Assembly (NCBI GenBank): GCA_017991935.1
Contig: JAGOPP010000001.1
Location: forward strand, 185,992 to 249,991
Direction: 5' to 3'
Length of the DNA: 64,000 nucleotides
Source: Oscillospiraceae bacterium
GTDB taxonomy: Bacteria > Bacillota > Clostridia > Oscillospirales > Ruminococcaceae
The first letter of the stretch is position 1, and each line of letters starts with the position of its first letter. The translations under genes and the position numbers were made by a program. The notes beneath the pieces are model-generated. The model made no database searches and was not told the DNA's origin. It worked only from the letters and a program-made list of their open reading frames with translations. Shown here piece by piece: positions 1-64,000 of this stretch.

Positions 1-1
1 G

Positions 2-325
2 GATGTGCGGGAGGCCGCCGAGGTGATCCGCGCCGCCGGAGGGGTCGCCGCCTTGGCGCACCCGGGCGCGTACGGCTCCCTCGGGCTTGCGGAGGAGCTC
101 GCGCGCGAAGGGAAGATTCAGGCGATCGAGCTTTCCCACCCGCGCAACACCGAGGAGGATAAAAAGGCAATCGCCCGCCTCGCCTTGGAGTATGGCCTCG
201 TACCCATCGGCGGCAGCGATTACCACGGATTTTACACCAGCCATCCGCATCCGCTGGGCACCTGCACCACGCCGGGCGAATCACTGGACGCCCTGCTCAA
301 AATCAGGGAGCAACTAAACAAGTAA
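2..325 (+). CDS. PHP-domain phosphoesterase, C-terminal part (5' truncated)
   Basis: The reading frame is open from the first bases of the window, so the true start lies upstream; about 107 residues are visible. The fragment has the C-terminal strands and metal-site motifs of the PHP superfamily: AALAHPGAYG near the beginning, a central AIELSHP segment, and GGSDYHG towards the end, where Asp and His usually bind metal. Stand-alone PHP proteins of this kind (YciV/TrpH-like) are phosphoesterases acting on nucleotide 3',5'-bisphosphates or short RNA. The family is clear but the substrate is inferred. A terminator hairpin follows directly, so this is the last gene of its transcript. Confidence 0.75.
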   Translation, partial: DVREAAEVIRAAGGVAALAHPGAYGSLGLAEELAREGKIQAIELSHPRNTEEDKKAIARLALEYGLVPIGGSDYHGFYTSHPHPLGTCTTPGESLDALLKIREQLNK

Positions 326-330
326 GTCTG

Positions 331-361
331 CATCCCGGGGCCTTTGTTCCGGGATGTTTTG
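331..361 (+). terminator. Rho-independent terminator after the PHP gene
   Basis: The arms CATCCCGG (331-338) and CCGGGATG (349-356) form an 8-bp stem followed by TTTTG. Confidence 0.7.
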
Positions 362-413
362 TTCTATTTTCAAACAGGCCCGAGACGGCGTTTTACAAGA
401 AGGAGGGACCGGC

Positions 414-962
414 ATGTACGGCAACGACGACAGCGATATGAAGATCGCGGGAAATTTGGCGCCGGAGGTCGATGAGAGCGAAGCCGCCGCCCGGCTCTAC
501 CATCACGAAAAAGAGAACGGCAACCTCGCGAAGGCGCAGGAGGCCGGCAGCGTGCTCGCCTCGGTTTTGCTCCGGACGGAGGGCTTTTCCTGCTTCCTGA
601 ATTGGGAGGAGGATTTCGCCGCCCGGAACCGCTGCATCCTGTTCGCGTTCGTCGCGGATCAGGCGATCGACACCTTTCTGCCCAACCACCTGACCCGCCA
701 GTTTGCCGAGAGCCGGTTCTACGGAGAGCTGCGCGACAATGCGCCGGGCCTCTATGAATCCATCTCCCGGTCGGCGGCGTATTCCATGTACCTGATCTGC
801 AAGCGCAGCGGGGACGGCCGCCGGATCGGCATCGGCAAGATCTACGCGAAGGTCCTGCGCCACCCGGAGGACGCCGCCTTGGAGCGGGAGGGCGAGCTGC
901 TCTACGAGAGCTTCTACAACATCTGCATTGAGCATCTGCGCCGCGTGGAATTTGCGGTTTGA
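414..962 (+). CDS. Unrecognised small helical protein (182 aa)
   Basis: I do not recognise this family. The ATG at 414 follows a good Shine-Dalgarno (AGGAGGG, about 401-407), which makes it a better start than the further-upstream ATG at 354. The product is rich in Ala, Glu, Arg and Leu and looks alpha-helical, with no signal peptide or membrane segment. A Cys-containing centre (FSCFLNWEEDF, NRCILFAFVADQAIDTF) is followed by a segment ending CIEHLRR. Codon use matches its neighbours, supporting a real gene. It sits alone between two terminators, so context gives no clue to its role. Confidence 0.6.
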   Translation: MYGNDDSDMKIAGNLAPEVDESEAAARLYHHEKENGNLAKAQEAGSVLASVLLRTEGFSCFLNWEEDFAARNRCILFAFVADQAIDTFLPNHLTRQFAESRFYGELRDNAPGLYESISRSAAYSMYLICKRSGDGRRIGIGKIYAKVLRHPEDAALEREGELLYESFYNICIEHLRRVEFAV

Positions 963-984
963 GCACGAAAAAGCAAACCCGCCG

Positions 985-1014
985 CGATAAAAAAGGGCCG
1001 CCCGGCTCTTTTTT
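985..1014. terminator. Rho-independent terminator, bidirectional in form
   Basis: AGGGCCG and CGGCTCT form a 7-bp stem with one G-U pair. The hairpin is flanked by an A-run on the left and a T-run on the right, so it could stop transcription in either direction. It closes the 182-aa gene. Confidence 0.7.
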
Positions 1015-1194
1015 CGTGTCTTTTATTTTAAGCTTTTATAAAAAGGAAAAACGGAAATTTGAGCACGGAGAAAAACGTCCCGCTTTTTTGGCGATTCCGC
1101 ACAAAAAGCGGAGCGATGCTTTATCGCGCGAAAATGTCAACAGCTATTTTCACAAAATAATTTGTTTTTCATGCTCAAAATTTTCGTTTATCTC

Positions 1195-1223
1195 TTTACA
1201 ACCCGAATCGCCAAAGGTATAAT
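1195..1223 (+). promoter_or_regulatory. Promoter of the eut operon
   Basis: TTTACA (1195-1200) and TATAAT (1218-1223) are separated by exactly 17 bp. This is a near-consensus housekeeping-sigma promoter about 70 bp before the eutS start, and the only strong promoter seen ahead of the 17-gene locus. Confidence 0.85.
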
Positions 1224-1293
1224 GTTAATATGTTATGGTGTGGGCGTAGACTGCCCTTTTGTCCATTTTTGCATGTCGACGGAGGAAAAAAAG

Positions 1294-1650
1294 ATGGCCA
1301 ATTTTGATGAGATGACGATCCCGCGCTCCATACAGGAGTATGTCCCCGGAAAGCAGGTCACGCTCGCTCACCGCATTTCGCGCCCGGACCGCATGATTTA
1401 CAAGAAGCTCGGTCTGACCGAGGAATTTACCGAGGCCATCGGGATCATCACCATCACTCCGGCCGAGAGCGCCATCATCGCCGCCGATATCTGCACGAAG
1501 GCCGCGCGGATCAAGCTCGGGTTTGTCGACCGGTTCTCCGGGGCCGTCGTCTTTGTCGGCGAGATCGGGGCCGTCGACGCCGCGCTGTCCGCCGTCCTCG
1601 AGCGCTTCTCGGAGATGCATTACGACACCGTAAAGCTCACGAGGACCTGA
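1294..1650 (+). CDS. eutS: EutS, BMC-domain shell protein
   Basis: EutS is a single-BMC-domain hexameric tile of the ethanolamine microcompartment shell. The 118-aa product keeps the EutS opening (SIQEYVPGKQVTLAHRI) and the permuted BMC core (GITITPAESAIIAADIC and the GFVDRFSGAVVFVGEIG segment). In known EutS the hexamer is bent, which is thought to help form shell edges. The start is the ATG at 1294, eight bases after GGAGG (1281-1285); an in-frame ATG at 1276 lacks spacing. It is the first gene of the operon, and eutP begins two bases after its stop. Confidence 0.93.
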   Translation: MANFDEMTIPRSIQEYVPGKQVTLAHRISRPDRMIYKKLGLTEEFTEAIGIITITPAESAIIAADICTKAARIKLGFVDRFSGAVVFVGEIGAVDAALSAVLERFSEMHYDTVKLTRT

Positions 1651-1652
1651 CG

Positions 1653-2120
1653 ATGGGCGAAAACACGGCCGACAACCCGCGCCGCATCATTCTGATGGGG
1701 CGCTCCGGCAGCGGAAAGACCACCCTCCTTCAGGCCATCCACAACGAGGCCCTCGATTACCGCAAGACGCAGGAAGTCATCGCCACCGCGGACTCGATCG
1801 ACACGCCCGGGGAATACATCGACCGGCCGTTCTTTTGGAGAGGCGCCGTCACCGCCGCCTGCGACGCGGATATCGTCTGTTTCTGCCAAGACTGCGTGGA
1901 CAGTCTCTGCCGCCTGCCGCAGATGTTCTCCCTGACGTTCGCCAAACCGGTCATCGGGATTGTCACAAAAGCGGACAGCCCGGACGGGGACATCGAGATG
2001 GCGAAAAATTATCTGAGAAACGCCGGCGCCAAACACCTCGTCGTGACGAGCGCCGTGACAAGACAGGGGATCGACGAATTGGTCAAACTGGTCAAAACCG
2101 TCGACCTGTGCGATTACTGA
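1653..2120 (+). CDS. eutP: EutP, P-loop protein of ethanolamine utilisation
   Basis: EutP/PduV proteins are small GTPase-like P-loop proteins of catabolic microcompartments; acetate-kinase activity has been reported for a Salmonella EutP. The 155-aa product shows a Walker A motif GRSGSGKT at residues 16-23, a DTPGEY switch-like motif near residue 50, and a TKADS motif in the position of NKxD. It follows eutS by 2 bp and is probably translated with it. The exact role here (GTPase, acetate kinase or shell-associated factor) cannot be told from sequence. Confidence 0.88.
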   Translation: MGENTADNPRRIILMGRSGSGKTTLLQAIHNEALDYRKTQEVIATADSIDTPGEYIDRPFFWRGAVTAACDADIVCFCQDCVDSLCRLPQMFSLTFAKPVIGIVTKADSPDGDIEMAKNYLRNAGAKHLVVTSAVTRQGIDELVKLVKTVDLCDY

Positions 2121-2187
2121 AATCCAAAAGCGTTTGCGCGGGCAATTTTATATAGGTAGAAAAGAGACACAGGAGGATTTTTGAATC

Positions 2188-3630
2188 ATGGGTAAAGATA
2201 AGATCATCAGCGTGGGCATCGATATTGGAACCTCAACCACACAGGTTATTTTCAGCCGATTTACGATTGAGAATACCTCCGGCGAATATATGGTTCCCCG
2301 TATCAGCATTACGGACAAGGAGATCGTCTATCAGAGCCCGATTTACACCACCCCGCTTCTTAACGAGAACACGATCGACGAAAAAGCCGTCCATCAGATC
2401 ATCGTCGACGAGTATCAGAAATCCGGATTTGTCCCGGACGACGTCCAGACCGGCGCCGTCATCATCACCGGAGAGACCGCAAGAAAAGAGAACGCGAGAG
2501 GCGTCCTGAATTTCATGTCCGGCATGGCCGGCGATTTCGTGGTGGCGACCGCGGGCAACGACCTCGAGGGCGTCATCGCGGGTAAGGGCGCCGGCACCGC
2601 CGCCGTCTCTCTCAAGGAGCACGTAATCACCGCCAACTGCGACATCGGCGGCGGCACCTCCAACCTCGCCGTATTCAAAGAGAACCACGCCGTGACCACC
2701 GGCTGCTTCGACATCGGCGGGCGTCTGATCAAACTAGACAACAACAACGTCGTGACCTACATTTCCAACCGTCTCGGCAAGCTCTGCCAAAAACACCACA
2801 TCGACCTTCAGGTTGGAAAAAAGATCGATTACAAAGAATGTTACAAAGCTTGCGTGCTGATGGCCCAAGTGCTGGCCACCACGCTCGGCTTTGCCAAATA
2901 TGACGAGGACGACCTCAACATCATGGTCACCGACCACCCGCTGGCGGCCAACGAGAAGATCGATTTCGTGACCTTCTCCGGCGGCGTCGGCAACCTGATT
3001 TACCATGAACCCACCGTGAAGGGGGACTTCGCCTACGGCGATATCGGCATCATCCTTGCGAAGGCGATCACCGAAGTCTTTGTCCCGTTTAAGGATAGAA
3101 TCCGCGAGCCCGCGGAGACGATCCGCGCCACCGTCATCGGCGCCGGCATGTACTCCACCGAGCTCTCCGGCTCCACCATCGCTTACAGCCCGGAGGTCAA
3201 GTTCCCGCTCAAGACCATCCCGATCATCAAGCTCGCCGAATCGGATGAGCAGCTCTCCCCGGAGGCGTTCGCGAAGCGGCTGATCCCGATGGTCGAGTGG
3301 TACAGCGACCCGGACGAGGGGCAGCAGCTCTGCGCGCTCGCCCTCGCGGGCGCGAACTGTCCCCTATTTAAAGAGGTCGAGCGCTACGCCGACCTGATCA
3401 TCGCGGGCATGAAGCCGATCATCGAGAGCAAGCAGCCGCTGATCGTGATCCTGCGCGAGGACATGGCCAAATGCCTCGGCCAGAATCTGATGGTCAAGCT
3501 CGGCAGCAAAAAAGACCTCATCTGCGTCGACAGCGTCGACGTCAATCAAGGGGACTATATCGACATCGGCGCCCCGCTGATGCGCGGCAGGATCCTGCCG
3601 GTCGTCGTCAAGACGCTGGTCTTCAACTGA
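2188..3630 (+). CDS. eutA: EutA, ethanolamine ammonia-lyase reactivase
   Basis: EutA uses ATP to release damaged cobalamin from ethanolamine ammonia-lyase so that fresh adenosylcobalamin can enter. The 480-aa protein has the actin/Hsp70-type phosphate loops of this family: VGIDIGTSTTQ at residues 9-19 and DIGGGTSNLAVF from residue 152. Length fits the family. The ATG at 2188 follows AGGAGG (2171-2176). It lies directly upstream of its client genes eutBC, separated by a structured 203-bp spacer. Confidence 0.95.
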   Translation: MGKDKIISVGIDIGTSTTQVIFSRFTIENTSGEYMVPRISITDKEIVYQSPIYTTPLLNENTIDEKAVHQIIVDEYQKSGFVPDDVQTGAVIITGETARKENARGVLNFMSGMAGDFVVATAGNDLEGVIAGKGAGTAAVSLKEHVITANCDIGGGTSNLAVFKENHAVTTGCFDIGGRLIKLDNNNVVTYISNRLGKLCQKHHIDLQVGKKIDYKECYKACVLMAQVLATTLGFAKYDEDDLNIMVTDHPLAANEKIDFVTFSGGVGNLIYHEPTVKGDFAYGDIGIILAKAITEVFVPFKDRIREPAETIRATVIGAGMYSTELSGSTIAYSPEVKFPLKTIPIIKLAESDEQLSPEAFAKRLIPMVEWYSDPDEGQQLCALALAGANCPLFKEVERYADLIIAGMKPIIESKQPLIVILREDMAKCLGQNLMVKLGSKKDLICVDSVDVNQGDYIDIGAPLMRGRILPVVVKTLVFN

Positions 3631-3641
3631 GAATTCCGCGG

Positions 3642-3707
3642 CCGGGAAGGAAAGCCCCGCTCGGCGGGGCGAGGAAGGCCAAGCGTCTTTTAGGCGCGCC
3701 TTCCCGG
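3642..3707 (+). promoter_or_regulatory. Structured intercistronic RNA between eutA and eutB
   Basis: An outer stem CCGGGAAGG (3642-3650) with CCTTCCCGG (3699-3707) encloses a perfect 7-bp hairpin GCCCCGC-TCG-GCGGGGC (3654-3670) and a second smaller stem near 3683-3697, giving a branched fold. There is no clean U-tract after it, so a processing or mRNA-stability element is as likely as an attenuator. The same spacer holds AAAGACG (3730-3736) complementary to CGTCTTT (3777-3783). It also holds a Shine-Dalgarno-like GGAAGGAGG with no start codon after it. Confidence 0.55.
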
Positions 3708-3833
3708 TACATATTTTAAAAAAGAATAAAAAGACGTAAAGTCGTTACCAAATAAGGTTGCAGGAAGGAGGAAAACCGTCTTTCTAAATCCGGGGAAATT
3801 CGGCATTTAAATTCAACAAAGGAGTGAACACTT

Positions 3834-5201
3834 TTGATCCTGAAAAGCAAATTGTTCGGAAAAGTCTATGAGTTCAAAGATGTCAAAGATGTTCTCGGGA
3901 AAGCGAACGAACTGAAGTCCGGCGACCAGCTTGCTGGCGTCGCGGCCGAAACCGTTCAGGAGCGTATTGCTGCTAAGGCCTGCCTTGCCAACCTGACCGT
4001 CAAGGACATTTATGAGAACCCTGTTGCTCCGTATGAAGAAGACGAGGTAACCCGCTGCATCCAGGACGGCATCAACTTCCAAGCGTATGAGAGATGCAAA
4101 AACTGGACGATTGCGCAGCTTCGTGAGTTCATTCTGGACGACCACACCACCACGGCCATGATCCGCGACATCTCCAATGGTCTTTCCGCAGAGGTTGCCT
4201 CCGCTGTCACCAAACTGATGTCCTCCATCGACCTCATGATCGGCGCCCAGAAAATGCCGGTTTACAAGACCTGCGTCACCACCTGCGGCTATCCGGATCG
4301 CCTTTCCTTCCGCCTGCAGCCGAACCACACCACCGACGACCTCGACGCCATGAGAATCACCTACATGGAAGGTTTCTCCTACTGCGTCGGCGACGCGCTG
4401 TTCGGCATGAACCCGGTTGACGATACCGTTGGCAGCGTCGATCGCGTTCTGAGAGACTATTGGGATTTCGCCCGCAAATGGGAGATTCCGACCCAGGTTT
4501 GCTGCCTTGCCCACGTCACCACCCAGATGGAGTGCATCAAGAACGGCGCTCCGGCCGATATGATCTTCCAGTCCATTGCCGGATCTCAGATCGCCAACGA
4601 CGCCTTCGGTGTCAACATTGCCATGCTGGATGAGGCTCAGGACCTGATGGTTCATCATGGCACCGGCCACGGCGAGGACGTCCTGTACTTTGAAACCGGC
4701 GAGGGCGCCGAGCTCTCCGCCGACGGCCATTGGGACGCTGACCAGCTGACCATGGAGGCCCGCTGCTATGGACTTGCCAAGAGATATCACCCGTATCTGG
4801 TCGACTCCGTTGTCGGCTTCATCGGACCGGAATACCTCTACGACGGCAAGCAGGTCGCCCGTGCCGGTATGGAAGACCACTTCATGGGCAAACTGCTGGG
4901 TATCTCCATGGGGTGCGACGCCTGCTACACCAACCACATGAAATGCGACCAGAACGACAACGAGAACCTTGAGATTCTGCTCGCTGCGTCCGGATGCAAC
5001 TTCTTCATGGGCGTTCCGTGCGCAGACGACTGCATGCTGATGTATCAGTCCACTGGTTTCCACGATGACCATGCGACTCGTCAGGCCGTTCACAAAAAAC
5101 CGCTCCCGGAATTCGAGAAATGGTGCCAGAAGATGGGCTTCCTTGAAGAAGACGGACTTACCCTTGGCCCGAACGCCGGCGATGCTTCCGTATTTCTTTG
5201 A
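3834..5201 (+). CDS. eutB: EutB, ethanolamine ammonia-lyase large subunit
   Basis: EutB is the catalytic TIM-barrel subunit of adenosylcobalamin-dependent ethanolamine ammonia-lyase, which converts ethanolamine to acetaldehyde and ammonia. The 455-aa product matches the family along its length, including the start (LKSKLFGKVYEFKDVKDVL) and a Cys-rich C-terminal part (GCDACYTNHMKCDQNDNENLE). It starts at TTG 3834, nine bases after AAAGGAG. Codon use (many T-ending codons such as GCT and GTT) differs from housekeeping genes here and suggests high expression. It works with EutC just downstream. Confidence 0.96.
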   Translation: MILKSKLFGKVYEFKDVKDVLGKANELKSGDQLAGVAAETVQERIAAKACLANLTVKDIYENPVAPYEEDEVTRCIQDGINFQAYERCKNWTIAQLREFILDDHTTTAMIRDISNGLSAEVASAVTKLMSSIDLMIGAQKMPVYKTCVTTCGYPDRLSFRLQPNHTTDDLDAMRITYMEGFSYCVGDALFGMNPVDDTVGSVDRVLRDYWDFARKWEIPTQVCCLAHVTTQMECIKNGAPADMIFQSIAGSQIANDAFGVNIAMLDEAQDLMVHHGTGHGEDVLYFETGEGAELSADGHWDADQLTMEARCYGLAKRYHPYLVDSVVGFIGPEYLYDGKQVARAGMEDHFMGKLLGISMGCDACYTNHMKCDQNDNENLEILLAASGCNFFMGVPCADDCMLMYQSTGFHDDHATRQAVHKKPLPEFEKWCQKMGFLEEDGLTLGPNAGDASVFL

Positions 5202-5203
5202 TT

Positions 5204-5228
5204 CTTGAGTTTCAAGTAGAGTTTCTAC
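5204..5228 (+). repeat. Twin mini-hairpins between eutB and eutC
   Basis: Two 5-bp hairpins with identical GTT loops abut each other and share G5216: CTTGA-GTT-TCAAG (5204-5216) and GTAGA-GTT-TCTAC (5216-5228). The eutC Shine-Dalgarno lies about 25 bases further on. Confidence 0.55.
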
Positions 5229-5267
5229 CGAGCGAATACTATTTTATGACGGGAGGATTAACCGATA

Positions 5268-6152
5268 ATGGTATCTGATGACAAACTAAAAGAGATTATT
5301 GCTCAGGTCGTCGGTGAGATGATGAAGGACGCCCCCGCAGCGAAGGCCAACAAGGCTTGCAAATCCTGCTGCTGCGAGAACGTCTCGGATGACAGTCTCG
5401 AGGACCTCACAGCATACAAATTGAACGAGTGGTATCAGGTTCCGAATGCTCACAACGAAGCTGAGTATCGCCGCCTGAAGATGCTGACCCCCGCTCGTCT
5501 GGGTGTTTGGCATTGTGGCGCTCGTGAGATGACCAACACCATGCTCCGTTTCCGTGCGGACCATGCCGCGGCCCAGGACGCCGTTTTCAACGAGTTCCCG
5601 GCCGAATTCCTTGAGCAGCGCGGAATCAAAGAGTTTGCGAGCCGCTGCGACTGCAAGGATACTTACCTGACCAGACCGGACCTTGGCAGACGCCTCAGCG
5701 AAGACGGCGCCAAAGCCCTCAAGGCCTTCGTCAGCAAAAAACCGCAGGTCGTCGTCTATGCGTCCGACGGTCTGTCCGGCACTGCGATCGAAGCCAACTA
5801 TGATATCGTGATCCCGGCTATCATGAACGGACTGAAAGCTTACGGCTATGACGCCTGCGAGCCTTTCTTCGTCAGATATGGCCGTGTCGGTGCTCAGGAT
5901 GAAGTTTCCGAAGTCACCGGATGCGATGTCTGCTGCGTTCTGATCGGTGAGAGACCTGGTCTGGCCACCGCCGAATCCATGTCTGCTTATCTCACTTGGC
6001 ATGGGACCATTGGTATGTCTGAATCCAAACGTACCGTCGTCTCCAACATCCACAACGCCGGAACCCCGGCCGCCGAAGCTGGCGCCCACGTCGCCGATAT
6101 TATCGACCAGATGTTTAAACAAAAAGCTTCCGGACTTGATCTGAAGCTGTAA
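5268..6152 (+). CDS. eutC: EutC, ethanolamine ammonia-lyase small subunit
   Basis: EutC pairs with EutB and completes the cobalamin-binding site of ethanolamine ammonia-lyase. The 294-aa sequence has family landmarks including LTPARLGVWHCGAREMT, a TYLTRPDLGRRL motif, VVYASDGLSGTAIEAN, and CCVLIGERPGLATAESMSAY. The N-terminus (DDKLKEIIAQVVGEMM, residues 4-19) is an amphipathic helix joined to the core by an Ala-rich, Cys-rich linker (CKSCCCE). This is how encapsulation peptides look, so the enzyme is probably targeted to the shell lumen by EutC. ATG 5268 follows GGGAGGA. Confidence 0.95.
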   Translation: MVSDDKLKEIIAQVVGEMMKDAPAAKANKACKSCCCENVSDDSLEDLTAYKLNEWYQVPNAHNEAEYRRLKMLTPARLGVWHCGAREMTNTMLRFRADHAAAQDAVFNEFPAEFLEQRGIKEFASRCDCKDTYLTRPDLGRRLSEDGAKALKAFVSKKPQVVVYASDGLSGTAIEANYDIVIPAIMNGLKAYGYDACEPFFVRYGRVGAQDEVSEVTGCDVCCVLIGERPGLATAESMSAYLTWHGTIGMSESKRTVVSNIHNAGTPAAEAGAHVADIIDQMFKQKASGLDLKL

Positions 6153-6176
6153 GTCGGTCGGCGGAATTACACTGCA

Positions 6177-6197
6177 TTTTTGTGCGATGCACAAAAA
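6177..6197 (+). repeat. Perfect 9-bp hairpin between eutC and eutL
   Basis: TTTTTGTGC (6177-6185), loop GAT, GCACAAAAA (6189-6197). It starts, rather than ends, with a U-run, so it is not a terminator for eutC in this direction. It may mark an RNA-processing or stability site. Confidence 0.45.
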
Positions 6198-6236
6198 GTT
6201 TCTACTACCTTATATCTATGAAGGAGGTACATTTTC

Positions 6237-6890
6237 GTGCTTTACGACGAATTAAGAACTACTGTACTGATGATCAAGGTTATCCCGAACGTTGCCCCGG
6301 ATCTCCAGAAACAATGGAATATGCCGGAAGGCCATCGTTCCGTCGGCTTCTTCTCCACGGACTGCGATGATGTCGGTTACACTTCCGTTGATGAGGCCAC
6401 CAAAAAGGCCGATGTCAAGGTTATCCTTGCCAAGTCCATGTATGCCGGCGCCGGCAACTCCACCCAGAAATATGCCGGTGAGTTCATTGGTATCCTCTCT
6501 GGCCCGAACCCCGCTGAAGTCAAAGCCGGCCTTGCCGCCGCTTTCGATCTGATCAACGGCGACGCGGTCTTCTATTCCGCCAACGACGACGACACCACCG
6601 CTTACTATGCTTACACCATTTCCCGCACCGGCTCCTATCTGTCTGAGTGCGGCGGCGTTCCGGAAGGCACCCCGCTCGCTTACCTGATTGCCCCGCCGAT
6701 GGAAGCCCAGTATGGCCTTGATGCTGCCCTCAAAGCTGCCGACGTCAGAATGTGCTGCTACTTCGAGCCGCCGTCTGAGACGAACTTCGGTGGTGGTTAT
6801 CTTACTGGTACTCAGTCTGCCTGCAAAGCTGCCTGCGATGCGTTCGCCGACGCGGTCATCTATTGCAACGCCAATCCTTTGAAATACTGA
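6237..6890 (+). CDS. eutL: EutL, tandem-BMC trimeric shell protein
   Basis: EutL forms pseudohexameric trimers with a gated central pore in the ethanolamine microcompartment shell. The 217-aa product has the two permuted BMC domains of the family, with landmarks GHRSVGFFSTDCDDVGYTSVDEATK, VILAKSMYAGAGNSTQKYAGE and PPSETNFGGGYLTGTQSAC. It uses a GTG start at 6237, eight bases after AAGGAGG (6221-6227). It belongs to the same transcript as eutBC, consistent with coordinated production of enzyme and shell. Confidence 0.94.
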   Translation: MLYDELRTTVLMIKVIPNVAPDLQKQWNMPEGHRSVGFFSTDCDDVGYTSVDEATKKADVKVILAKSMYAGAGNSTQKYAGEFIGILSGPNPAEVKAGLAAAFDLINGDAVFYSANDDDTTAYYAYTISRTGSYLSECGGVPEGTPLAYLIAPPMEAQYGLDAALKAADVRMCCYFEPPSETNFGGGYLTGTQSACKAACDAFADAVIYCNANPLKY

Positions 6891-6948
6891 TTGCCTCTTA
6901 TATCTGAGAGTATCAAACCTTACTAAAGATATCAGGAGGTGACGGATT

Positions 6949-7635
6949 ATGAGTATAGGCGCACTGGGAATGCTGGAGACCTATGGCCTGATCGCCGCGA
7001 TTGAGGGGCTGGATTCCGCCCTGAAAGCCGCGAACGTCACCTTAACCGGATTCAAATACGTAACGGGAGGGCTTGTAACCTTCTTTGTTACCGGTGATGT
7101 CGGCGCATGCAAAGCCGCCATCGCTGCCGGCGAAGCTGCCGCCAAAAAAGTCGGGAAGGTCATCTCTTCTCTGGTAATCCCGAGGCCTGCTGAGAGCACG
7201 ACTCAAATCTCGTCTCTCACCGAGAGGCCCGGCGGGAGGAAGCGCTCAACCGGGATTCACCGCCGCGATTTCCCCGCCAAACCTCGCACCAAGTCGGAAC
7301 CGGCCCCGAAGCCTGAACAACAATCCGTCCCGGAATCTGCTCCAGTGAGTGGGGCTATGCCTGAACCGGCCGTGGAGCAAGCTTCCGCTCCGGCTTTAAA
7401 ACCGGAAACGAAACCCGCCCCCGCCAATGATTCGGGGAACGCGCCCAAAACCAAAGCGGCCGCCCCGAAGCGCGCCGGATATACCGAGGAAGAGCTCAGG
7501 GAGATCAAGACAACCGATCTCCGCAGGCTGGCCCGCGGTATCCCGAATATCCCGCTCACGCGGATTGAAATCAGAGACTCCAAGAAGGAACCTTTGATCA
7601 AGGCCATTCTTGAGGCTCAAGAAAATAACAGGTAA
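6949..7635 (+). CDS. EutK-like BMC shell protein with C-terminal SAP/Rho-N-like tail
   Basis: Residues 1 to about 80 form a canonical EutM/PduA-type BMC domain (ALGMLETYGLIAAIEGLDSALKAANV, then TGGLVTFFVTGDVGACKAA). A disordered Pro/Ala/Lys-rich linker follows (about 85-177). Residues 178-228 form a compact basic helical domain with the pattern EELREIKTTDLRRLARG and ending KKEPLIKAILEAQ. That pattern resembles SAP/Rho-N nucleic-acid-binding domains. E. coli EutK has the same design (BMC domain plus a C-terminal helix-turn-helix that may bind nucleic acid), but the tail here looks like a different fold. The shell assignment is secure; nucleic-acid binding is inference. ATG 6949 follows AGGAGGTGA. 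Confidence 0.82.
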   Translation: MSIGALGMLETYGLIAAIEGLDSALKAANVTLTGFKYVTGGLVTFFVTGDVGACKAAIAAGEAAAKKVGKVISSLVIPRPAESTTQISSLTERPGGRKRSTGIHRRDFPAKPRTKSEPAPKPEQQSVPESAPVSGAMPEPAVEQASAPALKPETKPAPANDSGNAPKTKAAAPKRAGYTEEELREIKTTDLRRLARGIPNIPLTRIEIRDSKKEPLIKAILEAQENNR

Positions 7636-7648
7636 AGGAGCGTAGACT

Positions 7649-9097
7649 ATGCTGCAAGACCGCGACCTTCTTTCCATCCAAGAAGTCCGGGATAAAGTTG
7701 CAAAAGCCCGTGCGGCATTTACAACCATTCAGGAATTTTCTGCGGAACAGATCGACAAGATCGTCAAAGCAATGGCGGACGCTGCATATGCCCACGCGGA
7801 AGAGCTTGCCAAGATGGCCGTCGAGGAGACGGGTATGGGCAAATGGGAGGACAAACTGGTCAAAAACCAGATTGCTTCCAAGAGCCTGTACGAGCACATC
7901 AAGGATATGAAGACCGTTGGCGTAATCAACGAGTATCCTGACAAGAAGATCTTCGAGGTGGCTGTGCCGGTTGGCGTAGTGTGCGGATTAATTCCCTGCA
8001 CGAACCCGACTTCCACCACAATTTACAAATCCATGATTTGCATGAAATCTGCAAATCCCATCATCTTCAGCCCGCATCCGACCGCGAAAAACTGCATCGC
8101 GAAGACGGCCGAGATCCTGAATGAAGCTGCGATAAAAGCCGGCGCCCCGGAAAACATGATTCAGGTCATGGAGGTCCTCCATATGGCGGGCACCCACGAG
8201 CTGATGACCAATCCGGGCGTCAACATGATTCTTGCCACAGGTGGCAAGGATATGGTGAAAGCCGCATATTCTTCTGGTATCCCGGCACTGGGTGTCGGAC
8301 CCGGCGACGTCCCGGCGTTCATCGACCACACGGCCGATGTCCCGCTCGCTGTCAAGAGAGTTTTTGCCTCCAAGACGTTCGATTACGGCGTCATCTGCGC
8401 CTCCGAGCAGTCTATCGTTTCCGAGAACTGCATCAAGGATCAGGTGCTTGCCGCCGTCAAAGCGGAAAAGGGCTACATCCTCAACGATGAGGAGTATGCG
8501 AAGGTCTGCAAAGTCCTGACCAGAGGCCCCGGCAAGATCAATCCCGGCATCGTTGGACGTCCTGCGACCAAGATCGCCGACATGTCCGGCATCACGGTTC
8601 CCGCAGACACCAGAGTCCTGTGCTACCTGGAAAAGGGTGTTGGCAACGAGTATCCCTTCTCTCTCGAGAAGCTTTCTCCTTGCCTCGGCATCTACTTCGA
8701 AGAGGATTGGAGAGCCGCCTGCCAGCGCTGCATTCAGCTGCTGACCTTCGGCGGCGTCGGCCACACGCTGGTCATCCATTCCAATGATGAAGAAGTGATC
8801 CGCCAGTTTGCCCTCAAGAAACCGGTATCCCGCCTGCTTGTCAACACGCCTGCCTCTCAGGGCGCCGTGGGTGGCACCACCAACCTGTTCCCGTCTTTCA
8901 CTCTTGGATGCGGATCGGTCGGCGGATCTGCGACGAGCGACAACGTTTCTCCGCTCAACCTCATCAATATCCGCCGCGTGGCCTACGGTGTCCGGGATCC
9001 CTGGGATGACCAGCCGGCCGCCTCGTCCTGCTGCGAAAAAGAGATTGATACTGACGCCATCGCGAAACTGGTTATTGCGGCCCTGAAGGAAATGTGA
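7649..9097 (+). CDS. eutE: EutE, CoA-acylating acetaldehyde dehydrogenase
   Basis: EutE oxidises acetaldehyde to acetyl-CoA with NAD and CoA inside the microcompartment. The 482-aa protein shows the aldehyde-dehydrogenase fold: an [23 protein letters not shown] segment with the NPTSTT cofactor region, the [15 protein letters not shown] motif, and the catalytic Cys in [12 protein letters not shown]. The C-terminus ([15 protein letters not shown]) is an amphipathic helix typical of an encapsulation peptide. ATG 7649 follows AAAGGAG. No partner alcohol dehydrogenase (EutG) is encoded in the window, so NADH must be reoxidised by something encoded elsewhere. Confidence 0.95.
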
Positions 9098-9133
9098 CGC
9101 GTAAGATTTCATCCACTTACCAGTACGAACCAT

Positions 9134-9157
9134 AAAAGGGGTTTTGGCCCCAATTTT
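9134..9157 (+). repeat. Attenuator-like hairpin between eutE and eutM
   Basis: AAAAGGGG-TTTTGG-CCCC, then AATTTTC. The stem has four G-C pairs extendable by A-T pairs past an AA bulge, followed by only four T. It is weak as a terminator and may partly reduce read-through or protect the eutM message. Confidence 0.4.
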
Positions 9158-9174
9158 CAAGGAGGTACTACACA

Positions 9175-9459
9175 ATGACTGATAAACTTGCACTCGGCAT
9201 GATCGAGACCAAAGGTCTTGTCGGCGCCATCGAAGCTGCCGATGCTATGGTCAAAGCTGCTAACGTCACCCTCATTGGCAAAGTCCATGTCGGCGGCGGG
9301 CTTGTTACTGTATTTGTTCGCGGCGATGTCGGCGCGACCAAAGCTGCCGTTGATGCCGGCGCCGCTGCTGCGGACCGCGTTGGCGAGCTGAAATCTGTCC
9401 ACGTAATCCCGAGACCCCACGAAGAACTCGAGTACATCCTTCCGTCCATTGAGAAGTAA
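9175..9459 (+). CDS. eutM: EutM shell protein, copy 1
   Basis: This is a canonical 94-aa hexameric BMC-domain tile, the main facet protein of ethanolamine microcompartments. The family core is intact: [19 protein letters not shown], then [18 protein letters not shown] with the GGG pore loop, and [16 protein letters not shown] at the end. ATG 9175 follows AGGAGGT. It is followed after 27 bp by a second copy that is 88% identical (83 of 94 residues). Abundant T-ending codons fit strong expression. Confidence 0.95.
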
Positions 9460-9486
9460 TTCTCAAAAAGATAAGGAGGACTGAAG

Positions 9487-9771
9487 ATGACTGATACACT
9501 CGCACTAGGCATGATTGAGACCCTCGGCCTCGTCGCCGCGATTGAGGCGGCGGACGCCATGGTCAAAGCGGCCAATGTCACACTCATCGGTGAAGTCCAG
9601 ATCGGCGGAGGCTTAGTGACCATGTTTGTTCGCGGCGATGTCGGCGCAACGAAAGCTGCTGTCGATGCCGGCGCCGCTGCGGCGGACCGCGTCGGCGAAC
9701 TCAAATCGGTTCACGTTATCGCGAGACCCCACGAGGAGCTCGAGTATATCCTTCCGCATCTTAAGAAGTAA
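9487..9771 (+). CDS. eutM: EutM shell protein, copy 2
   Basis: This 94-aa BMC-domain protein differs from copy 1 at 11 positions, among them K4T, K13L, K36E, H38Q, V46M and P79A. Residues 36-39 lie just before the GGG pore loop, so the two tiles could form pores of different charge. The nucleotide sequences have diverged mostly at third positions, so this is an old or selected duplication. ATG 9487 follows AAGGAGG. The two products probably co-assemble into facets. Confidence 0.94.
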
Positions 9772-9809
9772 GAGTACGGTTTGAATTTTAGAAGATGGGG
9801 GTGATTTAG

Positions 9810-10577
9810 GTGAAAGTCATTACCGAGATGGTACTGCGCAATGAGCTGAAGGGCGATCATCCCGAGGTCTATTATGTACCGAAGGATAAGCTCCTCTCTC
9901 CGGCAGCGAAGGAATACCTAAATCAGCTCAAGGTTAAGGTTGAATTCGGCGACCCGCCGGCGGCCCCTGCACAGTCAGTGCCAAAAGCCTCTGCATCCGG
10001 AATCAGCGAAACTCCTGTCGGAGCGAAATACGTCGATGAGACCACCGGCGCGTTCTACGTCTCGAAACCGGAATACATGTGTCAACTTTTCGGTAATCGA
10101 TTGGTCTACAAAAATCATCCAAGGATCATTTTCCGCGGCAGAATCGATAGCTTCACCAGCACCCTCGTTATGATGCAGGCAGCTATGGCTTCGGAGGGCT
10201 CCTCTCAGAAACTCATCGACGATCTCGGCGACATCGGCAAAGTGATGAACCGGATCATGTATTGTGAGGTTATGAACGAGGAGATGGAGGTTACCAACAT
10301 TCTGGGCTATTCCCCGGAGGAGTTGCGCAACCGCTCCCACAACCCGCAGAAATACTTCAACGTCAAGCAGATGTTGCTTCCCAGCTATACGATGGGATTC
10401 GACTATGCCAAGTTGAATATGCTTCGCGCCAAGGTACGCGAAGTGGAGCTTGCCGCTATGGATGCCTTTGTGGACGGCAAAAACGTCCAACAGCCTGAGA
10501 TCATCAGGACTCTCAACCGCTTGTCCAGCGCATTTCACGTGATGATGTGTATGTATCTGGCAGGTGAATACAAGTAA
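9810..10577 (+). CDS. eutT: EutT, corrinoid adenosyltransferase
   Basis: EutT transfers the adenosyl group of ATP to cob(I)alamin to make the cofactor of EutBC. The 255-aa protein has an N-terminal region (KGDHPEVYYVPKDKLLSPAAKEYL), a Pro/Ala-rich hinge near residues 50-68, and a helical adenosyltransferase domain with NHPRIIFRGRIDSFTSTL and LGYSPEELRNRSHNP. The metal-binding HX11CCX2C motif described in Salmonella EutT is absent, since there is no Cys-Cys pair, as in other Firmicute forms. GTG 9810 follows a GGGGGTGAT Shine-Dalgarno. Confidence 0.88.
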   Translation: MKVITEMVLRNELKGDHPEVYYVPKDKLLSPAAKEYLNQLKVKVEFGDPPAAPAQSVPKASASGISETPVGAKYVDETTGAFYVSKPEYMCQLFGNRLVYKNHPRIIFRGRIDSFTSTLVMMQAAMASEGSSQKLIDDLGDIGKVMNRIMYCEVMNEEMEVTNILGYSPEELRNRSHNPQKYFNVKQMLLPSYTMGFDYAKLNMLRAKVREVELAAMDAFVDGKNVQQPEIIRTLNRLSSAFHVMMCMYLAGEYK

Positions 10578-10591
10578 TCAGGAGGAGACGC

Positions 10592-11209
10592 ATGACAGTT
10601 GACCAAGTTGTGGAGCAGGTTATCAACGCTGTGAAATCTGCGGGACTTATTCAGCTGGAGGTCTCCGCCAGACACGTTCATCTGGACCGTGCCGCGATTG
10701 ACGCTCTCTTCGGGGAAGGCCACGAGCTGACCCCGAAGAGAGAACTCAGTCAGCCCGGCCAGTATCTCGAGGAGGAGCGCGTCGACGTCATCGGCCCCGC
10801 CGGGGCCTTTCGCAACGTCGCCGTGCTCGGTCCCGCGAGAAAGAGCGTTCAGGTTGAGGTCTCTTACAGCGACGCTTTCATCCTTGGAGTGACCCCCCCG
10901 ATCAGACAGTCGGGTGACACCAAAGGCTCCGCCAGCATTACGCTCAAGGGGCCGAAAGGTGAGATCCAGATCGACGAAGGCGTTATCGTGGCGCTTCGTC
11001 ACATACACATCACGCCGGAGGACGCGGAACTCATGGGCCTGACCGACGGTCAGATCGTCGCGGTGGAGGCATTGACCGACCGCCCCGTCGTTTTTGACGA
11101 CGCGGTCGTGCGTGTTTCCCCGAAGTTCCGCACCCGTATGCACGTGGATGTGGACGAGGGCTGCGCTGCGCATGTTGCAGGGTTTACTCTTGGCAGAATC
11201 ATTAAGTAA
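10592..11209 (+). CDS. eutD: PduL-type phosphate acyltransferase
   Basis: PduL-family enzymes convert acetyl-CoA and phosphate to acetyl-phosphate and CoA, recycling CoA inside the microcompartment. The 205-aa protein has the zinc-ligand histidines in VSARHVHL and ALRHIHI and the RMHVDVDE motif. This is the PduL fold, unrelated to the Pta-type EutD of enterobacteria although it fills the eutD position. The N-terminal TVDQVVEQVINAVKSAG is an encapsulation-peptide-like helix. ATG 10592 follows AGGAGGAG. Locus symbols vary (eutD or pduL). Confidence 0.92.
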   Translation: MTVDQVVEQVINAVKSAGLIQLEVSARHVHLDRAAIDALFGEGHELTPKRELSQPGQYLEEERVDVIGPAGAFRNVAVLGPARKSVQVEVSYSDAFILGVTPPIRQSGDTKGSASITLKGPKGEIQIDEGVIVALRHIHITPEDAELMGLTDGQIVAVEALTDRPVVFDDAVVRVSPKFRTRMHVDVDEGCAAHVAGFTLGRIIK

Positions 11210-11221
11210 GGACGTTGTTTT

Positions 11222-12040
11222 ATGCTTGATCTTGAATCCATCGATGCGTATATGGCCCGCATCACGGAATCTGAGCGTGTGGTCAACAAGCCGGTTTCCG
11301 AAAAGCTAAAGATAGGTGTAGACTTGGGCACCGCTTACATCGTGATCGTGGTGCTCGACGAGGAGAATAACCCCATCGCCTGCGAAAAGCAGTTTGCGCA
11401 GGTGCTCAAAGACGGCGTGATCGTCGACTATGCCGGAGCCGTTTCCATTGTCAGGCAACTGAAAAAGAAACTTGAGGCACGCCTCGGACGCGAGCTGGAT
11501 TATGCCGCGATCGCGATGCCTGCCGGAACGGAATCCAGCACAAGGACCCATAAGTATTGCACGGAGGGCGCCGGCTTCGAGGTTACCAATGTCCTTGACG
11601 AACCTACCGCGGCCAATTCCATCTATGGCATCACAGACGGAGCCGTCGTCGACATCGGCGGCGGCACTACGGGCATCGCAATCTTCAAAGAGGGCAAGGT
11701 CGTCGCAACTTCTGACGAGCCTACCGGGGGGACGCATCTGTCCCTTGTGCTCGCGGGGAATTATCATATTCCCTTCGAGGACGCCGAGAAGATCAAAACC
11801 GATCCGGGCCGTCACGCGGAGATTCTTCCGATCGTGAAGCCGGTGATCGAGAAGATGGCAACCATCGTCAAGAATTTCACGTCCGGGTACAACATCGATA
11901 CCATCTATCTTTGCGGAGGTACTTGCTGCCTCACCGGCATGGAGAATATTTTCCAAGATACGATTGGCATCCCTACCGTCAAACCCGCAGACCCGTTCTT
12001 GGTTACGCCCGCGGGCATAGCCATGAACTGCCTGGTCTAA
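11222..12040 (+). CDS. eutJ: EutJ, Hsp70/actin-fold chaperone-like protein
   Basis: EutJ resembles the ATPase domain of Hsp70 and is a conserved part of eut loci; a chaperone role for EutBC or shell assembly has been proposed but is not well proven. The 272-aa product has phosphate loop 1 (IGVDLGTAYIVIVVLD), phosphate loop 2 (VVDIGGGTTGIAIF) and an adenosine-type motif (CGGTCCLTGMENIF). There is no substrate-binding domain. ATG 11222 follows AAGGACG, 12 bp after the PduL-type gene. Confidence 0.93.
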   Translation: MLDLESIDAYMARITESERVVNKPVSEKLKIGVDLGTAYIVIVVLDEENNPIACEKQFAQVLKDGVIVDYAGAVSIVRQLKKKLEARLGRELDYAAIAMPAGTESSTRTHKYCTEGAGFEVTNVLDEPTAANSIYGITDGAVVDIGGGTTGIAIFKEGKVVATSDEPTGGTHLSLVLAGNYHIPFEDAEKIKTDPGRHAEILPIVKPVIEKMATIVKNFTSGYNIDTIYLCGGTCCLTGMENIFQDTIGIPTVKPADPFLVTPAGIAMNCLV

Positions 12041-12087
12041 AAATGACCGGCGCGACCATATCTTTTCCAATGGCTTCATGCTTACAT

Positions 12088-12103
12088 GCTCCTCTTAGGG
12101 AGC
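12088..12103 (+). repeat. Small hairpin between eutJ and the next gene
   Basis: GCTCC-TCTTAG-GGAGC, a 5-bp stem with a six-base loop in a 97-bp spacer. No U-tract follows. Confidence 0.35.
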
Positions 12104-12137
12104 AGGAAAAAGCTTGTTGAAAAAGAAGGTGATAGTT

Positions 12138-12854
12138 ATGGATATGGATTTGTTAATAGAGCTGGCTGTCAAAGCGGTGAAGGCTTACCTTGAAAAAGAG
12201 GGCAGCGCTCCGCCTTCCGTCGCGAAGGACCCGCAAAGGACCGCCCTGATCCTCACCGAGGATCACTGCGCTTCGATCTGCTCCCTCGAGAAGAATGACA
12301 GCGAACTGTGCAAAGTCACCTGCGCGCTGAAAGAAAACTACGAAGTGGACGTTGACTGCTTCGACACCGTTGTGCTCTACGACATGACAAACAGCAATTT
12401 GTTCAAAATCGCCAACGGCTGCGCGGACAGCAAATTCTCGGCCCTTGCCGCCGAAGCGATTTTGAAGGGCAAACGGGTTTTGATGGTAAAAGAGCAGGTC
12501 GAGATCTTAAAATATCAAGACACTGCTCCCAAAGCGATCTACAACAATATCTATAAGAATCTCCAAGTCCTGCTGGACAGCGGCGTTGTTCTCGTCAGCG
12601 AGGACGATGTACAAGCGGCGATCTGCGAAGGCGCCGCCGCTGCGAAGGGGAAACCGGCCAAGGCAGAAACTTCGGCGGCGGAGAAATCCGCCGGCTCGGA
12701 GCCCGTCTACGAGATCAAGAAGCGTGTCGTAACAGAGAGAGACATCCGCGAGGCCATGGCGCAGCATTTCAGGAAGATCAAACTTCCCGAGCGCCCGGTC
12801 ATCACGAGTCTCGCCCGCGACACGGCGAGGGATCTCGGTATCGAACTGATCTAA
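12138..12854 (+). CDS. Ethanolamine-utilisation protein of unknown function (TIGR02536-like)
   Basis: I recognise this as the uncharacterised protein found in many Firmicute eut loci (TIGR02536-like). ATG 12138 follows AAGGTGAT at good spacing; the TTG at 12114 has none. The 238-aa product begins with an encapsulation-like helix (MDMDLLIELAVKAVKAYL). A Rossmann-like core follows (TALILTEDH, VVLYDMTNSNLFKIANG, a KGKRVLMVKE strand), reminiscent of flavoprotein or decarboxylase folds. Then come an Ala/Lys linker (about 172-195) and a C-terminal segment (VVTERDIREAMAQHF, PVITSLARDTARDLGIEL) like that in PduL/EutN-neighbour proteins. Catalytic function is unknown. Confidence 0.75.
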   Translation: MDMDLLIELAVKAVKAYLEKEGSAPPSVAKDPQRTALILTEDHCASICSLEKNDSELCKVTCALKENYEVDVDCFDTVVLYDMTNSNLFKIANGCADSKFSALAAEAILKGKRVLMVKEQVEILKYQDTAPKAIYNNIYKNLQVLLDSGVVLVSEDDVQAAICEGAAAAKGKPAKAETSAAEKSAGSEPVYEIKKRVVTERDIREAMAQHFRKIKLPERPVITSLARDTARDLGIELI

Positions 12855-12886
12855 CAAGGTCAGTACAACAGTAACGGAGGTATCCT

Positions 12887-13165
12887 ATGAGAATAGGAGT
12901 CGTAATAGGCAGTGTCTGGGCGACCAGAAAGGAACCGAAGCTCGAGGGGCTTAAGATGCTGGTTGTAAAACCGCTCAACTATAAGCTCACCGGGAACGAA
13001 ACGCGTGAACCTTATGTGGCGGCTGACGTCGTGGATGCCGGTATCGGCGACAAAGTTCTGCTGGTGACCGGGAACCCCGCTCGCTATGCCGTTGGGGACC
13101 CCCGCGTGCCTGTTGACGCCGCGATCGTTGGTGTTATCGATGACGTAGATATTCAGGACCAGTGA
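12887..13165 (+). CDS. eutN: EutN, pentameric BMC vertex protein
   Basis: EutN/CcmL proteins form pentamers that close the twelve corners of the shell. The 92-aa product has the beta-barrel landmarks IGVVIGSVWATRKEPKLEGLKMLVVKPLNY, the DVVDAGIGDKVLLVTGNPARYAV core and a terminal DAAIVGVIDDVDI. ATG 12887 follows ACGGAGG. One pentamer-forming gene is enough for a closed shell together with EutS, EutL, EutM and the EutK-like protein. Confidence 0.94.
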   Translation: MRIGVVIGSVWATRKEPKLEGLKMLVVKPLNYKLTGNETREPYVAADVVDAGIGDKVLLVTGNPARYAVGDPRVPVDAAIVGVIDDVDIQDQ

Positions 13166-13184
13166 CGGCCTTGAATGCACCTTA

Positions 13185-13420
13185 AAAATTCCTGTTCCAA
13201 AAACTATTTCTCTTATGGAGCAGGTACCCAGTCATTTAAGGGAACCTGACCGGAGCGTCAGGGAATACATAGTATTTATCTGCGGGCATTGCGGCTAAGG
13301 CAGGAATCTGTCTGAGAGCCCACAGACGGAGCTGATGTGATGCAGCTGTTTTGCTGCTTCCCCGACAGGAAGGTCAGCCGACTCCCTTTAATGAATATAG
13401 TTTGAGAAAACTAATTTTTT
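13185..13420 (+). ncRNA. Structured 5' leader with terminator upstream of eutH (candidate riboswitch or attenuator)
   Basis: A 269-bp spacer is packed with helices. They are CCTGTTCC/GGAGCAGG (13191-13224), CCTGAC-CGGAGC-GTCAGG (13245-13262), TCTGTCTG/CAGACGGA (13307-13330), GCAGC/GCTGC (13342-13357) and CTTCC-CCGACA-GGAAG (13357-13372). GGAGCTGA (13328-13335) can pair with TCAGC and TCC around 13374-13385 to enclose the last two. It ends in an intrinsic terminator just before the eutH Shine-Dalgarno, the layout of a conditional attenuator. The 5' part (CAGGTACC followed by TTTAAGGGAA, 13221-13244) resembles the start of cobalamin riboswitches, but the CCGCCACTG-type block and 3' block are not recognisable. 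The structure is seen; the ligand is unknown. Confidence 0.6.
13398..13420 (+). terminator. Intrinsic terminator in the eutH leader
   Basis: TAGTTT-GAGA-AAACTA followed by ATTTTTT, ending right before AGGAGGT, the eutH ribosome-binding site. Terminating or reading through here would decide eutH and eutQ expression. Confidence 0.75.
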
Positions 13421-13434
13421 AGGAGGTCAGTATA

Positions 13435-14655
13435 ATGGATTTTAGCGAATTAGTTGCTGCGTGGAATCCGAGTGTCTTAACCGAGACGTTTGGCAGCTGG
13501 GTATCCAATATCGCCATCAATACGGTCGTCGTCATGATCATGGCGATCTTCATGGTTGTCGGCGCTGTTGACAGAATTTGCGGAAACAAGCACGGCTACG
13601 GAACCGAGTGGGAAAACGGAATCAACGCGATGGGCGGACTGGCCATGGCTATGGCCGGCGTCGTCGCCGTTGCTCCGCTGCTCGCCATGGTTCTGAAACC
13701 GATCATTGGACCGATCTACGGCCTTGTTGGCGCCGACCCGGCGATGTTCGCCACCACCCTGCTCGCCTGCGATATGGGCGGCTACCCGCTCGCCCTCCAG
13801 CTTGCTGGAAGTGCTGAAGTTGGCCAGTACGCCGGCATCATCCTTGGCAGTATGATGGGCCCGACCATCGTCTTCACGATCCCGGTCGCGCTTGGCATCA
13901 TCAACCCGCTTGACAGACCGTTCCTTGGCGCCGGTACCCTTGTCGGTATGGTCACCATCCCGATCGGCTGCGTCGTCGGTGGTCTTGTCATGAACACCAC
14001 CCAGTATAAGATCGGCATCGGCACGATCCTTGTCAACGTGATCCCGGTTATCGTTATTGCCGGCCTGATCGCTGCTGGACTTTGGTTTGCCCCGGCCAAG
14101 ATGATTGCTGGATTCAACGCTTTCGGCAACGGCGTGACGATTTTCATCACTGCCGTTACCGCTATCGCTATCTTTGAGTACAACACTGGCATCCGCTTCC
14201 CGCTCTTCGATACCATGGTCGATTATGACGGTGGTTCCCCGCTGGAAAGTGGTCTTCTCGTCTGCGGCCAGATCGCGATTACCTTGGCCGGCGCCTATCC
14301 GATGGTTAAGTTCGTTTCCGATACTTTCGGAAAAGCGCTTGCCAAAGTTGGTACCGCCCTTGGCATGAACGGTGCCGGCGCTACTGGTATGGTTGCGACT
14401 CTCGCGAATAACATCGCGATGTTCAACATCCTTTCCGACATGAACCCGCAGGGCAAACTGCTGAACTGCGCGTTCGCCGTCTCCGCCGCTTTCGTCTTCG
14501 GTGACCACCTTGGCTTCACCGGCGCGAACAGCCCTGAGATGATCTTCCCGATGATCGCCGGCAAACTTACCGCCGGTGTCACCGCCCTGATCCTCGGCAA
14601 ATGGATGGCTCCGGCCCTTCTGAAGAAGATTCCGGAAGAGTCCATGAACCAGTAA
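13435..14655 (+). CDS. eutH: EutH, ethanolamine permease
   Basis: EutH is an inner-membrane protein that imports ethanolamine when it is scarce or protonated. The 406-aa product is highly hydrophobic with about ten predicted membrane segments and family landmarks such as MGGLAMAMAGVVAVAPLLA, TTLLACDMGGYPLA, an ILGSMMGPTIVFTIPVALG helix and FVFGDHLGFTGANSPEM. ATG 13435 follows TAGGAGGT, directly after the leader terminator, so it may be controlled separately from the shell genes upstream. Confidence 0.95.
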   Translation: MDFSELVAAWNPSVLTETFGSWVSNIAINTVVVMIMAIFMVVGAVDRICGNKHGYGTEWENGINAMGGLAMAMAGVVAVAPLLAMVLKPIIGPIYGLVGADPAMFATTLLACDMGGYPLALQLAGSAEVGQYAGIILGSMMGPTIVFTIPVALGIINPLDRPFLGAGTLVGMVTIPIGCVVGGLVMNTTQYKIGIGTILVNVIPVIVIAGLIAAGLWFAPAKMIAGFNAFGNGVTIFITAVTAIAIFEYNTGIRFPLFDTMVDYDGGSPLESGLLVCGQIAITLAGAYPMVKFVSDTFGKALAKVGTALGMNGAGATGMVATLANNIAMFNILSDMNPQGKLLNCAFAVSAAFVFGDHLGFTGANSPEMIFPMIAGKLTAGVTALILGKWMAPALLKKIPEESMNQ

Positions 14656-14667
14656 GCTTTACGGATT

Positions 14668-14733
14668 TTTTTCCCGGGCAAATTTGCGGTTGCGCGGGAA
14701 ACCTGGAGCGCCTATTGCCGCGATAGGCGCTCC
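14668..14733 (+). repeat. Two hairpins between eutH and eutQ
   Basis: TTTCCCG pairs with CGGGAAA across about 14671-14702. It is followed by a perfect 11-bp stem GGAGCGCCTAT-TGCCGCG-ATAGGCGCTCC (14705-14733). The second has no U-tract, so read-through into eutQ is expected. Such stems often protect the 3' end of an upstream message. Confidence 0.6.
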
Positions 14734-14785
14734 ACCTCACAAAAAATCTTACATCAAAATTTCTGAAGATGAAAGGCGAAATCCA

Positions 14786-15238
14786 ATGAATATCAGTGAA
14801 GAATTGATCAAAGAGATTGTCGCCAAAGTCTGCCAAAACCTCGATACTGAAAACAAAATGCCGTTTGATCGCAAGATGCTCAGCAACGGCATGTATTGTG
14901 TCAAGACCGATACCGTCAAATGCGAAGCTTTCCCGTTTGACATCGGCGACGCGCAGGACGGCACGTCTCTTATGGATTTAGCCACCATTGAAGAGACCCC
15001 GAGAATCAGTATCGGCGTTATGGAAATGGATCACTGCGAATTCCCGTGGACGCTGAACTACGATGAAGCTGAGTATATCATTGAGGGCAATCTGACCCTT
15101 AAAACCGCTGTCGGTAACCTTGAAACCCATGCGGGTGATACCAACTACATCCCGAAAGGCACCTCGCTTCGCTTTTCCACCCCGGATCATTGCAGATTTA
15201 TGTATGTCTGCTATCCGGCAGACTGGTTCAATCAATAA
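14786..15238 (+). CDS. eutQ: EutQ, cupin protein of ethanolamine utilisation
   Basis: EutQ is a cupin-fold protein; acetate-kinase activity has been reported for the Salmonella homologue, which would turn acetyl-phosphate into ATP. The 150-aa product has the cupin barrel with VMEMDHCEFPWTLNYDEAEYIIEGNL and HAGDTNYIPKGTS. The N-terminal ISEELIKEIVAKVCQNL is an amphipathic helix like the encapsulation peptides elsewhere in the locus. ATG 14786 is preferred over upstream in-frame codons because it follows AAAGGCGA and the extension covers the two hairpins. It is the last gene of the operon. Confidence 0.9.
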   Translation: MNISEELIKEIVAKVCQNLDTENKMPFDRKMLSNGMYCVKTDTVKCEAFPFDIGDAQDGTSLMDLATIEETPRISIGVMEMDHCEFPWTLNYDEAEYIIEGNLTLKTAVGNLETHAGDTNYIPKGTSLRFSTPDHCRFMYVCYPADWFNQ

Positions 15239-15253
15239 TTCATGGCGCAAAAA

Positions 15254-15286
15254 AGCGCCGTTCCAAAAGGAACGGCGCTTTTTTTC
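15254..15286 (+). terminator. Terminator of the eut operon
   Basis: AGCGCCGTTCC (15254-15264), loop AAAA, GGAACGGCGCT (15269-15279), then seven T. The preceding A-run would make it active in both directions. Confidence 0.92.
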
Positions 15287-15319
15287 TGCCCGCCGCCCGC
15301 GATCGGGCGGGGCGACCGC

Positions 15320-15348
15320 TTGCAATCGAGGGGGGCGGGTGGTAAAAT
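15320..15348 (+). promoter_or_regulatory. Promoter of the amidohydrolase gene
   Basis: TTGCAA (15320-15325) and TAAAAT (15343-15348) with a 17-bp spacer, about 30 bp upstream of the start codon. Confidence 0.65.
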
Positions 15349-15383
15349 AACGGTATTGCCAGTTGATCAAGGAGACGAAGACC

Positions 15384-16184
15384 ATGCAGGATTACCGCAT
15401 CATCGACGTGCACACCCATATCTATCCGGAAAAGATCGCGGAAAAAGCCGCCGGCGCCATCAGCGAGTTTTATCAGATCCCGATGCGCCACGCCGGGGGC
15501 AGCGAGGCGCTGCTCAAATCCGGCAGGCAGATCGGCGTCGAAAAATATCTGGTCTGCTCGGTGGCGACGATCCCGCAGCAGGTCCCGGCCATCAACGATT
15601 TCATCCTCGGCGAGTGCGCGCAGCACCCCGAATTCATCGGCTTCGGCGCGATGCACCCCGGCTATGAGGATATCGGCGGCGAGCTTCGGCGGATCAAGGC
15701 GCTTGGGCTTCGCGGGGTCAAGCTGCACCCGGATTTTCAGCAGTTTTATATCGACGACGACGCGGCCCTGCCGATGTTCCGGGCCATCCGGGACAACGAC
15801 ATGTTTCTGCTGATCCATCTTGGCGACGACAAGCGCCCCTATTCCGACCCGAAGCGGATGGCCTTAGTGATCGAGAAAGTTCCCGGCCTCAAGGTCATCG
15901 GCGCGCATTTCGGCGGCTACGCGGTCTGGTGGGACAACCTTGAGACCTACCGCCCGGGCAGCATCGTCTTCGACATCTCAAGCTCGCTCTTTCTGCTCGA
16001 CAAGGAGACGGCCTACCAACTTTTTGACCGCTACGGCATGGAGAGCTTCTTTTGGGGCACCGATTTCCCGATGTGGGACCACCGGGAGGAGCTGGGGCGC
16101 TTCTTCGCTCTGGGCCTCTCGGAGGAGCAAAACCGCATGATCCTCTATGACAACTTTGCCCGCTATTACGGGCTGGAGGAATAG
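15384..16184 (+). CDS. Amidohydrolase-2 (ACMSD-like) family metal-dependent hydrolase
   Basis: A TIM-barrel metallohydrolase of the amidohydrolase superfamily. The 266-aa product has IIDVHTHIYPE at the N-terminus (HxH metal ligands), GLRGVKLHPDFQQF (the central Lys-x-His region), VIGAHFGGY, and the catalytic Asp in FFWGTDFPMWD. Members act as decarboxylases or hydrolases on small carboxylates or cyclic compounds; the substrate here is unknown. ATG 15384 follows AAGGAG at nine bases. It has its own promoter after the eut terminator, so a link to ethanolamine is not supported beyond adjacency. Confidence 0.82.
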   Translation: MQDYRIIDVHTHIYPEKIAEKAAGAISEFYQIPMRHAGGSEALLKSGRQIGVEKYLVCSVATIPQQVPAINDFILGECAQHPEFIGFGAMHPGYEDIGGELRRIKALGLRGVKLHPDFQQFYIDDDAALPMFRAIRDNDMFLLIHLGDDKRPYSDPKRMALVIEKVPGLKVIGAHFGGYAVWWDNLETYRPGSIVFDISSSLFLLDKETAYQLFDRYGMESFFWGTDFPMWDHREELGRFFALGLSEEQNRMILYDNFARYYGLEE

Positions 16185-16281
16185 CCGGGGGCCTTTGCCG
16201 CCGGGGAGCGCCCGTCCGCGGCCGGGCGCAAAAAAAACCGTACATTCGCCGGAAAACCGGCAAAAAACGTCCGCCAAACGC

Positions 16282-16310
16282 TTGACATGCGGGCGTTTTT
16301 CTTATATAAT
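16282..16310 (+). promoter_or_regulatory. Consensus promoter of the ylxM-ffh operon
   Basis: Perfect TTGACA (16282-16287) and perfect TATAAT (16305-16310) with 17-bp spacing. Confidence 0.92.
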
Positions 16311-16327
16311 AAACACAGTTTTAAATT

Positions 16328-16346
16328 GTAAAGTAAATTACTTTAC
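16328..16346. promoter_or_regulatory. Perfect 19-bp palindrome between promoter and ylxM start
   Basis: GTAAAGTAA, a central A, then TTACTTTAC. The arms are perfect 9-bp inverted repeats beginning about 18 bp after the -10 box and touching the Shine-Dalgarno (AAAGGAGG from 16347). It can be a DNA operator for a dimeric regulator or an RNA hairpin masking the ribosome-binding site. YlxM itself has a helix-turn-helix, so self-control is possible but untested. Confidence 0.6.
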
Positions 16347-16363
16347 AAAAGGAGGCGAAGGCC

Positions 16364-16726
16364 ATGGCGAAGGATATGACGGTCACGGTGCTCTTCGATT
16401 TCTACGGGGATATTCTGACCGAAAAGCAGCAGGAGGTCATCGATTATTATTATAACGACGACCTGTCGCTCGCGGAAATCTCCGAGCATCTGGGCATCAC
16501 CCGTCAAGGCGTTCGCGATTCGATCAAGCGCGCGGAGGCGATTTTGCTCGACATGGAGGAGCGCCTCGGTCTGGTCAAACGTTTCCGCACCATCCAAAAC
16601 GGGCTCGACAGGATCATCGGCGAGGCCCGGCAGATCGACAACGAGAGTCTCCGCGGCGCGACGATCAGGGAGATCAACAAGCACACCGCGAACATCATCG
16701 AGATCGCGGAACATCTCAACGATTGA
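16364..16726 (+). CDS. ylxM: YlxM, SRP-associated helix-turn-helix protein
   Basis: YlxM/p13 is a small sigma-4-like helix-turn-helix protein always found next to ffh in Firmicutes and thought to modulate the signal recognition particle. The 120-aa product has TVLFDFYGDILTEKQQEVIDYYYNDDLSLAEISEHLGITRQGVRDSIKR, with the recognition helix around residues 41-60. A coiled C-terminal half follows. ATG 16364 follows AAAGGAGG. It overlaps functionally with ffh, which starts 12 bp downstream. Confidence 0.93.
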   Translation: MAKDMTVTVLFDFYGDILTEKQQEVIDYYYNDDLSLAEISEHLGITRQGVRDSIKRAEAILLDMEERLGLVKRFRTIQNGLDRIIGEARQIDNESLRGATIREINKHTANIIEIAEHLND

Positions 16727-16738
16727 CGGAGGTGCGCA

Positions 16739-18133
16739 ATGGCATTTGAAGGGTTAGCCGAGAAGCTCGGCGCGGTATTCAAAAAGCTAAAAAATAAGGG
16801 AAAGCTCAACGAGGCCGACGTCAAATCCGCGATGCGCGAGGTCAGACTCGCGCTGCTCGAGGCCGACGTCAATTATAAAGTCGCGAAGGACTTCGTCGCG
16901 AAGGTGACGGAGCGCGCGGTCGGGGCCGAGGTGCTCGAGAGCCTGACGCCCGCCCAGCACGTCGTCAAAATCGTCCACGAGGAGCTGATCTCCCTGATGG
17001 GCGACCAAGACGGCGCGAGGATCCACTTTTCGAGCAAGATCCCGACCATCCTGATGATGGTGGGGCTTCAGGGCTCGGGAAAAACCACCCATTCCGGCAA
17101 ACTGGCCGTTTATTTTAAGAAAGCGGGCAGAAGGCCGCTGCTCGTCGCCTGCGACGTCTACCGTCCGGCCGCGATCGAGCAGCTCAAGGTGGTCGGCAAA
17201 CAGGCGGACGTCCCGGTCTTTGAGATGGGGCAGGGCGATCCGGTCGAGATCGCGAAGAAGGCCGTGGCCCACGCAAGGGATTACGGCGACGACATTGTGA
17301 TCCTCGACACAGCCGGCCGCCTGCACGTCGATGAGAAGCTGATGGATGAGCTTTTCCGCATGAAGGAGGAGCTGCATCCGGAGGAGATCTTGCTCGTCGT
17401 GGACGCCATGACCGGACAGGACGCCGTCAACGTAGCCTCCACGTTCGACGAAAAGCTCGGCATCACCGGCACCGTTTTGACGAAGCTCGACGGCGACACC
17501 AGAGGCGGCGCGGCGCTTTCGGTCCGCGCGGTCACCGGCAGGCCGATCAAATTCGCCGGCACCGGCGAGAAGCTCACGGACCTCGAGCCGTTCCATCCGG
17601 ACCGGATGGCCTCAAGGATCCTTGGCATGGGCGACGTGCTCACGCTGATCGAGAAGGCTGAGGAGCAGTACGACGCGAAGCAGGCCGAGCAGCTCGCGAA
17701 AAAGCTCGGCGACAACAGCTTCGGCCTCGACGATCTACTTGAGCAGATGAAGCAGGTGCGGAAGATGGGCTCCTTCGGGCAGCTGATCTCGATGTTCCCC
17801 GGCGCGAAGAAAAAGATCTCCGACGAGGAGGCCGCCGAGGGCGAAAAACAGATCGTCCGGACGGAGGCCATCATCCATTCGATGACCTACCGGGAGCGCC
17901 GCAAGCCCTCCCTGATCAACGCCTCCCGCAAGAAGCGCATCGCATCCGGCAGCGGCACCAAGGTTGAGGACGTCAACCGCCTGCTTCGGCAGTTCGAGCA
18001 GATGCAGAAGATGATGAAGCAGATCTCCGGCAGCGGCAAGCAGGGCAAAAAGATGCGCCAGATGCTCTCGCAGATGCAGAGCGGCGGCACGCCGGGCGGG
18101 ATGCCGCCGATGGGCGGCGGGCTGTCCTTTTAA
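16739..18133 (+). CDS. ffh: Ffh, signal recognition particle GTPase
   Basis: Ffh binds SRP RNA and signal sequences and delivers nascent membrane proteins to FtsY. The 464-aa product has the N domain, the G domain with GLQGSGKTT at residues 109-117, DTAGRLHVDEKLM, TKLDGDTRGGAALS and GTGEKLTDLEPFHPDRMA, and a Met-rich M domain ending in a Gly/Met/Pro-rich tail (GGTPGGMPPMGGG). Length is usual. ATG 16739 follows CGGAGGT. Confidence 0.97.
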   Translation: MAFEGLAEKLGAVFKKLKNKGKLNEADVKSAMREVRLALLEADVNYKVAKDFVAKVTERAVGAEVLESLTPAQHVVKIVHEELISLMGDQDGARIHFSSKIPTILMMVGLQGSGKTTHSGKLAVYFKKAGRRPLLVACDVYRPAAIEQLKVVGKQADVPVFEMGQGDPVEIAKKAVAHARDYGDDIVILDTAGRLHVDEKLMDELFRMKEELHPEEILLVVDAMTGQDAVNVASTFDEKLGITGTVLTKLDGDTRGGAALSVRAVTGRPIKFAGTGEKLTDLEPFHPDRMASRILGMGDVLTLIEKAEEQYDAKQAEQLAKKLGDNSFGLDDLLEQMKQVRKMGSFGQLISMFPGAKKKISDEEAAEGEKQIVRTEAIIHSMTYRERRKPSLINASRKKRIASGSGTKVEDVNRLLRQFEQMQKMMKQISGSGKQGKKMRQMLSQMQSGGTPGGMPPMGGGLSF

Positions 18134-18200
18134 CTCGTTTCATAGGCCATGTGCCTTGAATAAGAATTTACTTTTCATGGAATTATAGGAGGAAAAACGA

Positions 18201-18443
18201 ATGTCCGTCAAAATCAGACTGCGCCGCATGGGCGCCAAAAAGAGTCCTTTTTATCGCATCGTTGTCGCGGATTCCCGCTATCCGCGCGACGGCCGCTTTA
18301 TCGAAGAGCTTGGCTATTATGATCCTACCAAGGAGCCGTCCGTCATTAAAGTCGATGAGGAGAAAGTCCGCCAGTGGATTTCCAGCGGAGCTCAGCCGAC
18401 CGATACGGTCAAAGCGCTTCTGAAGATCGAAGGGGTCCTCTGA
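18201..18443 (+). CDS. rpsP: Ribosomal protein bS16
   Basis: An 80-aa small-subunit ribosomal protein. The family signature is complete: [25 protein letters not shown] and [14 protein letters not shown] at the N-terminal end. ATG 18201 follows TAGGAGG. Its TGA overlaps the ATG of the next gene by one base, coupling their translation. Confidence 0.98.
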
Positions 18444-18691
18444 TGTCGGAAATCAATATGGAAGAACTGCTCGCGACGATTGCCCGCGGGCTGGTCGAGG
18501 ATAAGGACGCCGTCAGCATCAGCGTCGACGGGCCGGACGAGGAAGGCAACGATGTCTATCATCTCCATGTCGCTGCCTCCGATATGGGCAGAGTGATCGG
18601 ACGGCAGGGCAAGATTGCCCGCGCCATCCGCACCCTGATGCGCACCGCCGCGAACCGCTGCGGCAAAAAGGCCGTCGTAACGATCGAATAA
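18443..18691 (+). CDS. khpA: KhpA, KH-domain RNA-binding protein
   Basis: KhpA (YlqC) is a small KH-domain protein that binds RNA with KhpB and influences cell division and translation. The 82-aa product has the KH signature GRVIGRQGKIARAIRTLMR with the GxxG loop (GRQG). The start ATG 18443 overlaps the rpsP stop. The order rpsP-khpA-rimM-trmD is standard in Firmicutes. Confidence 0.93.
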   Translation: MSEINMEELLATIARGLVEDKDAVSISVDGPDEEGNDVYHLHVAASDMGRVIGRQGKIARAIRTLMRTAANRCGKKAVVTIE

Positions 18692-18699
18692 ACCAACCG

Positions 18700-18729
18700 G
18701 AATGCCCCCATCTTAGGATGAGGGCATTC
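18700..18729 (+). repeat. Intercistronic hairpin between khpA and rimM
   Basis: GAATGCCC, then CATC-TTAG-GATG, then GGGCATTC: a 12-bp stem interrupted by a C/A mismatch. No U-run follows, so it is likely a processing or stability stem rather than a terminator. Confidence 0.6.
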
Positions 18730-18757
18730 TGCAAACAAGAAAAGGATTCAAAAAGCC

Positions 18758-19273
18758 ATGCGAAAAGAATTTCTCGAAGTCGGCGAGGTCGTCACCATCC
18801 ACGGCGTCAAGGGGTATTTCCGTCTCTACCCGTGGTGCGACGACGGCGACCTCGACGACGCGAAATTCATGTACCTCGACAATGGGAAAGCAAGGTACGA
18901 GGTGGAGGACGTCAAACCGCATAAAAACGTGTATCTCGTCAAGTGGAAGGGGATCGACACGCCCGAGGAGGCCGTCAAGTTCCGCGGAAAGGTCGTCTAT
19001 ATGCGCCGGGAGGACATCCCGATGGCGGCGGGCGATTACTTTATCCAAGACCTTGAGGGGCTCTCCGTCGTGGACCGGGACGATCCCGGGCGCTGCTTCG
19101 GCATCCTCAAAGAGGTCGCCCGGACCGGCGCGAACGACATCTACTGCGTGAAAGCACAGGACGGCGCCGAGACTTGGATCCCGGCGATCCCGGACGTCAT
19201 CGACGAGGTGGATTTTGAGCACGGCGTGCTCAAAATTTTCCCGATGAAAGGACTTTTTGACGATGCGGATTGA
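18758..19273 (+). CDS. rimM: RimM, 16S rRNA processing protein
   Basis: RimM assists maturation of the 30S head region. The 171-aa product has the N-terminal beta-barrel (FLEVGEVVTIHGVKGYFRLYPW) and the PRC-barrel C-terminal domain (GDYFIQDLEGLSVV, then WIPAIPDVIDEVDFEHGVLKI). ATG 18758 follows AAAGGA. Its end overlaps the start of trmD by 11 bases. Confidence 0.95.
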   Translation: MRKEFLEVGEVVTIHGVKGYFRLYPWCDDGDLDDAKFMYLDNGKARYEVEDVKPHKNVYLVKWKGIDTPEEAVKFRGKVVYMRREDIPMAAGDYFIQDLEGLSVVDRDDPGRCFGILKEVARTGANDIYCVKAQDGAETWIPAIPDVIDEVDFEHGVLKIFPMKGLFDDAD

Positions 19274-19955
19274 CATTATGACGCTGTTTCCGGAGATGTG
19301 CGAGGCGGTGCTCAACGCGAGCATCCTCGGCCGCGCAAGGCGGGCGGGGCTGTTTGAGGCGCGCTGCCACAACATCCGGGACTACTCGCAGGAGAAGCAT
19401 CAGAAGGCGGACGACGCCCCCTATGGCGGCGGCAGTGGCATGATTATGCAGGCGGACCCGATTTTCCGGTGCTATGAGCACGTCTGCGAAGAGCTGTGCT
19501 CAAAGCCGCATACGATCTATCTTTCGCCCAAAGGGGCCGTGCTCACGCAGCAAAAAGCGGTCGCGCTCTCCCGGGATTACGACAATCTGCTGCTGCTTTG
19601 CGGGCATTACGAGGGCGTGGACGAGCGCGTTTTGGAGGAGATCGTCGATGAGGAGATCTCGCTGGGCGACTTTGTGATCACCGGCGGGGAGCTCGCGGCG
19701 CTCGTGCTCACCGACGCCGTCGCGCGGCTCTGCGACGGCGTGCTCTCCGAGGACACCTGCTTTGAGGAGGAGAGCCACTACGCCGGGCTGCTCGAATACC
19801 CGCAATATACAAGGCCGCAAAAATGGCATGACAAAGAGGTTCCGGAGGTGCTCCTCTCCGGGAACCACAGGGAGATCGCGGCGTGGCGGCGCCAAAAATC
19901 GCTGGAGATCACGGCCGACCGAAGGCCCGATCTGCTGGGCGAAACACATAAATAA
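19263..19955 (+). CDS. trmD: TrmD, tRNA (guanine-N1)-methyltransferase
   Basis: TrmD makes m1G37 in tRNAs that read CNN, CGG and similar codons, preventing frameshifts. The 230-aa product shows the knotted SPOUT motifs: RIDIMTLFPEM at the start, DDAPYGGGSGM, LCGHYEGVDERVLEEIVDEEISLGDFVITGGELA and the EYPQYTRP segment. The ATG at 19263 is preferred to the TTG at 19257. Confidence 0.97.
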   Translation: MRIDIMTLFPEMCEAVLNASILGRARRAGLFEARCHNIRDYSQEKHQKADDAPYGGGSGMIMQADPIFRCYEHVCEELCSKPHTIYLSPKGAVLTQQKAVALSRDYDNLLLLCGHYEGVDERVLEEIVDEEISLGDFVITGGELAALVLTDAVARLCDGVLSEDTCFEEESHYAGLLEYPQYTRPQKWHDKEVPEVLLSGNHREIAAWRRQKSLEITADRRPDLLGETHK

Positions 19956-19974
19956 ATCGAAGGACGGGAATGCT

Positions 19975-20706
19975 GTGACGGGAACCATCGTCAACGCGCT
20001 GGCAGTCGCTTTGGGAGGACTCGCCGGCCTCTTATTCAATAAAGGCATCAGCGAGAGCCTCAAGGACTCCATTTTTAAGGTGGAGGGGGTCGCCGTGCTC
20101 ATCATCGGGCTCAACGGCCTGATCGCCAACATGTTCACCGCGGCGCGGGACGGCTCGCTCTCCGATTCCGGCGGCATGCTGCTGCTCCTCTCGCTCGTTT
20201 TGGGCACGCTCTGCGGCGAGCTGCTGCGGATCGACGACCGGATGAACGCCTTCGGCGTCTGGGTTGAGCACCGCATGAAGGCCGAGGGTTTCGCCAAGGG
20301 CTTCGTCAGCGCCTCCATCATTTTTTGCGTCGGCTCGATGGCGATCATCGGGGCGCTCAGTGACGGGCTTTCCGGCGACAGCTCGGTTTTGTTCGTCAAA
20401 AGCGTGCTGGACGGCGTCACCGCGATGATCCTCGCCTCCACGATGGGGGCGGGCGTGCTGGGCGCGGCGGTCCCGGTCCTGCTCTATCAGGGCGCGATTT
20501 CGCTGTTTGCGTCGTCGCTTTCGGGCCTTTTCGACCGCTTCCCGGAGCTGCTTTCGCAGATTTCGATGGTCGGCTACACGATCGTTTTGTGCATCGGGAT
20601 CAACTTCCTCTTTGGGCCGAAAATCAAGACCGCCAACCTGATCCCGTCCATCTTTGTTCCGCTGCTGTATAATCTGTTGATGATGATGAAAAATTTGTGG
20701 CGATAA
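19975..20706 (+). CDS. DUF554 family integral membrane protein
   Basis: A 243-aa polytopic membrane protein of the DUF554 (YdfK/YqgA) family. It opens with TGTIVNALAVALGGLAGLLF and contains an ASIIFCVGSMAIIGALSDG segment and TMGAGVLGAAVPVLLYQGAISL, with about seven membrane helices. Function is unknown; a transporter or channel role is guessed in the family. GTG 19975 follows AAGGACGGGA. It is only 19 bp behind trmD, so it may be co-transcribed. Confidence 0.85.
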   Translation: MTGTIVNALAVALGGLAGLLFNKGISESLKDSIFKVEGVAVLIIGLNGLIANMFTAARDGSLSDSGGMLLLLSLVLGTLCGELLRIDDRMNAFGVWVEHRMKAEGFAKGFVSASIIFCVGSMAIIGALSDGLSGDSSVLFVKSVLDGVTAMILASTMGAGVLGAAVPVLLYQGAISLFASSLSGLFDRFPELLSQISMVGYTIVLCIGINFLFGPKIKTANLIPSIFVPLLYNLLMMMKNLWR

Positions 20707-20770
20707 TGCACAAACTATGTCATTTGATCGCGCTTCGGATAGGGGATTTCGGGAAAATTTCCGCAATTCG

Positions 20771-20798
20771 TTGCATCTTTTCTCGGGGATGCTATAAT
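20771..20798 (+). promoter_or_regulatory. Promoter of the HPr gene
   Basis: TTGCAT (20771-20776) and TATAAT (20793-20798), 16-bp spacer, about 40 bp before the start codon. Confidence 0.8.
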
Positions 20799-20839
20799 AA
20801 TTAAAAGAATCTTTTGCTGCAATATAAGGAGAAATGATT

Positions 20840-21103
20840 ATGTTTTCGAGCGAAGTGAAAGTTCAGAATCAGGTCGGCCTTCACGCGCGCCCCGCGACTT
20901 TCTTTATTCAGAAAGCCAACGAGTATAAATCCTCCATCTGGGTCGAAAAAGAGGAACGCAGAGTCAACGCGAAATCGCTGCTGGGCGTTTTGTCTCTGGG
21001 GATCGTCGGCGGAACCGACATCAAGATCATTGCCGACGGCGCTGATGAACAGGCCGCAGTGGAGGGCCTTGTCAAACTGGTTCAATCCGGTTTCTCTGAC
21101 TGA
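20840..21103 (+). CDS. ptsH: HPr, phosphocarrier protein
   Basis: HPr carries phosphate from enzyme I to sugar-specific PTS enzymes and, when phosphorylated on Ser46, signals catabolite repression. The 87-aa product has His15 in VGLHARPATFF and Ser46 in NAKSLLGVLSLGI, so both regulatory sites are present; a Crh-type protein would lack His15. The ATG at 20840 lies eight bases after AAGGAG, while the in-frame ATG at 20834 is too close. It is single, with its own promoter and terminator and no ptsI beside it. Confidence 0.93.
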   Translation: MFSSEVKVQNQVGLHARPATFFIQKANEYKSSIWVEKEERRVNAKSLLGVLSLGIVGGTDIKIIADGADEQAAVEGLVKLVQSGFSD

Positions 21104-21119
21104 TCGATATGCAAAATCA

Positions 21120-21152
21120 GCGCCGCAGATAGCGATATTTGCGGCGTTTTTT
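21120..21152 (+). terminator. Terminator after the HPr gene
   Basis: CGCCGCA and TGCGGCG close a stem with an AT-rich loop, then TTTTTTCTTT. Confidence 0.82.
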
Positions 21153-21178
21153 CTTTGGAGGAAAGGAGGCGTCCGGCC

Positions 21179-23014
21179 ATGGACAACCCGCGTCTGCCGT
21201 ATCTGAGGGAAAAAACGCGCGCCCTGCCGCTTGAGCCGGGCGTCTATATCATGCACGAAAAGAGCGGCAAGGTCATCTACGTCGGCAAGGCGAAAAAGCT
21301 TAAAAACCGCGTGACCAGCTATTTTCGCAACGTGGAGAAGCACCTGCCGAAGGTCTACAAGATGGTCGAGCACGTCTGGGAGTTCGACTATATCGTCACG
21401 GACAGCGAATTCGAGGCGCTGATCCTCGAGTGCTCGCTCATCAAGCAGTACGCGCCGAAATACAACATCCTCTTGAAGGACGACAAGGGTTACAGCTACG
21501 TGCGGATCTCGCCCGGGCCTTACAGCCGGCTGACCGGCGTCCTGCAAAAGGCGGACGACGGCGCGACCTATCTCGGGCCCTACATGAGCTCCTTCGTCGT
21601 GCGGCAGACGGTGGCGGAGGCGAACAAGGCCTTCCTGCTGCCGACCTGCAACAAAAAATTCCCGCAGGAGTTTCATAAGGGCCGGCCCTGCCTAAACTAT
21701 TATATCAAGCAGTGCATGGGCGTCTGCCGGGGCAGGATCTCGGAGGGGGAGTACGCCGAGGCGCTCGATCAGGCGCTGGATTTCATCAAGGGCGGCAGCG
21801 CCGCCTCGATCGCGAAGCTGACCGAGCGAATGGAGGCCTGCGCCGAGAACGAGGAATACGAGCGCGCGGCGGCCCTGCGGGACCGGATCCGCGCCATCGA
21901 GCGCATCACCGAGCGGCAGAAGGTCGTCTTCTCCAAGGTGGAGGAGCAGGATGTCGTGGCGCTCGCCAAAAACGGGGAGGACATCTGCGCCGTCGTGCTC
22001 AAATTCCGGGGCGGCCGCTTGGTGGATAAGGACGAATATCTATTAAAAGAGCTGGGCACGGACCCGGCCTCCGTCGCCGAGTTTCTGCGCGGCTACTATC
22101 TCGAAAAAGAGGACATCCCGCCGCAGGTCGCCCTCCACGAGGACTGCGAGGACCGGGAGCTGCTCGCGCGGTGGCTCACCGAAAAGCGCGGCAAAAAGAC
22201 CGCGATCACGGTCCCGCAAAAGGGCGATCAAAAAAAGACCGCCGACATGGCCTACAACAACGCGGCGGAGCTGCTTTCCCACGGCAACGCCGTCACCGGC
22301 AGGGAGGTCGCCGTCTTGGACGAGCTCGCGCGCCTGCTCGGGATGGAGCGGGCGCCGCGGGTCATCGAGGCCTACGACATCTCCAACTTCGGCGCGGAGA
22401 CGGTCGTCGGCGGGATGGTCGTCTACGAGAACGCGCGGCCGAGGCGCGCCGACTACCGGAAATTCGCGATCAAGGACGCGCAGGCGCCGGACGACTACGC
22501 CTGCATGGCCGAGATGATCCGGCGGCGGTTCGCGCGCTATTTCGCGGAAAAAGAGAGCGGCGCCGGCTTCGGCCGGCTGCCGGATCTGATCCTGCTTGAC
22601 GGCGGCAAGGGCCACGTCGGCACGATCCGGCCGCTGCTCAGAGAGATGGGCATCGACGTGCCGGTCTTCGGCATGGTGAAGGACGATCGCCACCGCACCC
22701 GCGCGATCGCGGAGGACGGCGGCGAAATCGCGATCTCCGCGGTGCAGAGCGTCTTTTCGTTCGTCACGGCGATACAGGAAGAGGTGCACCGCTATTCCAT
22801 CGGATACAGCCGCGCGAGGCACAGCAAGACCTCGTTCGCCCTGTTGCTGACGAAGGTCAAGGGCATCGGCGAGAAGCGCGCGCAGGCCCTGATGCGGCAT
22901 TTTAAGACCATCAAGGCGCTGAAAGAGGCGCCCGTCGAGGAGCTTGCTGCGGTGGAGGGCATGACGAGGCCCGTCGCGGAGGAGCTGCGCCGTTTCTTAA
23001 ACGAGGAGGCCTGA
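21179..23014 (+). CDS. uvrC: UvrC, excinuclease subunit C
   Basis: UvrC makes the two incisions in nucleotide excision repair after damage recognition by UvrAB. The 611-aa product has the GIY-YIG nuclease domain (PGVYIMHEKSGKVIYVGKAKKLKNRV), a Cys-rich RPCLNYYIKQCMGVC segment, a UVR motif (EYERAAALRDRIRAIE), the RNase-H-like C-terminal nuclease (EAYDISNFGAE, LILLDGGKGH) and helix-hairpin-helix repeats (VKGIGEKRAQALMRHF). ATG 21179 follows AAAGGAGG. It is far from uvrAB, which lie at 45050-49888. Confidence 0.97.
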   Translation: MDNPRLPYLREKTRALPLEPGVYIMHEKSGKVIYVGKAKKLKNRVTSYFRNVEKHLPKVYKMVEHVWEFDYIVTDSEFEALILECSLIKQYAPKYNILLKDDKGYSYVRISPGPYSRLTGVLQKADDGATYLGPYMSSFVVRQTVAEANKAFLLPTCNKKFPQEFHKGRPCLNYYIKQCMGVCRGRISEGEYAEALDQALDFIKGGSAASIAKLTERMEACAENEEYERAAALRDRIRAIERITERQKVVFSKVEEQDVVALAKNGEDICAVVLKFRGGRLVDKDEYLLKELGTDPASVAEFLRGYYLEKEDIPPQVALHEDCEDRELLARWLTEKRGKKTAITVPQKGDQKKTADMAYNNAAELLSHGNAVTGREVAVLDELARLLGMERAPRVIEAYDISNFGAETVVGGMVVYENARPRRADYRKFAIKDAQAPDDYACMAEMIRRRFARYFAEKESGAGFGRLPDLILLDGGKGHVGTIRPLLREMGIDVPVFGMVKDDRHRTRAIAEDGGEIAISAVQSVFSFVTAIQEEVHRYSIGYSRARHSKTSFALLLTKVKGIGEKRAQALMRHFKTIKALKEAPVEELAAVEGMTRPVAEELRRFLNEEA

Positions 23015-23043
23015 CCGGATTTTTCCGGGAGCGGCCCCTGATC

Positions 23044-23072
23044 TTGACATTCCCCGAAAAACAAACGATAAT
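23044..23072 (+). promoter_or_regulatory. Promoter of rsmD
   Basis: TTGACA (23044-23049) and GATAAT (23067-23072) with a 17-bp spacer, about 20 bp before the start codon. Confidence 0.72.
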
Positions 23073-23094
23073 AGGGAATACGGAGCGTGAGGAT

Positions 23095-23643
23095 ATGAGA
23101 GTGATTACCGGATCGGCAAAAGGCAAGCGCCTGATTGCGCCGGAGGGGAAGGACACCACCCGGCCGACGGCCGAAAGGGTCAAAGAGGGCCTGTTTTCCG
23201 CGATCCAGTTTTTGGTGGAGGAGGCGGAGGTGCTCGATCTGTTTGCGGGCTCCGGCCAGCTCGGGATTGAGGCGCTCTCCCGCGGCGCGAAGAAGGCCGT
23301 CTTTGTCGACAACGCCAAAGAGGCCGTCTCCTGCATCAAGGAAAACCTTGCGAGCTGCGGCCTTTCCGGAAAAGCTTATGTCCATCAGTCGGACGCGCAG
23401 AGCTATCTTGCCGGCGCGCGGGAGGAATTCGATATAATCTTTCTGGATCCGCCCTACGCGGACGAGGCGGTCGCGGCGCTCCTGCCGAAATTGGAGCCGC
23501 TCGTCAAGCCCGGCGGCGTCGTCCTGTGCGAGCTCTCCAAGCGCAGCGATCTGCCGGAAGCCGCCGGCGGCCTGCGTTTTTACCGGGAATACCGCTACGG
23601 CCGGACGAAGATCGTCCAATACCGCAAGGAGTCCGAGGGCTGA
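23095..23643 (+). CDS. rsmD: RsmD, 16S rRNA (guanine-N2)-methyltransferase
   Basis: RsmD methylates G966 of 16S rRNA. The 182-aa product has the family start (MRVITGSAKGKRL), TRPTAERVKEGLFSAIQ, the SAM-binding VLDLFAGSGQLGIEALSRGA, and the catalytic DPPY in IIFLDPPYADE. ATG 23095 follows GTGAGGA. The usual Firmicute pairing rsmD-coaD is kept, although a 264-bp gap separates them here. Confidence 0.95.
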   Translation: MRVITGSAKGKRLIAPEGKDTTRPTAERVKEGLFSAIQFLVEEAEVLDLFAGSGQLGIEALSRGAKKAVFVDNAKEAVSCIKENLASCGLSGKAYVHQSDAQSYLAGAREEFDIIFLDPPYADEAVAALLPKLEPLVKPGGVVLCELSKRSDLPEAAGGLRFYREYRYGRTKIVQYRKESEG

Positions 23644-23907
23644 CGGGTTCTTCCCTCTTTCGCGAAGACCGGGGGAGAGCGGGGCGGCCCGGGGCCTGCC
23701 GGGAGCGTTTTCGCGTTGACCAAACGACGTTTCCGCGCGCCGGAGAAGCGCTCCGGAGCCACGGGTGAAGTACGGAGTTTTCCACAAGAGCCGTTTTTCG
23801 CGTCCACGCGGGGCGCGTCTTTCACAAAAAAAGATGTTTCTGCGTGCATCTGCGCAGAAGAGAAGCCGGGGCGCGGAGGAAACCGCGCTTTCGCAGCGGG
23901 GGATCAA

Positions 23908-24408
23908 ATGAGGATTGCCGTCTGTCCGGGCAGCTTTGACCCGGTCACCTATGGACATCTGGATATCATTCACCGGGCCGCGGCCCTGTTCGACAAGGTC
24001 ATCATTTTGGTGGTGACCAACCCGGACAAGCGCTGCGCCTTTACCGCGGAGGAGCGCTGCGACATGATCCGCCGGGTCGTCGCGAGCGTCCCGAACGTGG
24101 AGGTCGACAGCTGCGGCCGTCTGCTCGCGGATTACTGCCGGGAGCGCGGCGCCGCCGCCATCGTGAAGGGTCTGCGCGCCGTATCGGATTTCGAGTATGA
24201 ATTCCAGATGGCGCTTGCCAATAAAAAGCTTTTGCCGGACGCGGACACCGTGTTCCTGACCACCAACGCCGAGAACATGTATCTCAGCTCCAGCTTGGTG
24301 CGGCAGATCGCGTCGCTCGGCGGGGACATCTCCCCGTTTGTTCCGGAGGAGATCCGGGACGAGATCGAGGCCCGCCTGCAAAAGACCGAAGATCCGGAAA
24401 AAAACTAA
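23908..24408 (+). CDS. coaD: CoaD, phosphopantetheine adenylyltransferase
   Basis: CoaD joins 4'-phosphopantetheine and ATP to dephospho-CoA, the penultimate step of CoA synthesis. The 166-aa product has AVCPGSFDPVTYGHLDII (the T/HxGH nucleotidyl-transfer motif), VKGLRAVSDFEYEFQMA and YLSSSLVRQIA. ATG 23908 follows GGGGGA. The in-frame extension back to 23716 is basic low-complexity sequence without family similarity and is not used. Confidence 0.95.
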   Translation: MRIAVCPGSFDPVTYGHLDIIHRAAALFDKVIILVVTNPDKRCAFTAEERCDMIRRVVASVPNVEVDSCGRLLADYCRERGAAAIVKGLRAVSDFEYEFQMALANKKLLPDADTVFLTTNAENMYLSSSLVRQIASLGGDISPFVPEEIRDEIEARLQKTEDPEKN

Positions 24409-24425
24409 TAGATGGAGGTCGTTTT

Positions 24426-24896
24426 ATGAGTATCGAGGAAACTTTGGACCAGCTTGATGAGCTGATTGACCGTTCTTGGTCGCTTCCGCTGACCGGCGGA
24501 AGATGTGTGGTCGACGCCGATAAAGTGCGCGAGCTTTTGGACGAGATCCGTCTCAATATGCCCACGGAGATCCGTCAGGCGCAGTCCATCGTCGCGGACC
24601 GCACCGAGATTGTGAACGCCGCCAAACGGGAGTCCGAGGCCATCATCGCCCGCGCCGAGAAGCGCGCCGCGAGCATGGTCGAGGAGGAGGAGATCGTCCG
24701 CCTGAGCAAATCCAAGGCGCAGGAGATCGCCCAGCAGGCGCAGCAGCAGAGCCGCGAGATGCGTCAGGCGGCCAAAGATTTTGTCGACAATATCCTAAAA
24801 AACACCGAGGAGACTCTGAGCGGCTCCGTCACGGAGGTCCGGAATACCCGCGCCGCTTTCCGTCAGGCGCAGCAGAAGCTCCCGACCGCGCAGTAA
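24426..24896 (+). CDS. Coiled-coil protein next to coaD
   Basis: A 156-aa acidic, Gln/Glu/Ala-rich coiled-coil protein with no enzymatic motif. The N-terminal 45 residues (ETLDQLDELIDRSWSLPL, then VDADKVRELLDEIRL) look like the short module of DivIVA-like or ATP-synthase-peripheral-stalk-like proteins common beside coaD in Clostridia. The rest (about 50-150) is one long helix. Homologues are annotated as ATPase subunits on coiled-coil similarity alone, so I give no function. ATG 24426 follows TGGAGGT. Confidence 0.75.
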   Translation: MSIEETLDQLDELIDRSWSLPLTGGRCVVDADKVRELLDEIRLNMPTEIRQAQSIVADRTEIVNAAKRESEAIIARAEKRAASMVEEEEIVRLSKSKAQEIAQQAQQQSREMRQAAKDFVDNILKNTEETLSGSVTEVRNTRAAFRQAQQKLPTAQ

Positions 24897-24933
24897 GGCC
24901 GAGCCCGAAACCCGCCTTTGCGGGGAAATATTT

Positions 24934-24959
24934 AAAAGCTCCGGAAACGGAGCTTTTTT
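24934..24959 (+). terminator. First of two tandem terminators before mraZ
   Basis: AAAAGCTCCG-GAAA-CGGAGCTTTT, followed by more T. Confidence 0.9.
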
Positions 24960-24985
24960 CGCTTTTACGCTCAAAAACAACCCAA

Positions 24986-25012
24986 AAGCCCCGGAAACGG
25001 GGCTTATTTTTA
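24986..25012 (+). terminator. Second of two tandem terminators before mraZ
   Basis: AAGCCCCG-GAAA-CGGGGCTT then ATTTTTAT. It is nearly a copy of the first terminator, with the same GAAA tetraloop, 42 bp away. Confidence 0.82.
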
Positions 25013-25116
25013 TCCCCGTTTCGACAGCGGAATCCGCTTTTAAGCGCCGGGGCCGGCCCGCCCGATGTTTAACCCGAAAAAGCCGGTATTTTGCGCCCAC
25101 TTTTTTCCCAAAACGC

Positions 25117-25144
25117 TTGCAATTTCAGGCAAAAGCATTATAAT
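25117..25144 (+). promoter_or_regulatory. Promoter of the dcw cluster (mraZ)
   Basis: TTGCAA (25117-25122) and TATAAT (25139-25144), 16-bp spacer. Confidence 0.82.
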
Positions 25145-25155
25145 AAAACTTGTAA

Positions 25156-25180
25156 TGGGAAACGGTGGGGATTTGTGGGT
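25156..25180 (+). promoter_or_regulatory. MraZ operator: three TGGG boxes 10 bp apart
   Basis: TGGG occurs at 25156, 25166 and 25176, an exact 10-bp spacing, just after the -10 box. MraZ is known to bind such repeats on one face of the DNA and repress its own operon. Confidence 0.85.
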
Positions 25181-25228
25181 AACATCTTCCACAATTCCCA
25201 TAGAATCGCGCGGGGGGAGGGATGCCCG

Positions 25229-25648
25229 GTGTTCATCGGTGAGTACACATACAGCCTCGACGAAAAAGGCCGCGTCAGCATCCCGGCCAAGCTGCGGGAG
25301 GCGCTCGGCATGGATTTTATCCTGACCCGGGGGCTCGACGGCTGCGTGGCGGCCTATTCGCTGGAGGCGTGGGAATCGCTCTCCGCAAGGATCGCCGCCC
25401 TGCCCACCGCGAAGGCGCGGGACCTCAAGCGCTTCATGTTCGCGAGCGCCACGCAGGTCGCGCCGGATAAGCAGGGCCGCGTGCTCGTATCCCCGCCGCT
25501 CCGCGTCTACGCGGAACTCGAGAAGGACGTCTCCGTGATCGGCGCGAACGACCACGTCGAGATCTGGGACCGCGAGAAATGGGAGGGCCGCCGCGACGGG
25601 CTGACCTCCGACTACATCGCGGGCGCGATGGACGAGGTGTCTTTCTGA
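25229..25648 (+). CDS. mraZ: MraZ, regulator of the division and cell wall cluster
   Basis: MraZ is an AbrB-like DNA-binding protein that represses the dcw operon. The 139-aa product has the two tandem SpoVT-AbrB modules: FIGEYTYSLDEKGRVSIPAKLREAL and KQGRVLVSPPLRVYAELEKDVSVIGANDHVEIWD. The GTG at 25229 follows a long GGGGGGAGGG. Its TGA overlaps the rsmH ATG. Confidence 0.95.
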   Translation: MFIGEYTYSLDEKGRVSIPAKLREALGMDFILTRGLDGCVAAYSLEAWESLSARIAALPTAKARDLKRFMFASATQVAPDKQGRVLVSPPLRVYAELEKDVSVIGANDHVEIWDREKWEGRRDGLTSDYIAGAMDEVSF

Positions 25649-26586
25649 TGGCGGAGGAAGCGTTCGGCCACGTCCCGGTGCTCCTTGACGAAGTGCTGGA
25701 GCTTTTGAACGTCCGGGAGGACGGCGTCTACGTCGACGGGACGGTCGGCGGCGCGGGGCACGCCTGCGAGATCGCGAAGCGCCTCTCCACCGGCAGGCTG
25801 ATCGGCCTCGACAAAGACCCGGACGCCGTCAAAGCTGCCGCGGAGCGCCTCTCCACGTATCCAAGCGCGCAAGTCGTGCAGGCCGATTTCGCCGACATCC
25901 CGGCGGTGCTCGACCGCCTCGGCATAGAAAGAGTGGATGGCATCCTGCTCGATTTGGGCGTATCCAGCCACCAACTTGACGACTCCGCCAGAGGCTTTTC
26001 CTATCACGCCGACGCGCCGCTCGACATGCGGATGAGCCAAAGCGGGATGACGGCGGCGGAGCTGATCAATCATTATTCCGGCGCGGAGCTCGCGAAGATT
26101 CTCTACGAGTACGGCGAGGAGCGGTTCGCCCCGCGCATCGTAAACGCCATTTTAAAGGCGAGGGAACAGAAGCCCATCGAGACGACCGCCGAACTCGCGG
26201 AGATCGTCGCCGGCGCGTATCCCGCCGCCGCGAGGCGCGGCGAGAGCGGGCATCCGGCCCGTAAAACGTTCCAAGCGGTCCGCATCGCGGTCAACGGCGA
26301 GCTCGACTGTCTGGATGCGGCCCTCGGCGGCGCGTTCGAGCGCTTAGCGCCCGGCGGCAGGTTTGCGGTCATCACCTTCCATTCGCTCGAGGACCGGATG
26401 GTGAAGCGGCGTTTCGCCGACTACGCCAAAGGCTGCGTCTGCCCGCCGGAATTTCCGGTCTGCGTCTGCGGCCGGGTCCCAAGGGGCAGGCTGGTTACGA
26501 AAAAGCCCGTCGAGGCCGGAGGCTCCGAGCAGGAGGAGAACCGGCGCAGCAGGAGCGCGAAGCTCCGCGTGATTGAAAAACTCTGA
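25648..26586 (+). CDS. rsmH: RsmH, 16S rRNA (cytosine-N4)-methyltransferase
   Basis: RsmH (MraW) methylates C1402 of 16S rRNA. The 312-aa product has FGHVPVLLDEVLELL, VDGTVGGAGHACEIAKRL for SAM binding, DLGVSSHQLDDSARGFSYHADAPLDMRM, and a C-terminal FHSLEDRMVKRRF. A four-Cys cluster near the end (GCVCPPEFPVCVCGR) is frequent in clostridial forms. ATG 25648 is translationally coupled to mraZ. Confidence 0.97.
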   Translation: MAEEAFGHVPVLLDEVLELLNVREDGVYVDGTVGGAGHACEIAKRLSTGRLIGLDKDPDAVKAAAERLSTYPSAQVVQADFADIPAVLDRLGIERVDGILLDLGVSSHQLDDSARGFSYHADAPLDMRMSQSGMTAAELINHYSGAELAKILYEYGEERFAPRIVNAILKAREQKPIETTAELAEIVAGAYPAAARRGESGHPARKTFQAVRIAVNGELDCLDAALGGAFERLAPGGRFAVITFHSLEDRMVKRRFADYAKGCVCPPEFPVCVCGRVPRGRLVTKKPVEAGGSEQEENRRSRSAKLRVIEKL

Positions 26587-26603
26587 AGAGGGGGACGGTT
26601 GTT

Positions 26604-27089
26604 TTGGCCGCAGAAGCAGCGTATGATCTCAATACTTTCGCGGGGAGATCCGTGGGGGAGACGGAGCGGGATCTTCGGAGAAGGACCCTGCGCCTCGTTA
26701 AAAACCGCCGCAGGCCCCAGCCGGTCCTTTCTTATAAAACGATCGCGCTCGTCCTCGCGGTGCTCACGGCGTGCGTCACGATGATTTACAGCCGCGTGGT
26801 GCTCACGGAGCTCACCGAGGAGACCAACGGCTATCAGCAGAAGCTCACCGTGCTGGGCGCCGAATATATCCGGCTGTCCGGGGAACTGGAGGCCGCCTCC
26901 TCGATCAAAACGCTTGAGGAGAGCGCCGAAAGCGACCTCGGCCTTTCCAAGATCGAGTCGAGTCAGGTCCAGTATGTGAACCTGACCTCGGAGGACCATA
27001 TCACGGTCGCGGGCGAGAGGGGCCTCGGCGCGCTCGGCGCGCTTTGGAAGGGCCTCACCGCGCTGTTTGAGGAATACAATCCGTTTTAA
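26604..27089 (+). CDS. ftsL: FtsL-like divisome protein
   Basis: A 161-aa bitopic membrane protein in the ftsL position. There is a basic cytoplasmic N-terminus, one membrane helix (about residues 48-66, TIALVLAVLTACVTMIYS) and a short periplasmic coiled coil (LTELTEETNGYQQKLTVLGAEYIRL). FtsL acts with DivIB and DivIC in the division complex. Sequence identity in this family is always low, so assignment rests on topology and gene order. TTG 26604 follows GAGGGGGA. Confidence 0.8.
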   Translation: MAAEAAYDLNTFAGRSVGETERDLRRRTLRLVKNRRRPQPVLSYKTIALVLAVLTACVTMIYSRVVLTELTEETNGYQQKLTVLGAEYIRLSGELEAASSIKTLEESAESDLGLSKIESSQVQYVNLTSEDHITVAGERGLGALGALWKGLTALFEEYNPF

Positions 27090-27202
27090 CTTAATACGAT
27101 AAATAGTAGCGCCGTTTTGGCCGCTTCGCGGAAGACGGCGCTGTCTTCATAATTAGGGAAGGGGCCGCGCCTTCCATTTTCCTTGATTTTTCAGGAGGAA
27201 AC

Positions 27203-29434
27203 ATGAATAAAATACCCACCGCCGTCACCAGAAAAAGGATCCTCTCCATTGCCGCCGCCGTCACGCTGATCGGGTTCGGCAGTTTGATTTTCCGGCTTTT
27301 TAACCTCCAGATTGTGAGCGCCGAGGAATATCAGGCGCAGGCGGCGAAGCAGCAGCTCAAGGTCACCGAGCTCTCCGCCACCCGCGGCACCATCTACGAC
27401 GCGAGCGGCAACATCCTCGCCATCAGCTCCACGGCATGGACGGTCTGCATTTCTCCGGTGGATATTTCCAATGATACGGAGAAGGAGCTGATCGTCGGCG
27501 GTCTCTCGGGTATGCTGGGGGTCAGCCCGGACTACGTGCGCGCCAAGTGCGAGCGGAACACCTATTATGAGACGGTCAAAAAAAACATCGACCGCCCGCT
27601 TGCGGAGCAGGTTACGCAGTTCGCCGCGGACAACGGCATCACCGCCATCTACCTCGAGGAGGACAACAAGCGCTACTACCCCTACGACAACTTCGCCTCC
27701 GACCTGCTCGGCTTCACAAACTCAGATAACTCCGGCGCCTACGGCATCGAGTCCTATTACGACGGCATCCTGAGCGGGACCTCCGGCAAAGTCGTCTCCG
27801 CGAAGAACGCGTGGGGCACGGAGATGCCCTACGACTACGAGGAGATGTACGATTCCGAGGACGGCAACAGCATCAAACTGACCATCGACGAGGGCATCCA
27901 GCACTTTGTGGAAAAGAATCTGGAGATCGCGGTCAAGGAGCACAGCGTGCAGCAGCGCGGCACCTGCATCGTGATGAGCGCGAAGACCGGCGCGATCCTC
28001 GCCATGTCGACGAAGGGCGATTTTGACCCGAACAATCCTTTGGCGATCTCCCCCGACGCGCAGAAAAACGTCGACAGCGCGACCACGGAGGAGGCCAAAA
28101 AGGACGCCAAGGCCGAGGCCCAGTTCACCCAGTGGCGCAACAAGGCGATCTCCGACGCCTACGAGCCGGGCTCCGTTTTTAAGATCATCACGCTCTCGGC
28201 GGCGCTCGACACCAACACCACCACCCTCAACGACACCTTCTCCTGCGGCGGGTCCATCCAAGTGGCGGATCGCCGGATCTCCTGCTGGAAGACGATCGGC
28301 CACGGCCACCAGACGCTCGCCGAGGCGGTGAAAAACTCCTGCAACCCGGCCTTCATCACGATCGGCCTGCGCATCGGGGTGGAAAACTTCTGCAAATACT
28401 TTGAGGCGTTCGGCCTGACGGATGAGACGGGCGTCGACCTGCCCGGCGAGGGCACGGGCATCTTCTATAACCCGGACGACATGACCGAGATCAACCTCGC
28501 CTCCTGCTCGTTCGGCCAGACCTTTAAAATTACGCCGATTCAGCTCGTCACGGCCGTCTGCGCGGCGGTCAACGGCGGCTATCTCTATAAACCCTACGTC
28601 GTTTCGGAGGTGCTCTCCTCCGACGGCACCGTGATTTCCGAGACGAAGCCGACGCTGGTCCGGCAGGTCGTCTCCGAAAAGACCTCCGCCACCGTGCGCG
28701 AGCTGCTCGCGGGCGTGGTCGAGGAGGGCTCCGGCCGCTCGGCCAAGGTCCCCGGCTACCGCATCGGCGGCAAGACCGGCACCTCCGAAAAGCTCGACCA
28801 AAAGACGGACAACGGCATCGAGAGATACGTCTCCTCCTTCCTCGCGGTCGCGCCGATCGACGACCCGCAGATCGTCGTCCTGATGCTTTTGGACGAGGCG
28901 CAGATGGAAAACCCGTACGGCTCCGTCGTGGCGGCGCCGGTCGTCGGGGCCATGCTCGCGGACATCCTGCCTTATATGGGCGTCGAGCCGGTCTATACGG
29001 AGAAAGAGCTCGCCCTGATGGACGGCGAGGTCCCGTATGTGGAGGAATATGTCGTCCACGACGCGATGGACGTCCTGCGGCAAAAAGGATACAGCACCTC
29101 CGTGGTCGGCGAGGGAGCCACCATCATCAAGCAGGTGCCGGAGGCCGGCACAAAGATGGACGCGGGCGGCACGGTCTACCTCTACACGGAGGAGAGCGTC
29201 ATCCCGGGTCAGGTGGAGGTGCCGAACGTCCTTAGCATGAGCGTCACGGAGACCAACATGACCGTGATCGGCGCCGGGCTCAAGCTCAAGCTTCTCGGCG
29301 TCAGCGAGACGGCGCTCAACCAGACCGCCTACTCCCAGTTCCCGGAGGCCGGCACCATGGTCGACCCGGGCAGCGTCGTGGAGGTGGCGTTCACCGTCGG
29401 GGCGGGCGGGGAAGAGAGCTCCGGGGCAAACTAA
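27203..29434 (+). CDS. spoVD: SpoVD/PBP2B-type transpeptidase with two PASTA domains
   Basis: A class B penicillin-binding protein that cross-links peptidoglycan with the FtsW/SpoVE glycosyltransferase. The 743-aa product has an N-terminal membrane anchor (about residues 13-35), a dimerisation domain (LSATRGTIYDASGNILA), and the transpeptidase domain with active Ser324 in GSVFK, the SCN motif at 379-381 and KTGTS at 524-528. Two C-terminal PASTA domains follow. Being the only such gene of the cluster it may serve division, sporulation or both. ATG 27203 follows AGGAGGA. Confidence 0.93.
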   Translation: MNKIPTAVTRKRILSIAAAVTLIGFGSLIFRLFNLQIVSAEEYQAQAAKQQLKVTELSATRGTIYDASGNILAISSTAWTVCISPVDISNDTEKELIVGGLSGMLGVSPDYVRAKCERNTYYETVKKNIDRPLAEQVTQFAADNGITAIYLEEDNKRYYPYDNFASDLLGFTNSDNSGAYGIESYYDGILSGTSGKVVSAKNAWGTEMPYDYEEMYDSEDGNSIKLTIDEGIQHFVEKNLEIAVKEHSVQQRGTCIVMSAKTGAILAMSTKGDFDPNNPLAISPDAQKNVDSATTEEAKKDAKAEAQFTQWRNKAISDAYEPGSVFKIITLSAALDTNTTTLNDTFSCGGSIQVADRRISCWKTIGHGHQTLAEAVKNSCNPAFITIGLRIGVENFCKYFEAFGLTDETGVDLPGEGTGIFYNPDDMTEINLASCSFGQTFKITPIQLVTAVCAAVNGGYLYKPYVVSEVLSSDGTVISETKPTLVRQVVSEKTSATVRELLAGVVEEGSGRSAKVPGYRIGGKTGTSEKLDQKTDNGIERYVSSFLAVAPIDDPQIVVLMLLDEAQMENPYGSVVAAPVVGAMLADILPYMGVEPVYTEKELALMDGEVPYVEEYVVHDAMDVLRQKGYSTSVVGEGATIIKQVPEAGTKMDAGGTVYLYTEESVIPGQVEVPNVLSMSVTETNMTVIGAGLKLKLLGVSETALNQTAYSQFPEAGTMVDPGSVVEVAFTVGAGGEESSGAN

Positions 29435-29457
29435 CTACGATTATTGGAGGTGATCCC

Positions 29458-30984
29458 TTGCTGTTATCCGAACTATTAAGGGACATAAATTATACGGGGA
29501 CGATTCAGGATATGGAAATCAAGGCGGTCACCTGTGACTCCAGATTGGTGGAGCCGGGCTCCGTCTTCGTCTGCATCAAAGGCGGCGCCGTGGACGGGCA
29601 CGAGTATGCCCGCGCCGCGAAGCGCCTCGGCGCGAGCTGGATCGTCGCGGAGCGGGACACCGGCCTTCCGAATCAGGTGCTGGTGGAGGACGCCCGCGCG
29701 GCATACGCCATCCTCTGCGCCAACATCAACGGCCGGCCGGCGGATCGGCTCAAGCTCATCGGCGTCACCGGCACAAACGGCAAGACGACGATCACCTATT
29801 TAATCAAACATATTCTCGAGTCCGCGGGCAAAAAGACCGGGCTGATCGGCACGATCCACAACGAGATCGGCGACATGGAGCTGCCCGCCAAGCACACCAC
29901 GCCCGACCCCGCCGAGCTGCATGTGCTGTTTCGCCGCATGGTCGAGGCGGGCTGCGAGTACTGCGTGATGGAGGTCTCCTCCCACGCGCTCGACCAGCAC
30001 CGGGTGGACGGCTGCCGCTTCGAGACGGCGATCTTCACCAACCTGACGCAGGACCATCTGGATTATCACGGCACGATGGAGAACTATTTTACCGCGAAGA
30101 GCCTGCTGTTCGGCCTCTGCGACAAGGCCGCCGTCTGCATCGACGACGAATACGGCAAAAGGCTCGCCGCCTCCGCGCCGTGTCCGGTCACGACCGCCTC
30201 CATCGAGAACGACGAGGCCGATTTCACGGCCCATGAGGTCCATCTCTCCGCCGCCGGCTGCAAGTATATGCTGGTCGGGAATGGGCTGATCGGCCGGGTC
30301 AACTTCGCCATGCCGGGCGATTTTTCCGTCATCAACTCCATGCTGGCCGCCTTGGCCGCGCTCCTCGCCGACATCCCCTTCGATCGGGTGGTGGAGGCGC
30401 TCAACGACAGCAAGGGCGTCAGCGGCCGCGCCGAGGTGATTCCGACCGGGCGCGGCTTCACCGTCCTGTGCGATTACGCGCACGACCCGGACGCGCTTGA
30501 AAAAATTCTCGAGTCCGTTCGCGCTTATAAAGGCGAGAGCCGCCTTGTCACCCTGTTTGGCTGCGCGGGCCAGAGGGACAAGACAAAACGGCCTAAAATG
30601 GCCAAGATCGTGGCCGAACACTCGGATTTCTTCATTCTGACGAGCGACAATCCGCGCAACGAGCCGCCGGAGGAGATCATCCGCGAGGCGCTCGAGGGCG
30701 TCCAAGACACCGCAACGCCGTATTTTGTGGAGCCGGACCGCTACAAGGCCATCAAATGGGCCTTGGAAAATTCGCGTCCGGGTGATATTCTATTACTGGC
30801 CGGGAAGGGCCACGAGGATTATCAGGTGCTCGATTACGGCACCATCTATTTCGACGAGCGGGTGGTCGTGCGGGACCTTTTGGCGAAGATGGATTCCGAA
30901 GCCGGAGAATCCGCCCATGCCCCGGCGCCCGCCGACACCCCGGAGCCCGCGGGCTTCGAACCGACGACAGATCCCGCAGAATGA
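29458..30984 (+). CDS. murE: MurE, UDP-MurNAc-tripeptide synthetase (meso-DAP type)
   Basis: MurE adds the third residue to the peptidoglycan stem peptide. The 508-aa product has the ATP loop GVTGTNGKTT (residues 102-111), KHTTPDPAELH, and the DNPRNEPPEEII motif at 397; Asp-Asn-Pro-Arg marks enzymes that use meso-diaminopimelate rather than lysine. A Pro/Ala/Glu-rich tail of about 25 residues is extra. TTG 29458 follows the strong TGGAGGTGATCC. Confidence 0.96.
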   Translation: MLLSELLRDINYTGTIQDMEIKAVTCDSRLVEPGSVFVCIKGGAVDGHEYARAAKRLGASWIVAERDTGLPNQVLVEDARAAYAILCANINGRPADRLKLIGVTGTNGKTTITYLIKHILESAGKKTGLIGTIHNEIGDMELPAKHTTPDPAELHVLFRRMVEAGCEYCVMEVSSHALDQHRVDGCRFETAIFTNLTQDHLDYHGTMENYFTAKSLLFGLCDKAAVCIDDEYGKRLAASAPCPVTTASIENDEADFTAHEVHLSAAGCKYMLVGNGLIGRVNFAMPGDFSVINSMLAALAALLADIPFDRVVEALNDSKGVSGRAEVIPTGRGFTVLCDYAHDPDALEKILESVRAYKGESRLVTLFGCAGQRDKTKRPKMAKIVAEHSDFFILTSDNPRNEPPEEIIREALEGVQDTATPYFVEPDRYKAIKWALENSRPGDILLLAGKGHEDYQVLDYGTIYFDERVVVRDLLAKMDSEAGESAHAPAPADTPEPAGFEPTTDPAE

Positions 30985-31000
30985 GAAAGGGGAGACCGGC

Positions 31001-32365
31001 ATGCTTCCGTTAAATCTCAGAGAGATCGCCGCCGCGACCGGGGCGGTCTCGGCGGTGGAAATCCCAGACATCGAGATCACCGACATCTGCACCGACTCCC
31101 GGGACGCGCTTCCGGGCTCTCTCTTCGTCGCGCTCTGCGGCAAAAAATTCGACGGCCACGCCTTCGTGAAAAAAGCCATGGAGAACGGGGCCGCCTTTGC
31201 CGTCGTGCAGCAGGAGGGCGACTACGGCACCGACAAGCTGCTGTTCGTAAAGACGACCCGGCAGGCGTTTCTCGACATCGCGGGGCTGCACCGCAGCCGG
31301 TTTCATCCCAAGGTGATCGCCGTGACCGGGAGCGTGGGCAAGACCTCGACGCGCGAGATGGCCGCCGCGGTTGTCAAAAGCAAATACAAAACGCTCAAAA
31401 CAGAAAACAATCTCAACAACGAGGTCGGCGTACCCAAAACGCTGCTGGAGCTCGACGAGAGCCACGAGGCCATGATCCTCGAATTCGGGATGGTCTGGCC
31501 TGGGGAGATCCGCGAGCTGACGCTCCCGGCGAAGCCGGACGTCGCCGTCGTCACCTACATCGGCACCTGCCATATCGAAAATCTCGGCTCGCGGGAAGAT
31601 ATCCTCAAGGCGAAGCTTGAGATTTTGGAGGGCCTACGCCCCGGCGGCACGCTGTTGCTAAATCAGGACAGCGACCTCCTGCGGGGGCTCTCCTTCCCGC
31701 AGTTCCATACGCTTTTCTATTCCACGGAGGACCCCGCCGCCGATATTTTCGCGGAGGGGATCGTCTCCTCGGCGGACAGCACCTCCTTTACCATTGTTAC
31801 GAAAGAGGGCCGCTGGGAGGCGGTTATCCCGGCGATCGGCGTGCACAACGTGAGCAACGCGCTCGCGGGATGGGCGGCCGGGGTCGCCGTCGGCGTCGAG
31901 CCGGAGCGGGCGGCGAAGGCGCTCATGGAGTTTCAGGCGACCGGGATGCGCCAGCAGATGATCGACTGGCACGGCATCCGCATCGTCGAGGACTGCTACA
32001 ACGCGAATCCCGAATCCGTCCGGGCCGCCATGCGCACGCTCGCGGAGATGGACCGCGCCGGGCGGAAGATCGCCGTCTTGGGGGATATGCTCGAGCTCGG
32101 GGAAGTGGCCGAGCGCTGCCACCTCGAGGCCGGCAGGGAGGCCGCGGCCGCGGCGGATCTGCTGTTTTGCCAAGGGCCGCTCGCGGAGCTGATCGCGCAA
32201 GGCGCGCGGGAGGCGGGCATGGCGGAGGTCTATTATGAGGAAAACAAGGAGACGCTCTCCGCCCTGCTCAAAGAGAAGGCCCGCCCCGGCGACGTGATCT
32301 GGATGAAAGCCAGCCGCGGCATGAAATTTGAGGACATCACCGAGCTCCTCACCATGGAAGACTGA
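31001..32365 (+). CDS. murF: MurF, UDP-MurNAc-pentapeptide synthetase
   Basis: MurF adds D-Ala-D-Ala to the UDP-MurNAc tripeptide. The 454-aa product has TDSRDALPGSLFVALCG, the P-loop VIAVTGSVGKTSTREM, KTENNLNNEVGVPKTLLELDE and EDCYNANPESVRAAM. ATG 31001 follows AAAGGGGAG, 16 bp after murE. The longer frame from 30725 overlaps murE and is not used. Confidence 0.96.
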   Translation: MLPLNLREIAAATGAVSAVEIPDIEITDICTDSRDALPGSLFVALCGKKFDGHAFVKKAMENGAAFAVVQQEGDYGTDKLLFVKTTRQAFLDIAGLHRSRFHPKVIAVTGSVGKTSTREMAAAVVKSKYKTLKTENNLNNEVGVPKTLLELDESHEAMILEFGMVWPGEIRELTLPAKPDVAVVTYIGTCHIENLGSREDILKAKLEILEGLRPGGTLLLNQDSDLLRGLSFPQFHTLFYSTEDPAADIFAEGIVSSADSTSFTIVTKEGRWEAVIPAIGVHNVSNALAGWAAGVAVGVEPERAAKALMEFQATGMRQQMIDWHGIRIVEDCYNANPESVRAAMRTLAEMDRAGRKIAVLGDMLELGEVAERCHLEAGREAAAAADLLFCQGPLAELIAQGAREAGMAEVYYEENKETLSALLKEKARPGDVIWMKASRGMKFEDITELLTMED

Positions 32366-32389
32366 ACAAACTGATCGGGGGAATCCGTC

Positions 32390-33367
32390 ATGCAGACAGC
32401 GCTGATCGCGTTTATCGCTTTCGCCGTTACGGCGATCTCCGGCAACTGGCTCATCCCGCTGCTCCACAAGCTGAGTTTCGGCCAGACGATCTTGGACATC
32501 GGCCCAAGCTGGCATAAAAATAAAGAGGGCACCCCCACAATGGGCGGCCTGATGTTTATCATGGGCACGGCGCTCGCCTGCGTCGCCGGATTCTTTTTCA
32601 TCAAGGAAGCCGGCCCCGCCGAGAAGGTGCGCTTTTCCGCCGGGCTCCTGATGGCGCTCGGGTTCAGCTTCCTCGGCTTTATGGACGACTACATCAAGGT
32701 GGTAAAAAAACGCAACCTCGGCCTCTCCGTCCGGCAGAAGCTCGCGGGGCAGATCCTGCTCGCCGCTTCGTATCTCGTCGGGGTCTACCTCACCGGCACG
32801 CTCTCGACCGTCGTGCCGATCCCGTTTCTCGGCCAGACGGACCTCGGGCTCTTCTATTATCCGTTCGCGGTCTTCATCATCGTCGGCGCGGCCAACGCGG
32901 TGAATCTGACCGATGGCATCGACGGCCTGTGCAGCGCGGTGACCTTCCTGAGCGCCTGCGGATTTATGGTGATGAGCACGCTGCTCTCCTACGCCGGCGT
33001 GAATTACATGGCGGCGGCCCTCGCGGGGGGGTGCCTCGGCTTCTTCTTTTGGAACCATCACCCGGCAAAGGTCTTTATGGGCGACACGGGCTCCCTGTTT
33101 CTCGGCGGCATGGTCGCGGCGCTCGCCTTCGGCATCAACAACCCGGTGATTTTGGTCTTCGCGGGCGTCGTCTATGTGCTTGAGACGCTCTCCGACATCC
33201 TTCAGATCGCCCACTACAAGCTGACGCACCGGCGCATCTTTAAAATGGCGCCGATCCACCACCACTTTGAGATGTGCGGGTGGAGCGAATGGAAGATCGT
33301 CACCGTGTTTTCCGTGGTGCAGCTTCTCGGCGTGGCGCTCTCCGTCCTCGCGATCAAGGCGCTCTGA
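32390..33367 (+). CDS. mraY: MraY, phospho-MurNAc-pentapeptide translocase
   Basis: MraY moves phospho-MurNAc-pentapeptide to undecaprenyl phosphate, giving lipid I. The 325-aa polytopic protein has KEGTPTMGGLMF, FLGFMDDYIKVVKKRNLGLS (the DDxxK catalytic motif), NLTDGIDGL, MGDTGSLFLG and the HHHFE motif in MAPIHHHFEMCGWSE. ATG 32390 follows GGGGGAA. Confidence 0.97.
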   Translation: MQTALIAFIAFAVTAISGNWLIPLLHKLSFGQTILDIGPSWHKNKEGTPTMGGLMFIMGTALACVAGFFFIKEAGPAEKVRFSAGLLMALGFSFLGFMDDYIKVVKKRNLGLSVRQKLAGQILLAASYLVGVYLTGTLSTVVPIPFLGQTDLGLFYYPFAVFIIVGAANAVNLTDGIDGLCSAVTFLSACGFMVMSTLLSYAGVNYMAAALAGGCLGFFFWNHHPAKVFMGDTGSLFLGGMVAALAFGINNPVILVFAGVVYVLETLSDILQIAHYKLTHRRIFKMAPIHHHFEMCGWSEWKIVTVFSVVQLLGVALSVLAIKAL

Positions 33368-33392
33368 TTTTGAAACGTGTGGAAAGGTGACT

Positions 33393-34574
33393 ATGAAACC
33401 GATAACCATTGATCTGCGGAGTTTTATCCCCGTCGCGGCGGCAAAGGAACGGCTCTTTGCGCGAAAAGGAAAACGCGGCCCGATCGACGCAACCTTTCTG
33501 ATTTTGGTTTTGATTTTGCTGACGTTCGGCCTCGTGATGCTCTTTTCGGCGAGCTACGCCTATGCCTATTATAATGACGGCGACAGTTTCTATTATATCA
33601 AGCGTCAGCTTTTCTTCGCGATTTTCGGCGTCGTGACGATGCTGTTTATCGGCACCCGCATCAATTTTAAAATCCTGCAAAAATACTCCCTGCTGCTGTT
33701 CGCCGTCACGATCTTCCTGTTGGTGGCGGTGCTGTTTGTCCGGGACCAGTCCGGATTCTCCCGGTGGCTCTATATCGGCAGTTACAGCTTCCAGCCCTCC
33801 GAGATCGCGAAATTCGCGATCGTCGTCCTATTCGCGCACTTCGCCGCGCAAAACGCCGACCGGATGAAGACCTTCCAGTACGGCGTCCTGCCGTTCGGCG
33901 TCTGCCTCGGGCTCGTCGCGGTGCTGATGATTCTGGAGCCGCACGTCTCCGGCACAATCCTAATCGGCATGCTCGGCATCATGATGATGTGGTTCGGCGG
34001 CACCAACTGGCGGTGGTTCGCGCTGATCGCCGGCGTGGGCGTCACGGCGGTCGCGGTCGTCATCTTCACGCCGAACCTGCTGGAATACGCCCAGACCCGC
34101 GTCGAGATGTGGCAGGACCCCTACCTCGATTATTCCGGCAGCGGCTACCAGACCATCCAGTCCCTGATCGCCATCGGCTCGGGCGGGCTGTGGGGGACGG
34201 GGCTCGGCAACTCCAAGCAGAAGTACTTATATATCCCCGAGCCGCAGAACGACTTCATCTTTGCCGTCGTCTGCGAGGAGCTCGGCTTCATCGGCGCCGC
34301 CATCATCGTGATCCTGTTCGCGCTGCTGGTCTGGCGCGGGTTCATTATCGCCGTGCGCTCCACGGATCGCTTCGGTTCCCTTTTGGCGGCGGGCTGCACC
34401 TTCCACGTCGGCATTCAGGCGGCGCTCAACATCGCCGTCGTCACCAACACCATCCCGAATACCGGGATTTCGCTGCCGTTTTTCTCCTCCGGCGGCACGG
34501 CGCTGCTGATGCTGCTTGGCGAGATGGGCGTGATCCTGTCCGTCTCGCGCACCTCCACGCTCGAAAAGCGGTGA
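33393..34574 (+). CDS. ftsW: FtsW/SpoVE SEDS-family glycosyltransferase
   Basis: SEDS proteins polymerise lipid II during division or spore cortex formation. The 393-aa polytopic product has GPIDATFLILVLILLTFGLVMLFSAS, GFSRWLYIGSYSFQPSEIAKF, the large extracellular loop with YQTIQSLIAIGSGGLWGTGLGNSKQK, and TNTIPNTGISLPFFSSGGTAL. It partners with the class B PBP upstream. Whether it is FtsW or SpoVE cannot be settled here. It follows mraY directly; murD, which often lies between them, is missing. Confidence 0.93.
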   Translation: MKPITIDLRSFIPVAAAKERLFARKGKRGPIDATFLILVLILLTFGLVMLFSASYAYAYYNDGDSFYYIKRQLFFAIFGVVTMLFIGTRINFKILQKYSLLLFAVTIFLLVAVLFVRDQSGFSRWLYIGSYSFQPSEIAKFAIVVLFAHFAAQNADRMKTFQYGVLPFGVCLGLVAVLMILEPHVSGTILIGMLGIMMMWFGGTNWRWFALIAGVGVTAVAVVIFTPNLLEYAQTRVEMWQDPYLDYSGSGYQTIQSLIAIGSGGLWGTGLGNSKQKYLYIPEPQNDFIFAVVCEELGFIGAAIIVILFALLVWRGFIIAVRSTDRFGSLLAAGCTFHVGIQAALNIAVVTNTIPNTGISLPFFSSGGTALLMLLGEMGVILSVSRTSTLEKR

Positions 34575-34794
34575 GGCAAACATCCGCCTAAAAAACCGGC
34601 CTTTCGCCCTCCCGGGGAAAACGTCTCCGGAAAAAACGGCGGAGTGCCGGTAAAAATAGATAGGCCCCGCCGCAAGACGGGGGAGCGTTCTCGGGAAAAG
34701 CGCGCGGCCGGCCAAAGAGAGCCGCGAAGTTTCCCCTTTCGCGAAAAGACGATCCGGGCGGCCCATCGCCGTCGTTTTGGAAAAGGAGGATGCC

Positions 34795-35919
34795 ATGAAG
34801 ATCCTTTTTGCCTGCGGGGGCACCGCCGGACACATCAATCCGGCCATCGCCGTCGCGAACCGGTTCAAAAAACTCTATCCGGACGCGGAGATCCTGTTTG
34901 CCGGCAACCCGAGCGGCATGGAGGCTGGCATCGTGCAGAAGGCCGGCTACCGGTTCGCGCCGATCAAGGTCCTCGGCATCCAGCGGAGAATCAACCTCCG
35001 GAACATCAGAAATAATTTTAAGGCCCTCTGGTACCTCGCCGGCAGCTCGGCCCGTGCGAAGCAGATCTTGGAGGGATTCCGGCCGGATCTCGTGATGGGC
35101 ATGGGTGGGTATGTCAGCGGCCCGGTGCTGCGCAAGGCGGCGCTGATGGGCTATAAGACCATCGCCATGGAGAGCAACGCCCTGCCCGGCGTGACGACCA
35201 AACTGCTCGCAAAATACGTCGATAAGGTCCTCTTGAGCGTGGAGGAGAGCAAAAGCCACTTGCCGGAGGGCGGGCGGTATGTCGTCACCGGGAATCCGGT
35301 CCGGGAGGAGGTCTTCACGGCGGACCGGAAGGCCGCCCGCGCGTATTACGGCGTCGGGGACCGGGTCTGTATCCTATCTTTCGGCGGAAGCCTCGGCGCC
35401 ATGCGGCTCAACGAGGCGATCTCGGAGCTGATCGCGTGGCACCTCCGGGAGCGCGATTTCGTCCACATCCATGGCTCGGGCAAGTATTACGGCCCGGATT
35501 ACTATAAGGAGCTGCTGCGCGGAAAAGGGATCGAGCCCGATGAGCATCCCAATCTCATCATCCGCGAGTATATCGACGATATGCCGCGGTGCCTCGCCGC
35601 GGCGGATCTCGTCATCTCCCGCTGCGGGGCGATGACGCTGGCGGAACTCGAGGCCGCCGGGCGGGCCTCGATCCTGATCCCGTCGCCCAACGTCGCGGAG
35701 AACCATCAGTATCACAACGCGATGGTGCTGCAAGATCACGGCGCCGCCGTCGTCATCGAGGAGAAGGATTTGACCGGCGGCCGGCTGATCGAAGCCGTCC
35801 GGATGCTCGCCGACGACCCGGTAAGGCTTGCCGAGCTCGGCCGCAGCGCCGCGAAGCTTGCCGCCGCCGACGCGAACGACCGCATCATCCGGGAGATGAT
35901 GAGCACCATTCATTCTTAA
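34795..35919 (+). CDS. murG: MurG, lipid II synthase
   Basis: MurG transfers GlcNAc to lipid I to make lipid II. The 374-aa product has the glycine-rich start (ILFACGGTAGHINPAIAVANRF), YVSGPVLRKAALMGYKTIAMESNALPG, a GGSLGAMRLNEAI segment, and SRCGAMTLAELEAAGRASILIPSPNVAENHQYHNA for UDP-GlcNAc binding. ATG 34795 follows AAAAGGAGGA. A 220-bp GC-rich spacer separates it from ftsW. Confidence 0.96.
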   Translation: MKILFACGGTAGHINPAIAVANRFKKLYPDAEILFAGNPSGMEAGIVQKAGYRFAPIKVLGIQRRINLRNIRNNFKALWYLAGSSARAKQILEGFRPDLVMGMGGYVSGPVLRKAALMGYKTIAMESNALPGVTTKLLAKYVDKVLLSVEESKSHLPEGGRYVVTGNPVREEVFTADRKAARAYYGVGDRVCILSFGGSLGAMRLNEAISELIAWHLRERDFVHIHGSGKYYGPDYYKELLRGKGIEPDEHPNLIIREYIDDMPRCLAAADLVISRCGAMTLAELEAAGRASILIPSPNVAENHQYHNAMVLQDHGAAVVIEEKDLTGGRLIEAVRMLADDPVRLAELGRSAAKLAAADANDRIIREMMSTIHS

Positions 35920-35973
35920 AAACGGCTCGAGCATCAGTTTGAGCACATTATTGGAAGTACGGAGAGACGGAAG

Positions 35974-36963
35974 ATGAAATACCGCGTCATTCAAATTGAA
36001 AAAACGAATCATGCGGAAGCACCTGCCGTCGCGCCGTCCGGGGCCGCGGAGAATTCCTCCGCGACGCGGGCGGCCGGTCAAAAGCGGGCCAAGCCGAAGG
36101 CCGGAGCCTCCGCCAAACGGCCCGCCGCCCAAAAACCGCGTGCCGCCCAAGGACGGCCGGACCCCTCGCCCAAAAAGAAGCCGCTCCGGCACAGAAGCGG
36201 CGGGAGCATGAAGGCGTTTTACGTCTTTCTCGCGCTGCTGATCGGCGGGGCGGTGTCCTATTACTGCGTGACGACGCTGTTCGTCGTGCAGACGATCTCC
36301 GTCGAGGGGCTGACGCGCTACGGCGCCGAGGAGGTGATCGCCACCAGCGGGATCAAAAAGGGGGAGACGCTTTTCGGCATAGACGGGGCGGCCGTCGGGG
36401 ATAAGATCGCCTCCGTTTACAATTACATCGAGACCGCCGCGGTGAAAAAGAAATACCCCAACGAGGTCGTGCTGGCCATCGCGGAGGCCGTGCCCTTCGC
36501 CTATTTGGAGGAGGCCGACGGCTACACGCTGATCAGCGCGACGGGGAAGGTGCTCGAGCGCAACCTCGAGAGCGCGGGCGACAACCTCATCACCGTGCGC
36601 GGCGTCGGCACCGTGGCCCAGAGCGACGCGGATCTCCGGAAACTCGCGCTGCTAAAGGAGATCGCCGCCGATATGGAGGGCCTCGGCATGGCGGGCTACG
36701 GATTTCTGGATCTCAGCGACACCCTGAGCATCGCGATGATCTACGACAACCGCGTGTATGTCGAGCTCGGCAACGAGCTGGAGCTGGATTACAAACTGCA
36801 ATTCGTCGACGAGGTGGTCCGCAATCGTCTGGAAGAGACGGGCTATTTCCTGCTCGACGCCTCGGACACGGGCGAGGTCATGACGAAGGCCATGACCGTC
36901 TCCCCGAAAGACATATTGGAGAGCGCTTCCCCCCAGAGCGGAGCGGACGACGAAGAGGAATAA
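35974..36963 (+). CDS. ftsQ: FtsQ/DivIB-type cell division protein
   Basis: A 329-aa bitopic protein with a long basic Ala/Pro/Lys-rich cytoplasmic N-terminus (about 1-75), one membrane helix (AFYVFLALLIGGAVSYYCVTTLF) and a POTRA domain beginning VQTISVEGLTRYGAEEVIATSGIKKGETLFGID. FtsQ/DivIB stabilises FtsL and DivIC in the divisome. The C-terminal beta domain ends in an acidic tail. ATG 35974 has only a modest Shine-Dalgarno (CGGAGAGACGG). Confidence 0.88.
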   Translation: MKYRVIQIEKTNHAEAPAVAPSGAAENSSATRAAGQKRAKPKAGASAKRPAAQKPRAAQGRPDPSPKKKPLRHRSGGSMKAFYVFLALLIGGAVSYYCVTTLFVVQTISVEGLTRYGAEEVIATSGIKKGETLFGIDGAAVGDKIASVYNYIETAAVKKKYPNEVVLAIAEAVPFAYLEEADGYTLISATGKVLERNLESAGDNLITVRGVGTVAQSDADLRKLALLKEIAADMEGLGMAGYGFLDLSDTLSIAMIYDNRVYVELGNELELDYKLQFVDEVVRNRLEETGYFLLDASDTGEVMTKAMTVSPKDILESASPQSGADDEEE

Positions 36964-36991
36964 AAATACATAAAAACAGCAGGATTTCCTC

Positions 36992-37020
36992 TTGCAACCT
37001 CTCCTATAAAATGTTATTCT
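36992..37020 (+). promoter_or_regulatory. Putative ftsZ promoter
   Basis: TTGCAA (36992-36997) and TATTCT (37015-37020), 17-bp spacer, about 64 bp upstream of the ftsZ start. Confidence 0.55.
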
Positions 37021-37083
37021 ATTCCTATATAAGGGAACGGCGTTCCCGCGAGAGTTAAAAACCGGACGGAGGTTGTTAACAGG

Positions 37084-38172
37084 ATGCTGAATAATTTTGA
37101 TATGGACAGCGACACCGGGCGGGTCGTTTCAATAAAGGTGGTCGGGGTCGGCGGCGGCGGCGGCAATGCCATCAACCACATGGTGGACAGCGGCATCGAA
37201 AGCGTGGAGTTTGTTTCGGTCAATACGGACAAGCAGGCGCTCCAGTCCTCCAAAGCGACGCAGAAGATCACCATCGGCGAAAAGCTGACCAGAGGCCGCG
37301 GCGCGGGCGGCGATCCCTCCATCGGCCAGAGGGCGGGGGAGGAGAGCAAGGACGAGATCGCCTCGGCGCTCAAGGGCGCCCAGATGGTCTTCGTCACGGC
37401 CGGCATGGGCGGCGGCACCGGCACCGGGGCCGCGCCGATCATCGCCGAGACTGCCCGCGACTTGGGCGCGCTCACCATCGGCATCGTGACAAAGCCCTTC
37501 ACCTTCGAGGGGAAACACCGCATGGAGCAGGCCGAGAGCGGCGTCGTCGCGTTCCGCGAACACGTGGATTCCCTGATCGTCATTCCGAACGAGCGTCTCA
37601 AGGCCGTTTCGGAGAATAAAATCACCCTGCTCAACGCCTTCGCGGCGGCGGACGACGTGCTGCGCCAAGGGGTCCAGAGCATCAGCGACCTGATCAACGT
37701 CACCGGCCTCATCAACCTTGATTTCTCCGACATCTGCTCGATTATGAGGGACGCCGGCGTCGCGCACATGGGCCTCGGCCACGCCAAAGGGGAAGACAAG
37801 GCGGAGAAGGCCACCAAAGAGGCCATCTCCAGCCCGCTGCTTGAGACTTCGATCGAGGGCGCGCACCGCGTGATCGTCAACATCACCGCCTCGCCGGATA
37901 TCGGCCTCGAGGAGATCGACACCGCCACCACCATGGTGCACGATGCCGCAAGCCCCGACGTCAACCTGATTTTTGGCGTCGCGCTCAATCCGGTCATGAA
38001 CGACGAGATGTCCATCACCGTGATCGCCACCGGATTCGACGACGTGCCGGGCAGCAGAAAGGTGCCGGACTTCGTCAATTTCAACTTCGGCGAGGAGGAC
38101 ACGCCCGTGCGGGAAGAGGAGCCGGGCTTCCTTGACGACGACCTGATGCGGCTTTTCAGCGGCAACCGATAA
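37084..38172 (+). CDS. ftsZ: FtsZ, cell-division GTPase
   Basis: FtsZ forms the cytokinetic ring. The 362-aa product has VVGVGGGGGNAINHMV, the tubulin signature GGGTGTGAAP at residues 109-118, and the T7 loop region NLDFSDICSIMRDAGVAHMGLG. The disordered linker is very short, and the protein ends EPGFLDDDLMRLFSGNR, so the C-terminal docking peptide sits close to the core. ftsA is not upstream, as in many Clostridia. ATG 37084 follows GGAGG at a long spacing. Confidence 0.97.
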   Translation: MLNNFDMDSDTGRVVSIKVVGVGGGGGNAINHMVDSGIESVEFVSVNTDKQALQSSKATQKITIGEKLTRGRGAGGDPSIGQRAGEESKDEIASALKGAQMVFVTAGMGGGTGTGAAPIIAETARDLGALTIGIVTKPFTFEGKHRMEQAESGVVAFREHVDSLIVIPNERLKAVSENKITLLNAFAAADDVLRQGVQSISDLINVTGLINLDFSDICSIMRDAGVAHMGLGHAKGEDKAEKATKEAISSPLLETSIEGAHRVIVNITASPDIGLEEIDTATTMVHDAASPDVNLIFGVALNPVMNDEMSITVIATGFDDVPGSRKVPDFVNFNFGEEDTPVREEEPGFLDDDLMRLFSGNR

Positions 38173-38182
38173 AGACAACGAC

Positions 38183-38220
38183 AGATCCCTCTCCGGGCAG
38201 CCGGGGAGGGATATTTTTTT
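38183..38220 (+). terminator. Terminator after ftsZ
   Basis: ATCCCTCTCCGG pairs with CCGGGGAGGGAT around a short GCAG loop, followed by seven T. Confidence 0.9.
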
Positions 38221-38259
38221 ATGCCTGCTCATAAAATTTTTGGAAATGGAGGCGTTTTT

Positions 38260-38958
38260 ATGGGGGAGCGGTACGCGGATTTTCAAAGCATGATGGAGCG
38301 GTATAAAAAAGAGATGAAACAATATTACACCAAGCGGATGCCCGCGCCGGAGGCAGGCGCCGAAACGGCGGCGGCAGCGAATCTTATAGAGATCTCCGCG
38401 GCGGAAGGGGAGATTTTAAGCGGCGTCCCGGGGGCGGCCGCGGCGGAAGGGACACCGCCGGGCCCCTGTACGGTGGCGGTCCAGCCGCCGCAGGAGATTC
38501 AGCCGGAGCGGCCGTGCAAACCCGAAACGGCGGCGCCTGAGAAAAAAGAACCGGCCGCCGAGGCGCCCATATCCTACTTATGCAGACCGGCGGACGAGGG
38601 ATATATCATTGTGAAAGCCTATACCGGGAAAGCGGCGATCCCGGTGGAGGGCGCGGACATCGCAATCTATAAAGAGGATTACGGAAAAAAAGAGTTGATC
38701 AGCCTTCAGGAGACGGGCGAGGAGGGAAGCACGCCCCGGATCGCCGTCAAGACGGCCAAGAGGGAATCCTCCGAGCTGCCGGGCCAGATGATGCCCTATG
38801 CCATCTATTATGTCAACGCGTGGGCGCCCCATTACTATCCCGTCATCAACCGGAGAGTGGATGTGTTCGGCGGGGAAATCACGTCTATGGAAATCGAGAT
38901 GCAGCCCCTCCCCGAGGAAAAGCCCGGGACGCCGACGGAGGTGAGAACGAGTGGATGA
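38260..38958 (+). CDS. Unknown protein with a C-terminal beta-sandwich (transthyretin-like) domain
   Basis: The 232-aa product from ATG 38260 (GGAGG at 38248-38252) has an N-terminal helical segment rich in Met, Lys and Tyr (YADFQSMMERYKKEMKQYYTKRM), a Pro/Ala/Glu-rich linker (about 30-115) and a C-terminal domain beginning YIIVKAYTGKAAIPVEGADIAIYK. The repeated beta pattern with GxxIPVxGA is that of carboxypeptidase-regulatory/transthyretin-like folds used on cell surfaces or spore coats. There is no signal peptide. It overlaps the next gene by 8 bp, so the two are coupled. Function is unknown. Confidence 0.7.
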   Translation: MGERYADFQSMMERYKKEMKQYYTKRMPAPEAGAETAAAANLIEISAAEGEILSGVPGAAAAEGTPPGPCTVAVQPPQEIQPERPCKPETAAPEKKEPAAEAPISYLCRPADEGYIIVKAYTGKAAIPVEGADIAIYKEDYGKKELISLQETGEEGSTPRIAVKTAKRESSELPGQMMPYAIYYVNAWAPHYYPVINRRVDVFGGEITSMEIEMQPLPEEKPGTPTEVRTSG

Positions 38959-40120
38959 AACGTGTGTCTGTATCCCGGAGTTTATCACCGTCCACCTCGG
39001 CGCGCCGGATGAAAACGCCGCGAACATCACGGTCCCCTTTCCGGATTACATCAAGAATGTCGCGAGCTGCGGGCTCTATCCCACTTGGCCGGAAAGCTCG
39101 CTGCGCGCCAACATCTGCGCAGAGATCACGTTTGCCCTGAGCCGTCTCCGCGCGAGATGGTACCGGAATCGGGGCTACTGCTTCGACATCACCTCCACCG
39201 CGGAGCATGACCAGAAATTTGTCCGCGGCAAAGCCTGTTACGCCTGCATCGGCCGGATCGTCGACGCGGCTTTCAACGAATATATCGTGAGAGACGGCAG
39301 CCGGGAGCCCTGCGACGCCGTCTGCGGCGGCAGCGAGTGCGCCTGCGGCGGGATGTCCCAATGGGGGACGGTGACGCTGGCCAATCAGGGCTATCAGCCC
39401 CGCCAAATTTTACAGTATTATTACGGGGAGGACGTCGCCCTCGCGCGCGCGGCGGTGCCGTCGTGCGGGGAGGACTACCCGGGCTATCCGCTCGAGCAGG
39501 GGCTCGACGACCGCAATGTGGAATATCTCCAGCGCCGCCTCAACCGCATCGGCCAAAACTATCCGACCATTCCGCTCATTGATCCGGCCGACGGCCTTTT
39601 TGATAAAACGACGGAGCAGGCGGTGCGGCGGTTTCAGCAGATTTTCGGCATGACGCCGGACGGGATCGTCGGGCCGGCGACGTGGTACCGGATCTGCGGC
39701 GTCTACGCCTCCATGAAGCGCCTCTCCGATCTTTACAGGGAGGGGATCCTGCTCTCGGAGATCCCGAAACAGTGCCCCGGGCCGATCTTCCTTGGCCAAA
39801 GGGGGAGAAGCGTGATCCTGCTGCGGTTTTACATCAACATGATCGCGGCGTTTTATCAGGAAATCGGGCCCGTGGAGCCGGACGGCGGGTATGACAAGGC
39901 CGTCAAAGATCAGGTGCTCGGGCTCCAGAAGCTCGCCGGCCTCGCCCCGAACGGCGTCGTCGACGAAAAAACTTGGGATGAAATCTATTCCGTCTACGCC
40001 GGGATCATGGAGAACGTGCCGCAAAAATATTTTCAGGAGGCGAGCGGCGAAAAACCGGCCGGGCGATACCCCGGCTACGATTTAAGAGAAATGGAGGGAG
40101 TCGGAGATGAACAAATATGA
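38951..40120 (+). CDS. SpoIID-like domain protein with two peptidoglycan-binding modules
   Basis: The 389-aa product lacks a signal peptide. Residues 1-150 hold a SpoIID/LytB-like region ending CACGGMSQWGTVTLANQGYQPRQILQYYYG, which carries the MSQWG motif and terminal helix typical of SpoIID-related lytic enzymes. Two peptidoglycan-binding_1 modules follow (about 175-250, NVEYLQRRLNRIG to DGLFDKTTEQAVRRFQQIFGM; and about 275-370). A Cys cluster (CDAVCGGSECACGG) precedes the MSQWG motif. Cytoplasmic proteins of this type in spore formers are probably exported by the mother cell during sporulation or act on the spore. GTG 38951 follows GGAGGTGAG. Confidence 0.75.
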   Translation: MDETCVCIPEFITVHLGAPDENAANITVPFPDYIKNVASCGLYPTWPESSLRANICAEITFALSRLRARWYRNRGYCFDITSTAEHDQKFVRGKACYACIGRIVDAAFNEYIVRDGSREPCDAVCGGSECACGGMSQWGTVTLANQGYQPRQILQYYYGEDVALARAAVPSCGEDYPGYPLEQGLDDRNVEYLQRRLNRIGQNYPTIPLIDPADGLFDKTTEQAVRRFQQIFGMTPDGIVGPATWYRICGVYASMKRLSDLYREGILLSEIPKQCPGPIFLGQRGRSVILLRFYINMIAAFYQEIGPVEPDGGYDKAVKDQVLGLQKLAGLAPNGVVDEKTWDEIYSVYAGIMENVPQKYFQEASGEKPAGRYPGYDLREMEGVGDEQI

Positions 40121-40616
40121 CGCCAACGTGGCGGAGATCCAAAGTTACCTTCGCGCGCTGCTGCAGGAAGAAAACGATTCTTCCCCCGCGATCATCTCCG
40201 ATGGCATCTTCGGCCCGGAGACGACGAAGGCGGTGCTCAACTATCAGCGAAACAACGGTCTCGCGGTCAGCGGCACGGTGGATTACGAGACATGGGCCAG
40301 CATCATAGAGAAATACGGCATGCGGGCCTCCTGCAGCGGCCCGGCAAAGACGATCGTCGGCTTTCGCACCGACGAATTGGATCTGGCCCCGCCCGGGGGC
40401 CGGGGCAGCAGCGTCTGGTTCGCGCAGGTCATGCTGCTGAACATCGGCCGGAAATTTGAAAATTTCAGCGGCCTTATGCCCAACGGGGTCAACTCCGGCC
40501 CCACGACCGACGCGCTGATCTATATTCAGGCGCGCGCGAAGACGCTGTATAAAGACGGCACCCTTGATAAGAGCACGTGGAACGCCGTCGTCAATCTCTA
40601 TAACCTGACCTTATAA
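40107..40616 (+). CDS. Peptidoglycan-binding-domain protein
   Basis: A 169-aa protein made of two peptidoglycan-binding_1-like halves. The first is clear: VAEIQSYLRALLQEEND, then DGIFGPETTKAVLNYQRNNGLAVSGTVDYETW. The second is degenerate (SVWFAQVMLLNIG to STWNAVVNL). There is no signal peptide, membrane helix or catalytic motif. It overlaps the preceding gene by 14 bp, and the two together carry four such modules, suggesting a shared wall- or cortex-binding role. Confidence 0.78.
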   Translation: MNKYDANVAEIQSYLRALLQEENDSSPAIISDGIFGPETTKAVLNYQRNNGLAVSGTVDYETWASIIEKYGMRASCSGPAKTIVGFRTDELDLAPPGGRGSSVWFAQVMLLNIGRKFENFSGLMPNGVNSGPTTDALIYIQARAKTLYKDGTLDKSTWNAVVNLYNLTL

Positions 40617-40619
40617 AAA

Positions 40620-40654
40620 AGGACGCCCGATTTTCATCGCGGCGTCTTAAAAAG
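40620..40654. terminator. Bidirectional terminator between convergent genes
   Basis: GACGCC-CGAT-TTTC-ATCG-C-GGCGTC, flanked by A-runs on both sides that read as T-runs on the opposite strand. Confidence 0.7.
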
Positions 40655-40665
40655 GCGGGCTGGGG

Positions 40666-41628
40666 TCATTCCAAATCGGTTTTCCCGATGGCGCCGAGGA
40701 TCGAGGAGAGGATGTCTCCGGCGGGCGGCGGGCCCTCCTTGAGCAGGCTCTCCAGAAAGCCGTCCCGCACGCCGGCGTCGAAGACGGCGATCGTCTCGCA
40801 TCCGAGATAGTCCGCCGCGCCGATCAGCGTCGCCATGCCCGGGGCGAGGGTTCTCTCCCGTCCCGGCGCGAGGTCCGCGAGCAGCTCGAGGCTCTCCTCC
40901 GGCTCGGCGGCGAGGGCCCGGAGCATCCCCTCCATCTCCCGGAGCGGGATCGCGCCGCCCTCCTTCCGCAGGGCCCGGCGGTAGAGCTTCAGGGAGGCCT
41001 TCGCCGTGCCGCCCATCGCGAAAAGCGGGCCTCCGACCCGCGGATAGCCTTCTTTTTTGAGCGCCGCCGTGATCTCGTCCCGGATCACGGCGATTTCTTC
41101 GGCGGTCGGAAAATCTTTCGCGACATGCGCCTTCGCCGTCCGGCTGCTGCCCAGCGGGAAAGAGGCGCTTTTGACCGGGCCGTCTTTCCCGAACAGAAAC
41201 ACTTGGATGCTGCCGCCGCCGAGGTCGCAGCCGACGCCGGATTCCACCCCGGACGCCCGCCTCAGGGCGAGATAGTCGTACGTCGCCTCCTCGTCGCCGG
41301 AGATGCGCCGGATGGAGATCCCGGTGCGGAAGGCGACCTGCTCCACCACGTCGTCGGCGTTTTCGAGGCCGCGCAGGGAGGCGGTGGAGAAGCATTCCAC
41401 CCGGTCGCAGCGGTAATGACGGCAGACGTTCGCGTGCTCCTCGACGCCCTCGACGATGCGCTCGATGCCGTCCTGCGATAGCCGGAGCCCGACCGTATTT
41501 TCAACGACGCGGGAGTAGACGACGCCGTCGTAGAGGATATGGCGCTCGCCGTCGTCCGCCTCAAAGATGTTGAGCCGCAGCGTATTCGTCCCGAAATCGA
41601 TGATCCCGATCCTCAAATCCGATCCCAC
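40666..41628 (-). CDS. Ppx/GppA family phosphatase
   Basis: A member of the exopolyphosphatase/pppGpp phosphatase family in the actin-like ATPase fold. The 320-aa product has the phosphate loop IGIIDFGTNTLRLNIFE, STASLRGLENADDVVEQV, ISGDEEATYDYLA, the second loop GCDLGGGSIQVFLF and MGGTAKASLKL. Its length matches the short (two-domain) Ppx forms without the C-terminal HD-like domain. It uses a GTG start at 41628. It faces trxB across a 102-bp divergent region. Confidence 0.88.
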   Translation of the reverse strand: MGSDLRIGIIDFGTNTLRLNIFEADDGERHILYDGVVYSRVVENTVGLRLSQDGIERIVEGVEEHANVCRHYRCDRVECFSTASLRGLENADDVVEQVAFRTGISIRRISGDEEATYDYLALRRASGVESGVGCDLGGGSIQVFLFGKDGPVKSASFPLGSSRTAKAHVAKDFPTAEEIAVIRDEITAALKKEGYPRVGGPLFAMGGTAKASLKLYRRALRKEGGAIPLREMEGMLRALAAEPEESLELLADLAPGRERTLAPGMATLIGAADYLGCETIAVFDAGVRDGFLESLLKEGPPPAGDILSSILGAIGKTDLE

Positions 41629-41671
41629 CCTTCGTCCTTTTGAGGAATTTCATTCTATTCTACCACAAAAA

Positions 41672-41700
41672 TTGTATTGGAGCCAGTTCGGTGATATAAT
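41672..41700 (+). promoter_or_regulatory. Promoter of trxB
   Basis: TTGTAT (41672-41677) and TATAAT (41695-41700), 17-bp spacer. Confidence 0.78.
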
Positions 41701-41730
41701 AATACCATCAAACTGAAAGGAATTCTGGAT

Positions 41731-42642
41731 ATGTATGACATTTTGATTATTGGAGCGGGCACTGCCGGCCTCACGGCGGCCATTTACGCGAGGCGCGCGG
41801 GCCTCTCCTGCGCGATATTCGAGACCGCGGCCCCGGGCGGACAGATCGTCTCCTCCCCCGAGGTCGAGAATTACCCGGGTATGCCCGGCATGACCGGCGC
41901 GGACTACGCGATGGCGATTTTCCAGCAGGCGCAGGACCTCGGGGCGGAATTCCTCTTTTCCGAAGTGACGGGGATCTCGGCCCTCGGCACGACCAAGACG
42001 GTCTCCACGGCGAAGGGGGACTATCAGGGCAGGACGATCATCGTCGCGAACGGCGCGCAGAGGCGCAAGCTTGACGTCCCCGGCGAGAGGGAATTCACGG
42101 GCCGCGGGGTGTCCTACTGCGCGACCTGCGACGGGAACTTTTTCAAGGGGAAGGACGTGGCCATCGTCGGGGCCGGGAACACGGCCTTTGAGGACGCCGC
42201 CTACCTTGCCGGGGTCTGCCGGACCGTGTACCTTATCAGCCGGCGGAACACCTTCCGCGCCTCGGAGATCCTCGTCAACGCATTCCAGAAAAAAGAGAAC
42301 GCGAAGATCCTCGCGAACCGGAAACCGCTCGAGATCAAGGGCGACAAGGCGGTGAACACGCTGATCCTTGCCGACACGCAGAGCGGGGAGACCGAGGAGC
42401 TGCCGGTGTCGGCCGTGTTTGTCGCGGTCGGGATGGAGCCGAAAAACGGCATCTTCCGCGGCCTGAAGCTGGATGAGTCCGGCTATATCGCCTCGGGCGA
42501 GGACTGCAAAACCAACCTGCCCGGCGTCTTCACGGCGGGGGACACGCGGACCAAGCGCCTGCGCCAGCTCGTGACGGCTGCCTCCGACGGCGCGGTCGCC
42601 GCCACCGCGGCGGCCCAGTACCTCGGCGAATTCCAAGAATAA
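41731..42642 (+). CDS. trxB: Thioredoxin reductase
   Basis: TrxB passes electrons from NAD(P)H through FAD to thioredoxin. The 303-aa flavoprotein has the FAD motif IIGAGTAGLTAAIYARRAG, the redox pair C130-A-T-C133 in SYCATCDG, the second nucleotide motif VAIVGAGNTAFEDAAYLA, and GVFTAGDTRTKRLRQLVTAA at the C-terminus. In a usual NADPH enzyme the second nucleotide site ends in HRRxxxR; here it is ISRRNTFRASE. The last ten codons and the stop are the first part of a 94-bp tandem repeat that extends downstream. Confidence 0.93.
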   Translation: MYDILIIGAGTAGLTAAIYARRAGLSCAIFETAAPGGQIVSSPEVENYPGMPGMTGADYAMAIFQQAQDLGAEFLFSEVTGISALGTTKTVSTAKGDYQGRTIIVANGAQRRKLDVPGEREFTGRGVSYCATCDGNFFKGKDVAIVGAGNTAFEDAAYLAGVCRTVYLISRRNTFRASEILVNAFQKKENAKILANRKPLEIKGDKAVNTLILADTQSGETEELPVSAVFVAVGMEPKNGIFRGLKLDESGYIASGEDCKTNLPGVFTAGDTRTKRLRQLVTAASDGAVAATAAAQYLGEFQE

Positions 42643-42843
42643 GCCGGCCGCCGCAGCGAATTTTGCGTTCCGCAAAATTCCGAAAACGGAATCGGACCAT
42701 GCAAAGGCCCAGTACCTCGGCGAATTCCAAGAATAAATCGGCCGCCGCAGCGAATTTTGCGTTCCGCAAAATTCCGAAAACGGAATCGGACCATGCAGAG
42801 GCCCAGTACCTCGGCGAATTCCAAGAATAAGCCGGCCGCCGCA
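42613..42843 (+). repeat. 94-bp tandem repeat, 2.5 copies, overlapping the trxB 3' end
   Basis: Copy 1 is 42613-42706, copy 2 is 42707-42800, and copy 3 is partial (42801-42843). Each unit contains the last trxB codons (AQYLGEFQE) with a TAA stop, then two hairpins: AATTTTGCG-TTC-CGCAAAATT and ATTCCG-AAAA-CGGAAT. Copies differ at only a few bases (GCAAAG/GCAGAG; TAAGCC/TAAATC), indicating recent or homogenised duplication. Confidence 0.9.
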
Positions 42844-42891
42844 ACTACAAATCGGCGCCGGAACGGAACAACCAAAGATTTCGGGGGAACC

Positions 42892-43617
42892 ATGAGAGAT
42901 TATCAAAAAGAGACGGAAGACCGGGCGGCGTTTATCCGGCGAAAGCTCGCGGAGGCGCACGCGTCCGGCGTCGTGTTCGGCAACAGCGGCGGCAAGGACA
43001 GCGCCCTTGTCGGCATCCTGTGCAAGAAGGCCTGCGAAAAGGTCATCTCGGTCGCCATGCCCTGCGCCTCGTCGCGCAATTACGGCGAGGACCTGCGGGA
43101 CGCCGCCGCGCTCGCGGAGCAATATGGGTTCGAGCTGCGGACGGTCGACCTGACCGCGGCCCGGGCGGCGCTGATGGAGGCGGTCGGCCGGGAGCTGACG
43201 CCCGCGGCCGTCGCGAACCTCGCGCCGCGGCTGCGCATGACGACGCTCTACGGCATCGCCCAGACGGAGGGCTGCCTCGTCGCCGGCACCGGCAACCGCA
43301 GCGAGCGGTATATGGGCTATTTTACGAAATGGGGCGACGGCGCCTGCGATTTTAACCCGATCGCCGATCTGACGGTGGCCGAGGTCTACGAATATCTGCG
43401 CTTTTTGGGCGCGCCGCCGCATATCATCGAAAAGACGCCCTCCGCCGGGCTCTACGAGGGCCAGACGGACGAGGCGGAGATGGGCGTCGCCTATGCAGAC
43501 ATCGACGGCTACCTCGGCGGCCTGCCGGTCGACGAGCACGCCCGGGCCGTCATCGAGCGAGCCCACCATGTCACGGAGCACAAACGGCATCTGCCCGAGG
43601 AATACCAGCCGGACTGA
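42892..43617 (+). CDS. nadE: NadE, NAD synthetase
   Basis: NadE amidates deamido-NAD with ammonia or glutamine-derived nitrogen. The 241-aa product is the short, ammonia-type form with no glutaminase domain. It has the PP-loop SGGKDSA at residues 32-38, TTLYGIAQTEGCLVAGTGNRSERYMGYFTKWGDG and PIADLTVAEVYEYLRFLG. ATG 42892 follows a weak TCGGGGGAA. It begins about 50 bp after the tandem repeat. Confidence 0.94.
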   Translation: MRDYQKETEDRAAFIRRKLAEAHASGVVFGNSGGKDSALVGILCKKACEKVISVAMPCASSRNYGEDLRDAAALAEQYGFELRTVDLTAARAALMEAVGRELTPAAVANLAPRLRMTTLYGIAQTEGCLVAGTGNRSERYMGYFTKWGDGACDFNPIADLTVAEVYEYLRFLGAPPHIIEKTPSAGLYEGQTDEAEMGVAYADIDGYLGGLPVDEHARAVIERAHHVTEHKRHLPEEYQPD

Positions 43618-43630
43618 AACGGAGGACAGC

Positions 43631-44212
43631 ATGAGCATCAAACAGGATTTTCTTGATATTTATAAGGCGTCCATCTCCCGGCCCGGCGCGGACGGGCTTT
43701 TGGAGTGGCTTTTGAGCACGGATTTCTTCATCGCGCCGGCCTCCACGCGCTACCACTGCGCCTGCGACGCGGGCCTTGTCACCCACAGCCTGAACGTCTA
43801 CCGCCTGTTACAGAAGCGCGCCGCGGAATCCGGCGACTATTCGGAGGAGACCGTGGCGGTCTGCGGCCTGCTGCACGACATCTGCAAGGCGAATTTCTAT
43901 TCCATCGGCCTGCGCAACGTCAAAAACGAGCACGGCCAGTGGGAGCAGAAGCCGTACTACACGATCGAAGACCAGTTCCCGATGGGCCATGGCGAGAAAT
44001 CCGTCTATCTGATCAACAAATACATGGCGCTCTCCGACGAGGAGGCCGTGGCGATCCGCTGGCACATGGGCGGCTTCGACGAGTCGGCCAAGGCCGGCGG
44101 CTACACGATCAGCCACGCCTACGAGCAGTACCCGCTGGCGGTGCTGCTGCATATCTCCGATCTGGAGGCGACCTATCTTTCGGAAAAGGGCACTTCGGAA
44201 GTCAGGACCTGA
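43631..44212 (+). CDS. HD-domain hydrolase
   Basis: A 193-aa metal-dependent phosphohydrolase of the HD superfamily. The ligands are visible: RYHCACDAGLVTHSLNVYRLL (first His), VCGLLHDICKANFY (the His-Asp pair), then IRWHMGGFDES, and a final Asp in LLHISDLEATYL. Related proteins (YhaM-like or Pyr-nucleotidase-like) act on nucleotides or RNA ends; the substrate is not known here. ATG 43631 follows GGAGGA, 13 bp after nadE. Confidence 0.85.
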   Translation: MSIKQDFLDIYKASISRPGADGLLEWLLSTDFFIAPASTRYHCACDAGLVTHSLNVYRLLQKRAAESGDYSEETVAVCGLLHDICKANFYSIGLRNVKNEHGQWEQKPYYTIEDQFPMGHGEKSVYLINKYMALSDEEAVAIRWHMGGFDESAKAGGYTISHAYEQYPLAVLLHISDLEATYLSEKGTSEVRT

Positions 44213-44235
44213 CGGCACGGGAGGAGGATTTCAAA

Positions 44236-44691
44236 ATGAAACCGGAACTGCTTTGGGAGAGCTTTTGCAGACACAACGCCGAGCTGATGCCGGAAACTTT
44301 GTATCATACTTGCTGGGCGTTCGGCGGCGGGGGAAAGACGGCGGACAAACTGGCCGCGCTCGTGATGGCGGGGATCAAAACCGCCACAACTTCGGCCTAT
44401 CCCTGTTACGCGGTCTGGGAGGAGAAGGTCCCGGAGGCCGGCGATTACAGCGTGATCATGGATTCCGAGGGCGAAGCCGTCTGTGTCCTGCGCACCGTGA
44501 AGGCTGCCGTTATGCCCTTCAAGGAGGTCGGCGAGGAATTTGCGGCGAAGGAGGGCGAGGGCGACCAGAGCCTCGCGTATTGGCGCAGGGCGCATACCGA
44601 GGTCCTCGGGGCCGACTGCCGCGACTGCGGCATCGAGTTTGGCGAGGATACGCTCGTCGTCTGCGAGGAGTTCGAGATCGTCTTCCAGTGA
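44236..44691 (+). CDS. ASCH-domain protein
   Basis: A 151-aa protein of the ASCH family, a PUA-like fold that may bind RNA or nucleotides. It has the pattern TLYHTCWAFGGGGKTADKLAALVMAGIKTATTSAY, GDYSVIMDSEGEAVCVLRT and EEFAAKEGEGDQSLAYWRRAH, close to the YqfB-like/N4-acetylcytidine amidohydrolase group. Catalytic activity is not established. ATG 44236 follows GGAGGA. Confidence 0.85.
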   Translation: MKPELLWESFCRHNAELMPETLYHTCWAFGGGGKTADKLAALVMAGIKTATTSAYPCYAVWEEKVPEAGDYSVIMDSEGEAVCVLRTVKAAVMPFKEVGEEFAAKEGEGDQSLAYWRRAHTEVLGADCRDCGIEFGEDTLVVCEEFEIVFQ

Positions 44692-44899
44692 GCGGCCCGG
44701 GCGGGGGAGGTTTCCGGAAGCGGCGGCGCGGGCGAGTACCCGTTTGCCGGCCGCCGGACGCCGTTTTTCCCCGGCCCAGCATCCTTCGTGAGGAAGCCCG
44801 CTTTCTGTGGGTGTAAAATACGCCCTCGCGGAATACGGCATGAGCCGGACAAAGGAAGGCTCGAAAACCGGGATGTTTTTTCATGAAATACGGATGCAT

Positions 44900-44944
44900 G
44901 TAAGGCGCGGCCGCAATTTTTTTGCGGCCGCGCCTTACTTCTTT
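44900..44944. terminator. Very long-stem terminator
   Basis: The perfect 17-bp arms GTAAGGCGCGGCCGCAA (44900-44916) and TTGCGGCCGCGCCTTAC (44922-44938) flank a five-T loop, followed by TTCTTTT. Confidence 0.88.
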
Positions 44945-44959
44945 TCCATGATCCTATAA

Positions 44960-44988
44960 TTGACATGGAATCGAATCTGTGCTACAAT
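44960..44988 (+). promoter_or_regulatory. Promoter of uvrB
   Basis: Perfect TTGACA (44960-44965) and TACAAT (44983-44988), 17-bp spacer. Confidence 0.88.
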
Positions 44989-45002
44989 AAAAAGAAGCGA
45001 TT

Positions 45003-45016
45003 CGAACAAATGTTCA
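45003..45016. promoter_or_regulatory. LexA (SOS) box of uvrB
   Basis: CGAACAAATGTTCA matches the Gram-positive LexA consensus GAAC-N4-GTTC. It lies just after the likely transcription start, a position where LexA blocks transcription. Confidence 0.85.
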
Positions 45017-45049
45017 CTCATTTTTAAGGAGAAAAAGGGGGGCAGGGAC

Positions 45050-47029
<1,980 letters not shown>

Positions 47030-47056
47030 AGAAAGGTACGGAAACGGAGCGGACTT

Positions 47057-49888
<2,832 letters not shown>

Positions 49889-49928
49889 CACAAATTTTCC
49901 AAATCGGCTGTTCCAATGCGTCAAATTA

Positions 49929-49937
49929 TGCTATAAT
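49929..49937 (+). promoter_or_regulatory. Extended -10 promoter element before the DivIVA-like gene
   Basis: TGCTATAAT is an extended -10 (TGnTATAAT). No good -35 is seen 17 bp upstream. Confidence 0.55.
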
Positions 49938-49992
49938 AACCCCGATAACTGCATTGTGTCATATTTTATCGGCCCGCCTACGGCGATGGCCA

Positions 49993-50025
49993 ATGATACC
50001 ATAACGCTGCCGCGCCATGGTATCA
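49993..50025. repeat. 10-bp inverted repeat in the leader of the DivIVA-like gene
   Basis: ATGATACCAT (49993-50002) and ATGGTATCAT (50016-50025) are perfect inverted repeats with a 13-bp gap. They lie between the promoter element and the start codon and could be an operator or a leader hairpin. Confidence 0.55.
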
Positions 50026-50095
50026 TACCCGCGAAAATTATATTATATAGCTCTTTTATCGGCGTCACATCATCCATGCGGAAGGGGAGACCTCC

Positions 50096-50875
50096 ATGTC
50101 GGAACAGGTTATTTTCTCAAAATCCACATTCGGCGGCTTCAATAAAGAAGAGGTGCTGAAGTACATCGACCGCCTCAATGCGGAGCACACGGCCTCTCAA
50201 GAACAGGCCGACGCCGAGATCCAGAAGCTCGGCTCCCAGCTCAAGGAGAAAGAGGACGGGCTCTCCGAGAATGAGAAGGCGTTTCGGGAGCTCTCCGCCG
50301 CGTACGAGGAGCTTCGGGAGCACTACATGTCCCTGAAGGAGCACTGCGGGAACCTTGAGGCGCAGCTCGACGACCTGAAGCGGAAAAACGGCGACACGGA
50401 GAAGGAGCTCACCATCGCGAAGGAACTCAACCGCCAGCTCGAGGATAAGATCGAAGCCTGTCAGGCGGAGAGCCGCGAGCACGACGAGCAGCGGCAGCGG
50501 TGGCTCGACGGCTTCGGCAGCGTGGAGCTCTCGGCGAGGTCCATGCTCACGAGCGCGAAAAACGGTGCTCAAAACATGATCGCCGACGCGCAGGGGTCCG
50601 TGGAGAGCGTCAACGCCGACCTTGAGCATTTTCGCGAGGAACTGGGCAAGACGCGCCAGTTTTTGCAGGATTCGACGGCGGTGCTCGGCCAGAGGCTCGA
50701 CTATATCGACAAGGCCGCCGAGCGCGCAAAGATCCCCGCCGCGAAGCAGGCCGCGAAATACGACGAGGTGGAGCGGCACTGCGAGGAGATCGGGCAGGAG
50801 GTATCCGCCCGGATCGCCGACATGAAGGCGAAAATCGCCGACCCGGCCGGGGCGCGCTCCGCCGAGCCGCGCTGA
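50096..50875 (+). CDS. DivIVA-like coiled-coil protein
   Basis: The first 20 residues (FSKSTFGGFNKEEVLKYIDRL) match the DivIVA/GpsB N-terminal module, which binds membranes of negative curvature. A long acidic coiled coil follows (about 30-250 of 259 residues). Such proteins organise poles, septa or cell-wall synthesis. Only the N-terminal module is similar to DivIVA; the rest is not, so partner and role are unknown. ATG 50096 follows AAGGGGAGA. Confidence 0.75.
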   Translation: MSEQVIFSKSTFGGFNKEEVLKYIDRLNAEHTASQEQADAEIQKLGSQLKEKEDGLSENEKAFRELSAAYEELREHYMSLKEHCGNLEAQLDDLKRKNGDTEKELTIAKELNRQLEDKIEACQAESREHDEQRQRWLDGFGSVELSARSMLTSAKNGAQNMIADAQGSVESVNADLEHFREELGKTRQFLQDSTAVLGQRLDYIDKAAERAKIPAAKQAAKYDEVERHCEEIGQEVSARIADMKAKIADPAGARSAEPR

Positions 50876-50900
50876 CCCATACAGAAGGAAACGACTCTAT

Positions 50901-50934
50901 GACGGGCCGGTATTTCGCCGGTCTGTCGCTTTTT
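50901..50934 (+). terminator. Terminator after the DivIVA-like gene
   Basis: GACGGGCCGG and CCGGTCTGTC form a 10-bp stem with two G-U pairs, then GCTTTTT. Confidence 0.78.
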
Positions 50935-50954
50935 ATCAGAAAGGATTTGTGAGT

Positions 50955-51506
50955 ATGCTGGATTATCTGATCCGTCCGGTTCGCCCGGAGGACGCCGACG
51001 ACATCAACCTCATCCGCCGTCAGCCGGAGACGGCCCGCTTCCTGATTTCGATACCCTCCGAGCGCGTCGAGCAGGCGCAGAATTTCATCGGCAACCTGCG
51101 GCCCAACAACCATGAATTTGTCGCGGTGATCCCGCAGGCCTGTGGCTGCGAAAAAGTCATCGGGATGGCCGGCCTCGAGCAGGGGAACCGCGCCCGCATC
51201 GCGCATACCGCGACGTTCGGCATCTGCGTGCACCGGGATTATCAAGATCAGGGCATCGGCGCGGCGCTGATGAAACAGATCATCGACCTCGCGGACAACT
51301 GGCTCGGGCTCACGCGCATCGAGCTTGAAGTGAACGTGGACAACGAACGCGCGATCCACCTCTACAAAAAATTCGGCTTTGAGATCGAGGGCCGGAAGCG
51401 CATGGCGATCCTTCGGGATGGGCAATATGTCGATGCGTACCTGATGTCGCGCATCAAAGAGCCGCCGCGATACACGCCCGACGGAAACAAATCGGAAGGG
51501 AACTGA
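50955..51506 (+). CDS. GNAT-family N-acetyltransferase
   Basis: A 183-aa acetyltransferase using acetyl-CoA. The GNAT core is visible: LIRPVRPEDADDINLIRR, then ATFGICVHRDYQDQGIGAALMKQIIDLA with the Q-x-x-G-x-A/G acyl-CoA loop, and LEVNVDNERAIHLYKKFGFEIEG. It resembles RimI/YhhY-type enzymes acting on protein termini or amines; the substrate is unknown. The ATG at 50955 has better spacing from AAAGGA than the GTG at 50949. Confidence 0.88.
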   Translation: MLDYLIRPVRPEDADDINLIRRQPETARFLISIPSERVEQAQNFIGNLRPNNHEFVAVIPQACGCEKVIGMAGLEQGNRARIAHTATFGICVHRDYQDQGIGAALMKQIIDLADNWLGLTRIELEVNVDNERAIHLYKKFGFEIEGRKRMAILRDGQYVDAYLMSRIKEPPRYTPDGNKSEGN

Positions 51507-51509
51507 TCC

Positions 51510-52640
51510 ATGGACGAGCTGACCATATCCTGCCCCTGCCTGTTCGGCCTCGAGAGCGTGCTCTCCGGCGAAATGAAGCGCATGGGCGCCGAAAATATCG
51601 CCTCCGAGGACGGCCGCGTCACCTTCACCGGGGGCTTTGCGGACGTTGCGCGGGCGAATCTGCGCCTGCGCACGGCCGAGCGCGTGCAGATCGTGCTCTC
51701 CTCCTTTGAGGCGAGAAGCTACGAGGAGCTGTTTCAGGGCACGCTCGCGATCCCGTGGGAGCGGTTTCTTTCCCGGAATGACGCATTCCCGGTCAAGGGG
51801 CGCACCGTCAAGAGCCAGCTTTACAGCATGTCCGACTGTCAGGCCATCATCAAGCGCGCGATCGTGAAGCGGCTCGAGGGCGTCTATCACGAGAGCTGGT
51901 TTGAAGAGACCGGCCCGGCGCTTCAGGTGCAGTTCATGCTGCTGAAAGACCGCGTGATGCTGATGCTCGACACCAGCGGCGCCGGCCTGCATAAGCGCGG
52001 CTACCGGCTCAATTCGGTCGAGGCGCCGATCAAGGAGACCATCGCCGCCGGCATCGCGGATCTCGCGCACGTCTACCCGGACAGCGTCGTCTGCGACCCG
52101 ATGTGCGGCTCCGGCACCTTGCTGATCGAGTCGGCCCTGAAGGCGCTTAACATCGCGCCGGGCATCCGGCGTCATTTTGCCGCCGAGCAGTGGGGCTGTT
52201 TTCCGCCGGAAGTCTGGGCCGAGCAGCGCGAGCTCTGCCTCGCGGAAGTGCAAAAGGACGCGCCGTTTATGGGTTATGGCTGGGACATCGACCCCGCGGC
52301 CGTCGCGCTCACGCTGGAGAACGCCGAGAACGCGGGCGTCGCCGGAAAGATCCGGGCGCGGCGGGGCGACATCCGCGAGTTTCGCCAGCCGGAGCCGCCC
52401 GAGCAGGGCCGCCTGATCGTGCTGTGCAACCCGCCTTACGGCGAGCGCCTGCTGGACGTCCAAGCCGCCGAGGAGCTTTATAAAGCGCTCGGGACCGTGC
52501 TCCACGCCGGGGACGGCGCGAGCGTCGCGGTCATCTCGCCGGACGAGGAATTCGAGCGGCTCTTCGGCCGGAAGGCCGACCGCCGCCGCAAGCTCTACAA
52601 CGGCATGATTAAATGCCAGCTCTACATGTATTTTAAATGA
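51510..52640 (+). CDS. THUMP-domain rRNA guanine-N2 methyltransferase (YpsC/RlmL-like)
   Basis: A 376-aa class I RNA methyltransferase. An N-terminal THUMP RNA-binding domain (residues about 1-155) precedes a Rossmann domain with the SAM loop VCDPMCGSGTLLIESALKAL and the catalytic NPPY in VLCNPPYGERL. YpsC-type proteins resemble the N-terminal half of E. coli RlmL, which makes m2G2445 in 23S rRNA. The target base is inferred from the family. It starts three bases after the GNAT gene stop. Confidence 0.9.
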   Translation: MDELTISCPCLFGLESVLSGEMKRMGAENIASEDGRVTFTGGFADVARANLRLRTAERVQIVLSSFEARSYEELFQGTLAIPWERFLSRNDAFPVKGRTVKSQLYSMSDCQAIIKRAIVKRLEGVYHESWFEETGPALQVQFMLLKDRVMLMLDTSGAGLHKRGYRLNSVEAPIKETIAAGIADLAHVYPDSVVCDPMCGSGTLLIESALKALNIAPGIRRHFAAEQWGCFPPEVWAEQRELCLAEVQKDAPFMGYGWDIDPAAVALTLENAENAGVAGKIRARRGDIREFRQPEPPEQGRLIVLCNPPYGERLLDVQAAEELYKALGTVLHAGDGASVAVISPDEEFERLFGRKADRRRKLYNGMIKCQLYMYFK

Positions 52641-52940
52641 GCGTTTACCGCGCGGAGGGGCCGTCTCTGAACCGTTTTTTGCGGGAAAGGGGCCCGGTAG
52701 CTTTCCGGCATCGGCAAGTCGGCAGGGAATTTCGGATCCCCGTGAAAAATCCACGGTCGCGTCGGAGGGGATTTTCGGCATCCCAAGGCCGGTTCCGAAA
52801 CGCGGTTTCCGACAAAACGGCGCTCCAATATACGTGCGAAAAAACAAAAGCGGCCTGCGAAGAAAACCTTCGCAGGCCGTATCTTTTTGCCTATGTTTCG
52901 CGCCGGGCGTCCGAGGGAGATTTTGAGGCGGGCCCCGGGG
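52641..52940. other. Non-coding region between convergent genes
   Basis: There is no gene here that I can support; the first 200 bp are GC-rich and the open frames in it lack homology signals. It contains one strong terminator at 52851-52888. Confidence 0.6.
52851..52888. terminator. Bidirectional terminator
   Basis: CGGCCTGCGAAG (52851-52862), loop AAAAC, CTTCGCAGGCCG (52868-52879), then TATCTTTTT. The A-rich left flank is a T-run for the minus strand, so it can also end the amidase transcript. Confidence 0.88.
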
Positions 52941-55451
52941 TTATTCCAGCGTTTCCCTCACCGCGCGCACGATGGCCCACGCGGTGCGCTCGATCATCAT
53001 CGGGTCGGTCAGGCTTTCGAGCTCCGCGGGGTTCGAGACATAGCCCGCCTCGATCATCACGGAGGGGCAGTACGTCATCCGGGTGACGGTGTAGTAATCC
53101 TGATGCGCGTTTTCGTTGTCGCGGCCGGTGGCGGCGCTGATATACGCGGCGAGCAGCTCGGCGAATCTGCGGGAAGTCTCCTCGTGGTAATAGACCTCCG
53201 TGCCGCAGTAGAGGTTGGCGTCCGCGCTCTCGGCGATGGAGTTGCTGTGGATGCAGATGTAGAAATCCGCCATGATGTCGTGCGCGGGCTTCATCCGGTT
53301 TTCGGCGTCAAGCTTCTCGTCGCCCGTATGGATAAATGTAACGTCCGCGCCGAGACTCTCGAGCCGTTCCGCGAGGACCGCGCAGTTTGCGTAGTTGATC
53401 TCCGCCTCGGTGACGCCCTTTTCGCCCATGACGCTCAGCGCGCCGGGGTCGGGGCCGCCGTGCCCGGAGGCGACCGCGATCGTCACGCCCTTGAGTGGCT
53501 TTGAGAGGCCCCCGGAGAGCTTCGGGTAGGGCTTCAGCGCAACGCGCAGGGTGTGCGCCTCCTCGTCCGTGCTGATGTCGTATCCCCAGACGGCCTCCTT
53601 GGAATAGAAGTAAAGCGAGACGCCGCCGTCCTCCTCCACGGGCCCCATTCGGAAACGGAAAAACATCGAGCCGGCACCGTCGAGCGCCGTAAGGTCGCAG
53701 TCCAGCGACGTGTGATAGAGCTTCACCTTCAGGCATCGGCCGTACTGCTTTGCCTCATAGGCCGGCAATACGGAGCACGAGAGCGTGACCGCCTCGTAGC
53801 TGCCGCCGCGATAACCGGCGCCGTCGGCAGCGGAGGCGCTGTCGCTGTAATTGGCCGCGGAGATGGAATTCTCAAGCTCCGGAGCGCCGGTGAGCACCTC
53901 GACGTGCGCCTTTTTGACATATCCGCCGCAGGAGAGCAGGTACCAGTTGTCGGTGGAATCCACGACCGTGTCGGTGCAGCCCTTCCGCAGCGTCGTGACA
54001 TAGAGGCCGGAGTCCTCCGCCTCCGGCTCGACGCCGGCGTTGTTGTTGATCGCGCGGACGAGCACCGGCGTGACGCCGTCGCCGACGTAGACCTTACCGA
54101 CGCTCTCTTTGGTGGAGGACCCGCCGTCATAGCGGAGCGTAAAGACGACCGTGCCCGCGCAGGTGATCTCCCCGGCCGGGTAATCGCCGCGCCCGGTGAA
54201 GACAAAGGTCTTTTTGAAGGTCGCCGGGACGCCGTTGTAGGCGGTCGCGGCGGTCTGTTTTAACTGAACGGTCTGGCCGTCGATGGTTGCGCTGACCGAG
54301 CCGCCGCTCGGCGCGATGCAGGAGAGCGTGATCTCCTCGCCGTAGGCCGCGATCAGGTCGGCGCTGGGCTGGCAGGAGGTGATCCGGTTAATGACGGAGA
54401 CCGCGTCGGAGGATGGCCTTCGGATCGTCACGGAGACGCTTTTCCCGCCTTGCTTGAAGACGAAGACGTTTGTCTTATAACTCAGCGGCACGTTGACGGT
54501 GAAAAGCCCGGTGGCGCTGATCCGGTCGATCTCCTTGCCGTCCATGTAGAGCGGCTCGTCCGGGTCGGAGGTGCCCATGATGGTGTATTTCGAGCCGCCG
54601 AACGTCAGCTCGTAGCGCGCCGGGCGGGTGATGTCGAATTCGGAGGAGATCGCGAGGCATTCGCTGACGTCGAAGAGCGTCTCGGCGCCGAATTCCGCGA
54701 GCAGGGCGGCGGCGCTGCCGTAGGCGTTTCGCCGCAGGGCGGCGTAGCCGTCGGCGGCAAATCCCCACGCGCCGAGCGCCCGGTCGGCGGCGTACTGATG
54801 GCAGAGCTCGGCCTTGTCCCCGTAGAAATCGCCGGAGACGGTCGGGCACAGCACGCGGCCAAGGTCGTTCACCGTGACGAGCGGCGTCTCCCCGGCAACC
54901 GAGAGCCATGCCGCCAGCTCGTCCATATAGCCGTTCTCAGAATAGACCGAGCGGTCGATCTCCGCGAAGATCCAGCCGCAGATCCCGTCCTTTCGCCACT
55001 GATCCGCCGAGGCGGCGAGGTCCTCCGGCAGCGCGGAAACCGGCTCGCCGAACCAAAGCCCGGCGGCGCCGTATTCCACGGCGGCGGCGGAGAGCGCGGT
55101 CATCGTCTCAAAGGCGTCCCCGCCCCAATCGACCAGCGCACCCGAGAAGGCCGGGGATTCCACGGTGCTCTTTTTGAGTTCGGCGCCGTCCCCGAGGCGG
55201 ACGAAGACGCCCACGCCAATCTGGGCCGCGGCGTCGCAGAAATCCCCGGCCGCCCCGGCCGGAAAATCCTCCAAGATCACATAGGAAAAACCGTTTTCCG
55301 TAGCGTATGTAAGCGCCTCTTTCGCGGAGACGGCTTTGTCGTACCGCAATAAAAACAAATTCTCCACGTCGTTTGCCTGCGCAAAAGCGGGCACCGCGAA
55401 GGCGGCCAGCAGCAAAACCGCCGCGGAGAAAAAAATCCAATACCGTTTCAT
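52941..55451 (-). CDS. Secreted N-acetylmuramoyl-L-alanine amidase with N-terminal TIM-barrel-like region
   Basis: The 836-aa product has a Sec signal peptide (residues 1-24, ending VPAFAQA). Residues about 30-255 contain alternating beta-alpha units (ENGFSYVILEDFP, GVFVRLGDG, AAGLWFGEPVS, ICGWIFAEID) like the TIM barrels of GH18-type or Gly-rich spore hydrolases. Beta-rich linker domains follow (about 270-550). The C-terminal amidase_3 domain (about 655-836) has the zinc ligands in ASGHGGPDPGA (His664) and ICIHSNS, plus catalytic VMIEAGYVSN. Such enzymes cleave the MurNAc-L-Ala bond in wall turnover, division or germination. The start follows GGAGGA. Confidence 0.85.
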   Translation of the reverse strand: MKRYWIFFSAAVLLLAAFAVPAFAQANDVENLFLLRYDKAVSAKEALTYATENGFSYVILEDFPAGAAGDFCDAAAQIGVGVFVRLGDGAELKKSTVESPAFSGALVDWGGDAFETMTALSAAAVEYGAAGLWFGEPVSALPEDLAASADQWRKDGICGWIFAEIDRSVYSENGYMDELAAWLSVAGETPLVTVNDLGRVLCPTVSGDFYGDKAELCHQYAADRALGAWGFAADGYAALRRNAYGSAAALLAEFGAETLFDVSECLAISSEFDITRPARYELTFGGSKYTIMGTSDPDEPLYMDGKEIDRISATGLFTVNVPLSYKTNVFVFKQGGKSVSVTIRRPSSDAVSVINRITSCQPSADLIAAYGEEITLSCIAPSGGSVSATIDGQTVQLKQTAATAYNGVPATFKKTFVFTGRGDYPAGEITCAGTVVFTLRYDGGSSTKESVGKVYVGDGVTPVLVRAINNNAGVEPEAEDSGLYVTTLRKGCTDTVVDSTDNWYLLSCGGYVKKAHVEVLTGAPELENSISAANYSDSASAADGAGYRGGSYEAVTLSCSVLPAYEAKQYGRCLKVKLYHTSLDCDLTALDGAGSMFFRFRMGPVEEDGGVSLYFYSKEAVWGYDISTDEEAHTLRVALKPYPKLSGGLSKPLKGVTIAVASGHGGPDPGALSVMGEKGVTEAEINYANCAVLAERLESLGADVTFIHTGDEKLDAENRMKPAHDIMADFYICIHSNSIAESADANLYCGTEVYYHEETSRRFAELLAAYISAATGRDNENAHQDYYTVTRMTYCPSVMIEAGYVSNPAELESLTDPMMIERTAWAIVRAVRETLE

Positions 55452-55492
55452 GACGATCCTCCGGGATTTTTAATCAAAAGGAGGCTCCTTCC

Positions 55493-55708
55493 TCAAAGCA
55501 GAAAGTCCTCCGGCCGGTAGGTCTCCGGCAGCGGCGCGGGGACCCTCGGCACGCGCAAGAGCGGGTCGTACCGGAAGCCGGAGCAAAAATATCCCGGGGC
55601 GACGACGCCCTTCTTTTTGCAGAGCACGTTTTTGCCGTCGGCGGAGAGCCATCCCTCCGTGCAGTACTCGCAGCGGTGCTCAATAGTTTTATCAAAAAAA
55701 GTCCTCAT
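55493..55708 (-). CDS. Small Cys-containing protein (71 aa)
   Basis: The conserved start is TIEHRCEYCTEGWLSADGKNVLCKKKGVV; the four cysteines arranged C-x2-C...C...C and basic character suggest a zinc-ribbon-like module. Proteins of this type are widespread in Clostridia without a known role. I take the ATG at 55708; the longer frame from 55750 adds only a basic tail lacking similarity. It is divergent from no gene and follows ylbJ on the minus strand by about 50 bp, so it may be co-transcribed with it and with the amidase. Confidence 0.72.
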   Translation of the reverse strand: MRTFFDKTIEHRCEYCTEGWLSADGKNVLCKKKGVVAPGYFCSGFRYDPLLRVPRVPAPLPETYRPEDFLL

Positions 55709-55759
55709 CGTCTCGCCAGCCTTTCCGAGGGAGCGTTTCCCGCGTCTCAACGGCTTCTA

Positions 55760-56914
55760 TTATAACAGAGAACGGCCGGGATTTCTATGCCGTTTTTTCG
55801 AATATTTGGCAAAAAAAGAGAAGAAAACGGGTTTTCCCGGCTCCCTCTCCGGGACGGCCGCCACGAGAAACAGCGCCGTCATGCACAATAAGCTCACCGC
55901 GGCGGGCGCCGAGGCCGAGACAGCGGCCTCCGTGACGCCGTCGAAGGAGACGGCGCTCTCCGCCGCCTCCGGGAACGCCTCCAGCAGCGCCCAGCAGAAC
56001 GCGGCGGACAGCGCTCCGTGCAGCGGGCGGGAGAGCAGGAATTTTTGGAGCCGGACGCCGCTGCCCTCGAGGATGCCCGCCACCTGCAAGATGACGGAGA
56101 CGCCGGAGAAGGAGGCGATCCCGGCGGCCGCGAGGATGCCCGCCTTTCCGCCGAGCTTTCCGGCCTCCGCGCAGCCGGAGGTGACTTCAAACAGGCCGTC
56201 GAAAAGCGCGCGGGAGAGCGCGTGTTTTTGGAAGAAGCCGGCGAGAACACCCGCGTCGAAGAGCTCGGTCAGGGCGCAGGAGGCCGTGATAAACGCGCAC
56301 ATCGTGAAGCACGCGTCCGCGGCGGCGATCACGGCGTGCGTCGCGGCGGACGCGGCGCTCCTCCCGGAAAAAAGATCGGGGGCGGTGGAGCTTCCGGGCA
56401 TCTTCGCGAAAAGCGCGCCGAGGAGCCCGATCACGGCGGAGGACGCGAGCTGGGAGGCCCAGAGCAGCGCGCCGGTGCGGACGCTGCCGAACGCCGCCTT
56501 CCCGACGGCGAACAGCAAAAAAGGCGGCCCCGCGTTGACGCAGAAGGTCAGCAGGCGCTCGGCGGTATTTCGGTCGATCAGGCCGGATCTATAATAGTCG
56601 CCGGCGCATTTCGCGGCGGAGGGGTAGCCGCCGATCAGCGAGGCGAGCAGGATGCCGCCGCAGTTTTTGGGCAGGCGAAAGAGTTTCGCCGGAAAGGAAA
56701 GAAGCTTTGAAAAAAACGAGGCCGCGGGGCTCTCGCAGGCGAACACGCACAGCGCCATAAACGGAAACACCGCCGGGATGACGACGCCCGCGGAGAGGGC
56801 GAGGCCGTATCTCGCCCCCGCCGCGGCCTCCGAGGAACGCAGAATGAGCACGGCCGCCGCCGCGACGGTGAGCACGGCGCAGAAGATGCTCCGGAACCAG
56901 CCTTTTTCTTTCAT
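55760..56914 (-). CDS. ylbJ: YlbJ-like sporulation membrane protein
   Basis: A 384-aa polytopic membrane protein of the nucleoside-transporter/FeoB gate fold. The YlbJ pattern is visible: PAVFPFMALCVF, GGILLASLIGGYPSAAKCAGDYYRSGLIDRNTAERLLTFCVNAGPPFLLFAVG, and a second inverted half containing EVTSGCAEAG. In Bacillus, YlbJ is made in the mother cell and is needed for normal spore cortex. This supports the host being a spore former. The ATG at 56914 follows GGAGG. Confidence 0.85.
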   Translation of the reverse strand: MKEKGWFRSIFCAVLTVAAAAVLILRSSEAAAGARYGLALSAGVVIPAVFPFMALCVFACESPAASFFSKLLSFPAKLFRLPKNCGGILLASLIGGYPSAAKCAGDYYRSGLIDRNTAERLLTFCVNAGPPFLLFAVGKAAFGSVRTGALLWASQLASSAVIGLLGALFAKMPGSSTAPDLFSGRSAASAATHAVIAAADACFTMCAFITASCALTELFDAGVLAGFFQKHALSRALFDGLFEVTSGCAEAGKLGGKAGILAAAGIASFSGVSVILQVAGILEGSGVRLQKFLLSRPLHGALSAAFCWALLEAFPEAAESAVSFDGVTEAAVSASAPAAVSLLCMTALFLVAAVPEREPGKPVFFSFFAKYSKKRHRNPGRSLL

Positions 56915-57246
56915 GATGGGCCTCCTTTTTTACCGCGGCGCTTTTGGGGGAGCCGCTCCCGCGGGGCCGCCCCCGGGCGGATGCCGTCCTCCGCCCGGGG
57001 ACCGGACGCTTGGGGAAAAGCGGGTCTCCGCAGGAAAAGGGTATGAAAAAGGCCCCGGCTTTCATGCTTCGTTTTATCGCCCTTTTTGGTCGGGGCTTTG
57101 TCTCCCGCCGCCGGGGTTTTGTCTTCCGCCGCCGGGCCGCCCGCGGGAGGGGGAAAGTAACATCTCTTTTTCCGCGGCCGGTTTGAAACCCGCACAAAAA
57201 AACGCGGCCCCCGTCTTGCGACGGAGCCGCGGCTTTTTAGAAACTC
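56915..57246. other. GC-rich spacer with a terminator
   Basis: Between ylbJ and the flavin reductase gene. Short open frames on both strands here are very rich in Pro, Arg and Gly and show no homology signal, so I do not call genes. It holds the terminator at 57196-57237. Confidence 0.6.
57196..57237 (-). terminator. Terminator after the flavin reductase gene
   Basis: On the minus strand: GCGGCTCCGTC-GCAA-GACGGGGGCCGC followed by seven T. Confidence 0.82.
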
Positions 57247-58050
57247 TTATTTGCGTTTTTCCCGCTTTTTAAAGACCGGCTTGCCGCCCCGGAATTCGGT
57301 CGGGAAAGAATTTTTTTCTTCCCCTCGCGGTTTCGCTGGGCTATGCGCCTTCGCGGGATTCCGCGATTTGGCGGAACCTTGCGCTTTCTTGGGGCCTTGC
57401 GATTTCGCGGGGCCCTGCGCTTTCTCGAGGCCCGGAGCGTTCTCGGGCTTAATCGGCCGCTCGGCGGGGCCTTGCTTCGGGTTTTTCGAGCGCTTTTTGC
57501 GCACGGAGAAACCCATCTGGCCGAGTTTCTTGCCTTGGCCGAAGTATTCGCCGTGGGAATAGAAGGCGATGCCGCTCTTGCGGAGGTTCAGCTTTCCGTC
57601 GGCGTCCACACAGGCGTCGTCCACGTCCACGGCGACGATCTCCGCCAGAAACAGGTCGTGGGAGCCGAGGCGCTTCACCTCGACGACCCTGCATTCGAGG
57701 GAGACGGGGCTCTCCTCGATCAGCGGCGGCGCGACCTGCGAGGCGGGGACCGGCGTCAGGCCGGCCTCGGCGAATTTATCCGTGTCCGCGCCGGAGCGGC
57801 AGCCGCAGAAATCCGCGGCGCGCACAAGCTCGGCGGTGGTGACGTTGATGACGAACTCGCCGGATTCCTCGATCAGGTGATGGGAGAAGCGCTCCGGCCG
57901 GACCGAGACGTAGGTCATGGCCGGCGTGGAGCAGACGATGCCCGTCCACGCGACCGTGAGCACGTTCGGGTGCTCCATGGTGCCGCAGGTGACGAGGGCG
58001 GCGGGCGTCGGCGTCAGCAGGGTGGCGGGTTTCCAGACTTGTTTGGGCAT
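57247..58050 (-). CDS. Flavin reductase-like protein with a long basic tail
   Basis: Residues 1 to about 175 form a flavin reductase/FMN-binding split-barrel domain: PTPAALVTCGTMEHPNVLTVAWTGIVCSTPAMTYVSVRP, then GEFVINVTTAELVRAADFCG and the SGADTDKFAEAGLTPVPA region. Such domains reduce free FMN or bind it tightly. The remaining 90 residues are a Lys/Pro/Ala/Gly/Ser tail with imperfect repeats (GPAKSQ, GPKKAQ, GSAKSR, NPAKAH, SPAKPR), unusual for the family. The ATG at 58050 follows AGGAGA. Confidence 0.85.
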   Translation of the reverse strand: MPKQVWKPATLLTPTPAALVTCGTMEHPNVLTVAWTGIVCSTPAMTYVSVRPERFSHHLIEESGEFVINVTTAELVRAADFCGCRSGADTDKFAEAGLTPVPASQVAPPLIEESPVSLECRVVEVKRLGSHDLFLAEIVAVDVDDACVDADGKLNLRKSGIAFYSHGEYFGQGKKLGQMGFSVRKKRSKNPKQGPAERPIKPENAPGLEKAQGPAKSQGPKKAQGSAKSRNPAKAHSPAKPRGEEKNSFPTEFRGGKPVFKKREKRK

Positions 58051-58065
58051 AAAGTCTCCTTTTTA

Positions 58066-58863
58066 TCAGTCGGTGATGCCGGCGATGGCGCCCACGTCCG
58101 GCAAAATGTATTTGGGGCGGTAGGCGAACTGGCTGACGGTTTCCATCGTGCTGACGCCGGAGAGGACGAGCACGGTGTCCATCTCGCTCTCGATGCCGGC
58201 GATGACGTCGGTATCCATCCGGTCGCCGATGATGACGGCGTCCTCCTCGTCCTTGTGGCCGAGCTTGTTGAGCGCGTGCCGCATGATCAGAGGATTCGGT
58301 TTGCCGACAAAGTAGGCCTGTTTCTGGGTGGTCAGCTCGATCGGCGCGATCAGGGCGCGGCAGGCCGGGACGATGCCGTTCTCGGTGGGCGTGGTCAGGT
58401 CGCTGTTGGTGCCGATCAGCTTCGCGCCGTTTTGCACCAGCTTGACGGCGCGCTCGATCTTTTCGTAGTTGATGGACTGCGTCTCGCCGAAGACCACGTA
58501 ATCCGGGTTGACGTCGTTCATGCTGAAGCCCGCCTCATAGAGCGCGAAGGTGAGCCCCGGCTCGCCGATGACGTAGACGGAGCCGTGGTCGCACTGGCTC
58601 TTGAGGAAAGAGGCCGTCGCGAGGGCGCTGGTGTAAAAATGTTTTTCGTCGACGCGCAGGCCCATCCGTTCCAGCTTCTGGGAAAGCTCCCTCGGGGAGC
58701 GTTCCGGGCTGTTGGTCAGAAATAAAAAATCCTTTTTGTTCGTTTGCAGCCACTCGACGAATTCCGTCACGTGCGGAATGATGCGGTTGCCGTGATAGAT
58801 GACGCCGTCCATATCGCAGATAAAAACTTTTTTTGCCTGCAGCGCCGTGATATCCACATCCAT
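58066..58863 (-). CDS. HAD-IIA family phosphatase (NagD/PNPase-like)
   Basis: A 265-aa hydrolase with the DxD nucleophile motif VFICDMDGVIYHGN, motif II in FLFLTNSPERSP, a C2-type cap (about residues 90-185), motif III lysine in GKPNPLI and the acidic motif IV GDRMDTDVIAGI. Members dephosphorylate nucleotides or sugar phosphates. The start follows AAGGAGATG. It precedes the flavin reductase on the same strand by 15 bp. Confidence 0.88.
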   Translation of the reverse strand: MDVDITALQAKKVFICDMDGVIYHGNRIIPHVTEFVEWLQTNKKDFLFLTNSPERSPRELSQKLERMGLRVDEKHFYTSALATASFLKSQCDHGSVYVIGEPGLTFALYEAGFSMNDVNPDYVVFGETQSINYEKIERAVKLVQNGAKLIGTNSDLTTPTENGIVPACRALIAPIELTTQKQAYFVGKPNPLIMRHALNKLGHKDEEDAVIIGDRMDTDVIAGIESEMDTVLVLSGVSTMETVSQFAYRPKYILPDVGAIAGITD

Positions 58864-58894
58864 GATATCATCTCCTTATCTTCTCAATTCTTTT

Positions 58895-58923
58895 ATTATA
58901 ATGAAAAAAGGGAAGATCCGCAA
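58895..58923 (-). promoter_or_regulatory. Promoter of the HAD phosphatase operon
   Basis: On the minus strand: TTGCGG (58923-58918), 17-bp spacer, TATAAT (58900-58895). Confidence 0.7.
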
Positions 58924-59019
58924 TGAAATTTCTGTAAATTCTTTGGAAAGCGGGATGAAACATTCGGCCGCCCGCTGATAACCGGCCCCGGCGCGGGAAA
59001 ACTAACCCGGGTGTTGAAG

Positions 59020-59415
59020 ATGAAAAAATTCAAAAAGCGATCCCTTCTTTTTTGCACGGGCGCGGTGGGATACTGCCTGCTGGAGCTCCTCTGGCGCGGC
59101 AGGACGCACTGGAGCATGGCCGCCGCGGGCGGCGTGTCGTTCGTTTTGCTGAGTGAGCTGTTCCAAAAACTCAGAGGTTTTTCGCTGCTCGTGCGCTGTG
59201 CGGCGGGCGGCGGCGTCATCACCGGCGTGGAGCTGGTGTTCGGGCTGGTTTTCAACCGGGCGCTGCGCCTGCACGTCTGGGATTATTCCGCGCTGCCCGG
59301 AAATCTATTCGGTCAGATCTGCCCGCTGTATTCTTTTTTCTGGTGCCTGCTCTGCGTCCCGATCGCCTTTTTGACGGAACGCATCGGTCCCCGGAAAACG
59401 CTTCCGGGTGCATAA
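59020..59415 (+). CDS. Small membrane protein (ABC-transporter-permease-like family)
   Basis: A 131-aa protein with about four membrane helices (LLFCTGAVGYCLLELLW, AAGGVSFVLLSELF, GGGVITGVELVFGLVF, YSFFWCLLCVPIAFL). The central EL(V/L)...N(R)ALRLHVWDYSALPGNLFGQICPLYSFFW matches a small family annotated as putative ABC-transporter permeases (PF06541 type). Start choice is uncertain between GTG 59011 and ATG 59020, and no strong Shine-Dalgarno is seen. No ATPase is adjacent. Confidence 0.7.
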   Translation: MKKFKKRSLLFCTGAVGYCLLELLWRGRTHWSMAAAGGVSFVLLSELFQKLRGFSLLVRCAAGGGVITGVELVFGLVFNRALRLHVWDYSALPGNLFGQICPLYSFFWCLLCVPIAFLTERIGPRKTLPGA

Positions 59416-59457
59416 ACGTTTCCGCCCCGGCAAAAACTAATGCCGAGGTGAAGAGAG

Positions 59458-59670
59458 ATGAGCGAAGATAAAGGGGCGGGAGAAGTCCCGCTCGGTCTCG
59501 GCATGGCTTTGGCTCAGGATCAGAAGGCGCTCAAGCATTTCGCCTCCCTTTCCGATGCGGAACGGGAACGCATGATCACGATGGTCCACAGCATCGGCTC
59601 CCGAAAGGAAATGCAGGATTCCATCGCGTCCACGCGGGATTCCGAGACCGGCAGAAAGGAAACCTTCTGA
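59458..59670 (+). CDS. Small conserved-looking protein (70 aa)
   Basis: A short soluble protein with an LG-x2-LAQDQKALKHFASLSDAERERMITMVHSIGSRKEMQ core that would form two or three helices. It resembles short YozE/SASP-neighbour proteins common in Clostridia but I cannot name the family. ATG 59458 follows GAGGTGAAG. It is 42 bp after the membrane-protein gene and has its own terminator. Confidence 0.6.
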   Translation: MSEDKGAGEVPLGLGMALAQDQKALKHFASLSDAERERMITMVHSIGSRKEMQDSIASTRDSETGRKETF

Positions 59671-59680
59671 CCAAAGCAAG

Positions 59681-59714
59681 AAAGGGCTTTCCCGTTTGGG
59701 AAAGCCCTTTTCCT
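59681..59714. terminator. Terminator after the 70-aa gene
   Basis: AAAGGGCTTTCCC-GTTT-GGGAAAGCCCTTTT. The symmetric A- and T-flanks let it serve the convergent lipoprotein gene as well. Confidence 0.88.
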
Positions 59715-59724
59715 ACTTATTTCG

Positions 59725-60411
59725 TCATCCGATCAGCAGAAGCACCCAGTACTGCGAGCCGCCGGCGCTCCCGGAGAGGAGGGCATACCCGGTAAAATCG
59801 GCGCGCACCATGTTGGCGTAATGCGAGGGGGAGCTCATCCACGCGTCAAAGACGTCCTGCGCGGTGGAGTAATTGAACGCGAGGTTTTCCCCGAACGCCT
59901 GATAGGGGACGCCGTAATCGTCCAAGGCCGTGTAGCTGCCTCTGCCGTCGGGCCTCGTGTGGCTGAAGGTTTGCTCGATCTCGGCCAGCCGCTCGAAGGC
60001 GGGATCCTCGAGGTCCGTCACGTAGTCAAGCTTGGAGAGGCCGCTGTTCGCGCACAGGTCGTTGATCAGCGTGCCGAATTCTTTCGCGTAGCCGGTGGCG
60101 TCGGCCGTCTCCCAGCCGGAAGCCGCGGACGCTTCCGCGGCCGAGCTTTCCGTAGCCGAACTTTCCGCGGCCGAGGATGCCGGGGCGGAGCTCTCCGCGG
60201 CCGACGTCTGCGGCGCGGAGGATTCCGCCGAGGACGACGCTTGGTCCGCGGCGGAGCCGGACGCCTCCGAGGAGCCCGAATCCGGCGTGACCACGATGCC
60301 CGAGGGATCGTCTTTTTCGAGGGCGTTTAGCCCCTGCACGGTGGCTTTTTTGCCGAAACAGCCGGAAAACAGGACCGCCAGCGCGAGGATCAGCGCGGCG
60401 TATTTTTTCAT
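59725..60411 (-). CDS. CAP-domain lipoprotein
   Basis: The 228-aa product has a lipoprotein signal with lipobox LFSGC (Cys18), a Ser/Ala low-complexity stalk (about 45-100) with repeats of SSAAES/SSAPAS type, and a C-terminal CAP/SCP domain (about 105-228) with LEDPAFERLAEIEQTFSHTRPDG, YQAFGENLAF and DVFDAWMSSPSHYANMVRADF. CAP proteins of Firmicutes (YkwD type) are secreted and of uncertain function. The start follows GGGGGAGAAAG. It is inverted relative to both neighbours. Confidence 0.88.
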   Translation of the reverse strand: MKKYAALILALAVLFSGCFGKKATVQGLNALEKDDPSGIVVTPDSGSSEASGSAADQASSSAESSAPQTSAAESSAPASSAAESSATESSAAEASAASGWETADATGYAKEFGTLINDLCANSGLSKLDYVTDLEDPAFERLAEIEQTFSHTRPDGRGSYTALDDYGVPYQAFGENLAFNYSTAQDVFDAWMSSPSHYANMVRADFTGYALLSGSAGGSQYWVLLLIG

Positions 60412-60450
60412 CTTTCTCCCCCCCGGAAAATCGATAAAATGGACAGGATT

Positions 60451-60479
60451 ATTGTACCATGGTTTCCTCCTTTTGTCAT
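60451..60479 (-). promoter_or_regulatory. Promoter of the CAP lipoprotein gene
   Basis: On the minus strand: ATGACA (60479-60474), 17-bp spacer, TACAAT (60456-60451). Confidence 0.65.
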
Positions 60480-60540
60480 CATATAAGTGACGCCGGAAGC
60501 GGTTTTCGCATAAGCTGAATTGACGGAAGGAGGAATTCCT

Positions 60541-61629
60541 GTGACAGAAACGGAAAAACTACCGCGCTTCTTCCTCGGAGCCAACACGCCCCGGGGATTT
60601 GTTTCCCGATTCGATCAGGTCCCGGATTATGAGAACGACCGGGCCTGTTATTTATTAAAAGGCGGGCCGGGTTCCGGCAAGTCTACATTTATGAAAGCGT
60701 TCGCCGCGGAACTGATCCGGAGAGGAGCGAGACCCGAGCTGATCTACTGCGCCTCGGATCTGCGCTCTCTTGACGGGGTAATCGCGCCCGAGCTCGGCCT
60801 CTCGATGCTGGACGCCACGCCGCCGCACACGATGGAGCCGCAGTATCCCGGCGCCTGCGAGACGCTGGTCCCGCTTTGCAGCTGCTGGGATGAGCGCGCG
60901 CTCAAGGAATCCAAGGCGGAGATCATCGGCGCGTTTCGGTCGTACCGCGCGCTTCAGGCGCGGGCGGTCAGCTATCTGGCGGCCGCCGGGGATCTGATGG
61001 GCGAGGTCATGGCCATCGCGAATACCTGCATCTCTCAGGAAAAGATCCTTGCCTGCGCGGCGAGGATCTGCGCCGCGGAATTTTCGCGGAAAAAACGCCC
61101 CGGCCTCGGCAAGGAGCAGCAGCGCTTTCTCAGCGCGGTGACGGCGGAGGGCATCTGGTTCTGGAGCAGCACCGTGCGCCTGCTGTGCCGCAAAATCTAT
61201 GTCATCGAGGACGACTGCGGCGCCGTATCGAAGCTGTTTATGGCGGCGGTGCGCAAGCTTGCCTTAGACGCGGGCCTCGGCGTCGTCTCCTGCCGCTGCA
61301 CGCTTTTTCCGGACAATAAATACGAACATATCCTGATCCCGGAGCTGAGTCTCGCCTTTTTGACCTCCAACAAACGCCACCCGCCGGAGGTCACGCCCTA
61401 CCGCGTGATCCACGCCCGCCGCTTTACCAACAAAGAGCGCCTCGCCGCGCACAAATTCCGTATTCGGTTTACCCTGCGCGCCGCGACGGAGCTGATCCGG
61501 GAGGCCTCCGTGTGCATGAAAGAGGCGAGGGATGAGCACGACCGCCTTGAGCAATACTATATCCCGAATATGGATTTCGAGAAGGTGGAACGGATGCTCA
61601 AAAAGCTTCTGTCAAACCTCCCGGAATAA
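60541..61629 (+). CDS. PRK06851-like P-loop ATPase with degenerate second half
   Basis: A 362-aa protein made of two related P-loop halves. The first begins RFFLGANTPRGFVSRFDQVPDYENDRACYLLKGGPGSGKSTFMK with an intact Walker A. The second aligns as EGIWFWSSTVRLLCRKIYVIEDDCGAVSKLFM, where the glycine-rich loop has lost key glycines and the Walker Thr. Members are found in spore formers, role unknown. GTG 60541 follows GGAAGGAGG; the upstream TTG at 60520 precedes the Shine-Dalgarno. It is on its own between promoters I could not define. Confidence 0.8.
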   Translation: MTETEKLPRFFLGANTPRGFVSRFDQVPDYENDRACYLLKGGPGSGKSTFMKAFAAELIRRGARPELIYCASDLRSLDGVIAPELGLSMLDATPPHTMEPQYPGACETLVPLCSCWDERALKESKAEIIGAFRSYRALQARAVSYLAAAGDLMGEVMAIANTCISQEKILACAARICAAEFSRKKRPGLGKEQQRFLSAVTAEGIWFWSSTVRLLCRKIYVIEDDCGAVSKLFMAAVRKLALDAGLGVVSCRCTLFPDNKYEHILIPELSLAFLTSNKRHPPEVTPYRVIHARRFTNKERLAAHKFRIRFTLRAATELIREASVCMKEARDEHDRLEQYYIPNMDFEKVERMLKKLLSNLPE

Positions 61630-61744
61630 ATGGATTTCAGAGATAGAGACGGCGCGCCGCTTGCTCAAAAAAACGGCGCACGCCGCTTGACAGACGGGGC
61701 GGCGCGCCATTCGGCCGAAAGGGCGGCGGGCCGCTTGATAGAAG

Positions 61745-61768
61745 AGGCAGCAGAGCTGCCTTTTTTGG
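61745..61768 (+). terminator. Terminator after the ATPase gene
   Basis: GGCAGC-AGA-GCTGCC followed by six T. Confidence 0.85.
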
Positions 61769-61870
61769 TTTCCTCCGCCATTTCCAAAAAGTAGGAACGG
61801 GTTCGCCGCATAATGAACGGCGTCAAACCAATATTAACTACGAAAAAGGAAGAAGCACGCGGAGGATTTC

Positions 61871-64000
61871 ATGTTTAAATTTACCGGATTTACCCAGAAA
61901 GCCAACAACGCCGTCAACGCGGCCATCGCGCAGGCATCCTCGCTGGGGCACACCTATGTGGGCAGCGAGCACCTGCTCTGCGGCCTGCTGCGGGAGGGCA
62001 GCATCATGGTCTACGCGCAGATGCGCAAGAGCGGGGCGAGCTGCGAGGCCGTCACCGCAAAGCTGCTCGAGACGGTCGGCCGCGGCTCCCGGACGGAGCT
62101 CTCCCCGGAAAATTTCACGCCGAAGGCGCGCCGCATTCTGGAGAACGCGCTGATGGAATCCAAGCTCTCCGGCCTGCCGCAGGCGGACACGGAGCAGATC
62201 CTCCTTTGCATTCTTAAAGAACAGGATAGTTACGCCTTCCGCTTTTTGAAACAGGCCGACTGCGATCTGGAGAGCCTGCTGCGGGAGCTCAGCGGCGTCA
62301 CGGCGGAGATCACGGAATACCAGACCCGCAAGCAGCAAAAGCAGACCCGCACGCCGAATCTCGATAAATACGGCCGGGATCTCACGCGGCTCGCGAAGGA
62401 GCGCCGGCTCGACCCGGTGATCGGCAGGGAGAAGGAGCTCGCCCGCGTGACCCAGATCCTTGCCCGGCGGATGAAAAACAACCCCTGCCTAATCGGGGAC
62501 GCCGGGGTCGGCAAGACCGCGATCGCGGAGGGGCTGGCCCAGAAGATCGTCTCCGGGGACGTGCCGGAGGTCCTGCGCCAAAAGCGGGTGATCGCGCTCG
62601 ACCTGCCGCTGATGGTTGCCGGCGCGAAGTATCGCGGCGACTTTGAGGAGCGCATGAAATCCGTGATGGAGGAGGTCTCCCACTCCGGGAACGTCGTCAT
62701 CTTTATCGACGAGATCCACACGCTGATCGGCACGGGCGCCGCGGAGGGGGCGGTGGACGCCTCCAACCTCTTGAAGCCGCAGCTCGCCCGCGGGGAATTC
62801 CAGATGATCGGCGCCACCACCACGGAGGAATACCGCCGGTTCATCGAAAAGGATCAGGCCCTCGAGCGGCGCTTCCAGAGCGTGATGGTCCCGGAGCCGG
62901 ACGAGGCGGCGGCCATCTCCATCCTTGACGGGCTCAAAGACCGCTATGAGAGCTTTCACCACGTCTTTGTCACGCGGGGGGCGATCGAGGCGGCGGTGCG
63001 GCTCTCGATCCGGTATCTGCCGGAGCACCGGCTGCCGGATAAGGCCATCGACCTGATGGACGAGGCCTGTTCCCGCGCGGGGATGAAGCCCTGCCGCGAG
63101 GAGTGCGGCAGTCTCCCGGAGGTGACCGCGGAGGACATCGCGGCGGTGCTCTCCCTGAGCACGGGGATCGACGCCGGCCGCTTCACCGAGGACGAGAGCG
63201 CGATGCTCATGAGGCTGGAGGAGACGCTGCACCGCCGCGTGGCCGGGCAGGAGAGGGCCGTCTCCGCCGTGGCAAAGGCCATCCGCAGAAACCGCGCGGG
63301 CCTGCGCGAGCCCAAGCGGCCCATCGGCTCCTTCCTGTTTGTCGGCCCGGCGGGGGTCGGCAAGACGGAGCTCGCCAAGGCGCTCGCGGAGGCGCTCTTC
63401 GGCACGGAGGAATCCCTGATCTCGGTCGACATGACGGAATACGCGGAGCCGGGCTCCGTGGCGAAGCTGATCGGCTCGCCGCCGGGATATATCGGCTACG
63501 ACGACGCCGGGGGCCTGACGGAAAAGATCCGCCGCCGCCCCTACTCGGTCATCCTGTTCGACGAAATCGAAAAGGCGCACCCCGATGTGCTCAACCTGCT
63601 GTTACAGCTGCTCGACGAGGGCCGCCTGACCGACTCCCACGGACGGAAGGTGGACTTCCGCAACTGCGTGATTATCCTGACCTCCAACGTCGGCGCGAAG
63701 GCGATCCTCAACTCCGGCGGCATGGGCTTTTCCGTGACGAACAAGGCCGGCACGGTCCCGGACGCCGCGAGGCCGGCCGTGATGGCCGAGCTGCGCGCCG
63801 CGTTCCGACCGGAATTCCTCAACCGGCTCGACGAGGTGGTGCCCTTTGACAAGCTCGGCTACCGCGTCGCGGAGCAGATCGCGCACAAGATGCTCGCGGG
63901 CCTGCGGGAGCGGCTCTCCGCCTCCGAAATCGAAGCGGATTTCTCGCCGGACCTCGTCGGGGCGATGGCGAAGCTCTGCTCCGAAAAAGAAAACGGCGCG
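61871..64000 (+). CDS. clpC: ClpC/ClpA-type AAA+ unfoldase, 3' truncated by window end
   Basis: About 710 residues are visible and the frame is still open at 64000. It has the two-repeat N domain ([30 protein letters not shown]), D1 with Walker A GDAGVGKT and Walker [11 protein letters not shown], and D2 with [20 protein letters not shown] and [14 protein letters not shown]. The segment joining D1 to D2 ([30 protein letters not shown]) is short and lacks the middle/UVR coiled coil of standard ClpC. Clp unfoldases feed ClpP. ATG 61871 follows GGAGG at six bases. Confidence 0.9.

Follow-up and report, generated by a model that had tools for sequence, protein, structure and literature searches.

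How is ethanolamine use controlled in a bacterium that carries the pathway and shows no sign of an ANTAR-type regulator? The known forms of control rely on EutR, on EutV/EutW together with the EutX RNA, or on EatR (PMC5821096). The genome from which the window was taken (the window being the whole 64-kb stretch of DNA analysed here) holds a full eut microcompartment operon with no ANTAR regulator detected, and a structured RNA that matches no Rfam family lies at its permease gene. If this RNA responds to a compound of the pathway, it would represent a further way of controlling eut genes and a narrow, recent riboswitch, and the fast change of its centre within a single genus would show how such RNAs alter.

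A structured leader inside the eut operon

Protein family searches place the eut operon on the + strand of the window, in the order BMC shell gene (about 1294), eutP, eutA, eutB, eutC, shell genes, acetaldehyde dehydrogenase, eutT, PTAC, eutJ, a TIGR02536 gene, eutN, the leader, eutH, eutQ and an amidohydrolase. The best match of the window eutN is CcmL-like, and its homologue at L020, another locus of the genus, is Pfam EutN_CcmL; eutH scores 449.6 bits with its NCBIfam model, whose cut-off is 482. The order eutN-RNA-eutH-eutQ-amidohydrolase is conserved between the window and L020. A scan of window positions 12900-13500 found no promoter-like site, so the leader is probably transcribed from upstream within the operon, as part of a transcript started there. 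A near-consensus sigma-70 promoter (TTTACA, 17 bases, TATAAT; 1195-1223), found by eye and not by scan, precedes the first eut shell gene and is likely, from its sequence, to be the operon promoter. The gap of about 200 bases between eutA and eutB (3631-3833) contains G+C-rich inverted repeats (GGGAAGG...CCTTCCC, CCCCGCTCGGCGGGG).

The gap that holds the leader runs from the eutN stop at 13165 to the eutH ATG at 13435. It folds at -87.4 kcal/mol, against -72.6 +/- 4.7 kcal/mol for dinucleotide shuffles (z -3.1), and none of the 200 shuffles equalled it. The initial annotation had described a structured leader before eutH, with five or more helices and one long-range pairing; both are present in the fold of this gap, and eight other genomes have homologous leaders in this position, one of them covered only in part. 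It had also placed the element at 13185-13420, where it does lie, the homologous element being slightly wider (13175-13426). The features are as follows.

12887..13165, + strand: eutN, directly upstream of the leader (NCBIfam EutN match weak: 42.9 bits, cut-off 118)
13175..13426, + strand: whole leader, homologous to the RNA of the genus (cmsearch, model R1 built without the window)
13180..13186, + strand: segment a (CCTTAAA), 5' strand of P1, pairing with 13235-13241
13191..13224, + strand: P2 hairpin CCTGTTCCA / TGGAGCAGG, then a conserved TA (3 double-change pairs, 8 leaders)
13232..13243, + strand: segment b (TCATTTAAGGGA), from the sequence
13246..13251, + strand: 5' strand of P3, CTGACC, pairing with GGTCAG at 13372-13377
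13252..13371, + strand: central rod, branched in the window and not alignable with the core of the genus
13372..13377, + strand: 3' strand of P3, GGTCAG (window fold)
13383..13394, + strand: segment c (TCCCTTTAATGA), pairing with b over 11 bp with one U-U mismatch
13398..13420, + strand: weak AU-rich hairpin TAGTTT-GAGA-AAACTA with T tract (-3.6 kcal/mol; absent from the terminator scan)
13421..13426, + strand: Shine-Dalgarno sequence AGGAGG of eutH, from the sequence
13435..14655, + strand: eutH, ethanolamine permease, the putatively regulated gene (NCBIfam EutH subfamily, E 8.7e-135)
14684..15238, + strand: eutQ, second gene downstream (Pfam EutQ, E 2.4e-35)

The minimum-energy fold of the window pairs segment a with the T tract and AGG. 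This pairing was set aside because a C in the T tract of three relatives (L018, L019, L022) breaks it.

Conservation and covariation within the genus

The 50 bases just upstream of eutH first turned up elsewhere in the genus in a DNA search, and full leaders were then retrieved via eutH relatives in GTDB genomes. Eight further genomes of the genus carry the element with eutN immediately on one side and eutH on the other (leaders L014, L015, L016, L018, L019, L020 and L022, and L021 in part, which starts at a contig end), and it stands before eutH in 9/9 genomes with a readable upstream stretch of the operon eutH (L021 partly). Three more genomes match at the end of eutH only (two of them at a contig end), which leaves their leader out of the count; the last three genomes of the genus gave no eutH match. 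Genome RGIG4554 (G006) carries a second, solo eutH (L017, 2995-4227) without the leader RNA. This copy has a MerR-type gene upstream on the opposite strand, a response regulator downstream and a short leader of its own, in which ATATAGTTTGA still stands before the ribosome-binding site. Among the matches listed, the eutH genes of other genera have only a short upstream gap.

Model R1, from which the window was left out, scores the window leader at 46.1 bits (E 5.4e-8, model positions 1-214), and this match is the only one in the 64-kb window and in its genome. The 5' domain and the 3' block carry the match, and with filters off they are hit separately (28.4 and 25.7 bits). Scoring 394 genomes of the order and 391 of the class, with stricter filters that could miss very divergent members, gave nothing else at E <= 0.02, and the sole match outside the genus among the 150 nearest genomes is weak (E 0.036), with no eut gene around it. 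A model of P1-P2 gave no significant match near eutH in other genera and, at other genes within the genus, weak matches only (E 0.04 or higher); the three that were read looked terminator-like or due to chance. DNA similarity matches at L009, L010, L012, L013, L118 and L119 were judged from their sequence to be chance. The conserved 3' motif gave five matches in viral contigs, all without eutH and likewise due to chance. In these searches the leader is restricted to the genus.

In the relatives, P1 (CCUUGAA/UUCAAGG) and P2 (CCUGUUUU/AAAACAGG) are followed by a long rod (P3-P7) whose core is almost invariant (AAUACAUAUUUG..., GAUAAGCGGCCUYC...GGAGUAUC, GUAUUUGGU); 3' of the rod come a conserved CUUUUAUGAAUAUAGUUUGAG and the Shine-Dalgarno sequence. 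Covariation across homologues, which the initial annotation had proposed to examine, was found: 11/57 base pairs in the relatives, mainly in P3 and P5, show double changes that keep the pair, against 4.3 +/- 1.6 in shuffles and 2-6 in slid structures, counts that are indicative as the leader sequences are few and related. Across the relatives 93.5% of pair cells are kept. With the window included, P1-P2 shows 4 double-change pairs against 0.7: in the window the a-b pair at columns 10-66 turns from G-C into A-U, and P2 carries two further double changes. Seven leaders each fold better than 57-60 of 60 shuffles. Moreover, RNAalifold, run unguided on the relatives, predicts the same rod and replaces P1 by a helix between segments b and c (UCAU..AAGG/CCUU..AUGA) that extends it. 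By its conservation and covariation, the leader is a real, conserved cis-regulatory RNA of a known general kind.

The window leader itself departs from its relatives at the centre. Its P3 takes the position of their covarying P3 with a fully replaced sequence, and in the central rod, whose interior is longer, the model aligns 128 nt against 90 positions. Mapping the rod by hand onto the core of the genus was abandoned, the common part being only a vague GCGG bulge.

A proposed switch at the eutH Shine-Dalgarno sequence

How might such a leader act on eutH? Positions 13235-13241 within segment b are common to P1, where they pair with segment a, and to the b-c helix. We propose, in a reading for which we see as much chance of being right as of being wrong, that the leader of the genus is a cis-acting RNA inside the eut operon in which alternative a-b and b-c pairing controls the translation of eutH, and with it eutQ. 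Segment b would have two partners, of which it could take only one at a time: a on its upstream side, which closes the P1-P2 domain, and c on its downstream side, which lengthens the P3 rod. With a-b formed, segment c would be available to mask the AGGAGG of eutH, keeping translation low; with b-c formed, the Shine-Dalgarno sequence would be more open. Some metabolite or protein would set the balance. What we infer here is that the two pairings compete as the switch itself, that control acts on translation, and that such a signal tips the balance.

Folding predictions speak both for and against this proposal. When P1 was forced, the mean unpaired probability of the Shine-Dalgarno sequence was 0.01-0.20 in 8/8 leaders tested, and with b-c forced it was 0.13-0.56, hardly more open in L015; in L015 and L019, the sequence is hardly or not at all more open with b-c forced than in the unforced fold. 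For the window the balance tips towards b-c by about 4 kcal/mol, and segment c is predicted to cover part of the Shine-Dalgarno sequence in the other state. One or two compensatory changes speak for each helix. For a-b it is the replacement of G-C by A-U in the window; for b-c, pair 62-177 goes from GC to UA in L015, and extra pairs in L018 and L019 and the 11 bp of the window add to this. Covering of the Shine-Dalgarno sequence by the 3' block alone was equalled or exceeded by 90/200 shuffles in the window, thus not going beyond chance, and by 8-56/200 in the relatives, where it is at best marginal, which leaves the switch plausible only.

Translational riboswitches and orphan candidate RNAs from comparative genomics (e.g. 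PMC2864571, PMC7266159) resemble the leader in having a covarying structure directly before an operon gene and alternative helices near the ribosome-binding site. The leader differs from them in its lack of an Rfam 15 match, in its very narrow distribution and in the replaced central rod of the window.

Other readings of the leader

The signal might be a small molecule bound by the RNA itself. The leader would then be a metabolite-binding riboswitch of a new class, with P1-P2 as the candidate binding site and ethanolamine or another pathway compound as a conceivable ligand, a reading that we hold possible and on balance doubtful. P1-P2 and its joining strands (AAAA, UCCUG, CAGGUA, GUCAUU) are conserved in all full-length members, window included, and in the other members the loops of the core are almost constant while P3, which flanks them, varies freely. 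However, a single gene in a single genus was found with the element upstream, and the window does not retain the core: its central rod is unlike the nearly invariant core of the others, which argues against one shared ligand-binding core there. The more specific version, that P1-P2 senses ethanolamine or its immediate product, sets translation of the permease and replaces EutV/EutW in the genus, is in our view quite improbable.

A dedicated regulatory protein or an sRNA might instead bind the leader, for example at the nearly invariant ATGAATATAGTTTGAG (window 13391-13406). This block is kept in 9/9 genomes (with a 2-base insertion in L015), beyond what base pairing alone seems to require, although its alternative pairings could also keep it; no regulator gene adjoins the element and no ANTAR protein was found in the window genome, and we consider a site of this kind unlikely. 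Within the same block lies a 4-codon reading frame (ATG AAT ATA GTT TGA, MNIV), which is probably not coding, judging from the insertion in L015 and from the sequence before it, where no ribosome-binding site is seen.

The initial annotation had ended the leader with an intrinsic terminator, and transcription attenuation could follow if the last hairpin and T tract terminate and upstream pairing prevents it. Indeed, six T follow the hairpin in the window, and the stem is roughly kept in the relatives. However, the stem is AU-rich (13398-13413, with one G-C pair in the window and almost none in general) and weak (-3.6 to -3.9 kcal/mol), which makes a terminator less likely; the terminator scan lists it for neither the window nor L020, and the T tract abuts the Shine-Dalgarno sequence and is interrupted by a C in the same three relatives that break the pairing of segment a. 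The terminator is not convincing, and attenuation seems to us decidedly unlikely. We give the same low credence to an element of mRNA processing or stability that adjusts eutH-eutQ levels against those of the upstream shell genes: the position inside the operon, the long rod and the lack of a promoter-like site in front would suit it, but it would not need the conserved alternative pairing or the conserved 5' domain. An RNA thermometer is a possible reading for which nothing positive speaks.

Of the known classes, those that control eut genes in other Firmicutes (PMC5821096, PMC3369931) had been considered for this leader, and a divergent cobalamin riboswitch or an ANTAR (EutV) target is now the least credible reading by far. 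EutV/ANTAR dual-hairpin antitermination leaders likewise lie before eut genes, and their targets consist of two adjacent hairpins with six-base loops carrying A at position 1 and G at position 4 (PMC3369931). The first reading of the sequence saw no loop with this pattern, and the leader shows neither a convincing terminator nor, in particular, the overlapping intrinsic terminator expected of such a target. ANTAR domain PF03861 was found in neither the window genome (G000) nor the L020 genome, and was found in the 6 others of the 8 genomes in the same search. EutV/ANTAR control is thus unlikely here. As read from the translated sequence, one ANTAR match (L137) adjoins a EutW-like kinase and one (L136) a glutamine synthetase. 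The L019 genome (G887) has two ANTAR-type response regulators and a EutW-like kinase (L137), apparently EutV/EutW, which the window genome lacks.

Adenosylcobalamin riboswitches (RF00174; EutX/Rli55 in the eut loci of Enterococcus and Listeria) are likewise structured RNAs in a eut locus, whereas the leader has no cobalamin core and stands directly at the Shine-Dalgarno sequence of eutH. With Rfam 15, no family reached the gathering score anywhere in the window, so the leader stays unassigned before eutH-eutQ, as first described. A loose search of the leader (E up to 10) returned meaningless matches only, with no cobalamin signal, and gives no support to the likeness that had been seen in GGTACC and TTTAAGGGAA. 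The search of the leader for a tRNA-like element found none, and a likeness to a circularly permuted TPP riboswitch (GAACCTGA..GGGAA, CTGAGA), confined to the window and absent in the relatives, gave no Rfam signal and was rejected. As far as the model can tell, a cobalamin riboswitch is excluded for the leader; the same model detects L073 and three ordinary riboswitches elsewhere in the window genome, and copies occur in 15/15 genomes of the genus. The L073 riboswitch (2744-2927, 103 bits) lies downstream of eutH on a Flavonifractor contig.
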